DNA of 37,667 nt. It comes from an uncultured Bacilli bacterium (GTDB lineage Bacteria > Bacillota_I > Bacilli_A > RF39 > UBA660). The stretch is taken from NCBI GenBank assembly GCA_944332675.1, contig CALVKJ010000005.1, positions 1 to 37,667 on the forward strand. Reading direction: 5' to 3'. Every line of letters starts with the position of its first letter. Positions within the stretch are counted from its first letter, which is position 1. Shown here in pieces: positions 1 to 37,667 of the stretch. The notes under the pieces were generated by a model. That model was not told where the DNA came from, did not search any database, and was given only the letters and a program-made list of their open reading frames with translations. A program made the translations under genes and the position numbers.

Positions 1-10
1 TAAAAAAGAA

Positions 11-27
11 GTAGCTATTTAAGCTAC
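11..27 (-). terminator. Hairpin terminator at left edge
   Basis: GTAGCT and AGCTAC pair around a five-base loop, and read on minus they are followed by TTCTTTTTT. It probably ends transcripts that run through the weak ftsW terminator, since no gene is visible between 28 and 87. Confidence 0.6.
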
Positions 28-80
28 CTCGTATGGTAATTATCTTGTGCCACACACACTATTTGACAATTAACCAAGAA

Positions 81-120
81 AACAAGACTAAAGAGCTTTT
101 ATTTCTCTTTTCGTCTTGTT
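81..120 (-). terminator. Long hairpin over the ftsW 3' end
   Basis: AACAAGAC (81-88) pairs with GTCTTGTT (113-120), and inside it AAAGAG (90-95) pairs with CTCTTT (105-110). The ftsW stop codon and its last codons lie in the stem. The U-tract on the minus side is poor, so termination may be partial. Confidence 0.5.
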
Positions 121-1245
121 TATTTTATTTTCAATATTTACTCTTTGAACTACAAATAGCATAACTATTACATTAACAGTAAAACTACCACCATAACTAA
201 GTAAAGGAAGTGGTACCCCAGTTAAAGGAATTAATGCAAGTACCCCCAATAAATTAATTAGTATATGTAACGTCAAAAACCAAAATGTTCCATAAGCTAA
301 AACACTACAGCGTAAGTTTTCTGATTCTTTAGCAATCTTTAATATTCTAAATAACATATATGCATAACAGAGTATTAAAAATATTCCAAATAATAATCCT
401 AATTCTTCTACTATTATAGGAAATATAAAGTCTGTATGACTTTCTGGTAAATACAAATATTTTTGAGTAGAATTACCAAGGCCTACTCCAAACAAACCCC
501 CATTGTTAATTGCAATAAATCCATTACAAACTTGATATCCCGTAGTTTCTGTATATCTTGAGCACGGATTTTGAAACGTCAAACGATCCATTTGCATACT
601 ATTAAGTAAATCACTGCCAGAATAAAGAATAACCACCACTGCAATAACTAAACCTATTGCTAAAACCTTTATGACTCTAATCATATTATTTTGTACTATT
701 GGAACACTTATAAATGTTAGAAACACGATACCTGCAATAATCGCAGCACTTCCAAGGTCCGGTTGCATAGCAACAAGTCCTGCAACAATTGCCCCAAAAC
801 CTAAAGGAACCAAATAAACATAAATATTTTTCACCTTTTGATAATGTAATTTATTATAATATATCGCTGAAAAAACAATTAAAATTGACTTAGCAAATTC
901 ACTAGGTTGCAAGTTAAAAAAACCTAAATCATACCAACTAACAGCATTATTTGTCATTTTTCCGTTAATGAATAAGAATGCCAAGGCAAGTATTATAATT
1001 ATCAAAGCTGGCCAAGCTAAAAAGCCATAATTACGCGTCGGCAATTTAATTATTAGTGTAAGACCAAAAAGTAAAGACACTGAAACAAATATGGCTTGTC
1101 TTATAAAAAAATGATAAGGAGCATAACCATATCTTACAACACTAGATACACTAGATGCACTATAAATCATAACTAAACCTACCACAATAAAAAAAATAGT
1201 TAATATAAAAAGTGGTATATCCATCTTCGAAAATAACTTGCGCAT
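88..1245 (-). CDS. ftsW: FtsW-type SEDS peptidoglycan polymerase
   Basis: A SEDS-family glycosyltransferase that polymerises lipid II into glycan strands in the membrane, probably at the division site. The 385 residues are almost all hydrophobic helices (about ten). Family landmarks are QPSEFAK near residue 115, QPDLGSA near 161, an extracytoplasmic PESHTDFIFPIIVEELG stretch, and the C-terminal PLLSYGGS motif. The length is typical. The start has AAGGAGAT five bases upstream. It is the last gene of a minus operon behind two small membrane-protein genes. RodA and SpoVE are close relatives; the PESHTDFIF segment favours FtsW/SpoVE. No partner penicillin-binding protein is adjacent. Confidence 0.9.
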   Translation of the reverse strand: MRKLFSKMDIPLFILTIFFIVVGLVMIYSASSVSSVVRYGYAPYHFFIRQAIFVSVSLLFGLTLIIKLPTRNYGFLAWPALIIIILALAFLFINGKMTNNAVSWYDLGFFNLQPSEFAKSILIVFSAIYYNKLHYQKVKNIYVYLVPLGFGAIVAGLVAMQPDLGSAAIIAGIVFLTFISVPIVQNNMIRVIKVLAIGLVIAVVVILYSGSDLLNSMQMDRLTFQNPCSRYTETTGYQVCNGFIAINNGGLFGVGLGNSTQKYLYLPESHTDFIFPIIVEELGLLFGIFLILCYAYMLFRILKIAKESENLRCSVLAYGTFWFLTLHILINLLGVLALIPLTGVPLPLLSYGGSFTVNVIVMLFVVQRVNIENKINKTKREIKAL

Positions 1246-1266
1246 ATCTTATCTCCTTAAAATAAC

Positions 1267-1482
1267 TTAAAAATATTTTATAATAAAAAGTATTACATAT
1301 CCTCCTAAAATTAAAAAAAGCATTAATGCCGCCAAAAATTCAGCAGCAATCATTATTCCAGTAGCATTTCCATTTCTTCTTTTAGACTCAATTAATATGA
1401 TTAACAATAGAGCAACAAGCATTTTAAATAGATTATGAGGAATAAAAATAAAGTTTGCTAAAGCTAAAAGCAAATATATCAA
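1267..1482 (-). CDS. Small membrane protein, unknown
   Basis: A 71-residue, very hydrophobic protein with two or three predicted membrane helices (about 2-30 and 44-68) separated by a short polar ESKRRNGN loop. I do not recognise the family. The start is TTG at 1482, supported by AGGAGG eight bases upstream; that ribosome site lies inside the last codons of the preceding gene, which points to translational coupling. It sits 21 bases before ftsW in the same operon, so a role at the membrane during wall synthesis is possible but only inferred from position. Confidence 0.7.
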   Translation of the reverse strand: MIYLLLALANFIFIPHNLFKMLVALLLIILIESKRRNGNATGIMIAAEFLAALMLFLILGGYVILFIIKYF

Positions 1483-1483
1483 A

Positions 1484-1891
1484 CTAACAACCTCCTAAAT
1501 CAAATTCTTGCGTTTCCTTCTCTAAACATACTATTTTATATTTACAATTAATTTTTTCAATCGAACAATCAAATGTATTGTCGTGATCAATATTATCAAT
1601 TGTAATTGTATTATTAGAATTTAAAGTAGCATAAAGATAATTATCTCCACTCAATATTTTTTCATTAAATTTTGTTACTAGTTCTTCTATACTAATTTCC
1701 TCTCCATAATTTTGATAGGTATGTTCTACATAAACTAAATCAAAAACATCAATAGCTACACCGGAATCAAGATATAATAATGTGTCTTCTCGATAATCTT
1801 CCACCATCTTCTCTGCTCTTTTATATCGCCACAAAAGAATTGCTCCTCCTACTAACACTACAAGCAAAATAAATATAAAAACCTTTTTCAT
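1484..1891 (-). CDS. Membrane-anchored extracytoplasmic protein, unknown
   Basis: 135 residues: one N-terminal helix (about 4-22) after a Lys-rich start, then an acidic soluble domain expected outside the cell. Two cysteines (near 109 and 116) in a DCSIEKINCKYKIVC stretch, plus a C-terminal GGC, could form disulfides. No family recognised. The first gene of the operon leading to ftsW; GGAGGG lies three bases before the ATG, and an extended -10 (TGATAAAAT) sits just upstream at about 1910-1918. Confidence 0.7.
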   Translation of the reverse strand: MKKVFIFILLVVLVGGAILLWRYKRAEKMVEDYREDTLLYLDSGVAIDVFDLVYVEHTYQNYGEEISIEELVTKFNEKILSGDNYLYATLNSNNTITIDNIDHDNTFDCSIEKINCKYKIVCLEKETQEFDLGGC

Positions 1892-1967
1892 AAGCCCTCC
1901 TACACTAACATTTTATCATAATATCGAGGAATTTTATTAAAATTTTAAAATTTTAGGTAATTTTAAT

Positions 1968-2012
1968 GTCAAAATTTGACTATTAATAATAAATTATAAT
2001 AGATAAGGAGGT
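1968..2012 (+). promoter_or_regulatory. Promoter, palindrome and SD of the YjcZ-like gene
   Basis: TATAAT lies at 1995-2000, and AAGGAGGT at 2005-2012 immediately follows the expected transcription start, giving a leader of only about 12 bases. Upstream is a perfect 13-base palindrome, GTCAAAATTTGAC (1968-1980), which replaces a normally spaced -35 and could be an operator. Confidence 0.55.
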
Positions 2013-2018
2013 ATATAT

Positions 2019-2210
2019 ATGTATTATTATGGAAATAACGGATACTATGGCGGAGGTTATGGCGGATACGGTTATCAAAATCCTTGCTGTGGCTCTTATG
2101 CTGGTTATACTAGCGGTTATGGTATCGGTGCTGCTATTTGGATCGTATTATTTATCCTACTAGTCATCATTTTAGGAGCAGGATGGTCTTGGAATAACAA
2201 CAACAATTAA
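2019..2210 (+). CDS. YjcZ-like Gly/Tyr-rich small membrane protein
   Basis: 63 residues. The first 35 are Gly/Tyr-rich with GGYGG repeats and a CC pair, followed by one hydrophobic helix (about 40-56) and a WSWNNNNN tail. This layout resembles the YjcZ/YtzI family of tiny proteins found in Bacillus spore coats, but the family's hallmark residues are only partly matched, and a sporulation role cannot be claimed here. It has its own promoter, a perfect SD and its own terminator, so it is a single-gene unit, probably well expressed. Confidence 0.75.
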   Translation: MYYYGNNGYYGGGYGGYGYQNPCCGSYAGYTSGYGIGAAIWIVLFILLVIILGAGWSWNNNNN

Positions 2211-2217
2211 TAAATTG

Positions 2218-2240
2218 AGGAGTTTTAACTCCTTTTTTTT
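2218..2240 (+). terminator. Terminator of the YjcZ-like gene
   Basis: AGGAGT and ACTCCT form a six-pair stem with a TTTA loop, followed by eight T. The last T bases double as part of the def -35 region. Confidence 0.85.
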
Positions 2241-2280
2241 GCAATTTTTCTCATATTTTGTTAAAATATCTCCAGGTGAT
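2239..2280 (+). promoter_or_regulatory. Promoter and SD of def
   Basis: TTGCAA (2239-2244), 17 bases, then TAAAAT (2262-2267) preceded by an extended TG. The ribosome site AGGTGAT starts at 2274, where transcription is expected to begin, so the leader is about 11 bases. Confidence 0.75.
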
Positions 2281-2284
2281 GCAA

Positions 2285-2836
2285 ATGAAACTACCAAATA
2301 TTAAAATATTAGATGAAAAACATAAAATATTACATCAAAAAAGTAATGAAGTAACATTTCCTGTAAGCAAGGAAGATAGACGTCTTGCTGAAGATACCAT
2401 AAAATATTTAGAAATGAGTCAAGATGAAGATATTGCTGAAAAATATAATTTACGTGCTGGTATGGGAATGGCTTTCGTTCAACTAGGTAAACTTAAAAGA
2501 ATATTTGTAATAGCTAATGAACGTGAAGACCATACTTTTGAAGAATATGTAATAATTAACCCTAAAATTATAAGTAGAAGTGAAGAATTAATATTCGTCG
2601 GCGAAGGAGAAGGCTGTTTAAGTGTGAATCGTCCTGTCGAAGGCATTGTACCTAGAAATGCTCGGGTTACTGTTGAATATTATGATTATGAAGGTAACAA
2701 AAAAACTATCAGAGTTCGTGAAGATTTAGCAGTAGCTTTCCAACACGAAATTGATCACCTAGATGGTATTTTATTCACCGATAAAATTGATCCTAAAAAT
2801 CCTTATAAAGACCGTGAAAAAATGCGAGAAATCTAA
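2285..2836 (+). CDS. def: Peptide deformylase
   Basis: Removes the formyl group from the initiator methionine of new proteins; a cytoplasmic metalloenzyme. All three family motifs are visible: GMGMAFVQLGK (variant of GxGxAAxQ, with F for the usual A), EGCLSV with the metal-binding Cys, and QHEIDHLDG with the two metal-binding His and catalytic Glu. The ATG at 2285 is preferred over the upstream TTG at 2258 because AGGTGAT lies just before it and the upstream codons fall inside the promoter; this gives 183 residues, normal for the long Gram-positive type 2 enzyme. A bidirectional terminator follows. Confidence 0.93.
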   Translation: MKLPNIKILDEKHKILHQKSNEVTFPVSKEDRRLAEDTIKYLEMSQDEDIAEKYNLRAGMGMAFVQLGKLKRIFVIANEREDHTFEEYVIINPKIISRSEELIFVGEGEGCLSVNRPVEGIVPRNARVTVEYYDYEGNKKTIRVREDLAVAFQHEIDHLDGILFTDKIDPKNPYKDREKMREI

Positions 2837-2867
2837 AAATACTGGTTGAAATTAACCAGTATTTTTT
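2836..2867. terminator. Bidirectional terminator between def and smc
   Basis: ATACTGGTT and AACCAGTAT form a nine-pair stem, extended by A:T pairs, with T runs on both strands. It serves def on plus and smc on minus. Confidence 0.9.
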
Positions 2868-5796
2868 AAACTTCTAATTTTGCACTAACTATTTTACTTA
2901 CACCTGATTCTTGCATCGTTATTCCATACAAGGAATCACAATATTCCATCATTCTCTTTTTATGCGTAATGACAATAAATTGACTATTCATCTTTTCATG
3001 GCTTAAATATTTGCCAAACATATCGACATTTACTTCATCTAAAGCTGCCTCAGCTTCATCTAGAATAACAAATGGTGAAGGTTTAACGCGTAGCATTGCA
3101 AAAAGCAAACAAATTGCTGTCAAAGCTTTTTCACCACCTGACAAAGAAACCGGTGAATTAATCTTTTTTCCTGGAGGAATCGCAATAATATCTATTCCTG
3201 TATTAAGTAAATCATCAGGATCACTAAGTTTTAGTTCTCCTCTACCACCTTTAAACATCAATTTAAATATATCGGCGAAGGCATCTTTGATATCCATAAA
3301 TGATTTTTTAAACTTTTCAACCATTATATCATCCATTTGTTCAATTATCTCTTTTAATTCCGAACTAGAATTTTCTAGATCACTCTTTTGATTATTTAAA
3401 AAATCATAACGTTTACTAAGTCTTTCATATTCTTCAATAGATCCCAAATTTACATTACCTAAACTATTAAGTTCTCTTTTTAAATTATTGACTTTTTCTC
3501 TTGCTAAATCCGGATCCATATCCAAAGTATAAGATACACTAGCATAATCATATGTCAGATTATATTCATCATTTAATACATCTAATAAATTATCTAGTTT
3601 AACTTCTAACTTACCACTAAGTACTTCCTTATTTTTAAGCTCATTATTGACACTATTATAATTACTATTAGCTTCTCGCATATTCTTTTCTAAAGTATTA
3701 ATTTGATCAACAATATCATCTTTTTCTCTTTTTATTCGTTTTATATCATTGTTGATGATATCCCTATCTTTACTAGTTTTATTGATTTGTTCTAATAAAT
3801 CAACTAAGTGATCATTTAACTTATTAGATTTTAAATCTTCCATTCCAGCAAGTTCACTAGTCAAGTTATTATATTCATCAGTAATCCTACTAAGAGATGT
3901 CTTTTTGTTAAATAACTCATCATTAAGCAAAATAACATATTTATCTAAAACGATTTCTCTTTCTTCAGCTTCAGCTATTTCTTTATCATAATTTTCCAAT
4001 TCCTTTGTCAAAGAATTAATTAAAACATTTAATTTATTATAATCATCTTTTAACTTATTGAGTTCATTTTTTTCATTTAACATACTATTTTTCTTAGAAG
4101 TACCACCTGTTATAGAACCTCCAGCATGTTGAATTTCACCATCTAATGATACAATTCGATATTTATAATTTATAAGTTTACCTATAACATTTAAGGTATT
4201 AGCATTTTCTACTACAATTACTTGACCTAATTGATTTTCTATAATACTCCTATATTTTTCATCAAACGTTAGCATATCTGATAATATACCGATATACCCA
4301 TGGATATTTTTTATATCATCAATTATCTCTTTATTTACATATCTAGACTTTATAATACTTAAAGGAAAAAATGTTGCTCTACCAAGTTTACGTTCTTTTA
4401 AAAATTCAATAGCATTTATGGCTGCCGTATCATCATCAACCACTATATAGTTTGCAGCATTACCTAAAGCAACATCTAAAGCAACTACTAAACGCTCAGG
4501 TATTTCAATTAACTTACCAATAGTGTTATGAATGCCAAAAAGCCTTGGATTATTTAAAATATTTCGAACAGACACCGGCGTATTTTCTGCATTCAATATA
4601 TTGTTTTCTAAAATATCGATCTTATTTTGAAGTAAATATAAAGCTTTACTCTTTTCCATCAATGAATTATTAGTATTACTTCTTTTTACCTTTAATACCA
4701 ATAATCTATTTTTTACTTCTTCACCCTTTTTACGCTCTTCTGCAATACTGGCCTCAATTTCTGCTACATCCCTTGTTGTTACATCTATATTTTTCTTAAG
4801 GGATAATTCTTGTTCCTTTAGTTTTAGTAAATTATCATCGATTTTTTTATTATCAACCTCATATTTTTGCCTTTCTAAAGTAATTTGCTTTTCACTATTT
4901 AGGCTATTTAAAGTATCACTAATGCGTAATAATTCTTCTCTTTTTTCATTTATTTTATCTTCTAGTTCAATATTTTGCAGTTTTAATTTTTCTAACTCGG
5001 CATCTATATCACTAGTTTTTAAAGTCAAAAGATTTTCTTTTAACCCTTCTATTTCTGTTTTTAAAACACTATATTCACTATTTATTTCATTGATATCTCG
5101 CACAATTAATGCTATATCGATATTTTCTAATTCACCTTTAATTTCTTTATATTTCTTAGCTACAATACTTTGTTCTTTTAAAGGCTCAACTGTTTTAGAT
5201 AATTCCGTGATTATTAATTTAATTCTCGTTAAATTTTCCTCAGTCTTTTCTAACTTTTTTAATGATTCTTCTTTTCTCTTTTTATATTTTAACACTCCAG
5301 CGGCACTTTCAAAAATAACCCGGCGATCACTAGATTTACTATTAACTATATCCGTTACATTACCTTGCGAAATAATATTAAATGCACTAGATCCTGCCCC
5401 AGAATCGATAAAAAGATCAGTGATATCCTTAAGTCTTACTCGCGAATTATTTATAAAATATTCATTTTCTCCCGTAGAATAGACTATTCTTTTAATCTCT
5501 ACTTCCGCAAAATCACTGTGTAAATATTTATCAGTATTATCAAAAGTCAAAGCAACCATTGCCCTCTTTTGACCTTCTCTTGATTCGCTACCACTAAATA
5601 TAACATCACTCATTGAATTTTGACCACGTAAATTTTTAACCGATTGTTCTCCCAAAACCCAACGTACTGCATCGACAATGTTACTTTTACCAGATCCATT
5701 TGGCCCTACAATTCCTGTAATTCCAGGATGTATTTCCAAATCTAGCTTATCTGCAAATGATTTAAACCCCTGTGCTCGTATACTTTTTAAATACAT
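2866..5796 (-). CDS. smc: Chromosome segregation ATPase SMC, short form
   Basis: Forms the SMC-ScpAB condensin that organises and separates replicated chromosomes. Walker A GPNGSGKS is at residues 31-38, a hinge with the typical GKLIEIPE and GRATFFPL segments at about 405-530, and the ABC signature LSGGEKAL at 885 with Walker B FVILDEAEAALD near 909. Two long coiled coils join these parts. At 976 residues it is about 200 shorter than the Bacillus protein (about 1,190); the shortening is in the coiled coils and matches Mycoplasma SMC length. It starts three bases after the rnc stop, with AGGTGA as SD. ftsY, the usual next gene, is absent; a terminator follows instead. Confidence 0.95.
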   Translation of the reverse strand: MYLKSIRAQGFKSFADKLDLEIHPGITGIVGPNGSGKSNIVDAVRWVLGEQSVKNLRGQNSMSDVIFSGSESREGQKRAMVALTFDNTDKYLHSDFAEVEIKRIVYSTGENEYFINNSRVRLKDITDLFIDSGAGSSAFNIISQGNVTDIVNSKSSDRRVIFESAAGVLKYKKRKEESLKKLEKTEENLTRIKLIITELSKTVEPLKEQSIVAKKYKEIKGELENIDIALIVRDINEINSEYSVLKTEIEGLKENLLTLKTSDIDAELEKLKLQNIELEDKINEKREELLRISDTLNSLNSEKQITLERQKYEVDNKKIDDNLLKLKEQELSLKKNIDVTTRDVAEIEASIAEERKKGEEVKNRLLVLKVKRSNTNNSLMEKSKALYLLQNKIDILENNILNAENTPVSVRNILNNPRLFGIHNTIGKLIEIPERLVVALDVALGNAANYIVVDDDTAAINAIEFLKERKLGRATFFPLSIIKSRYVNKEIIDDIKNIHGYIGILSDMLTFDEKYRSIIENQLGQVIVVENANTLNVIGKLINYKYRIVSLDGEIQHAGGSITGGTSKKNSMLNEKNELNKLKDDYNKLNVLINSLTKELENYDKEIAEAEEREIVLDKYVILLNDELFNKKTSLSRITDEYNNLTSELAGMEDLKSNKLNDHLVDLLEQINKTSKDRDIINNDIKRIKREKDDIVDQINTLEKNMREANSNYNSVNNELKNKEVLSGKLEVKLDNLLDVLNDEYNLTYDYASVSYTLDMDPDLAREKVNNLKRELNSLGNVNLGSIEEYERLSKRYDFLNNQKSDLENSSSELKEIIEQMDDIMVEKFKKSFMDIKDAFADIFKLMFKGGRGELKLSDPDDLLNTGIDIIAIPPGKKINSPVSLSGGEKALTAICLLFAMLRVKPSPFVILDEAEAALDEVNVDMFGKYLSHEKMNSQFIVITHKKRMMEYCDSLYGITMQESGVSKIVSAKLEV

Positions 5797-5799
5797 AAA

Positions 5800-6450
5800 T
5801 CACCTATGACTTTTATTGTAAGCATCTAAAGCAGCTCTTTGTTCAGCTTCTTTTTTGCTACTGCCTCGTCCCTTCCCATAAATTATATTGTCGATTTTAA
5901 CTACTACTTCAAAAACTTTTTTATGAGCTTCGCCATATTCTTTTACTACTTCATATTCAACTGACTTTTTACCTGTTTGCACTAATTCTTGTAACTTTGT
6001 TTTGTAGTCAGCATTAAAATCCATTTCCTTTTTTATATAAGGAATGATAATCGTATCAATATATTTTTTAGCAACTGAATAACCTTGATCTAAATAAATA
6101 GCTCCCACTACTGCTTCAAATACATCAGCAATAATCGTATCATTTAAATTATGCATTTGCCCATGTCCTAGGCGAATATTTTCATCAATACCTAATTCCT
6201 TAGCATATGTTGCTAAAGCTTTTTCACAAACATAATTAGCTCTAAGCTTAGTCATCTCTCCTTCTTTATAATTGGTATGCAAATAAAAATACTCACTTGT
6301 AACAACTTCTAAAACAGCATCTCCCAAAAATTCTAGGCGTTCATAGTTATCACAACCTTTATGTTCATTGGCATAACTACTATGCGTAAGAGCAGTTTCT
6401 AATAATTTACTATTTTTAAACTTTATATTAAATCTTTCTAAAAATTCCAT
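5800..6450 (-). CDS. rnc: Ribonuclease III
   Basis: Cleaves double-stranded RNA, including the rRNA precursor, and can process antisense duplexes. The signature YERLEFLGDAVL is at about 36-47 with the catalytic acidic residues, a second acidic cluster EAVVGAIYLDQG is near 115, and a double-stranded RNA-binding domain fills about 145-216, ending in the GxGxSKKEAEQRAA motif. Length 216 is normal. It heads the rnc-smc operon, an order conserved in Bacillota. TATAAT (6474-6479 on minus) with an extended TG lies upstream. Confidence 0.95.
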   Translation of the reverse strand: MEFLERFNIKFKNSKLLETALTHSSYANEHKGCDNYERLEFLGDAVLEVVTSEYFYLHTNYKEGEMTKLRANYVCEKALATYAKELGIDENIRLGHGQMHNLNDTIIADVFEAVVGAIYLDQGYSVAKKYIDTIIIPYIKKEMDFNADYKTKLQELVQTGKKSVEYEVVKEYGEAHKKVFEVVVKIDNIIYGKGRGSSKKEAEQRAALDAYNKSHR

Positions 6451-6505
6451 CCTACCAAATCCAATCCTAATTAATTATAGCAAATTTTTTGCCATTTGAA
6501 AACAA

Positions 6506-6545
6506 TTTACAAAATACTAATTTTATAGTAAAATTTAATGGGTGG
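6506..6545 (+). promoter_or_regulatory. Promoter and SD of yidD
   Basis: TTTACA (6506-6511), 17 bases, TAAAAT (6529-6534). The SD GGGTGG begins at about 6540, again at the predicted transcript start. It diverges from the rnc promoter. Confidence 0.75.
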
Positions 6546-6550
6546 TAAGT

Positions 6551-6778
6551 TTGAAAAAAATATGCATTTATTTAATACGAGCTTATCAAGTTACTCCGCT
6601 TCATACTCACAGTATGTGTCGTTTCACTCCAACTTGTAGTGAATATACAATCGAAGCAATTGAAGAATACGGAGTAATTAAAGGAATAAAATTGGGTATC
6701 AAAAGAATCCTTAGATGCCGTCCTCACGGCGGATTCGGATTTGATCCCGTAAAAGGAAAGGAAAATAACATTAAATGA
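6551..6778 (+). CDS. yidD: Membrane protein insertion efficiency factor YidD
   Basis: A small membrane-associated protein that helps YidC/Sec insert membrane proteins. It carries the family core [20 protein letters not shown] and [16 protein letters not shown], with the three conserved Cys. The TTG at 6551 is preferred to the GTG at 6542: the GTG lies within the SD GGGTGG, and the TTG gives the usual K-K-I-x-I-x-L-I-R start and 75 residues. It usually lies by yidC or rnpA; here it stands apart and overlaps the following lipoprotein gene by four bases (ATGA), so the two are translationally coupled. Confidence 0.92.
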
Positions 6779-7638
6779 ATTTAATAAAAAAATTTTTTTT
6801 ACTAGGCTTATCAGCATTTTTACTAACCGGTTGTAGTTTAACTAAGGATAGTCTAGAGGATGCAACCATTTATACGACGGTGTATCCAATTGAATATTTA
6901 ACTGAATTTTTATATAGTGATTATGCAGAAATCGATAGCATTTATCCTAATGAAGCTGATGTTGCCTCTTATGAACTAACTGAAAAGCAATTACAAGAGT
7001 ATGCCCGAGGAGATCTATTCATTTATAATGGATTGGGTAACGAAAAAAACATTACCAAAGATATGATAAATATTAATGATGATTTATTAATTATCGATGT
7101 TGCCAACGGGCTAAACTATTCTTATGGTATTGAAGAATTATGGATGAGCCCTAATAATTATTTAATGCTTGCTAAAAACATTAAAGATTACTTAATCGAA
7201 TATCTAGAAAGCACCACTATCATTGATTATGTTCAAACCAAATATAATGAACTAGCAGAAATACTATCATTAAAAGATGCTGACTTACGAGCTATTGGTA
7301 AAGAAGCTTATGAAAATGGCACTAATACTTTAGTAGTTAGCAATGATGTATTTAAATACTTAGAAAACTATGGATTTGAAATTATTTCCCTAGATGAAGA
7401 AACCTTAACTGAAAGCACACTTAATTCGATCAGGGAAGACTTTGATGATGGAACATATGATACAATCATAGTTTTAGATAATAACTATACAGAAAATATT
7501 AATAGTATAATTGAAGATTATGAAGCTAATACTATTGATGTATCATCGATGACCACATTTAAAGAAGGCAGTAACGACTATATAACTGTAATGCAACAAT
7601 TTATTGATGACATTAGAAACTTAAGTTTAACTGATTGA
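6775..7638 (+). CDS. ZnuA/TroA-like lipoprotein lacking the metal-ligand histidines
   Basis: A lipoprotein (signal to residue 20, lipobox LTGC) with the cluster A-I solute-binding fold used for Zn or Mn uptake. [13 protein letters not shown] at the start and [14 protein letters not shown] near 78 fit the family well. The three usual His ligands look replaced: the HxYEPT position reads ASYELT, the DPHxWLSP position reads EELWMSP, and the SHxAFxY position reads SNDVFKY. The C-terminal acidic ligand (IDVSS) may remain. There is no ABC permease or ATPase beside it. It may bind another ligand or be a structural relic with a new role. It overlaps yidD and ends in TGA inside the tRNA-Ser promoter. 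Confidence 0.75.
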
Positions 7639-7663
7639 CAAGGGTCTACTTTTATATTAAAAT
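7635..7663 (+). promoter_or_regulatory. Promoter of tRNA-Ser
   Basis: A perfect TTGACA (7635-7640) that overlaps the lipoprotein stop codon, 17 bases, then TAAAAT (7658-7663). The mature tRNA begins 15 bases later. Confidence 0.85.
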
Positions 7664-7678
7664 ATAGAAGTAGCGTTT

Positions 7679-7769
7679 GGAGTAGTACTCAAGAGGCTGA
7701 AGAGGCGCCCCTGCTAAGGGTGTAGGTCGGGAAACTGGCGCGAGAGTTCAAATCTCTCCTACTCCGCCA
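7679..7769 (+). tRNA. tRNA-Ser (anticodon GCT)
   Basis: A 91-base class II tRNA: acceptor GGAGTAG pairs with CTACTCC, the anticodon loop is CTGCTAA, there is a long variable arm, and the T arm reads GAGAG-TTCAAAT-CTCTC. Discriminator G and an encoded CCA are present. It reads AGC and AGT. Confidence 0.95.
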
Positions 7770-7780
7770 TAAAAACAACA

Positions 7781-7808
7781 AAAGACTAGAATTTTTTATC
7801 TAGTCTTT
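7781..7808. terminator. Bidirectional terminator of tRNA-Ser and glycerophosphodiesterase gene
   Basis: AAAGACTAGA and TCTAGTCTTT form ten pairs, with T-rich sequence after the stem on plus and a TTTTGTTGTTTTT run on minus. The stop codon of the minus gene (7786-7788) lies inside the stem. Confidence 0.85.
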
Positions 7809-8505
7809 TTATATTTTCAAATATTATTGTATCGCTTAGCCCCTGAGCCTTTTTCAGACTCTGAGCATTATCTATTGTATACAAATGCAAAGGAATACTC
7901 TCTTTATTTAATTTATCAATGATAGTTTTATTTATTGCATTGATATTATAAGCAACAAAATCTGGTTTATATATTTTTAAATATTTTAATTGTAGCAATA
8001 TATTCTTAACAAATCCAGGCAATTTTGTATTATCCAAATTCCCTACCAATACACCACATTTAACATAAGGATTTCTTTTCTTATACAAATAAGGTATCAA
8101 CGGATTAAAGGATTTAATTGTATACTCACCCTTATATTTTTGCATCAATTCACTTACTTTTTTAACAGTTTTTAACGGATGCTTATAATGTTTTATTTCA
8201 ATATCTAAAAATACTTCAGCATTAATTAATTGTAATACGTCTTCTAATAACGGTATTTTCTCATCCGTATCTTTCAATTTATATTTTCTTAATTCTTCAT
8301 ACGTACACTTATCGACATTTTTTCTTATTCCCGTAAGACGAAATAAACTTTGATCGTGGAAAACTACCACTTGATTATCTTTAGTAAGTTGGACATCAAA
8401 TTCAATTGGCAATTTTAAATTTTTTGCCTTAGCAAAAGCTTTTAAACTATTTTCAGGAATTTTTTCATTATGTAATCCCCGGTGAGCTATATACATTTTT
8501 GGCAT
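7786..8505 (-). CDS. Glycerophosphodiester phosphodiesterase, cytoplasmic
   Basis: Hydrolyses deacylated phospholipid head groups to glycerol-3-phosphate and an alcohol. A GDPD-family TIM barrel: AHRGLHNEKIPENS at the N terminus, IEFDVQLTKD with the metal-binding Glu and Asp, and VVFHDQSL with the catalytic His. I place the start at the ATG at 8505 (239 residues), with AAAGGAG nine bases upstream; the longer reading frame runs back into tRNA-Glu and would be an artefact. No signal peptide, so it is cytoplasmic. A second, more divergent GDPD gene lies at 28,764. Confidence 0.88.
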   Translation of the reverse strand: MPKMYIAHRGLHNEKIPENSLKAFAKAKNLKLPIEFDVQLTKDNQVVVFHDQSLFRLTGIRKNVDKCTYEELRKYKLKDTDEKIPLLEDVLQLINAEVFLDIEIKHYKHPLKTVKKVSELMQKYKGEYTIKSFNPLIPYLYKKRNPYVKCGVLVGNLDNTKLPGFVKNILLQLKYLKIYKPDFVAYNINAINKTIIDKLNKESIPLHLYTIDNAQSLKKAQGLSDTIIFENIKRLDKKF

Positions 8506-8523
8506 TTCTTCTTGCTCCTTTAA

Positions 8524-8551
8524 AAAAATAAAAAGCCCGCGATTACCGGAC
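8524..8551 (-). terminator. Terminator after tRNA-Glu
   Basis: On minus, GTCCG and CGGGC pair (one G:U) around a seven-base loop, followed by TTTTTATTTTTTT. It lies between the tRNA and the SD of the glycerophosphodiesterase gene. Confidence 0.7.
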
Positions 8552-8565
8552 TTATGTTTTCTAAC

Positions 8566-8642
8566 TGGTGACCCGTACGGGATTTGAACCCATGAATGCA
8601 TGCGTGAAAGGCATGTGTGTTAAACCACTTCACCAACGGGCC
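8566..8642 (-). tRNA. tRNA-Glu (anticodon TTC)
   Basis: 77 bases. Acceptor GGCCCGT pairs with ACGGGTC, the anticodon arm is CATGC-CTTTCAC-GCATG, the T loop is GGTTCAAATCC, and CCA is encoded. It reads GAA and GAG. Confidence 0.95.
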
Positions 8643-8668
8643 ATTTGTACTTTAGAAGTACGTGTATA

Positions 8669-8697
8669 ATTCTACCATAAGAATTACTTTTTGTGAA
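8669..8697 (-). promoter_or_regulatory. Promoter of tRNA-Glu
   Basis: On minus: TTCACA (8697-8692), 17 bases, TAGAAT (8674-8669) with an extended TGG. The leader can form a small GTACTT/AGTAC hairpin just before the tRNA. Confidence 0.7.
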
Positions 8698-8748
8698 TAC
8701 TTTTTTCACAATTTTATTTAAAACTAAATAAATTAGTTAAAAATCCAA

Positions 8749-8825
<77 letters not shown>

Positions 8826-8841
8826 ATTGAAGACTAAATAC

Positions 8842-8870
8842 ATTTTATAATATTTACGCGTATTTTGCAA
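8842..8870 (-). promoter_or_regulatory. Promoter of tRNA-Ile
   Basis: On minus: TTGCAA (8870-8865), 17 bases, TAAAAT (8847-8842). With the separate promoter for tRNA-Glu, the two tRNAs can be expressed independently. Confidence 0.75.
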
Positions 8871-8944
8871 GTGTTTTTTTGATTATTAACTCTTTTTTGC
8901 AAATACATACTGATTATACTATAATTTGTTTTAGTTGTAAATAA

Positions 8945-9928
8945 TTAAGTTGTAATTTCCGGTATATAATTGATAATTATATCCATTGCCCCATACCAAT
9001 TCCATTTACTATTAACTATATAAGTATCTGTAATACTTATATTTATTAGATCCCCTGTACTCGTTACACAATCTTGATAAATACCATTTTTGATTTTAGA
9101 ATTACACATTATATTTTGATATAATTGATACCTTCCCATTTCTAAAGATGGCAAACTCAAAGTCAAAGTTTTAAAATCACGTATTCCCACAAAATTAATC
9201 ATATTTTCTTCTTTAAAATTTCTTAAAGAAAAATTTGTGTCTTCCTTAAATTCTGAATCAAAATTAAACAATAATGTATTTTGCTTAGATAAATTACTCG
9301 TCGGCTGCATTCCCCCATTGCCAAGTCCCAAAACAACACCGGAATTTATTAAAAATTCATCTGCAATATCAAACGCTGCCCCTTTAGCAATAATATATAA
9401 ATAATTTCCATTAATAACTAAATTACCGGTACTTGTTGTAATACCGTTACCACTATTACCATAAATAAGCATTGATCCTTCGCCTTCTAAAAATATATCA
9501 CCCACTGACTTTATTGCTGATGTTGATGTTGTGCCATCGCTTAAAATATTATTAGAATTTTTTTCTAAGTTAATTATTATTTTCGCCGATTTACGATTAT
9601 CAATTACACTATAGCTCTCATTTACAATTGTAACCCCATCAAAATTTAAAGTTACATCATCTGCAGTATCTATATAAATTGCTCCGTTATATAAAATTCC
9701 CGATATATTATATACTCCTCCATTATTTATATATACATTATTGTCAGCTATCCGAACATCTTTACTATTAGACTTTGAAATTACTCCTAATTCGATAGTA
9801 TTTTTTGTTTCTTGAATCAAATCATTTTCATTTAAATACATTTCTATTATTACTTGTTCAAGTCCAATTAATACTAAAAAAACTATCATCACAATTACAA
9901 TTATTAAACCATTTTTAAGTAATTTCAT
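8945..9928 (-). CDS. Membrane-anchored Cthe_2159-like carbohydrate-binding protein
   Basis: 327 residues: an N-terminal membrane helix (about 8-28), then beta-rich repeats of the kind VYINNGGVYNISG, DDVTLNFDGVTI, NGITTSTGNLVING. This matches the right-handed beta-helix domain of Cthe_2159-type proteins, which bind polygalacturonate-like sugars in Clostridium thermocellum. Probably exposed on the outer face of the membrane. The C-terminal about 80 residues (FVGIRDFKTLTLS onward) contain two Cys. It stands alone between tRNA-Ile and tsaC; no clear terminator follows. The ligand is not known. Confidence 0.75.
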   Translation of the reverse strand: MKLLKNGLIIVIVMIVFLVLIGLEQVIIEMYLNENDLIQETKNTIELGVISKSNSKDVRIADNNVYINNGGVYNISGILYNGAIYIDTADDVTLNFDGVTIVNESYSVIDNRKSAKIIINLEKNSNNILSDGTTSTSAIKSVGDIFLEGEGSMLIYGNSGNGITTSTGNLVINGNYLYIIAKGAAFDIADEFLINSGVVLGLGNGGMQPTSNLSKQNTLLFNFDSEFKEDTNFSLRNFKEENMINFVGIRDFKTLTLSLPSLEMGRYQLYQNIMCNSKIKNGIYQDCVTSTGDLINISITDTYIVNSKWNWYGAMDIIINYIPEITT

Positions 9929-9991
9929 ATGCTACCCTACTTTATATAATTATTATATAATGTTGGAATTATATTTTCCAGTATAAATTAC

Positions 9992-10615
9992 TCATTTGAT
10001 AGCTTCCTGTAAATCATTTAACGTTATTTTTCCTTCTCTTAAAATATTTACTTTTCCATTATCAACAATTGCAACAGTTGATGCTTGTAAATCTGAACTG
10101 ACATCACCTTTAATAAATATAGCTACATCATTTTTAAATTCAATTATCAATTTAGCAAAATCCGCAGAATTAGCCATTCCAGAAATGTTGGCACTAGATG
10201 TTGCTAAGGGATAATTTAAACAATCCAAAATTCTTAATGCAATTTTATTTTTAGGTATTCTCACTCCCACTGTATCACTTCCCGCAGTTAAAACAGAACT
10301 AATATTATCTCGTTTTTTTAAAATTAATGTCAATGGCCCTGGCATAAAAGCATCGATTATTTTTGCTTCACTATCACTTACATAAGCAATATCTTTTATA
10401 GCTATTTTATTTTTGACCAAGACACTAATAGGTTTTCTAGCTTCTCTTTTCTTAGCTTGATAAAGCTTTTCTACAACTTGTTCATTTAAAGCATTTCCTC
10501 CAATCCCATATACGGTTTCAGTAGGAAAAATAACTATTTTATTTTCATTTAATGCTTGAACTACTTGCTTTAATTCATCACTATTTATTTCTTTACTCCA
10601 ATCAAATATTAACAT
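9992..10615 (-). CDS. tsaC: Threonylcarbamoyl-AMP synthase (TsaC/Sua5)
   Basis: Makes threonylcarbamoyl-AMP from threonine, bicarbonate and ATP for the t6A37 modification of ANN-reading tRNAs; cytoplasmic. YrdC-domain landmarks: FPTETVYGIGG near residue 32, KKREARKPISVLV near 57, GVRIPKN, ATSSANISG and the final STVAIVDNGKVNILREGKI. The ATG at about 10615 is chosen because GAGGAG lies just upstream; a longer frame back to a TTG at 10663 would translate a palindromic leader. About 207 residues, as in bacterial TsaC without the Sua5 C-terminal domain. Confidence 0.92.
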   Translation of the reverse strand: MLIFDWSKEINSDELKQVVQALNENKIVIFPTETVYGIGGNALNEQVVEKLYQAKKREARKPISVLVKNKIAIKDIAYVSDSEAKIIDAFMPGPLTLILKKRDNISSVLTAGSDTVGVRIPKNKIALRILDCLNYPLATSSANISGMANSADFAKLIIEFKNDVAIFIKGDVSSDLQASTVAIVDNGKVNILREGKITLNDLQEAIK

Positions 10616-10782
10616 AAAAAACTCCTCTATCAAACAACAATCAGTGCCCCGTACGGGCACCAAATATATCTTTTTATCCCTTTTTATAAGGCGTATTTTT
10701 CATTTTTACGGTGAAAAATTACTCCGACATAAAAATAATAACATATTTTTTATATTTGCGCAAAATGTGGTATAATATCAAA
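10616..10782. other. Leader of tsaC with GC-rich palindrome
   Basis: No gene is visible. A 17-base inverted repeat, GTGCCCCGTACGGGCAC (10644-10660), stands out in AT-rich sequence 29 bases upstream of the tsaC start. Read on plus, with the following CA, it resembles the 3' end of the tRNA-Glu in this window (CCCGTACGGGTCACCA) with one base missing. A weaker TTTTTCA/TGAAAAA repeat lies at about 10695-10717. Confidence 0.5.
10768..10776 (+). promoter_or_regulatory. Extended -10 promoter of the structured RNA
   Basis: TGGTATAAT at 10768-10776 is a perfect extended -10 box; no good -35 is present. Transcription is expected at about 10783, exactly where the closing helix of the RNA begins. Confidence 0.65.
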
Positions 10783-10910
10783 TAGAGGTGTGTCTTAAGG
10801 ATATTTTCAATGTTAAGATAATTGTGTGAAATCTAAAGTAGAAAAATATTATTTACACATCTCTTAATTAAAAAACATAAAAAATGAGAGTATTTTTTAC
10901 TCTCGTTTTA
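10783..10910 (+). ncRNA. Candidate free-standing structured small RNA, about 125 nt
   Basis: The first ten bases, AGAGGTGTGT (10784-10793), pair with ACACATCTCT (10855-10864). Inside, TCTTAA (10793-10798) can pair with TTAAGA (10813-10818). A second TGTGT (10824-10828) followed by GAAAT competes for the same ACACA strand through a bulged helix, so two folds are possible. A terminator closes the unit. No ORF follows on plus; the next gene is tRNA-Lys on minus. It lacks the SRP RNA GGAA-loop motif and is too short for 6S RNA or tmRNA. I do not recognise the family. Confidence 0.6.
10886..10909 (+). terminator. Terminator of the structured RNA
   Basis: GAGAGTA (10886-10892) and TACTCTC (10898-10904) pair around a T5 loop, followed by GTTTT. 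Confidence 0.75.
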
Positions 10911-10957
10911 CTCTGGCATATATGAAAAACATAGAAAATAAGGAAAATTTAAACATT

Positions 10958-10985
10958 AAAAAAGCCCGTAAATACGGGTTTTTAT
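10958..10985. terminator. Terminator of tRNA-Lys, near symmetric
   Basis: CCCGT and ACGGG pair around AAAT, plus one outer G:U pair. On minus the stem is followed by TTTTTTAA; on plus by TTTTTATA. It stops tRNA-Lys and could back up the small RNA terminator. Confidence 0.8.
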
Positions 10986-10993
10986 ATACTTAA

Positions 10994-11069
10994 TGGTGTC
11001 CCCTTAGAGATTCGAACTCTAGACCCACTGATTAAGAGTCAGTTGCTCTACCAACTGAGCTAAGGAGAC
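10994..11069 (-). tRNA. tRNA-Lys (anticodon CTT)
   Basis: 76 bases. Acceptor GTCTCCT pairs with AGGGGAC, anticodon arm ACTGA-CTCTTAA-TCAGT, T loop AGTTCGAATCT, CCA encoded. It reads AAG only, so a TTT isoacceptor should exist elsewhere. The -10 box TATACT, with extended TG, lies about 20 bases upstream on minus. Confidence 0.95.
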
Positions 11070-11107
11070 AAAATTTAAATTACTCATTAAGTATATCATA
11101 AAATAAA

Positions 11108-11135
11108 GAAAAAAGAAAGACTTTTTTATCTTTCT
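11108..11135 (-). terminator. Terminator of the SH3b protein gene
   Basis: AGAAAGA and TCTTTCT pair around an eight-base loop, followed on minus by TTTTTTC. The stem includes the last codons and stop of the gene. Confidence 0.75.
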
Positions 11136-11749
11136 AACTCCGAAAAATCGAGAACTTGATCTTCACTAGGTCTTTCATTAAATTCTATTTTTTGCACCTT
11201 TGAAACACTTTTACCTACTGCATCAGTTGCTGTATACTTAATCCAATATTGATCCTTACCAGTTTCGGTATTAACTTCGTGATAAACTTGATGAGTAACT
11301 GTAACTCCAGGTTTATCATCTTCTACCTCTAAATGATCATAAGTTATTTCATCTATACTATTAACATAATAGACGCTTTCAAAAAACTTTAATGTTGGAG
11401 AAGCAATATCTTCTGGATTATTGACATCTTCTAAATAATCACTACTATTAGAATTAAAAATCCAACCATATTTATCTTTTTCATATTCTATTTTATACCA
11501 ATAAGTATTACCAACCGGTTCCACTTCGATAACTTTATACACTTCACCTTTTTTTACTTCACCCAGAATATCCGAAGTAGCACTAGCTTCTTTTCGAATA
11601 TTTATATAGTCATTTTCGATTTCAACGTGCCAGCCTTTCTTTATTTCTTCGATATTTCTTTCATTAGCTCTTCCCGAAAAAAAGTAATATGCCCCAAAAC
11701 CACCACCAATTACAGCTAAAATCAATATGATTATTAATAACTTCTTCAT
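11126..11749 (-). CDS. Membrane-anchored SH3b-domain protein
   Basis: 207 residues: N-terminal helix (about 3-25), then a bacterial SH3 domain at about 40-105 with the typical INIRKEASATSDILGEVKKG core, Trp at the binding face and KYGWIFNSN end. A second beta-rich domain (about 115-200, TVTHQVYHEVNTETGKDQYWIKYTATDAVGKSV) is of the Ig-like type by appearance only. Such proteins often bind peptidoglycan outside the cell. AAGGAG precedes the ATG; promoter TTGTCA-17-TAAAAT lies at 11797-11769. Confidence 0.8.
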   Translation of the reverse strand: MKKLLIIILILAVIGGGFGAYYFFSGRANERNIEEIKKGWHVEIENDYINIRKEASATSDILGEVKKGEVYKVIEVEPVGNTYWYKIEYEKDKYGWIFNSNSSDYLEDVNNPEDIASPTLKFFESVYYVNSIDEITYDHLEVEDDKPGVTVTHQVYHEVNTETGKDQYWIKYTATDAVGKSVSKVQKIEFNERPSEDQVLDFSELER

Positions 11750-11768
11750 TATCCTACTCCTTAAAATT

Positions 11769-11797
11769 ATTTTATCAAATTATTAATTAAATGACAA
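11769..11797 (-). promoter_or_regulatory. Promoter of the SH3b protein gene
   Basis: On minus: TTGTCA (11797-11792), 17 bases, TAAAAT (11774-11769) with an extended TG. It separates this gene from the one upstream. Confidence 0.75.
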
Positions 11798-11801
11798 TTA
11801 C

Positions 11802-12392
11802 CTAAGATGGTAAAATCCTATTTAATCTATTAATATCATTTTTATCATCCAGTTCTTGAGCCCGATAAAAACCTCGACTTACTAACTTACAAACTTTCCC
11901 ATCCTCTGATAATGAAACACTAACTAATTCTGCATTTACCGCAACACCATAAACAAGAAAGTAACAAGCCAAAAAATCCTTCCAAACCTCTTCTGCTTCC
12001 TTAAAAAAATCAGCTGTAAACGGTTGTAAATCAAGCCTAATACAATAAAAAACATTATTTTGTCCAGTTTCATACAAAGCATAATTATAAATCTTAGAAA
12101 TATTAATTATATCTGGCTTATAGTCAAACTCATAACTACCATATAGAACATAACGTTTTAAATTTTCGTTCTTTACATTGCCTTTTAAAAAAAGAGTGGT
12201 ACTACCTTCATAAGAATTAGCTATACTTAAATTAGAATTAGAAAAATCTTCAACAATTTCTCCATCCTCAGTAATTATTTGCATATCAAAATCACTATCT
12301 TTTATTTGACTATCTAATAAAGAAAATAATGGATTTTTAAATATAAAATTCGTACTCAATTTTACTCGATAATTAACTTGTATTCTTCGCAT
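11802..12392 (-). CDS. Conserved-looking cytoplasmic protein, unknown
   Basis: 196 residues with no signal peptide or membrane helix. The N-terminal half looks beta-rich (RVKLSTNFIFKNPLF, SYEGSTTLFLKGNV), and the C-terminal half has an aromatic segment (EEVWKDFLACYFLVYGVAV). No catalytic motif or family is recognised. GGGGG lies six bases before the ATG, a strong ribosome site. Divergent from the small membrane-protein gene at 12,463. Confidence 0.6.
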   Translation of the reverse strand: MRRIQVNYRVKLSTNFIFKNPLFSLLDSQIKDSDFDMQIITEDGEIVEDFSNSNLSIANSYEGSTTLFLKGNVKNENLKRYVLYGSYEFDYKPDIINISKIYNYALYETGQNNVFYCIRLDLQPFTADFFKEAEEVWKDFLACYFLVYGVAVNAELVSVSLSEDGKVCKLVSRGFYRAQELDDKNDINRLNRILPS

Positions 12393-12439
12393 AATTATCC
12401 CCCTTACATTTTATTCTACCACATATAACTATTTTATGA

Positions 12440-12459
12440 TAGAATATATTTAGGTGATG
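12440..12459 (+). promoter_or_regulatory. Extended -10 and SD of the 101-aa membrane protein
   Basis: TGATAGAAT (-10 at 12440-12445) is followed by AGGTGAT at 12452, where transcription should start. A weak -35. Confidence 0.6.
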
Positions 12460-12462
12460 TAT

Positions 12463-12768
12463 ATGGAAAAAAATAAATATCAAAGATCTTCTAAAGAAGA
12501 AAAGAAAAAAGCCCGGGAAGCATTTTTCAATACTGAATATGGAAAAAGTCTTAAAACAAGGCTTAACCGATTAGTAATCTATAGCGTATTATTAATTGCT
12601 TGTGCCATTTATTTTGTTATTGATAATATTATTAACGAAAACTCTGTAACTAATTATATTTTAGCTGGCTTCTTCGTAATATTTGCTCTAATATTTTTAT
12701 ATGGAAGACATTATGTTATTGTCAAGAATGCTAACGATTATATGATTAAAAACAAAAGAAAAAAATAA
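12463..12768 (+). CDS. Small two-helix membrane protein, unknown
   Basis: 101 residues from the ATG at 12463, chosen over the GTG at 12454 because that GTG is part of the SD AGGTGAT. A charged N-terminal third (KEEKKKAREAFFNTEYGKSLKTR), two membrane helices (about 36-54 and 64-82), and a basic tail KNKRKK. Family not recognised. It lies 37 bases before another membrane-protein gene on the same strand. Confidence 0.7.
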   Translation: MEKNKYQRSSKEEKKKAREAFFNTEYGKSLKTRLNRLVIYSVLLIACAIYFVIDNIINENSVTNYILAGFFVIFALIFLYGRHYVIVKNANDYMIKNKRKK

Positions 12769-12774
12769 TTAATA

Positions 12775-12850
12775 AAAATCCTCAGATTTAAGCATAAGCT
12801 TTAATATGGATATATTAAGGCGTTTAAAAATACTTAGAACTGAGGATTTT
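12775..12850 (+). repeat. Inverted repeat spanning a start codon
   Basis: AAAATCCTCAG at about 12776 pairs with CTGAGGATTTT ending at 12850, extended by TTTAAG/CTTAGA with mismatches. The ATG at 12806 lies in the loop, and the right arm codes residues 12-15 of the protein. It could control translation; chance is possible. Confidence 0.45.
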
Positions 12851-13177
12851 ATTTGGATTACTTATTTTTTTATCGCTGCTTTTGCCATATTTTCCAATGC
12901 TTTTGAAAGAGATTTCGTGATAACCAATAATAGTTCTTCTTATAAGAAAAGCAAAGTAATCAATATTACTTTGTTTTTCACAACTTTTTTTATTTATCTT
13001 TACTTTGTCTTATTATTTACAACAGATTTAAATAATATGGAAAAGAATTTCAATAATTCTAGATATCGTAATACTTTTCTTCAACTGATTGCTGCTTTAT
13101 TATTTCTAATTGGTACTATCATATTTTTAACTCAAGAAATACTTTCACTAAATGATACAACCAATCCTACTCAGTAA
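12806..13177 (+). CDS. Three-helix membrane protein, unknown
   Basis: 123 residues with a basic start (MDILRRLKILRTEDF), three membrane helices (about 17-32, 51-72, 91-111) and a short polar tail. The RRLKILRTEDFIW opening looks conserved by eye, but I cannot name a family. No clear SD precedes the ATG, and the start lies in the loop of an inverted repeat. Its 3' end overlaps the convergent deacetylase gene by 11 bases. Confidence 0.65.
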   Translation: MDILRRLKILRTEDFIWITYFFIAAFAIFSNAFERDFVITNNSSSYKKSKVINITLFFTTFFIYLYFVLLFTTDLNNMEKNFNNSRYRNTFLQLIAALLFLIGTIIFLTQEILSLNDTTNPTQ

Positions 13178-14393
13178 AATACCGATATGCTTTATGAAGT
13201 TCTAATGGATTATTATAATATTGAGCTAATTCTGATACTGTTACAACTTGATAACCCTCAACATAAAGATATGGCAATATTTTCTCCATTGCTTCCACAC
13301 TTGATGCGTGAATATCGTGAAATAATACTATATAACCGGCTTCAATGTGTTCTAATACATAATTAAGTAAATAATTCGTATCTTTATGCCGCCAATCTTC
13401 AGTATCGACATTCCAAAGAATAAACGAAACATCTAAAGCGTTCTTAATTTCCTCATTTATAGATCCATACGGCGGTCTTACCAAAGTAAAAACGGTACCC
13501 GTTATGCTTTTTAATATTTCATTGCTCGTAGCAAATTCACTTTTTATGGTTTCAATATCTTGTCTTTTAAAATTAGTATGTGCATATGAATGATACCCAA
13601 TTTCATTACCATTATTATAGACATTTAATACTGTACTTCGATACTTTTCTAAAGAATTACCTAACATAAAAAATGTTGCATTAACTTTATTAGCATTTAA
13701 AATATCTACCAAAGTATTAGTATAAGGACCCGGACCATCATCAAATGTAATTGCAATCAACTTTTTATTGGTATTAATTACAGAACCATCTTCATTAGTA
13801 TAACTGCTATCTAAATCAACCGTAATATCTAAATAATCTTTAATTTCATTATAATTAACTACCAAAAACAAATCTTCTTTAGGACTAGGATCAATCGCAT
13901 AATTATAATAATAAATAATTAATTCATTATCTTTTAAATAATACACATTTTCCCCACTATTTGTATTTAATACATCAGCAATAAATTTAGGATATTTTAA
14001 ATATAGTAATTCCGTAATTTTTGCTGTAAATTCTGGCATTTTATCTTCTTTTATCAAATCTTCAATAGTAATTTCTTCTCCAGTTACATAATTAAAGATA
14101 TGAGATTCATACTTATTATCTTTCGTAGTTAAAATAGAAGTTACTTCTTTTTTTATATCGATTTCTTCTACTAATTCTTGTTCTTCCACAGTATCAATAT
14201 ATTCATCAATTTTAGGACTTCGAACAATATTTTCATTAGGTTTAATGACACTCGTCGAATTAGTCTTCAATTCACTTGATAAAGATCGCATATAAAAAGA
14301 AGAAGCATAAACCAAACAAATTGATACAATTAATATGCTAAAAACTAATATATTTGTAACAATGTTTTTTTTGTTTCTTAGTTTATACTTCAT
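13167..14393 (-). CDS. Membrane-anchored polysaccharide deacetylase (PgdA-like)
   Basis: Probably removes acetyl groups from peptidoglycan N-acetylglucosamine outside the cell, a common lysozyme defence. N-terminal helix at about 13-33, a DUF3298/RsiV-like domain at about 90-190, and a NodB domain from 210: TFDDGP with Asp218/Asp219, HSYAHTN with metal His268/His272, RPPYG at 306, WNVDTEDW near 327 and LFHDIH at 357. All catalytic motifs are intact. GGAGG precedes the ATG. It starts ten bases after an ABC permease gene, so the operon joins an exporter to wall modification. Confidence 0.88.
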   Translation of the reverse strand: MKYKLRNKKNIVTNILVFSILIVSICLVYASSFYMRSLSSELKTNSTSVIKPNENIVRSPKIDEYIDTVEEQELVEEIDIKKEVTSILTTKDNKYESHIFNYVTGEEITIEDLIKEDKMPEFTAKITELLYLKYPKFIADVLNTNSGENVYYLKDNELIIYYYNYAIDPSPKEDLFLVVNYNEIKDYLDITVDLDSSYTNEDGSVINTNKKLIAITFDDGPGPYTNTLVDILNANKVNATFFMLGNSLEKYRSTVLNVYNNGNEIGYHSYAHTNFKRQDIETIKSEFATSNEILKSITGTVFTLVRPPYGSINEEIKNALDVSFILWNVDTEDWRHKDTNYLLNYVLEHIEAGYIVLFHDIHASSVEAMEKILPYLYVEGYQVVTVSELAQYYNNPLELHKAYRYFTE

Positions 14394-14403
14394 ACTTCCT
14401 CCA

Positions 14404-15852
14404 CTAAATATTTTTAACGTCCCTTCTAATAAATACTACAAAGGCAACTATTAACATAATTACTAAATAAGTAAGGCATATAAGCAAAGAATGCCCCATA
14501 GTAACTCCATATATTGAATGTCCTCCGAATAGATACACAGTCATATCCCAATTGATAGTTACAAAATAATTTAATATTTTTATATCGTACAAATAGGCAA
14601 AACTATTAATTATTTCTGAAGCTATCATACCACAAAACGTTAGTGTTATAGCAAATGCTGTACTATTTAATATTACTGAACAAGCAAATGCTAAAGTAGC
14701 AAGTAATATTATTTGTGGTAAATTAGCTAATAAATTAACTAGAAAATAACTAAATACATTTAATATCTCTAAGCTCTTTGTTGATATATTATAAATAACT
14801 GCAGGAATGCTTAAGGAATCAAAGCCCATAAAAATTCCCCCAACTAGCAATTCCATCAAAAACAAGAATATTATAATGATTGGAATAGTTAATAATACAG
14901 TTAAATATTTTGACCACAAAATACTAGTTCGTTCGTGTGGAACTGTAAGCAAAGATTTAATTGTTCCCTTATTAAATTCATCACTTACAATACTTCCAGC
15001 AATCATTATGACAAAAACAATAATCAAAAATGAATATTCTGTAAAAAAATTCATAATAACACTTCTTAAAGTATCACTACTTTTAGTATCTATTTTTTCT
15101 TCCAATATATACTCATTTTCATAATGTTCTTTTACTATATCTTCATAATCATCTGGATTAATATCTCCATCATATAAATAATCGGCCATAGCATATAAAT
15201 TATTTTCAATATCTAAAATAGCTTGATTTAAATAATCATCTCCGAAAGCAATATCTTCATCAAGCCGGTAATTGACAAGCTCTAATTGTTCTCGGGATAT
15301 ATAAAGCATTTTATTATATTCTAATCTATCACTATCACTCAAATTATCAGTTTCTAATAAATCTTCATAATTAGCAACATTTGCTTCTAAAGTTTCTTTT
15401 TCTTCATTCACAAAATATTTCCAATCATCATTATAAATTGCTTGCATAACCAAAAGCATTTCTTCATTTAAACTAGAAATCTTTGCACTATCACTTTCAC
15501 TTTGATGCATTTCTATATAATATTCAATATCAAGATTTAAATAGTTATTCATAAATGCTTGATATTGCCAACTAGATTTATCATATCTCGAAGATAAATT
15601 ATATACATCGAGTAATGCTAAATTATAAGCATAATCCTCTAAAGAATCAGTTTCTGGATCATAATTATTAATATAATTATTAACTTCATCTATATCAATA
15701 TCTTCATAATAAATATAACTACCATTTAATTCATCATAATAGCAATATATAGCATTAGTAATAATAACAAATATTAAAGCTATTAAAAGAATTATATAAG
15801 TACTTAATTTATGAAATATTTTAAATAATTCATTTTTAATTAGTTTAATCAT
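14404..15852 (-). CDS. ABC-2 type exporter permease
   Basis: 482 residues: a first helix at about 18-38, a long acidic extracytoplasmic region (about 39-265, rich in Asp, Glu and Tyr), then five or more helices from about 270, with the typical DEFNKGTIKSLLTVPHERT ABC-2 segment between them. It pairs with the ATPase encoded just upstream; the genes overlap by four bases (ATGA). The substrate is unknown. The domain between helix 1 and helix 2 is the usual layout of peptide or lipid exporters of the BceB/YhaP kind, though not close enough to name. Confidence 0.8.
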   Translation of the reverse strand: MIKLIKNELFKIFHKLSTYIILLIALIFVIITNAIYCYYDELNGSYIYYEDIDIDEVNNYINNYDPETDSLEDYAYNLALLDVYNLSSRYDKSSWQYQAFMNNYLNLDIEYYIEMHQSESDSAKISSLNEEMLLVMQAIYNDDWKYFVNEEKETLEANVANYEDLLETDNLSDSDRLEYNKMLYISREQLELVNYRLDEDIAFGDDYLNQAILDIENNLYAMADYLYDGDINPDDYEDIVKEHYENEYILEEKIDTKSSDTLRSVIMNFFTEYSFLIIVFVIMIAGSIVSDEFNKGTIKSLLTVPHERTSILWSKYLTVLLTIPIIIIFLFLMELLVGGIFMGFDSLSIPAVIYNISTKSLEILNVFSYFLVNLLANLPQIILLATLAFACSVILNSTAFAITLTFCGMIASEIINSFAYLYDIKILNYFVTINWDMTVYLFGGHSIYGVTMGHSLLICLTYLVIMLIVAFVVFIRRDVKNI

Positions 15853-16733
15853 TTTTTACCCCCAGTCTTTTTTAAGAATGCTTCTTCTAAAGATAATTCC
15901 TCTTCTCTTACTTCATATATATCGATATTTGCTTTAACTAAAGACTTTATAATATTAGCTACTTCTTTACTTGTAGCAGTAACAACAAAGCTTCCTTTTT
16001 TTACTTCTAAAGCATTTTTAATTGGCAATTTTGTCGTATCACTAACTCTAAATAACACTCTATTTTCATTCTTTTTAAATTCCTTTACAGCGCTAGATTC
16101 GATGATTTTACCATTATCGATAATACAAACTTTATTACAAAAGCTTTCTAGCTCCGCTAAATTATGACTAGATATTAAAATACCTAACCCATCTTTAGCT
16201 AACTTTTTAAGCAAATCCCGAAGATCTTTTATCCCTTCAGGATCTAATCCATTAGTAGGCTCATCAAGTATTAAAACATTTGGTGAATTAAGTAAAGCTC
16301 TAGCAATACCCAATCTTTGACGCATTCCTAAGGAATATTTACTTACCTTATCGTTAATTCTATCTTCAAGCCCCACATATTTTACTACTTCCTTGATGTG
16401 ATCTTTACTGATATTTTTATAACAATCAGCTACCAAACATAAATTTTGCCAACCAGTTAAATACATATAAGAATCGGGATTTTCCACTATTGCTCCCACT
16501 TTTTCAATAGCTTTGATATAATCTTTAGTAATATCATAACCATTGATTAATACTGAACCCGTATCGATTCTTTGCAAACCAAGAAGCAATTTAATCGTTG
16601 TAGTCTTCCCACTACCATTAGGTCCAATAAAAGCTAGGATATCTCCCTCAGAAATGCTAAAAGATACATCCTTAAGTATTTGTTTTTTACCTATTTTTTT
16701 ACATAAATTTTTACATTCTAAAACATTTTCCAT
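15849..16733 (-). CDS. ABC exporter ATP-binding protein
   Basis: 294 residues. Walker A GPNGSGKTT at 37-45, signature SLGMRQRLGIARAL near 136, Walker B VLILDEPTNGLDP near 154, and switch His in SSHNLAELE. The GLDPEG and SLGMRQRLG features are those of the BcrA/CcmA-like subfamily of single-ATPase exporters used against peptide antibiotics. The first gene of a three-gene operon with a permease and a wall deacetylase. Extended -10 TGATATAAT (16754-16749), with SD GTGAGG at the predicted transcript start. Together these suggest an envelope-stress role, by context only. Confidence 0.88.
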   Translation of the reverse strand: MENVLECKNLCKKIGKKQILKDVSFSISEGDILAFIGPNGSGKTTTIKLLLGLQRIDTGSVLINGYDITKDYIKAIEKVGAIVENPDSYMYLTGWQNLCLVADCYKNISKDHIKEVVKYVGLEDRINDKVSKYSLGMRQRLGIARALLNSPNVLILDEPTNGLDPEGIKDLRDLLKKLAKDGLGILISSHNLAELESFCNKVCIIDNGKIIESSAVKEFKKNENRVLFRVSDTTKLPIKNALEVKKGSFVVTATSKEVANIIKSLVKANIDIYEVREEELSLEEAFLKKTGGKK

Positions 16734-16852
16734 AATAACCTCACTTTAATTATATCACATAATACTTGAAGCTTACTCTAAAACTAGTATTATTGACATA
16801 ACTTACATTCGCTATATATATTTATTTACTTTTAATCCCCTATTTCCTTTTT

Positions 16853-17722
16853 TTATCTTTTAAAAGTTTTTAAATAAACCTCTTTTAGACGTTCATTTGA
16901 CACATGGGTGTAAATTCCTGTGGTATTTAAACTAGCGTGTCCAAGTAATTCTTGGACACTTTTAATATCTGCGCCATTATTAAGCAAGTGCGTAGCAAAC
17001 GTATGCCTTAACGTATGGGGAGTAACGTGAGTCTTTATAGCTAAATGTTCAATTAACTTGTGTATTACTTGTTCAACTTCTTGAATACTAAATTTTTCTT
17101 TTTTATCATTTAAAAATAGATACTTACTACCCTTATTAAAACCTGTATTTAAATATTTATTTAAATAATCCTCAGCATATTCACCATAATAGACAATTCG
17201 CTCCTTACTACCCTTACCCATAATTTTAATCGATTTATTAGTAGTATTAATATCACTCATTTTAATATTTATAAGTTCACTAACCCGACATCCTGTTGCA
17301 TAAAACATTTCAATTATAAGTCTATTACGAACACCTATTTCCGTACTCATATCAATATTATCTAAAATAATTGCTAATTCCTCATAACTAAGATAATTAG
17401 GCAACTTTTTTTCTAACTTTGGATTTCGTACATTATTAAATATATTATTTTCTACTACACCATTACTAAGCAAATAATTATAAAAACTTCTAATAGCACT
17501 AATTCTCCGTGCAATTGTACTATTTTTTAATTTGCAATCATCTAAATACTTTAAATATTTTCTTACATCTTCTCGTTTCAAATTTTTATAATCGATTTTA
17601 TGTTTTTCCCCCAAGCAAAAAAAGTCAGCTAAATCTTGGCGATAGCTGATAATTGTATTACTTGAAAAATTTAATTCCTTACTTAAATATTCTAAAAACT
17701 TAGCGACTTCTCTTTCCATCAT
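16853..17722 (-). CDS. Tyrosine recombinase, XerC/XerD type
   Basis: 289 residues, the size of Xer recombinases that resolve chromosome dimers at dif. An N-terminal SAM-like domain (about 1-90) and a catalytic domain with Arg146 (GCRVSEL), Lys near 170 (GKGSKER), His236/Arg239 (HTLRHTFATHLL), His262 (LLGHASL) and Tyr271 (THVS context). The residue set is complete. It lies in a housekeeping operon and not beside att sites or phage genes, favouring a Xer role over an integrase. It overlaps the preceding gene by 23 bases. Whether it is XerC, XerD or the single XerH/S-like form cannot be told. Confidence 0.85.
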   Translation of the reverse strand: MMEREVAKFLEYLSKELNFSSNTIISYRQDLADFFCLGEKHKIDYKNLKREDVRKYLKYLDDCKLKNSTIARRISAIRSFYNYLLSNGVVENNIFNNVRNPKLEKKLPNYLSYEELAIILDNIDMSTEIGVRNRLIIEMFYATGCRVSELINIKMSDINTTNKSIKIMGKGSKERIVYYGEYAEDYLNKYLNTGFNKGSKYLFLNDKKEKFSIQEVEQVIHKLIEHLAIKTHVTPHTLRHTFATHLLNNGADIKSVQELLGHASLNTTGIYTHVSNERLKEVYLKTFKR

Positions 17723-18089
17723 TATACCTATCTAAAATTTCTAATTCATCTAATAATTGTTTTTTCTTACTCGTTAACTCCATAATTTTTCTCTCAGCAT
17801 AAATTATATCACTATTTGCTTCTGTTCTGGCCATACTAAAAGTTTTAGGATCATCTCTTAAATTTTTAGAAAGTGTAATTTCCTCTCCAAAATCTAGAAT
17901 TGCTATATCGATTTTTTCTATTTCTTTAGCAATTCTATCGTTTTCATATGCAATATAAGCTGTTATATCATCATAAGTTACAGGATTCATCAAAGCAATC
18001 TCCTCATCAGAATAGCTTTCTAATTCCGGATGTAAAGCACGATAATCCGCAATCAATAATTCTTGTACTTTCCTTTTAATATCGTCCAT
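17700..18089 (-). CDS. Charged coiled-coil protein upstream of the recombinase, unknown
   Basis: 129 residues, soluble, rich in Glu, Lys and Asp. An N-terminal segment (DDIKRKVQELLIADYRALHPELESYSDEE) is followed by helices with heptad-like spacing (about 55-125). No family recognised. AAGGTGGG precedes the ATG, and its end overlaps the start of the Xer gene, so the two are translated together; a partner role is conceivable but not shown. Confidence 0.65.
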   Translation of the reverse strand: MDDIKRKVQELLIADYRALHPELESYSDEEIALMNPVTYDDITAYIAYENDRIAKEIEKIDIAILDFGEEITLSKNLRDDPKTFSMARTEANSDIIYAERKIMELTSKKKQLLDELEILDRYNDGKRSR

Positions 18090-18098
18090 AAACCCACC

Positions 18099-18737
18099 TT
18101 ATTCACCTTTGGAAACTTCTAAATATGCATCGACCACTTTACCAGCATTAGCATTTTGATCACTATCCAAATTAACTAATATTACTTCAACATTCCATAT
18201 ATGTTGAGTTTGCAAATTTGAAGTAATCTCATAATTATTTGCTATATAATAATTTCCAACTTCAGTCGTAATATCAAATCCTTTTAGAACTTCACCATTT
18301 CCATTAGTAACTTCTTTATAAACCAAACCCGGAATATTTGTTACTTCCATTCCATCTGGATCAGTAACCTTTAATAGTAATTCAGCTTCTTCAGTTGGTG
18401 TTGTATAAACAAATTCATTTTCCACAATATTCAAAATTACATTATAATTATAACTAACTTCTTTGCTAGAATCACTAACTTGTAGTAATGCTCCCCCATA
18501 AGTTCTACCTGATATATCTCCCATATCTTCCCCAAAGTTTTCTTCAGTAGCCTCAATATTAATCGGATCTCCCGTACTAAATATTAACCAATCTGTTACT
18601 GCTGATTCTGCTTGAACTTGTGGTGAAAGTGTCGTTACTTGAATCATACTAAAATAAGCAAATGTTGCTGTACTAAGCATCAAGATTAACACAAGCACAT
18701 AAACCGTCATTAATATTCTTTTCCATTTTTTATTCAT
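18099..18737 (-). CDS. Secreted protein with SipW-type signal and TasA-like domain
   Basis: 212 residues. An N-terminal helix (about 9-28) ends in ATFAYFS, like the signal class processed by SipW-type peptidases. The rest is one beta-rich domain with INIEATEENFGEDMGDISG, YNYNVILNIVENEFVYTT, LLLKVTDPDG and LVNLDSDQNANAGK. The same blocks occur in order in the N-terminal parts of the proteins at 22,830 and 33,273, so the three are paralogues; this one is only the core domain. By resemblance to TasA/camelysin it could be a fibre or surface-layer subunit. It has its own promoter (TTGATT-17-TATTCT, about 18,790-18,760). Confidence 0.75.
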   Translation of the reverse strand: MNKKWKRILMTVYVLVLILMLSTATFAYFSMIQVTTLSPQVQAESAVTDWLIFSTGDPINIEATEENFGEDMGDISGRTYGGALLQVSDSSKEVSYNYNVILNIVENEFVYTTPTEEAELLLKVTDPDGMEVTNIPGLVYKEVTNGNGEVLKGFDITTEVGNYYIANNYEITSNLQTQHIWNVEVILVNLDSDQNANAGKVVDAYLEVSKGE

Positions 18738-18793
18738 TTTTATTCCCCATTACCTTTTATATTCTCTATTTTAAGAATACCATTATTATAAAG

Positions 18794-18817
18794 AAAAATC
18801 AAGTCTAATCAAGACTT
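18794..18817 (-). terminator. Terminator of the 156-aa membrane protein gene
   Basis: AAGTCT and AGACTT pair around a five-base loop, followed on minus by TGATTTTTC. The stop codon (18809-18811) is in the loop. Confidence 0.6.
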
Positions 18818-19279
18818 CTTCGTCGTAATTATTTTTAATAACCATATATATATCGGTACAACCAGATTTAAAGCTAATGTTAATGTACAGGTTTTAAGTA
18901 AATCCTTTGTAATAAGCAAATAAACAAAAGCAAAAATCGCTAAAATTAAAGCCCCTGAACAATAGATAAGTTCATCAGACCAATTACTTTTCTTAACTTT
19001 ATAATTATCTGTTATATCATAAATTACATAAACAATATTTGTAAGAACAATAATCACATAAAGATATGGTAAAACTCTATTATCAGCAAAATCACTATAG
19101 ATAAAATAAACTATAAAAAAGAATAGTGAATCGATTCGAATAACGTGAAAAGGTTTCTTAATAATTAATTCTTTAGTATATTCATTAGCATACTTATTTT
19201 TTCTTCTAATTTCCCTTTTTACAAATAAGAATAAATATACTAACCACAAAATTAGGCCACAATACTCAATTACTTCCAT
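18809..19279 (-). CDS. Polytopic membrane protein, unknown
   Basis: 156 residues with about five membrane helices (roughly 5-21, 49-65, 71-90, 103-125, 132-150). A positively charged cytoplasmic loop KREIRRKNKYANEY follows the first helix. No family recognised. It overlaps the end of queH by 14 bases and is the last gene of the murG-murB-divIB-queH operon before a terminator. Confidence 0.7.
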   Translation of the reverse strand: MEVIEYCGLILWLVYLFLFVKREIRRKNKYANEYTKELIIKKPFHVIRIDSLFFFIVYFIYSDFADNRVLPYLYVIIVLTNIVYVIYDITDNYKVKKSNWSDELIYCSGALILAIFAFVYLLITKDLLKTCTLTLALNLVVPIYIWLLKIITTKKS

Positions 19280-19871
19280 TTTTTACAACTCTCCCAAATA
19301 AACATCCACAATAATCCTGACGATATAAATTGTACTCTTTACTTAATTCAATACTCTTTTTATATCCATCTTTCTTTTTAAAATCACTATATAAATATTT
19401 TACACCATAAATACTTTCTAATAAAGCCCCAATTTCATTTATTACTTTACTATTCTTGTGAGGACTAACAGTTAAAGTAGTTCCAAAATAAGTAAATCCC
19501 TTATCTTTAGCTAATATTGCTGCTTTTTCCATTCGCATTCTAAAGCAAACAGCACATCTTGCTCCCCCTTCTTTTTCTTGTTCTAAACCCTTTACTTTAT
19601 TTTGAAAAGTAGCATTATCATAGTCGCAATCTAAAAATGATATATGTTCATTATTAAATTCTTTAATAAATCTAATTTGTTCACTCTTACGACGGATATA
19701 TTCATCCCTTGGTTCTATATTAGGATTATAATACAACACAGTTATATCAAAATATTTAACTAAAAATGAAAGAACAGTTGTTGAACAAGGTCCACAACAA
19801 CTATGTAATAATAACTTTTCCCTTTTTTCTAATCCTGCAATTATATCTAATAACTTATTGTGATAATTCAT
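19266..19871 (-). CDS. queH: Epoxyqueuosine reductase QueH
   Basis: Carries out the last step of queuosine synthesis, reducing epoxyqueuosine in tRNA with GUN anticodons. Hallmarks: HSCCGPCSTTV near 24, YNPNIEPRDEYIRRK near 49, GGARCAVCFRMRMEKAA near 100 and YRQDYCGCLFG near 185; the four CysCys/CxxC sites that hold iron-sulfur and metal centres are present. The ATG at 19871 is preferred over an in-frame GTG three codons upstream because GAAGGTG is its SD. It overlaps the end of divIB. No other queuosine genes are in the window, so the cell may salvage queuine. Confidence 0.9.
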   Translation of the reverse strand: MNYHNKLLDIIAGLEKREKLLLHSCCGPCSTTVLSFLVKYFDITVLYYNPNIEPRDEYIRRKSEQIRFIKEFNNEHISFLDCDYDNATFQNKVKGLEQEKEGGARCAVCFRMRMEKAAILAKDKGFTYFGTTLTVSPHKNSKVINEIGALLESIYGVKYLYSDFKKKDGYKKSIELSKEYNLYRQDYCGCLFGRVVKNGSN

Positions 19872-20622
19872 CTTGTTCACCTTCTACTTGATTATTTTGT
19901 TCCTCCAGTGCTGCAAAAGATGTAAAAATTATCGTATCACTTCCCGCATAAACCCCATCTAAATGTAATACTCCTTTTTCTTCTAAACTAGAATAGATTA
20001 ATTTATATTTTTCTAAATTTTCAAAGTTAACTAAATCAATATACACTAAATTACCGTCATTCATTCTCATAATAAATCTACTATCATTGATTGTTACCTC
20101 GTTTTTTACATCTGGACTATATTCTATCTCACTAATAAGAGAAATTATATCCGCACTTGTATCACTCATCTTAGCAATTAATTCCTTATATACATCACTA
20201 GGAACATAATTTACTAAAGTTGGAAGACCTAAAACATTGGGATTATCATAAACAATTTCTTCTTCATTTGATAAAACTACACTACTATTTAATACATTAT
20301 AAAATAAAGTCTTAGATTCTGTAACTTTTATAGTAATTGTACCATTTAAACTCTTTTTAACACTAGCACTTTCAATAAAATCTAAAGCTTCAACATTTTT
20401 TACAATCTTGCTACTACTAGTTTTAAATATATTTGGGTAATTCTTTATACCTGCAGCAGTAATAATACTTGCTTCACTAACTAAAGAGTTTCCCTCAATC
20501 ACTATATTTTTAATAGGTAAAGTTAAGCAATAATAAAAAGCCATTATAATTAAATATAATGTTAAAAGTATAACTAATAAAGCTTTTTTATTTAATCTCC
20601 GCTTAACTTTTTTTGACTCCAT
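19855..20622 (-). CDS. divIB: Cell division protein DivIB/FtsQ
   Basis: A bitopic division protein that links DivIC/FtsL to the septal synthase. Short cytoplasmic tail with RRLNKK, one helix at about 14-33, a POTRA domain at about 35-105 (IKNIVIEGNSLVSEASIITAAG, IESASVKKSLNGTITIKVTE), then the beta domain with YIDLVNFENLEKYKLIYSSL. 255 residues, normal length. It directly follows murB, the classic dcw cluster order murG-murB-divIB. GGTGA lies just before the ATG. Confidence 0.88.
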   Translation of the reverse strand: MESKKVKRRLNKKALLVILLTLYLIIMAFYYCLTLPIKNIVIEGNSLVSEASIITAAGIKNYPNIFKTSSSKIVKNVEALDFIESASVKKSLNGTITIKVTESKTLFYNVLNSSVVLSNEEEIVYDNPNVLGLPTLVNYVPSDVYKELIAKMSDTSADIISLISEIEYSPDVKNEVTINDSRFIMRMNDGNLVYIDLVNFENLEKYKLIYSSLEEKGVLHLDGVYAGSDTIIFTSFAALEEQNNQVEGEQDELSQ

Positions 20623-20626
20623 AATA

Positions 20627-21502
20627 TCACCATTTAACTATTACTTGTTCTAACTTTAATTCTTCGTTAAATCTCAATTTTACTTCCTTTTTAATTACCC
20701 CAATCAATTCTATTATATCACGACTTTTGGCATTATTATAGTTAATAATAAAATTAGCGTGCCGTTCAGATACTTTAGCTCCGCCGATGGCAAGTCCTTT
20801 TAATCCTGCGTGTTCAATTAAATATCCAGCTGAAAAATTCGGTGGATTACGAAATACTGATCCTGCATTTTTATATTCTAAAGGTTGTGTACTTTTCCTT
20901 TTTTGCATATTTTCTTCTATTTTTTCTAGTTCTTCTACTACACTTCCCTTTATTCCTAAAAATGATGCTGCAATAACTATAACGCCGTTATTTTTAAGTT
21001 CTGTATAACGATAATCATATTTAATATCATCTTTTTTTAAAATGCTTATATTGCCATTTCTATCCATTACCGTAACACTAATTAAATAATCAAATATCGA
21101 TATTCCATATGCTCCTGCATTACCAACTATAGCTCCCCCAAATAGACCTGGTATACCCATTAAAGATCCATAATTAGTAAATCCATCATCAAGCATCTTT
21201 TTTACCATTACTCCAAGACGAATACCTGCTCCAACACTTATTACATCTTTTTTTACTTCATATTGATCAATGTTTTTAAGAGAAATTATCGCTCCTGCAA
21301 AATCATCATCAGGTAATATTACATTTGATCCTCCACCTAAAATATACCAAGGAATATTATTAGAATTTAAGTATTCCAACAAACCTTGCAAATGCGTAAC
21401 ACTATAAGGTAAAACTAAAAATCTAGCAATACCGCCAATACCATATGTATTATATTTTTTTAAATCAACATTTTCTAAAACTTCGCCATATTCTTTCATC
21501 AT
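20627..21502 (-). CDS. murB: UDP-N-acetylenolpyruvylglucosamine reductase
   Basis: Reduces UDP-GlcNAc-enolpyruvate to UDP-MurNAc with NADPH and FAD, in the cytoplasm. FAD-binding blocks WYILGGGSNVILPD near 52 and GSLMGIPGLFGGAIVGNAGAYG near 117 are clear; catalytic Ser in KNAGSVFRNP, and the HANFIINYNNAKSRDI C-terminal block with the active-site region. 291 residues without the extra Tyr loop, i.e. the Gram-positive type II enzyme. Its start overlaps the murG stop. Confidence 0.95.
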   Translation of the reverse strand: MMKEYGEVLENVDLKKYNTYGIGGIARFLVLPYSVTHLQGLLEYLNSNNIPWYILGGGSNVILPDDDFAGAIISLKNIDQYEVKKDVISVGAGIRLGVMVKKMLDDGFTNYGSLMGIPGLFGGAIVGNAGAYGISIFDYLISVTVMDRNGNISILKKDDIKYDYRYTELKNNGVIVIAASFLGIKGSVVEELEKIEENMQKRKSTQPLEYKNAGSVFRNPPNFSAGYLIEHAGLKGLAIGGAKVSERHANFIINYNNAKSRDIIELIGVIKKEVKLRFNEELKLEQVIVKW

Positions 21503-22578
21503 AGCATTTCCTTAATCTTTTCATATATAATCGTCGATGATTCCTTTGTATTTAATTTTTCTAAATTACTTTTAAGTTCATCATACTTTTCTGAATTATT
21601 TACTAGTTCATTAATTGATACTTGAATTAAATCCGTCGTAAGATTTTTTTCCTCAATTAATTCTGCCACTTTCATATTAACTAAATCCAAAGCATTATAA
21701 TATTGATGATTATTAGCTACATATGGACTAGGTATCAAAATTGAAGGTATTTTCAAAGCTAAAATTTCACTAATTGTACTAGCACCAGCTCGACTTATTA
21801 ATAGATATGCATCTTTCATAAGCCCCGCTAGGTTATCAAAATATGGTACAACTTTTACATTCTTAGGAAAAGTAGAATTTTTAACAAAATCATCATAATA
21901 AGCTTTACCAGTTACATACAAAATTTTATATGCTTCATCTCCCACAATTTGTAAAAATGCTTTAAACTTTTCATTAAATGCACTACTACCTAGAGAACCC
22001 GCAACTATTATTATTAGTTTATCACTTGCTTTAAACCCAAGTGTTGTCTTAGATATTTTAGGTACACTCAAAGCATTTTCACCACAAGGATTTCCTGTAT
22101 AAACAACCTTACGAGCAGTTTTAAAATAATCTTTAGAATTTTTAAAAGATACTCCAACTAAATCAACATATTTAGCAAGTGTTATATTACTCTTACCAGC
22201 AATACTATTTTGTTCGTGAATAAATGTCTTAATACCTAACTTATGAGCAGCTCTAATAACTGGATAAGTAACATAACCACCGACACCAATAACCACATCA
22301 GGTTTAAAATCCATCATAATACTTTTACATTTTTTTATTGCTTTATTAATTAAGAATATATTCTTAAAATCCCTTAGTATTTGGGTCTTACTAAATCCGT
22401 ATATTTCAATTGCCTCATATTTTATTCCCATATTAGGTACAATATCTTTTTCCATACGATCGTGAGTACCAATATATAATACTTCTAAATTCTTTTCTTT
22501 TTCTTGAAATTTTTTTATAATTGCCAAGGCCGGATAAATATGTCCTCCCGTACCTCCAGCTGAAACGATAATCTTCAA
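21499..22578 (-). CDS. murG: Lipid II synthase MurG
   Basis: Adds GlcNAc to lipid I at the inner membrane face to give lipid II, the substrate of FtsW. GT-B fold: AGGTGGHIYPALAI at the start, GVGGYVTYPVIRAAHKLG, FIHEQNSIAGKSN, a middle GSLGSSAFN and the UDP-binding SRAGASTISEILALKIPSILIPSP. The start is TTG at 22578, with AAGGTGA upstream, giving the usual xKIIVSAGGTGG opening (359 residues); the ATG at 22605 would sit in the -10 box. Heads the murG-murB-divIB-queH operon. Confidence 0.94.
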   Translation of the reverse strand: MKIIVSAGGTGGHIYPALAIIKKFQEKEKNLEVLYIGTHDRMEKDIVPNMGIKYEAIEIYGFSKTQILRDFKNIFLINKAIKKCKSIMMDFKPDVVIGVGGYVTYPVIRAAHKLGIKTFIHEQNSIAGKSNITLAKYVDLVGVSFKNSKDYFKTARKVVYTGNPCGENALSVPKISKTTLGFKASDKLIIIVAGSLGSSAFNEKFKAFLQIVGDEAYKILYVTGKAYYDDFVKNSTFPKNVKVVPYFDNLAGLMKDAYLLISRAGASTISEILALKIPSILIPSPYVANNHQYYNALDLVNMKVAELIEEKNLTTDLIQVSINELVNNSEKYDELKSNLEKLNTKESSTIIYEKIKEML

Positions 22579-22583
22579 CTTAA

Positions 22584-22602
22584 TCACCTTAATATAATTA
22601 TA
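22584..22602 (-). promoter_or_regulatory. -10 and SD of murG
   Basis: Extended -10 TGTATAAT (TATAAT at 22602-22597), with AAGGTGA at 22590-22584 exactly at the expected transcript start. Confidence 0.65.
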
Positions 22603-22644
22603 CACTAAATAAAGTCATATTTATAACATTTTCCTTTAGTTTTA

Positions 22645-22690
22645 CAAAAAACTGATAAACTATCAATTTCCTTGACACATTTATCAGTTT
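22645..22690 (-). terminator. Terminator of the large surface-protein gene
   Basis: AAACTGATAAA and TTTATCAGTTT form 11 pairs around a 20-base loop, followed on minus by a T run. It lies about 140 bases after the stop of the gene at 22,830, which therefore has a long 3' untranslated region holding a second 10-pair TTAAGAAAAT/ATTTTCTTAA repeat. Confidence 0.7.
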
Positions 22691-22829
22691 AATTTTAACA
22701 TTATATTTATATCATTCTCAGTTAGTTTAAAGAAATTCACAACAAGCAAAATATAGTAAATCGTTTTTTATTAAGAAAATTTTTTAGCACATTTTTCCAA
22801 CTTTAATGATATTTTCTTAAAACTGTTCG

Positions 22830-25472
22830 TTAGTTAGAAATTCGATATGGATCTGCTTGTGTACCAGTTCCTCCAAACAATTTGACATTAGAATTTAGAT
22901 AGAAGGAAGGACGGATCGCACAGCCTAAGTCTGTACCATTGCGATGTATGTGAGCATCATAACGTACATAAAACGCACTATCAGAAGTATCAGAACGCCT
23001 AGTAATTGTCCATTCATAAAATCCCATAAACATCCAATTATTATTTCTATTTGTATAATTATTAAGGCTCCCCATATTTGTATTCCAGTTTTCTGGGCTT
23101 GCTGCATATCCATAATCACTTAGATACATAAGTCCTATTTTAGCATTATATGTAGTATTTATTTTATTTGGCCCCACTTCGTAATTATATACTATTTTTA
23201 CCGAATTATTAAGCACATTATCATTTGTTGCTCCACCAACTTGCCAATTTGTCGTTGCTATTAAATTTTGCCATTCACTTCCTAATGTATTCAAGTAGTT
23301 TTGATTTAAGTTTACTGTATTTAGTTGACTTGCACTCCATCCATTTGTTTCGTTAGGATTCCAGTGATACACACCAACGTCATCAAACGATAAAATACCC
23401 TTATAATAACTTGTTGGCATATTTGCTTCTTCTGCTGTAACATCATAATTTCCATTTGTTCCCACTTGAGACATCGTTGCATAATCGTGTTTTATCAATT
23501 TTACTTGGCCATTAAATACTCCAATTATTCTATATAAGTTATCGGTTGGACAGGTTGTGGCATTACTGCCAAAACATACATAATTATTTGGATTAGCTCC
23601 AGCATAGCGATAGCTATTATCTCCTGCTTCTTGGTTAGCATTAGTATAACTTCCTGTTCCATCGTGATAATATAATCCATTATCACCATCTACAGTATAT
23701 AAATTGGTTATATATTCTGCTAAATAAGGCGGCTCTTTTGTGGCAATACTCGTACTATATTCACTTGATACTCTACCATTACTATCTGTTACATATACTT
23801 TTATATAGAATGTAGTATTACCAGTTAGATTATTAAACGTATAACTTGTATTATTACTTGTTTGATAATTACTTCCATCATCTCGGGAATAATGATAGCT
23901 TACGATACTTCCATCTCCACCAGTGGCATTAACATTTATCGTTATTGAATTATATGTGCTATCAACTGTTACGCTATTTACTACTGGTAATTCGTATGTA
24001 TCTGTTGTTACGGTTGTTTCATATTCATTTGATTCTCTTCCTGCTGTATCTATGGCTTTTACTCTTATTGTATATTCTTTATTATCTGTTAGATTATTAA
24101 ATACATTACTTGTTTGATATGCTCCATTATCTATGGAATATTCATAATGATCTATTGCATTTGTTCCGTTTGTTCCGCTTGGTGTTAATGTTATACTATT
24201 CCAAGTTGTTGTAGCATCAACACTTGCTACTACTGGTAAGACATATATTTCGGTAGTTATTGCTTCATAATACTCTGTTGATTCTATATTTTCTCTATCA
24301 ACAACCTTTACTTTTATTTTATATTCAGTTGAGTCTGTTAATCCATCAAATGTGTAAGTATTTGATATGCTTTCTTCCCAACTTGCTCCATTATCCTTAC
24401 TATACATATATTTTACTATTTCATTACTTCCATTACTTGCTGTTACATTAATTGTTATACTATTTAATGTTACACTATGACTTACACTATCTACTGTTGG
24501 TATTTCATATTCACTTGTTGTTATATTTGTTGAATACACATTTGATTTTATCTTATTTTCATCTTCTACATAACTATATATGGTATATTCTGTATTGGCT
24601 TCTAGATTTGTAAATTCATAGTTTGGTGTATCACTTTCAACATATTCTACATCTTCTGCTGATGCCAAAGTATTACTCAACTTTTTTAAAGAATTAGTAT
24701 TATTGTATGCTATTGCTTCGCTTGTTTTTTCTATCCCATAATAATATTTACTTACTGCTGCACTTCCATTTGTTATATCTAATGTTGCATCGATACTATT
24801 ATAAGTAGTTGTTGCATCTATATTACTTATTTGGGTAAGCTCATAACTACTCATTTGTTCTTGGGTTAGATATAATTTACCCGTCAATGTTTTATTGGTA
24901 TTTGCATTTTGATCACTATTTAAATTGACAAATGTTACTTCGATATTCCAATCTTGGATTGTTTGGACATTTGTTGCACTTATTTCATAATCTGGTACTA
25001 GAAGATATCCTCCTGTTCTGGTGGTTATATCAAATCCATCCTCATAATGAACTAGACCTGTGATATTTTCTACAGGATTTCCATTGGGATCTGTTACATT
25101 TAGAAGTATTTCTGGTGTTTGATTTTCTGTAGTATATTCAAAATTATTATCTTCGATTATTAAATAAATATTATAATTAGCTGTTGCTTCATTTGAAGTA
25201 TTATTGGCTCTTAGTATAGCTTGAGCAGTAGTGCTATCGGATAAGTTTCCCATACCTTGAGCAAAATTTTCTTCAGTGGCATAAATATTTATTAAATCAC
25301 CAAAAGAAAATGATAAGTTATCAGTGGTGCCTGTTATAACATCGGTATCAATATTTGCTCCACCACCACTTTGCGCAGTGAAATACGCATATGTTGCTCC
25401 GAGTGTTACTGCAATTAGCGTTATTGCCCCGATTACCATAAAAACTATATTTTTCTTATTTTCTACTCCCAT
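22830..25472 (-). CDS. Surface protein: SipW signal, TasA-like, FN3 repeats, variable C-terminal domain
   Basis: 880 residues. Helix at about 9-29 ending GATYAYFTAQ (SipW-type signal), TasA-like domain to about 200, then four fibronectin-III-like repeats (about 210-590), each opening with a YNSI or WNSI strand and closing with a T-S/T-T-x-Y strand. The C-terminal domain (about 590-880) has NPNNYVCFGS, YRIIGVFNGQVKLI, KIGLMYLSDYGYAA and IRPSFYLNSNV, shared with the protein at 33,273; it resembles DUF6273-type lectin-like domains. Residues about 826-856 are coded by a GC-richer NNY run. No LPXTG anchor. Likely secreted or fibre-bound. The ligand is unknown. Confidence 0.8.
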   Translation of the reverse strand: MGVENKKNIVFMVIGAITLIAVTLGATYAYFTAQSGGGANIDTDVITGTTDNLSFSFGDLINIYATEENFAQGMGNLSDSTTAQAILRANNTSNEATANYNIYLIIEDNNFEYTTENQTPEILLNVTDPNGNPVENITGLVHYEDGFDITTRTGGYLLVPDYEISATNVQTIQDWNIEVTFVNLNSDQNANTNKTLTGKLYLTQEQMSSYELTQISNIDATTTYNSIDATLDITNGSAAVSKYYYGIEKTSEAIAYNNTNSLKKLSNTLASAEDVEYVESDTPNYEFTNLEANTEYTIYSYVEDENKIKSNVYSTNITTSEYEIPTVDSVSHSVTLNSITINVTASNGSNEIVKYMYSKDNGASWEESISNTYTFDGLTDSTEYKIKVKVVDRENIESTEYYEAITTEIYVLPVVASVDATTTWNSITLTPSGTNGTNAIDHYEYSIDNGAYQTSNVFNNLTDNKEYTIRVKAIDTAGRESNEYETTVTTDTYELPVVNSVTVDSTYNSITINVNATGGDGSIVSYHYSRDDGSNYQTSNNTSYTFNNLTGNTTFYIKVYVTDSNGRVSSEYSTSIATKEPPYLAEYITNLYTVDGDNGLYYHDGTGSYTNANQEAGDNSYRYAGANPNNYVCFGSNATTCPTDNLYRIIGVFNGQVKLIKHDYATMSQVGTNGNYDVTAEEANMPTSYYKGILSFDDVGVYHWNPNETNGWSASQLNTVNLNQNYLNTLGSEWQNLIATTNWQVGGATNDNVLNNSVKIVYNYEVGPNKINTTYNAKIGLMYLSDYGYAASPENWNTNMGSLNNYTNRNNNWMFMGFYEWTITRRSDTSDSAFYVRYDAHIHRNGTDLGCAIRPSFYLNSNVKLFGGTGTQADPYRISN
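22905..23000 (-). repeat. Candidate hypervariable segment of surface protein A
   Basis: About 45% GC by hand count, against roughly 30% around it. Most codons between the conserved EW and RPSFYL end in C or T, with varied first and second bases (CGT, TAT, GAT, GCT, CAC, CAT, CGC, AAT). This is the product expected of adenine mutagenesis at AAY codons. The bases over SFYL (TCCTTCTATCTA) are identical in the second paralogue. Confidence 0.45.
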
Positions 25473-25555
25473 AAATTTTCAATTCCTTCCTTTATTATTG
25501 ATTAGTATAACAGATAATACACAATCTATGTAAATCCAATACTCTATCTATAATA

Positions 25556-25584
25556 ATTTTAGAAAAGTTTTACCTATAAGTCAA
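25556..25584 (-). promoter_or_regulatory. Promoter of surface protein A, shared with B
   Basis: On minus: TTGACT (25584-25579), 17 bases, TAAAAT (25561-25556). The whole block, spacer included, is nearly identical to the one at 34,763-34,791 before the second surface protein. The leader to the ATG is about 77 bases. Confidence 0.8.
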
Positions 25585-25617
25585 TAAAAATATTTTATAT
25601 AAGTTTTATTTATTGTA

Positions 25618-25645
25618 AACAAAAAAGCAAGTCCTGTTAACTTGC
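25618..25645 (-). terminator. Terminator of the GntR-ABC operon
   Basis: On minus GCAAGT and ACTTGC pair around a seven-base loop, followed by TTTTTT. It lies ten bases after the gntR stop. Confidence 0.85.
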
Positions 25646-25655
25646 CTTTCCTAAA

Positions 25656-26012
25656 CTATAATTTAAGTTTTTTGCTAATCTCTTTTTTATCCAAACCTAT
25701 ATTTTCTAATTCCGTTATTTTTTCTTTTATCTCATCAATAATAGCATCAACTTTTGCTGATTTTACCTCTGCAACATCTTCTGTAACAAATGTACCCTTA
25801 GTTGATTTAGATATTATTACACCACGTTGTTCTAAAGTATCATAAGCCTTTTTGATGGTATTAGGATTAACCCCTAAATTTAAAGCTAATTCGCGAATAG
25901 CTAATATTTGTTCTCCTGGTTTTAAAATATTTAAAGCTACTAACTTTTCAATTTCTAAAACTATTTGTTCATATATCGGTATTCTCGACTGATAATCAAG
26001 TGCTATATTCAA
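25656..26012 (-). CDS. GntR-family repressor, YtrA type
   Basis: 118 residues: a winged helix at about 8-75 (PIYEQIVLEIEKLVALNILKPGEQILAIRELALNLGVNPNTIKKAYDTLEQRGVI), then one helical dimer arm of about 40 residues and no ligand-binding domain, which is the YtrA subfamily layout. It usually represses its own ABC exporter operon until a wall antibiotic is sensed. The start is TTG overlapping the permease stop (TTGA), with GGAG eight bases upstream. Here the regulator comes last in the operon rather than first. A likely operator lies at 28,740. Confidence 0.88.
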   Translation of the reverse strand: MNIALDYQSRIPIYEQIVLEIEKLVALNILKPGEQILAIRELALNLGVNPNTIKKAYDTLEQRGVIISKSTKGTFVTEDVAEVKSAKVDAIIDEIKEKITELENIGLDKKEISKKLKL

Positions 26013-27847
26013 CTACTTTGCTCCTCATTTGCATCACCATATTCCACCAAAAATTCTTCTAAGACACTTCGATTAATGTAAAACATATCTACACCACTAT
26101 AAAACTTAATTACATCATTTGTCAACTCATCGTATTTATGTTCTCTTAGAAATTGTAAAAATTGTATTTCATTATTTTGAATTATATCTCCAAAATTTTC
26201 ACCTAAAGATGGATCTCCACCCCAAATATAGCCATCAAAATTTTCCAAGAAAGAATCATTAAAGATATTTTTAACATAATTTAATAGTTCTAAGTCATCA
26301 ATAATGTCAATAGATAATTTCTTAAGTTCGTGATCTTCATACTTATAAAGGGTAATAACGTTACTTGCAAGACTAACTGATTCATTATAACTATCCAAAT
26401 AATCAACAATCATTTCTCTAGTACTTATAGTATTAGGTATAACTAATCCTTGATTAGATGAGGATGTAATATGAATAATATTATCAATTGTATATTCATC
26501 CCCTAAATTATTATCATCTGCATAATCCATAATTCTTTTATACACTTCTTCTGTTATTTGTCTTGATACATAATAACCACTACCTAAATCAACTGTAATA
26601 TTAGTATAAAGTGGTTCATCTCGTTTTTGAATTATTTCATTAATTAAATCTTTATCTTTTATTACAACTTCCGGATAGTAATTAGTGTTTTCATTATAAA
26701 ACTCTACAGTAATTTCATCAGGTACCCTTAAAGTTACCGGATTAATACTATAAATGAAACCTACTAAAACATAGATAAGCATAAATGCTGCACTAACAAG
26801 TATTGCTTCTAGCAATGTTTTTAAAATATTAGTTAGTTCTCTTTTAATAATTAAATCATAAATGAAATAATAACTAATACAAATAATAACTGCTAAGAAT
26901 ATTAGTAAAGTATCACTACTATAAATTACATATGAAATATAAGTTACAGGAATAAATGTTAAAAGTTTTATTACTTTATATAAATACTTGTTTTTAAATC
27001 CAACTTCCGAGTTTTCCATCTTACGATGTTTAAATATAAAGTATCCTCCGATTAAATAGATAATGCTAAGAATTATTGTTTTTATTACACTAGCATTAGC
27101 AAACCCTTCGTTATAATAATTTACTGGAGTTGAAAGTGTACTATCATACTTTTGATCAACATCATAAATATATTTTCCATTTTCTAAGTTTGCTAAACAA
27201 GTTTCATTTCTAACACAATATATTTCATCAGGTAAACAAGCTTCATCATTACATTCTAATTTTACATTATTAGAATTTTCATATCTTAGTGAATAATCCA
27301 TTAAAGTAAAACAAGGATATAAAAATAATATCAAAGCAACTACTACTAAAAAGCTTATAATATTACCAGCTACACTTATACCTATAACGGAGGCTATAAA
27401 AACAAATATATAAGTAACTAACCAGTATATAAAATAATCAAGTATTGCTCCAGCAGGAATAAATAAATCTGTTAACCAGCCAAGTAAAGTAAAGCCTATG
27501 GTATTTAATAAAATTATTATAAATATGAATGCTATACCACCCAAGATATTGGATCCATATATTTGTTTTCTAGTAATTGGTTTTGACATAATAAAATCTA
27601 CTGTAGATTTTTTAAATACAAAGCCAAATAAAACGAATGCTAGTAAGAGTGGTAATAAAAATGCTATCAACGAGGTTACTGTACTAAGGTCATAAAAATC
27701 AATTACATAATTTTTACTAAGTAAATTCACTCCAACCATCCATAAATTGATAAAAGGAATAACACATAGTAAAAATATTAATAGAGATTTAGATTTTTTT
27801 AAGTTTTGATATAAATATTTAAAATTAAACCATTTCTTCAAACGCAT
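26009..27847 (-). CDS. ABC-2 type exporter permease
   Basis: 612 residues. N-terminal half with six or seven helices and the FKKSTVDFIMSKPITRKQIYG segment typical of ABC-2 permeases; a first extracytoplasmic loop with four Cys (about 198-217, ECNDEACLPDEIYCVRNETC) that could form disulfides; more helices at about 250-370; then an acidic soluble C-terminal region of about 240 residues. It resembles the fused YtrC/YtrD kind. It overlaps the ATPase gene by 23 bases and the gntR gene by four. Substrate unknown; an envelope-stress exporter is the best guess. Confidence 0.8.
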   Translation of the reverse strand: MRLKKWFNFKYLYQNLKKSKSLLIFLLCVIPFINLWMVGVNLLSKNYVIDFYDLSTVTSLIAFLLPLLLAFVLFGFVFKKSTVDFIMSKPITRKQIYGSNILGGIAFIFIIILLNTIGFTLLGWLTDLFIPAGAILDYFIYWLVTYIFVFIASVIGISVAGNIISFLVVVALILFLYPCFTLMDYSLRYENSNNVKLECNDEACLPDEIYCVRNETCLANLENGKYIYDVDQKYDSTLSTPVNYYNEGFANASVIKTIILSIIYLIGGYFIFKHRKMENSEVGFKNKYLYKVIKLLTFIPVTYISYVIYSSDTLLIFLAVIICISYYFIYDLIIKRELTNILKTLLEAILVSAAFMLIYVLVGFIYSINPVTLRVPDEITVEFYNENTNYYPEVVIKDKDLINEIIQKRDEPLYTNITVDLGSGYYVSRQITEEVYKRIMDYADDNNLGDEYTIDNIIHITSSSNQGLVIPNTISTREMIVDYLDSYNESVSLASNVITLYKYEDHELKKLSIDIIDDLELLNYVKNIFNDSFLENFDGYIWGGDPSLGENFGDIIQNNEIQFLQFLREHKYDELTNDVIKFYSGVDMFYINRSVLEEFLVEYGDANEEQSS

Positions 27848-28721
27848 ATCCTAACGCCTCCATCTGATAAATAAATATTTCTTCTAAAGTAAGAGGTAAA
27901 TAATCAAGTATTACTGGTTTTAAGTTTTCTAAATATTTCCTACTTTTTTTATTATCTTTCATAATAATCGTAGCAACTTTCCCCATTTTTTTATAATAAA
28001 GAATATCTAGTCCACTAAATGTATCTTTAGAAAAATCTGTCTTTAGGGATATTTGCACCTTTATCATATCAGTTTTTAATTTATTTACATCACTTTCAAA
28101 AAGTATTTTTTTATCATTAATAAGACCTAAATTATCACAAATATCTTCTAGTTCTCGCAAGTTATGACTAGTCATAATTATTGTAGTATCCTGCTTAGTC
28201 ATTTGTTTAGCTATAAGCTTTTTAAAGTATTGTCTAACTATTGGATCTATTCCATCAAATGTTTCATCAAAAAATATGTATTTAACATTAGTAGCTAAAG
28301 CACAAATTATTGCACATTGTCTACGCATTCCTTTAGAAAATGTGTTGACACTTTTATTAAAATCTAACTTTAATTTCCTTGCAGTATCAAAAACAAATTC
28401 TAAATCAAATTTTTCATACATACTTTGATAAAACTTAGCAGTATCATATAAACTATAACCTGGATAAAAATATAGATCATCAGGAATAAAGACCATTTCC
28501 TTTTTTATCTCTTCATTGTCATATGAAACCTTTCCATCAACGCATATCTCCCCTGCATCAGCCTTATAGATACTATTGATACATCTAAGTAATGTCGATT
28601 TCCCCGAGCCATTTGCCCCCACCAAACCATATATGGCATTATCGGGAATATTACAATTAAGACCGCTTAAAACATCAACAGTTCCATCAAAACTTTTCCT
28701 TAAATTTTTGATTTCAATCAT
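27825..28721 (-). CDS. ABC exporter ATP-binding protein, YtrB-like
   Basis: 298 residues from the ATG at 28721, which has a strong AAGGAGGA SD; an in-frame ATG five codons upstream lacks one. Walker A GANGSGKST near 35, signature FSKGMRRQCAII, Walker B YIFFDETFDGIDP (the usual DEP is DET) and the H-loop SHNLRELED. The C-terminal 80 residues are family-typical regulatory sequence. Forms an exporter with the following permease under the GntR regulator that ends the operon. Confidence 0.87.
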   Translation of the reverse strand: MIEIKNLRKSFDGTVDVLSGLNCNIPDNAIYGLVGANGSGKSTLLRCINSIYKADAGEICVDGKVSYDNEEIKKEMVFIPDDLYFYPGYSLYDTAKFYQSMYEKFDLEFVFDTARKLKLDFNKSVNTFSKGMRRQCAIICALATNVKYIFFDETFDGIDPIVRQYFKKLIAKQMTKQDTTIIMTSHNLRELEDICDNLGLINDKKILFESDVNKLKTDMIKVQISLKTDFSKDTFSGLDILYYKKMGKVATIIMKDNKKSRKYLENLKPVILDYLPLTLEEIFIYQMEALGYAFEEMV

Positions 28722-28739
28722 ATATCCTCCTTGCACTAT

Positions 28740-28753
28740 TTGTCCTAGTACAA
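28740..28753. promoter_or_regulatory. Likely GntR (YtrA) operator
   Basis: TTGTCCTAGTACAA is a near-perfect inverted repeat between the -10 and the ribosome site of the ABC operon. The promoter is TTGCAT-17-TATATT, whose -10 overlaps the stop of the upstream phosphodiesterase gene. A repressor bound here would block the operon, gntR included. Confidence 0.6.
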
Positions 28754-28763
28754 CTAAAATATA

Positions 28764-29372
28764 TCACATATTCTTTTTTAATGCAACACTTAATTTATTA
28801 TCATCGATAATATATGTTAAATCTTGATCAGGATTTATTACTCCATATATTAAAACTTCAATATTTCTCTTCTTAAAGCTTTCAATTACTAAGTTATTAC
28901 TAATTGCATCAAGCAAACAAATAAAATCAAAATTATAATCACTATCACTATTTAAAATATAATTTAAAACTCCTACTTTATATTTAGAAGTAGCTTTTTT
29001 AATTTTACCAATTACTCCACTATCAAAAGACATCAGCATTATTTTTTTATTATATTTATTTAATATTTTTAAAAATTTATTTACATTCATATTAAAATCT
29101 TTTATTTCTAACAAAAATATTTTTTCAGTTTTAATTTTTAAAATACTTTCTAGTTTAACAGCATCATTTTTAATATCTTTATAATTTGTATTTTTTACTA
29201 GTTTTCCTTTATATAATGTATCGTGATATATTACAAAAACGCCATCTTTAGTAACTCTAACATCCGCCTCAATTCCAATATATCTATGACTATTTAAGCC
29301 ATTAATTATAGCTTCATAAGAATTTGGTTTAACCATTTTACTCCAAAGTCCACGATGAGCAATGAATTTCAT
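28764..29372 (-). CDS. Glycerophosphodiester phosphodiesterase, second copy
   Basis: 202 residues. AHRGLWSKMVKPNSYEA at the N terminus, IGIEADVRVTKDG with metal-binding Glu and Asp, and IYHDTL with the catalytic His; later LLEIKD fits the barrel's third strand. It is shorter than the copy at 7,786 and only loosely similar. No signal peptide. Its SD (GGTG) is inside a terminator-like hairpin, so expression may depend on upstream transcription or on melting of that hairpin. Substrate not known. Confidence 0.82.
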   Translation of the reverse strand: MKFIAHRGLWSKMVKPNSYEAIINGLNSHRYIGIEADVRVTKDGVFVIYHDTLYKGKLVKNTNYKDIKNDAVKLESILKIKTEKIFLLEIKDFNMNVNKFLKILNKYNKKIMLMSFDSGVIGKIKKATSKYKVGVLNYILNSDSDYNFDFICLLDAISNNLVIESFKKRNIEVLIYGVINPDQDLTYIIDDNKLSVALKKNM

Positions 29373-29404
29373 AAAAAAACACCTAATAAATTTTATTAGA
29401 GTGT
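29373..29404 (-). terminator. Terminator hairpin that contains the SD of the next gene
   Basis: On minus, AACAC-T-CTAATA pairs with TATTAG-GTGTT (11 pairs, one bulge), followed by seven T running straight into ATG of the second phosphodiesterase. It ends the 30-aa peptide transcript, and its 3' arm carries the GGTG ribosome site of the next gene. Confidence 0.7.
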
Positions 29405-29414
29405 TTCTAAGAAA

Positions 29415-29507
29415 TTACTTAAAAGCTAGCAAACTACTAAGATATAGCAACAGTAAAACTACTAAAACTACTGTTTTACCTACTCCTTTAATTTTATCTT
29501 CACGCAT
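29415..29507 (-). CDS. 30-residue hydrophobic peptide
   Basis: A short ORF with ATG at 29507 and TAA at 29415. It has a charged N terminus (MREDKIKGVGK), a helix of about 16 residues (TVVLVVLLLLYLSSLL) and the end AFK. GAGG lies eight bases before the start, and a near-consensus promoter and a terminator enclose it, so it is very likely a real gene. It could be a membrane-active peptide or the toxin of a small RNA-controlled pair; no antisense partner is evident. It is unlike the two peptides at the right edge except in layout. Confidence 0.65.
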   Translation of the reverse strand: MREDKIKGVGKTVVLVVLLLLYLSSLLAFK

Positions 29508-29533
29508 TTAAATATCCTCACATTCTAAGAAAT

Positions 29534-29562
29534 ATTTTAGCAAAAAGATATATCCCTGACAA
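29534..29562 (-). promoter_or_regulatory. Promoter of the 30-aa peptide gene
   Basis: On minus: TTGTCA (29562-29557), 17 bases, TAAAAT (29539-29534) with an extended TGC. One of the best promoters in the window. Confidence 0.8.
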
Positions 29563-29605
29563 GATTAAATTACCAAATTTTACATAAGTAGACGTATTAT
29601 TACAA

Positions 29606-29905
29606 CTAATTATTTTCTTCCCATTCTGCTGTTAATATCAGATTACTTTCCACTGGAGTACTAAAATCGTATTCTTCACCATCGACAAACCATCCTAAAA
29701 ATGTATAACCTTCTGCTGTGGGATCACTTGGTCTATCCACAACTTCACCGATTCGCACTTCCTCAGAAGCAATACCAGCTCCAATACGAACATTAAAAGT
29801 TACTGTAAATGTTCTAAAAAAATTAAGATAGACATATATTGCTAAAACCGCCACAACCAAAACAATTCCCATCAATATAGTTTTCTTCTTATCTAACTTT
29901 ACCAT
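29606..29905 (-). CDS. Membrane-anchored protein with one InlB B-repeat
   Basis: 99 residues: a helix at about 8-29, then a single Listeria-Bacteroides repeat (about 34-97) with TVTFNV, PTAEGYTFLGWFVDGEEYDF and LILTAEWEE landmarks. The repeat forms a small beta-grasp unit normally found in tandem in adhesins; here there is only one, held close to the membrane. Its ATG shares one base with the stop of the preceding gene. Last gene of the mscL-trmD operon. Function unknown. Confidence 0.8.
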   Translation of the reverse strand: MVKLDKKKTILMGIVLVVAVLAIYVYLNFFRTFTVTFNVRIGAGIASEEVRIGEVVDRPSDPTAEGYTFLGWFVDGEEYDFSTPVESNLILTAEWEENN

Positions 29906-30327
29906 TATCTACTCTTGCCCCTTTCTTCAATTTCTTCAGTAAGTTCTAAAACGTGAACTTTTTTTAATTCTAATTCAAGTACATATAATTTCTTCATATA
30001 CTTTTCTACAAATTCTTTTTTCAAATATTGATTATATTTATAAAGCAAAATATTTCTTATCCGATCTAATTCTGTATAAGCCACTAAAACATCTCCACTT
30101 GTTGTTTCATCCCCCGCCATAATTAAACTGTAAATTATTTTTAACAAACGATTATAAGCCTTAACAATTTTATCTTCTAAAATACCACTTACCATATCAG
30201 CATCTAATACTGTTATTTTTTTTATTTTTTTATAACCCTTTTTTGGTGAAAAAGAATATCCTGTTTGTTCTTTATAAAGTAAAACTTTTTTTTCTTCGTC
30301 ATCATTTTTTAATATATAACTATTCAT
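29905..30327 (-). CDS. Soluble helical protein after trmD, unknown
   Basis: 140 residues, Lys- and Glu-rich, helical after residue 45, with a YIxKNDDEEKKVLLYKEQTGYSF start. No family recognised. It overlaps the trmD end by eight bases and touches the InlB-repeat gene, so it is co-translated in this operon. Confidence 0.65.
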   Translation of the reverse strand: MNSYILKNDDEEKKVLLYKEQTGYSFSPKKGYKKIKKITVLDADMVSGILEDKIVKAYNRLLKIIYSLIMAGDETTSGDVLVAYTELDRIRNILLYKYNQYLKKEFVEKYMKKLYVLELELKKVHVLELTEEIEERGKSR

Positions 30328-30994
30328 CTTTCTCTCCCATCAAATCCGGTCTTAACTCTTTAGTTTTCTTTACTTGTTCCGCATAACGATATTCAGCTAT
30401 TTTTTTATGATCCCCACTAATTAAAACTTCTGGAACACCCAATCCTCTGTATGAAGCTGGCTTAGTATACTGTGGATAATCAAGTAAATCATTACTAAAC
30501 GATTCATTAGTTAATGATTCTTCATTTATTACTCCTGGAAGTAAGCGCACAACTGAATCAACAATTGCTGCTGCAGGAATTTCTCCCCCAGTAAGAACGA
30601 AATCTCCAATACTTATAATCTCATCAACTTGTGTTTTAATACGTTCATCAAAACCTTCATAGTGCCCACATATAAGTATCAAATGCTTATAATTTTTAAG
30701 TTCACTAGCAATACTTTGATTATATGTTTTACCCTCTGGTGATAACAATATAACTAAAGAATCTGGTGTTTTAATAGCATCTAAACATTCAAATATTGGC
30801 TCACACCTTAAAAGCATTCCTGCTCCACCACCATAAGGTGTATCATCAACTTGCTTATTATTAAGAGGTGAATAATCTCGAAAATTAATAACATTTATTG
30901 TAACTTTTCCTTTTTCAATTGCCCTTTTAATAATTGATTCAGATAAAAAACCTTCAACAATATTTGGAAACAATGTCATTATATCAATTTGCAT
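30320..30994 (-). CDS. trmD: tRNA (guanine-N1)-methyltransferase
   Basis: Methylates G37 next to the anticodon of tRNAs reading CNN, preventing frameshifts. SPOUT knot motifs are intact: PYGGGAGMLLRCEPI near 53, LICGHYEGFDERI near 110, ISIGDFVLTGGEIPA near 128, RLLPGV and LLDYPQYTKPASYRG. 224 residues, normal length. GGAGG is seven bases before the ATG. rimM precedes it as in most bacteria; the usual rpsP and rplS flanks are missing. Confidence 0.96.
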   Translation of the reverse strand: MQIDIMTLFPNIVEGFLSESIIKRAIEKGKVTINVINFRDYSPLNNKQVDDTPYGGGAGMLLRCEPIFECLDAIKTPDSLVILLSPEGKTYNQSIASELKNYKHLILICGHYEGFDERIKTQVDEIISIGDFVLTGGEIPAAAIVDSVVRLLPGVINEESLTNESFSNDLLDYPQYTKPASYRGLGVPEVLISGDHKKIAEYRYAEQVKKTKELRPDLMGEKDE

Positions 30995-31020
30995 ATTTCA
31001 CCTCCACTAATCTAATTATA

Positions 31021-31512
31021 CTAAATTATTAAATCTTTTGCATTATTTGTATATAATATTTTCTTCTCTTTATCAAAACTTTTTATATATGCTTCTACTA
31101 AAGGAATTAAATATTCTTTATTCTTATATAATACTCTTACATAACTAGAACCAGTTCCTATATAAGCATCAATTATCTCACCAATATTCTTACAATCATC
31201 AATTACTATTGCATCAATTAAATCATCAAGTAAATATTCATCATCACTTAAATTTAAATCAGCTTTTTTTATATATACATTAAATCCAATATACTTCGTA
31301 ATTAAATTTATATCATTTAGATTATTTACTCTAATTAAAACATAATTTTTATGTCTTCTTACACTAGTAATAGTCATCCATTCTTCTTTAATCATTATTT
31401 TATTACCACATTTAAAAGCTAAATCTTGTTTTTCAAAATCACTAAGTATTTTAAGTTCTCCTTTTATTCCAAAAAAATTTATTACTTTACCTATACACAC
31501 TAATTCATTCAT
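31021..31512 (-). CDS. rimM: 16S rRNA processing protein RimM
   Basis: Helps mature the 30S head domain by binding ribosomal protein S19. 163 residues: an N-terminal beta-barrel (CIGKVINFFGIKGELKILSDF) and a C-terminal PRC-barrel (DLIDAIVIDDCKNIGEIIDAY, YLIPLVEAYIKSFDKEKK). It overlaps the preceding methyltransferase gene and lies 26 bases before trmD. Confidence 0.92.
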   Translation of the reverse strand: MNELVCIGKVINFFGIKGELKILSDFEKQDLAFKCGNKIMIKEEWMTITSVRRHKNYVLIRVNNLNDINLITKYIGFNVYIKKADLNLSDDEYLLDDLIDAIVIDDCKNIGEIIDAYIGTGSSYVRVLYKNKEYLIPLVEAYIKSFDKEKKILYTNNAKDLII

Positions 31513-32215
31513 AACTTACCTCATACATTAAAATGCTAGCAGCAACACCAACATTTAAAGATTCACAATTAGAACTCATCTTGATATTTACAAATTCATC
31601 ACATAAGTTTTTAACATTTTCACTTATCCCATTACCCTCATTACCTAAAACTAACGCAATATTTTCTTTTTTAAGCTTTCTGATATCTTTGCCACTTGCA
31701 ACATCCGTACCAACCATCTTATAATTCATACCTTTAAGAGTAGGTAAAAAATCGAGCAAATTTCTTCTTAAAACATTAATATGAAAAATCATTCCTTCTG
31801 TTGCTCTAATTACTTTAGGGTTATATAAATCAACTGAGGTATCACCCAGTATAATATTAGTAAAACCAAAAGCAATACAAGACCTAATAATAGTACCTAA
31901 ATTACCAGGATCTTGAATACCATCTAAAACAATTATATTGCCACTTATTTTATCCTCTGGAATAAACCTAACTACTGCAGCATTTTCACTAATTGTTGCT
32001 TGGGAACTAATCTTTTTCATTATTTCTTTAGTTACTAAAAAATCAGCTGATTCATCAACAGTACTAATAGTTTCTAAAACTAAATTTTGCTTTCTAGCTT
32101 CACTTATTAGATGATCTCCTTCAATAAAGAATCTTCTTTCTTTATCTCTTACTTTTTTCTCTTTTAAACTATTCCAATACTTAACGTGTTCATTTTGCAA
32201 ACTAGTTATATTCAT
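31505..32215 (-). CDS. TrmH/SpoU-family RNA 2'-O-methyltransferase
   Basis: 236 residues. N-terminal substrate-binding domain (LKEKKVRDKERRFFIEGDHLISEA) and a SPOUT domain with motif 1 DGIQDPGNLGTIIRSCIAFG near 118, motif 2 LVLGNEGNGIS near 190 and motif 3 SLNVGVAASILMYE near 220, which form the SAM-binding knot. Relatives modify 23S rRNA (RlmB, YsgA-like); the exact target cannot be read from sequence. It abuts the metalloprotease gene without a gap. Confidence 0.88.
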   Translation of the reverse strand: MNITSLQNEHVKYWNSLKEKKVRDKERRFFIEGDHLISEARKQNLVLETISTVDESADFLVTKEIMKKISSQATISENAAVVRFIPEDKISGNIIVLDGIQDPGNLGTIIRSCIAFGFTNIILGDTSVDLYNPKVIRATEGMIFHINVLRRNLLDFLPTLKGMNYKMVGTDVASGKDIRKLKKENIALVLGNEGNGISENVKNLCDEFVNIKMSSNCESLNVGVAASILMYEVSYE

Positions 32216-32851
32216 CTAATACCTCAATTTCTTCCTTGCTTCCTTATAATTAGGATAAGCTTGCCCTACTAAAGCCCAAAAATTCTTACTATGATTACCT
32301 TCAAAAAAATGACATAACTCGTGTACTATTACATAATCAAGCAATTCTACTTCTTTTTTTAACAACTCTGTATTTAAAGTAACTGTTTTTTTGGTTACAT
32401 TACACACACCCCATCTAGTCCGCATTTTTCTAAATTTTAGTGTGAATTCCGGCAAGTGGGCAAAACACTTTTTGGCAATATCTACTTCTTTAGTAAATAT
32501 TTCTACTACTTTTTCTTGATAAAACTTATCTAATTCCTTTAATGATGGTGTATAAACATATTTATCATCGAATGTTACTTCAGTAGCATCTTCTTTAATT
32601 TCAATATAATATTTTTTACCTAAATACCAAAACTTATCATCATCTTTTATCCTATCTTCCATTTTCTCATACATATTCAAAATATCTTTTTCATTTTCAC
32701 TGATAAGTTTAAGTATACTATTAGCACTTAAAAACATCGGAGCATTAACATAAAGTTTCAAGTCTTCCTTAACTCTAAAATATATATTTTTATTATTTTT
32801 TCTATTTACTATTACTTCTATTTCTAATCCATTACTTGCTTTGTACGTCAT
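32216..32851 (-). CDS. YgjP-type zinc metallopeptidase-like protein
   Basis: 211 residues of the DUF45/YgjP (WLM-like) family. The zinc motif [16 protein letters not shown] is near 175, with two His and the catalytic Glu plus a third His, preceded by the family [16 protein letters not shown] segment. Cytoplasmic; the biological substrate is unknown. It overlaps the mscL 3' end by 20 bases. Confidence 0.87.
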
Positions 32852-33218
32852 TTTTTAGTATATCCCTTATTTCTTCGAGTGTTTTTAATTCCGCACTCTT
32901 AGTATCTTTCTTTTCTTCCTTTTTTTCTTTTTTAGCAGTTACTTTATTTACTACCTTAACAACCATAAATAAACAAAAAGCTACAATTAAAAAGTCAATG
33001 ACACTTTGAATAAATGCTCCATACATAATTTGCGTATCACGAAATGTTATCGAAAGATTAGAAAAATTGACTCCACCAAGAATTAAACCAATAATTGGTG
33101 TAAAAATATTATTAACTAAACTTGTTACAATTGATGAAAAAGCACCACCAACAATAACTCCAACAGCAAGATCTAATACATTACCTCGAGCAATAAACTT
33201 TTTAAATTCTTTTATCAT
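32832..33218 (-). CDS. mscL: Large-conductance mechanosensitive channel
   Basis: Opens under membrane tension to release solutes during osmotic downshock. 128 residues: N-terminal amphipathic segment [26 protein letters not shown] with the gate in TM1, a short periplasmic-type loop, TM2 near 68-90 and a charged C-terminal helix ([26 protein letters not shown]). Normal length. First gene of the seven-gene operon; an extended -10 (TGGTAAAAT) overlaps the terminator of the upstream gene. Confidence 0.95.
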
Positions 33219-33246
33219 ACTACCACTTCCATAATAATTTTACCAC

Positions 33247-33271
33247 ATAAAAACTGGTATTGCTACCAGTA
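33247..33271 (-). terminator. Terminator of the second surface-protein gene
   Basis: ACTGGT and ACCAGT pair around a six-base loop, immediately after the stop codon, then TTTTTA on minus. The T run leads into the mscL -10 box. Confidence 0.75.
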
Positions 33272-33272
33272 T

Positions 33273-34730
33273 TTAAACGACAATTCTAAATGGATTTTGT
33301 TCCGAGCCATCTCCTCCGGAAATTTCCACATTAGATTCTAGATAGAAGGACGGGCGAACAGCAAACGCATGGCGCACATAGTCATTATACACGTCACCGC
33401 CGTAGAGGGAAAGCACGACGAACGCATCGAACGTGCTACCCGTATCACGGGAAATTAACCATTCATCTGAGCCTAAATATAACCAATTGTCTGTTCCATA
33501 ATTTAGTGAACCTAAATCTGTTGTCCATTTTTCTGGATTTGCTCCATATCCATAATCTGATACATACATTAAGCCTATTTTCATTGTTTCTTCATATCCA
33601 CTTTGTCCTGTTCCTACTTCTAAATCATATGTTTCTTTTGCAGTACCTAAATCAGAATAATTAAATCCTCCAACTTGCCAAGTTGATTCAGCTATTAGAC
33701 TTTGCCATTCACTTCCTAGTGTATTATAGTATGTTGTATTTAGTGTTATGTATATATCTGGTTTGGTACTTGCATCCCAAGCATTGGAATCTGCATCCCA
33801 AGCATAACCTCCATAACTTGTTGCCTTAATTAATTTTACTTGATTATTAAATACTCCGATTATTCTATATTGGTTATCTTCGTTTTGGCAATCTGCTCCT
33901 GTTGCTCCAAAACATACATAGTTATTTGGATTTGCTCCACTATATCTATATGAGTTATCCTGTGCTCCATTTGCTAAATCGGTATCGTGATAATATAATC
34001 CATTTATTTCTGGATTAGTTTCATTATATGTTTTGGCAATATCACACGCCATTGTTCCAGGTGTACACGTTTCGTGATAGGCTAATCCTTCATCTTCCAT
34101 TGCTTCTTCTTGAATTATTAAACTAGCACTAAATGTTTTACCAGTATTGGCATTTTGATCACTATCCAAATTTGCAAATATTATTTCTATATTCCAATCT
34201 TGGGTTACTGTTCCAGTCGATGTTATTTCATAATTATCTGCTATGGTGATTAATCCTGTTTGGGTTGTTATATCAAATCCTGTTTCTCCCCCACTTATTT
34301 TTCTTTCTAAACTTCCAAGTGTTGTTACTTCTGTACCATCTGGATTAGTTACTTTTAATAGTAATTCTGCTTGTTCATCTACTGTTGTATATTCAAAATT
34401 ATTACTTGTAATATCTAAATATACATAATAATTTCTTGTTGCATTATTTGTAGCATTATTGGCAGTAAGTGTTGCTCTTGCATATGTACTACCACTTTTA
34501 TTTCCCGCTCCACTACCAAAATCTTCTTGATTTGCTGTTAAACTTATGGCACTTCCCACCTGAAATGATAAGTTATCTGTTGTTGCAGTACCTGCATTAA
34601 CATTGATATTTCCCGTTCCTCCACCTTGAGCTGTGAAATATGCATATGTTGCTCCAACTACTACAAGAATCAATGTTATTACTCCTAAAAATGATAACGT
34701 TAATACTTTTTTCTCATTTTTAACTTTCAT
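33273..34730 (-). CDS. Surface protein: SipW signal, TasA-like and variable C-terminal domain
   Basis: 485 residues. A helix (about 10-30) ends GATYAYFTAQ; the TasA-like domain runs to about 205 with LLLKVTNPDG, TQTGLITIADNYEITS and ANLDSDQNANTGK; then a linker with two Cys (ETCTPGTMAC) and the C-terminal domain with NPNNYVCFGA, YRIIGVFNNQVKLI, KIGLMYVSDYGYGA and VRPSFYLESNVE. It is a paralogue of the 880-residue protein without the fibronectin repeats. Residues about 428-458 are coded by a GC-rich NNY run. Own promoter, nearly identical to that of the paralogue, AAGGAG SD, own terminator. Confidence 0.8.
   Translation of the reverse strand: MKVKNEKKVLTLSFLGVITLILVVVGATYAYFTAQGGGTGNINVNAGTATTDNLSFQVGSAISLTANQEDFGSGAGNKSGSTYARATLTANNATNNATRNYYVYLDITSNNFEYTTVDEQAELLLKVTNPDGTEVTTLGSLERKISGGETGFDITTQTGLITIADNYEITSTGTVTQDWNIEIIFANLDSDQNANTGKTFSASLIIQEEAMEDEGLAYHETCTPGTMACDIAKTYNETNPEINGLYYHDTDLANGAQDNSYRYSGANPNNYVCFGATGADCQNEDNQYRIIGVFNNQVKLIKATSYGGYAWDADSNAWDASTKPDIYITLNTTYYNTLGSEWQSLIAESTWQVGGFNYSDLGTAKETYDLEVGTGQSGYEETMKIGLMYVSDYGYGANPEKWTTDLGSLNYGTDNWLYLGSDEWLISRDTGSTFDAFVVLSLYGGDVYNDYVRHAFAVRPSFYLESNVEISGGDGSEQNPFRIVV
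33349..33455 (-). repeat. Candidate hypervariable segment of surface protein B
   Basis: About 57% GC by hand count in a gene that is otherwise about one third GC. Nearly all codons between the conserved EW and RPSFYL end in C or T (TTC, GAT, GTC, CTT, TCC, CTC, TAC, GGC, GGT, GAC, TAT, CGC, CAT), broken only by GTG, GCG and ACG. Protein sequence here is unlike paralogue A although both flanks match well. Confidence 0.5.
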
Positions 34731-34762
34731 ATAAACTATTCTCCTTACTATTTTCTATATTA

Positions 34763-34791
34763 ATTTTAGAAAAATTTTACCTATAAGTCAA
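34763..34791 (-). promoter_or_regulatory. Promoter of surface protein B, shared with A
   Basis: On minus: TTGACT (34791-34786), 17 bases, TAAAAT (34768-34763). The spacer differs from that of surface protein A by one base. The leader is about 26 bases. Confidence 0.8.
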
Positions 34792-34823
34792 TAGATTTAT
34801 TTTTAATTAAAGTTAATTTATTG

Positions 34824-34850
34824 TAAAAAAAATCAACCCCTGCGGGTTGA
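34824..34850 (-). terminator. Terminator of clpB
   Basis: TCAACCC and GGGTTGA pair around CTGC, followed on minus by eight T. It lies 28 bases after the stop. Confidence 0.9.
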
Positions 34851-34877
34851 CTTAACATAAATTTGCACTATTTTACA

Positions 34878-36986
34878 TTATTTTACATTAACAACAAATT
34901 CATTATTATCTAAATCAACTACCAAAGTTGAACCAACTGCTATATCGCTATCAATTAGCTTGTGTGCAAGTAGAGATTCAATATTTTTGGTAATATATCT
35001 TCTTATAGGTCTTGCTCCATATCTTTCATCATATGCTTCATTGATTATCTTTTCTTTAACAGCATTAGTAATTTCAACACGTAAGTAGTTTTGTTGTAAT
35101 CGTTCATTAATTTCTTTAATAATCTTATCGACAATATCTCCGATAACATCTTTCTTAAGTGAGTTAAATACAATTATTTCATCTATACGATTGATAAATT
35201 CAGGACGGAATGTATTCTTTAATTCATTCATTACTAATTCCTTAGCATTATCTAATCCTTCTAGAATATATTCACTACCTAAGTTACTAGTCATAATAAT
35301 TATAGTATTTTTAAAATCTACTGTTCTACCTTGAGAATCAGTTAATCTTCCATCATCAAGAATTTGCAGTAATATATTAAATACATCTTTATGAGCTTTT
35401 TCTATTTCATCGAATAATACTATTGAATATGGATTTCTCCTTACAGCTTCCGTTAGTTCTCCGCCTTCATCATAACCAACATATCCTGGAGGAGCTCCAA
35501 CTAAACGTGAAACATTGAAGGCTTCCATATATTCAGAACAGTCAATTCTAATCATATGCTTTTCATCATCAAATAACTCATATGCCAGTGCCTTAGCAAC
35601 TTCTGTTTTACCTACACCAGTTGGACCTAAGAATATAAATGAACCAATTGGTTTTGTTGGGTCTTTAATTCCACTTCTTGCTCTAATTATTGCTTCACTA
35701 ACTAGTTTTAAAGCATTGTCTTGACCCATAACTTTTAATTTTAATCTATCATATAAGTGTAGTAATTTATCTTTTTCACTGCTTACAAGTTTAGCAACTG
35801 GAATATGTGTCCAACGAGAAATTATTTCCGCAATACCCTCTTCATCAACAACATCTGATAAAATACTATTTTGGTTATTATCTTGCAAACTCTTTAGTTC
35901 TTGTTCAAGTTTTGGTATTGTACCGTGTCTTAGTCTAGCACTAGTTTCTAGATCATAGTTATTTTCAGCAGTTGTTAAATCAAAACGAGCTCGTTCTAGT
36001 TCTTCTTTCTTTTTATTGATTTCGTCTTTTATCTTCTTTTCATCTTCCCATTTAGCACGCATTTCTTTTTCTTGGGCTTTCAAGTTCTCAAGTTCTTCAT
36101 CAATTTTAGAAAGTCTTTCACGGCTCAATTCATCACGCTCTTTCTTTAATGCTTGTTTCTCTATTTCCAAACTCATAATCTTACGAGTAAGTTCATCAAG
36201 TTCCACTGGAACAGAATCAAGTTGCATTTTTATCGTAGCACAAGCTTCATCTACTAAATCTATTGCCTTATCTGGTAGGAATCTATCGGTAATATATCTA
36301 TCAGATAAAGTTGCTGCTGCAACTAAAGCATTATCTTTAATAGTTACACCGTGGAATATTTCAAATCTTTCTTTTAAACCACGAAGTATTGTAATTGTAT
36401 CTTCCACATTAGGTTCACTTACTAAAACTTTTTGAAATCTTCTTTCTAAAGCACCATCTTTCTCAATAAATTTACGATATTCATTTAAAGTTGTTGCCCC
36501 GATAACATGGATTTCTCCCCTAGCAAGCATTGGTTTTAGCATATTTGATACATCCATAGCACCAGTATCTCCCGCTCCAACAATCATGTGAATTTCATCG
36601 ATAAACATAATGATATTCCCATCACTATCCTTTATTTCTTTTAAGACAGCTTTAAGTCTTTCTTCAAATTCACCACGATATTTAGCACCAGCTACTAAGG
36701 AACCTAAATCAAGTTCCCAAATAGTATGATCTTTCAAACTATTTGGAACATCCCCTGCTACAATTCTTTGAGCAAGTCCTTCAACTATGGCAGTTTTACC
36801 TACCCCTGGTTCACCAATTAACACTGGATTATTCTTACTCTTACGTGATAATATTCTAATTACATTACGTATTTCTTCATCACGTCCAATAACTGGATCA
36901 ACTTTATTGTCTAAAACATTCTTAGTTATATCCCGTCCATATTTATTTAAAACATCTTTTAATTCTTCTTCATTTCCCGGATACAT
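34878..36986 (-). CDS. clpB: Disaggregase ClpB without N-terminal domain
   Basis: A hexameric AAA+ unfoldase that rescues aggregated proteins with DnaK. Walker A of the first ATPase domain GEPGVGKT is at 58-65, the coiled-coil middle domain at about 255-380, and the second Walker A GPTGVGKT near 454, followed by [13 protein letters not shown] and the arginine-finger region [12 protein letters not shown]. It starts directly at the linker before the first ATPase domain, so the usual Clp-N domain (about 140 residues) is absent; 702 residues is the Mollicutes length. No ClpP-binding loop is seen. AAAGGAGG is the SD; a CIRCE operator lies upstream. Confidence 0.94.
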
Positions 36987-37002
36987 TTTATACCCCTCCT
37001 TT

Positions 37003-37043
37003 ACGATTGTATTGTAGCACTAAAATTAGCACTTGTCAATATC
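37003..37043 (-). promoter_or_regulatory. Promoter of clpB
   Basis: On minus: TTGACA inside the CIRCE spacer, 17 bases, then TACAAT with an extended TGC. HrcA bound to CIRCE would cover the -35, so repression should be direct. Confidence 0.8.
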
Positions 37044-37052
37044 AAGTGCTAA
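37026..37052. promoter_or_regulatory. CIRCE operator (HrcA site)
   Basis: TTAGCACTT, nine bases, AAGTGCTAA: a perfect inverted repeat matching CIRCE (TTAGCACTC-N9-GAGTGCTAA) except for the innermost base of each arm. It marks clpB as an HrcA-controlled heat-shock gene. Confidence 0.92.
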
Positions 37053-37069
37053 TTATTTGAAAACTTTTG

Positions 37070-37126
37070 TTTGTCGAACTTTGTCGTACTCTTTTTCTTG
37101 TATTTATACCATTTTAACTCTAGAAT
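37070..37126 (+). promoter_or_regulatory. Promoter and tandem 10-bp repeats, module 1
   Basis: TTTGTCGAAC and TTTGTCGTAC stand head to tail (37070-37089), one helical turn apart, eight bases before TTGTAT (37098-37103); after 17 bases comes TAGAAT (37121-37126). The same arrangement and spacing recur in module 2. The repeats look like the site of a dimeric regulator. Confidence 0.65.
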
Positions 37127-37132
37127 AATAAA

Positions 37133-37225
37133 CTGTTACCCATTAGTGGGAGTGCCTGTTTAACTTTAGTATCTTAGATAATCGGGGGTTTTGACCTTTG
37201 GAGAGTCAGGAGAAAGGGGAAAACC
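37133..37225 (+). promoter_or_regulatory. Structured leader of peptide mRNA, module 1
   Basis: AGTGCCTG (37151-37158) repeats at 37311-37318 across the peptide gene; the antisense RNA carries the complement. Just before the ATG, GGUUUU and CCUUU can pair with AAAACC and AAAGG, a helix with one 2x2 internal loop that buries the ribosome site AAAGGGG. The 5' segment 37135-37163 is also an imperfect inverted repeat of 37325-37351, so the mRNA ends could pair. Confidence 0.55.
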
Positions 37226-37312
37226 ATGAGTAATAATATATTTTATCAACTTGTGATAATCTTGTTGTTTGGTATTATATATCAAAATATAGAAAAAAGG
37301 CACCGAAAATAG
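37226..37312 (+). CDS. 28-residue hydrophobic peptide, module 1 (putative type I toxin)
   Basis: A polar start (MSNN), a hydrophobic stretch FYQLVIILLFGIIYQ and a basic end EKRHRK: the profile of small membrane toxins. AAAGGGG lies six bases before the ATG. The last codons overlap the antisense RNA terminator. It is a homologue of the module 2 peptide (shared F-x-Q followed by an aliphatic run). It lacks the proline and the WL end of Fst, so it is like Fst in gene layout, not in sequence. Possible alternatives are a membrane signal or stress peptide. Confidence 0.6.
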   Translation: MSNNIFYQLVIILLFGIIYQNIEKRHRK

Positions 37313-37357
37313 TGCCTGCCCAATAAACAGGTGCTAACCACTATGGGTAACACTTAC
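37290..37357 (-). ncRNA. Putative antisense RNA (antitoxin), module 1
   Basis: On minus, TTGAAT (37392-37387), 17 bases, TATATT (37369-37364) with an extended TGA predict a start near 37357. The RNA ends at a hairpin of AGGCAC (37298-37303) and GTGCCT (37312-37317), followed by a T run, giving about 67 nt. It is complementary to the 3' part of the peptide mRNA and, through CAGGCACU, to the leader repeat. The size and convergent layout match RNA II of par loci. Confidence 0.6.
37325..37351 (+). repeat. Inverted copy of the module 1 leader segment
   Basis: The sequence beginning AAACAGGTG and ending ATGGGTAAC is an imperfect inverted repeat of the leader segment at 37135-37163. As a result, the peptide mRNA and the antisense RNA begin with similar sequences (GTTACCCAT). 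Confidence 0.65.
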
Positions 37358-37400
37358 ATATATAATATATCAAATTACATAAATTTATTCAAGTATTTTT

Positions 37401-37457
37401 AATGTCGAACTTTGTCGCACTCTTTTTCTTGCATTTATACCATTTTAACTCTAGAAT
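37401..37457 (+). promoter_or_regulatory. Promoter and tandem 10-bp repeats, module 2
   Basis: AATGTCGAAC and TTTGTCGCAC (37401-37420), eight bases, TTGCAT (37429-37434), 17 bases, TAGAAT (37452-37457). The block from the first repeat to the -10 matches module 1 with only a few differences, while the transcribed parts differ widely. Confidence 0.65.
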
Positions 37458-37462
37458 AATAA

Positions 37463-37562
37463 TTCGTTACCCGTAGTGGAAGCGTCTGCTAACTTTTAGT
37501 AATTACTGTATTTTTTCTGGGGGTTTTCTTCGGGAGAGGTCTTTAGTGAAAGAGGTGATGCA
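37463..37562 (+). promoter_or_regulatory. Structured leader of peptide mRNA, module 2
   Basis: AGCGTCT (37481-37487) repeats at 37651-37657, the counterpart of AGTGCCT in module 1 with changed bases. TTTTC-TTCG-GGAGA forms a UUCG-capped hairpin, and TCTTT pairs with AAAGA at the start of the ribosome site AAAGAGGTG. Confidence 0.5.
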
Positions 37563-37646
37563 ATGAACGACAAAGCATTTTGTCAAGTAATTATAATTCT
37601 GGTACTCGTACTTTTTAGTAATAGAGGCCAAGCAAAAAGACGCTAA
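37563..37646 (+). CDS. 27-residue hydrophobic peptide, module 2 (putative type I toxin)
   Basis: Start MNDKAF, hydrophobic stretch CQVIIILVLVLF, then a polar-basic end SNRGQAKRR. GAGGTGATG precedes the ATG at 37563; the earlier ATG inside the SD gives only two codons. It is a diverged copy of the module 1 peptide, in the same place relative to promoter, leader and antisense terminator. Confidence 0.6.
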   Translation: MNDKAFCQVIIILVLVLFSNRGQAKRR

Positions 37647-37667
37647 CAATAGCGTCTACCCAAGTAG
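37634..37667 (-). ncRNA. 3' end of putative antisense RNA, module 2 (cut by window end)
   Basis: On minus, AGACGCTA-TTGT-TAGCGTCT forms an eight-pair hairpin followed by TTTTTGC, matching the antisense terminator of module 1. The promoter would lie beyond the window. Confidence 0.5.

Follow-up and report, generated by a model that had tools for sequence, protein, structure and literature searches.

Introduction

The tiny size of their peptides makes type I toxin-antitoxin families difficult to detect by homology. A hydrophobic, alpha-helical membrane peptide is the usual trait of a type I toxin but not a strict requirement (PMC12390103), SymE and RalR being exceptions. AapA1 is a peptide of 30 residues with a transmembrane alpha-helix (PMC8309996). 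In the full-length aapA3 mRNA, the Shine-Dalgarno (SD) sequence is masked by an anti-SD sequence at the 3′ end, and transient hairpins act during transcription (PMC6733600). The txpA mRNA is degraded by RNase III once it has paired with the antisense RNA RatA (PMC3531473).

The locus described here lies in a stretch of 37,667 nt of an uncultured Bacilli bacterium, which is called the window in the following. With a probability of roughly 0.7, the locus is what decay has left of a prophage-borne module in which a tiny-peptide gene and a cis-antisense RNA are arranged as in a type I toxin-antitoxin system.

The RNA unit on the plus strand

A first-pass annotation of the window had described an unassigned structured RNA with an extended −10, a closing helix of ten pairs, an inner hairpin and a terminator, which could switch between two folds. 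As a sequence, this structured RNA is real. The extended −10 promoter TGGTATAAT (TGG TATAAT, 10768-10776, plus strand) matches the consensus at 10 of 12 positions, with a TG before a perfect TATAAT. It places the predicted transcript start at about 10783/10784 and thereby at the closing helix, as the annotation had stated. The putative antisense (antitoxin-like) RNA, which corresponds to the unit annotated before, is predicted from promoter and terminator to extend from 10783 to 10909 on the plus strand. Its closing helix is formed by 10784-10793 and 10855-10864 (plus strand; fold prediction and alignment of relatives) and comprises the ten pairs described, one of them G-U. Read on the minus strand, the 5′ arm is the anti-SD ACACACCTCT and the 3′ arm the SD region; from the sequence, the closing helix appears to be largely the SD/anti-SD pairing of a peptide gene, seen from the opposite strand. 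The comparison with the relatives also revealed a conserved outer motif, GCAAAATGTG (10760-10769, plus strand), the inverted partner of which is present in intact copies and lost in the window.

Inside the closing helix, the minimum free energy (MFE) fold pairs GATATTTT (10800-10807) with AAAATATT (10843-10850), both on the plus strand, and this helix is the one that is formed in the relatives too. The inner hairpin annotated before (TCTTAA/TTAAGA) differs from this fold and is missing from the related copies. The proposed switch, in which a second TGTGT segment (10823-10827) would take over one strand of the closing helix, is not supported either, because this segment is missing in the homologues.

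The terminator is predicted at 10886-10909 on the plus strand, where the annotated hairpin (GAGAGTA..TACTCTC; hairpin proper 10886-10904) and the T-rich run GTTTTACT after it are indeed present; the promoter/terminator scan reported the palindrome on the minus strand only. The whole unit folds better than 200 of 200 shuffled sequences (z = −4.7). Much of this value is due to the terminator, since without it z falls to −2.2 and 8 of 200 shuffles fold equally well.

There is agreement that the RNA is not a cis riboswitch. An Rfam scan, one of the checks suggested by the annotation, matched no known family to the window or the related modules: with the Rfam covariance models, tRNAs alone passed the gathering threshold, and nothing credible emerged when the thresholds were relaxed. 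The label of an unassigned structured RNA is therefore apt insofar as no Rfam family fits, but it overlooked the antisense relation to a conserved small peptide gene.

Identification of related copies

Among 30 members of the genus, blastn detected a single clearly related sequence, in G002 (80% identity across 94 nt), where 13-bp inverted copies of AGCAAAATGTGGT flank the RNA. A motif scan of GTDB species genomes led to three 'Lapin' MAGs of uncultured Bacilli (G020, L092 and L093), with two module copies in G020, both cut by contig ends. A covariance model added G399 and G036 from other genera of the same family, a pattern built on the known copies found L110 in IMG/VR, and a sequence model from eight copies added G421 as well as a decayed second copy in G036. 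Several copies carry different names in different collections (L093 = G023; L092 = G358; L105 = G399; L106 = G036). Altogether, apart from the window's own genome, seven genomes and a contig of IMG/VR contain copies of the module. Only six copies, a small number, are intact (G002, L092, L105, L106, L110 and G421).

The distribution of the module among the genomes of the family is sporadic. A broad SD/anti-SD pattern matched 20 of 386 family genomes, with the peptide present only in four that were already known. In the window's genome, which is 68% complete, no further copy was detected with the covariance model. Weak matches of the sequence-only model (R2) were mostly AT-rich noise; among 18 loci screened, G421 alone combined ORF, SD and anti-SD. 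Matches to AGCAAAATGTGRTACA at two mismatches are common in the genus and were rejected as well, as they mostly resemble ordinary extended −10 promoters. In viral contigs, the exact core TCTAAAGTAGAAAAATAT occurs 32 times, in no case with the module, and stricter RNA patterns gave zero matches. A blastn search with L105 against annotated phages found no match, and tblastn with two of the peptides against phages and plasmids gave chance-level matches only. A separate dispersed repeat was seen in G024, where three loci (L099, L102, L103) with near-identical flanks share a GTGATACATCTTC..GATTGTATCAC hairpin.

Coding conservation on the minus strand

The relatives contain an ORF of 20-24 codons on the minus strand. 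In all six intact copies it is preceded, a few bases upstream, by the strong SD GGAGGTG, and the spacing between SD and start codon is fixed. The encoded peptides are MIFFYFRFSKIKFYLKISFRHTSE in G002, MINFYLKFGRHQIIVKLSYTRS in L105 and MIILFVRINRIRIFIKLHFHTS in L110; those in L092 (MIILYVKLGKFIVYIKFLKHTP) and L106 (MIFIHIVIAKLELEIKISLHS) start from GTG and that in G421 (MIIYIRIGKKFRLLIKLSKI) from TTG. The cut copies of G020 and L093 encode C-terminal halves, which match the intact peptides. The consensus reads MI-[IF]-[LF]-Y-[VL]-[KR] ... [IV]-K-[LI]-S.

Coding was tested on an ungapped block of 57 nt from seven sequences by means of column shuffles. The peptide frame contains no stop codon, where 12.7 are expected from the shuffles, and its mean BLOSUM62 score of 1.31, compared to −0.05 ± 0.34 in the shuffles, was reached by none of 2000 shuffles (P<0.0005). 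The scores of the five other frames lie within the shuffle range, none being significant. Conservation in the block is highest at second codon positions.

Searches of five peptides against the profiles of Pfam, NCBIfam and PHROGs at E-values up to 10, which have little power for such short queries, gave no match, and the family could not be matched to any described one in these collections from its sequences. The peptides are short and mostly cationic. Their hydrophobic moment at 100 degrees is no higher than that of shuffled sequences and peaks at 120-180 degrees, which is a strand-like amphipathicity, and the pattern of the usual alpha-helical membrane segment was not found in the hydrophobic moment. 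Membership among the usual membrane-helix toxins is therefore in doubt.

Organization and predicted folds of the intact copies

Read 5′ to 3′ on the minus strand, an intact copy consists of a short hairpin (e.g., TAGGCAAATGTGAAATTTGCCTA in L110), the arm AGCAAAATGT, the SD, the ORF, the anti-SD, an inverted extended −10 and the inverted arm ACATTTTGCT. The CTCC-type anti-SD sits in the last codons of the ORF and, in G421, directly after the stop codon. Past the stop of the ORF, the plus-strand extended −10 TGTGRTAYAMT is found in G002, G020, G023/L093, L092, L105, L106 and L110. G421 is a diverged version without the AGCAAAATGT arms, yet it has the extended −10 TATGTTATAAT and a good antisense terminator. 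As this motif lies just past the ORF stop on the opposite strand, an RNA transcribed from it would be cis-antisense over the whole peptide gene and, going by the sequence, fully complementary to the peptide mRNA.

Compared to shuffled sequences, the intact copies reach z-scores of −3.6 to −5.6 on the toxin strand and −5.8 to −6.9 on the antisense strand. L092, L105 and L106 are predicted to form a structure with closed outer arms, in which the SD is paired with the 3′ anti-SD; the MFE folds of G002 and L110 keep the outer helix, with the SD region paired otherwise. The outer helix is nearly invariant across the copies and therefore provides no covariation support. The covariance-model search proposed in the first-pass annotation yielded relatives (G399/L105 and G036/L106) but no such support for this helix. 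The inner helix within the ORF keeps 77% of its pairs over seven ORFs, compared to 42-51% when it is slid, and one of its positions is changed on both sides in three sequences, which is a modest signal. Since RNAalifold found no common pairs on the gapped alignment of the toxin strand, structure was judged per sequence and on the ungapped ORF block.

Decay of the copy in the window

In the window, the ORF is represented by a decayed frame of 24 codons plus stop, IIFFYFRFHTIILTLKISLRHTSI (10778-10852, minus strand). According to the alignment, the frame is open in all seven aligned sequences and its amino acids are conserved. However, the start position is occupied by ATA in place of ATG, GTG or TTG, and the SD is degenerate (AGAGATG, 10858-10864, minus strand, from the alignment; GGAGGTG in intact copies). 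With start codon and SD lost, the window copy lacks the working ribosome-binding site that is present in the six intact relatives. The 5′ arm and the 5′ hairpin of the module are also gone and, unlike the intact copies, this one folds with z = −1.4 against shuffles. The simplest reading of the sequence would be a dead peptide gene together with a possibly live, orphan antisense RNA. Since the window has kept the antisense promoter and a terminator but neither start codon, SD nor 5′ arm, at most such an orphan antisense RNA is expected to be made there.

Genomic context of the module

The peptide gene of L092, L105, L106 and L110 shares the strand of an endolysin gene (amidase, M23, or weak NlpC/P60) and is located just after it; in two of them, L105 and L110, it also follows a holin-like gene. 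On the other side, L105, L110 and a G020 contig contain similar HNH-like genes with weak Pfam support, which are opposed to the peptide. This placement directly behind endolysin and holin genes, as well as the shortness and mostly cationic character of the peptides, would also suit a lysis or late-stage accessory of the phage, i.e., no maintenance toxin, with the antisense RNA setting the timing. This main rival is considered unlikely, as the copies of G002, the window and G421 persist outside any recognisable prophage, each with its own antisense promoter motif. These three copies are located near tRNA genes, and we infer that they are leftovers of lost prophages. In the window, tRNA detection found a tRNA-Lys (10994-11069, minus strand), a likely integration hot spot, and a tRNA-Lys lies beside the G002 copy as well.

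The modules of L092 and L093 are located at a break of cotJC (manganese catalase) at TEEL(GH), and on a G020 contig the C-terminal half of cotJC adjoins the module. The break of this spore-coat gene at TEEL(GH) was observed in three MAGs (L092 3190-3396, L093 7023-7289 and L056 1097-1444), was apparently caused by related prophages, and the splitting element is possibly a skin-like intervening element.

The sequence at and past the terminator of the window is common to five module-less members of the genus. It lies close to tRNA genes there or, in the case of L007, adjacent to a gene for a tyrosine integrase. Since it recurs without the module, the terminator of the window probably stems from another integration scar. 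The stretch of ACTCTC repeats at 10880-10930 of the window, shared with L003, L005, L006, L007 and L011 at tRNA 3′ ends or at the integrase, looks like such a scar. The integrase of L007 (1558-2871, minus strand; PF00589, 2.7e-14) has a LysM domain (PF01476, 4.1e-10) at residues 260-303, within the span of the integrase match.

Two further loci were observed in mobile elements. The phage contig L058 of G020 contains a frame for a hydrophobic peptide of 21 residues, MQYLIILTVILALLIKLFKDQ (283-382, minus strand), preceded by an SD and followed by terminator-like hairpins, which looks like a classical type I toxin. In an inovirus-like element of G008 (Zot-like, Rep_OBD, integrase), the module is represented by its antisense promoter motif and its 5′ hairpin, with no peptide ORF (L098 1501-1591); this locus is possibly an antitoxin-only copy (model E-value 0.03).

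Other explanations of the locus

The RNA of the window could also be a small noncoding RNA in its own right, perhaps a switch, with an accidental ORF on the opposite strand. The plus-strand promoter, helix and terminator as well as the missing start codon of the window ORF are consistent with this. It is nevertheless very unlikely in view of the coding test on seven sequences, of the constant distance between SD and start codon in six copies, and of the TGTGT alternative strand, which is missing in the relatives. Least probable is a MITE or insertion-sequence end with the hairpins as terminal inverted repeats, an idea prompted by the inverted repeats of 13-14 bp around the module in G002 and L092 and by the contigs of G020 and L093, which stop exactly 77 nt into the module, measured from one common outer boundary, in the way contigs break at an assembly repeat; it was dropped after coding conservation and phage context had emerged, as there is no target-site duplication at the G002 and L092 copies (by eye) and no transposase gene among the neighbouring ORFs examined, and as the module is under coding constraint inside and the surrounding phage genes account for the repeated copies.

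Proposed mechanism of the putative toxin-antitoxin module

The reading as a type I toxin-antitoxin module builds on computed homology, coding frame, SD, anti-SD, promoter motif, phage context and predicted folds, from which we infer transcription, pairing in the cell, toxicity and purpose as follows. The minus strand of an intact copy encodes the peptide of 20-24 residues, usually cationic, behind its strong SD. The full-length mRNA is expected to fold end to end and to hide the ribosome site, because the anti-SD at its 3′ end is joined by an outer arm that complements the 5′ leader. An RNA made from the promoter past the ORF stop would cover the SD and the entire ORF in antisense, and pairing of both RNAs may inhibit translation or lead to cleavage of the duplex by RNase III. 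Silencing of the peptide by the plus-strand RNA is proposed by analogy with the SD masking of aapA3 and the RNase III decay of txpA/RatA. The likely role would be prophage maintenance, with the peptide being made only upon loss of the antisense RNA.

More tentatively, the module may represent a new type I family of prophages in uncultured gut Bacilli, with a cationic, strand-amphipathic toxin of 20-24 residues in place of a membrane helix and a whole-gene antisense RNA. Its decay may leave orphan antitoxin RNAs, as in the window and perhaps in the inovirus-like element of G008, which could protect their carrier from related phages.

The peptide family is absent from Pfam, NCBIfam, PHROGs and Rfam and was reached from an orphan structured RNA via the opposite strand of its relatives. 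It offers a testable pair of peptide and antisense RNA in a lineage that is chiefly known through metagenome-assembled genomes. The window illustrates that, through decay, an antitoxin-like RNA may be left behind in a genome by itself.

Comparison with known systems

The module resembles aapA/IsoA of Helicobacter and other Epsilonproteobacteria in its very short peptide, the predicted cis-antisense RNA and the distant anti-SD at the 3′ end, which masks the SD of the full-length mRNA there (PMC6733600) and is predicted to pair with it here in L092, L105 and L106. It differs in belonging to another phylum and to a phage context, in the length of 20-24 residues and in the strand-like amphipathicity. 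The NCBIfam and Pfam scans, without matches to any family, gave none that links the peptides to aapA/IsoA.

A very short peptide under RNA-antisense control, putative in the present case, is also typical of the Fst/Ldr superfamily of Gram-positive bacteria and mobile elements (PMC7472228). However, the peptides described here lack the PXXXGC motif of this superfamily (PMC8309996) and have no match in Pfam or NCBIfam.

Finally, txpA/RatA and yonT/SR6 from the prophage-like elements Skin and SPbeta of Bacillus subtilis are comparable as prophage-borne small toxin genes controlled by a convergent antisense RNA (PMC3531473; PMC5848175). YonT has 58 residues, compared to 20-24 in the peptides found here. 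The RNAs of these two pairs overlap mainly at their 3′ parts, whereas the antisense RNA predicted for the module spans the whole ORF and the SD.
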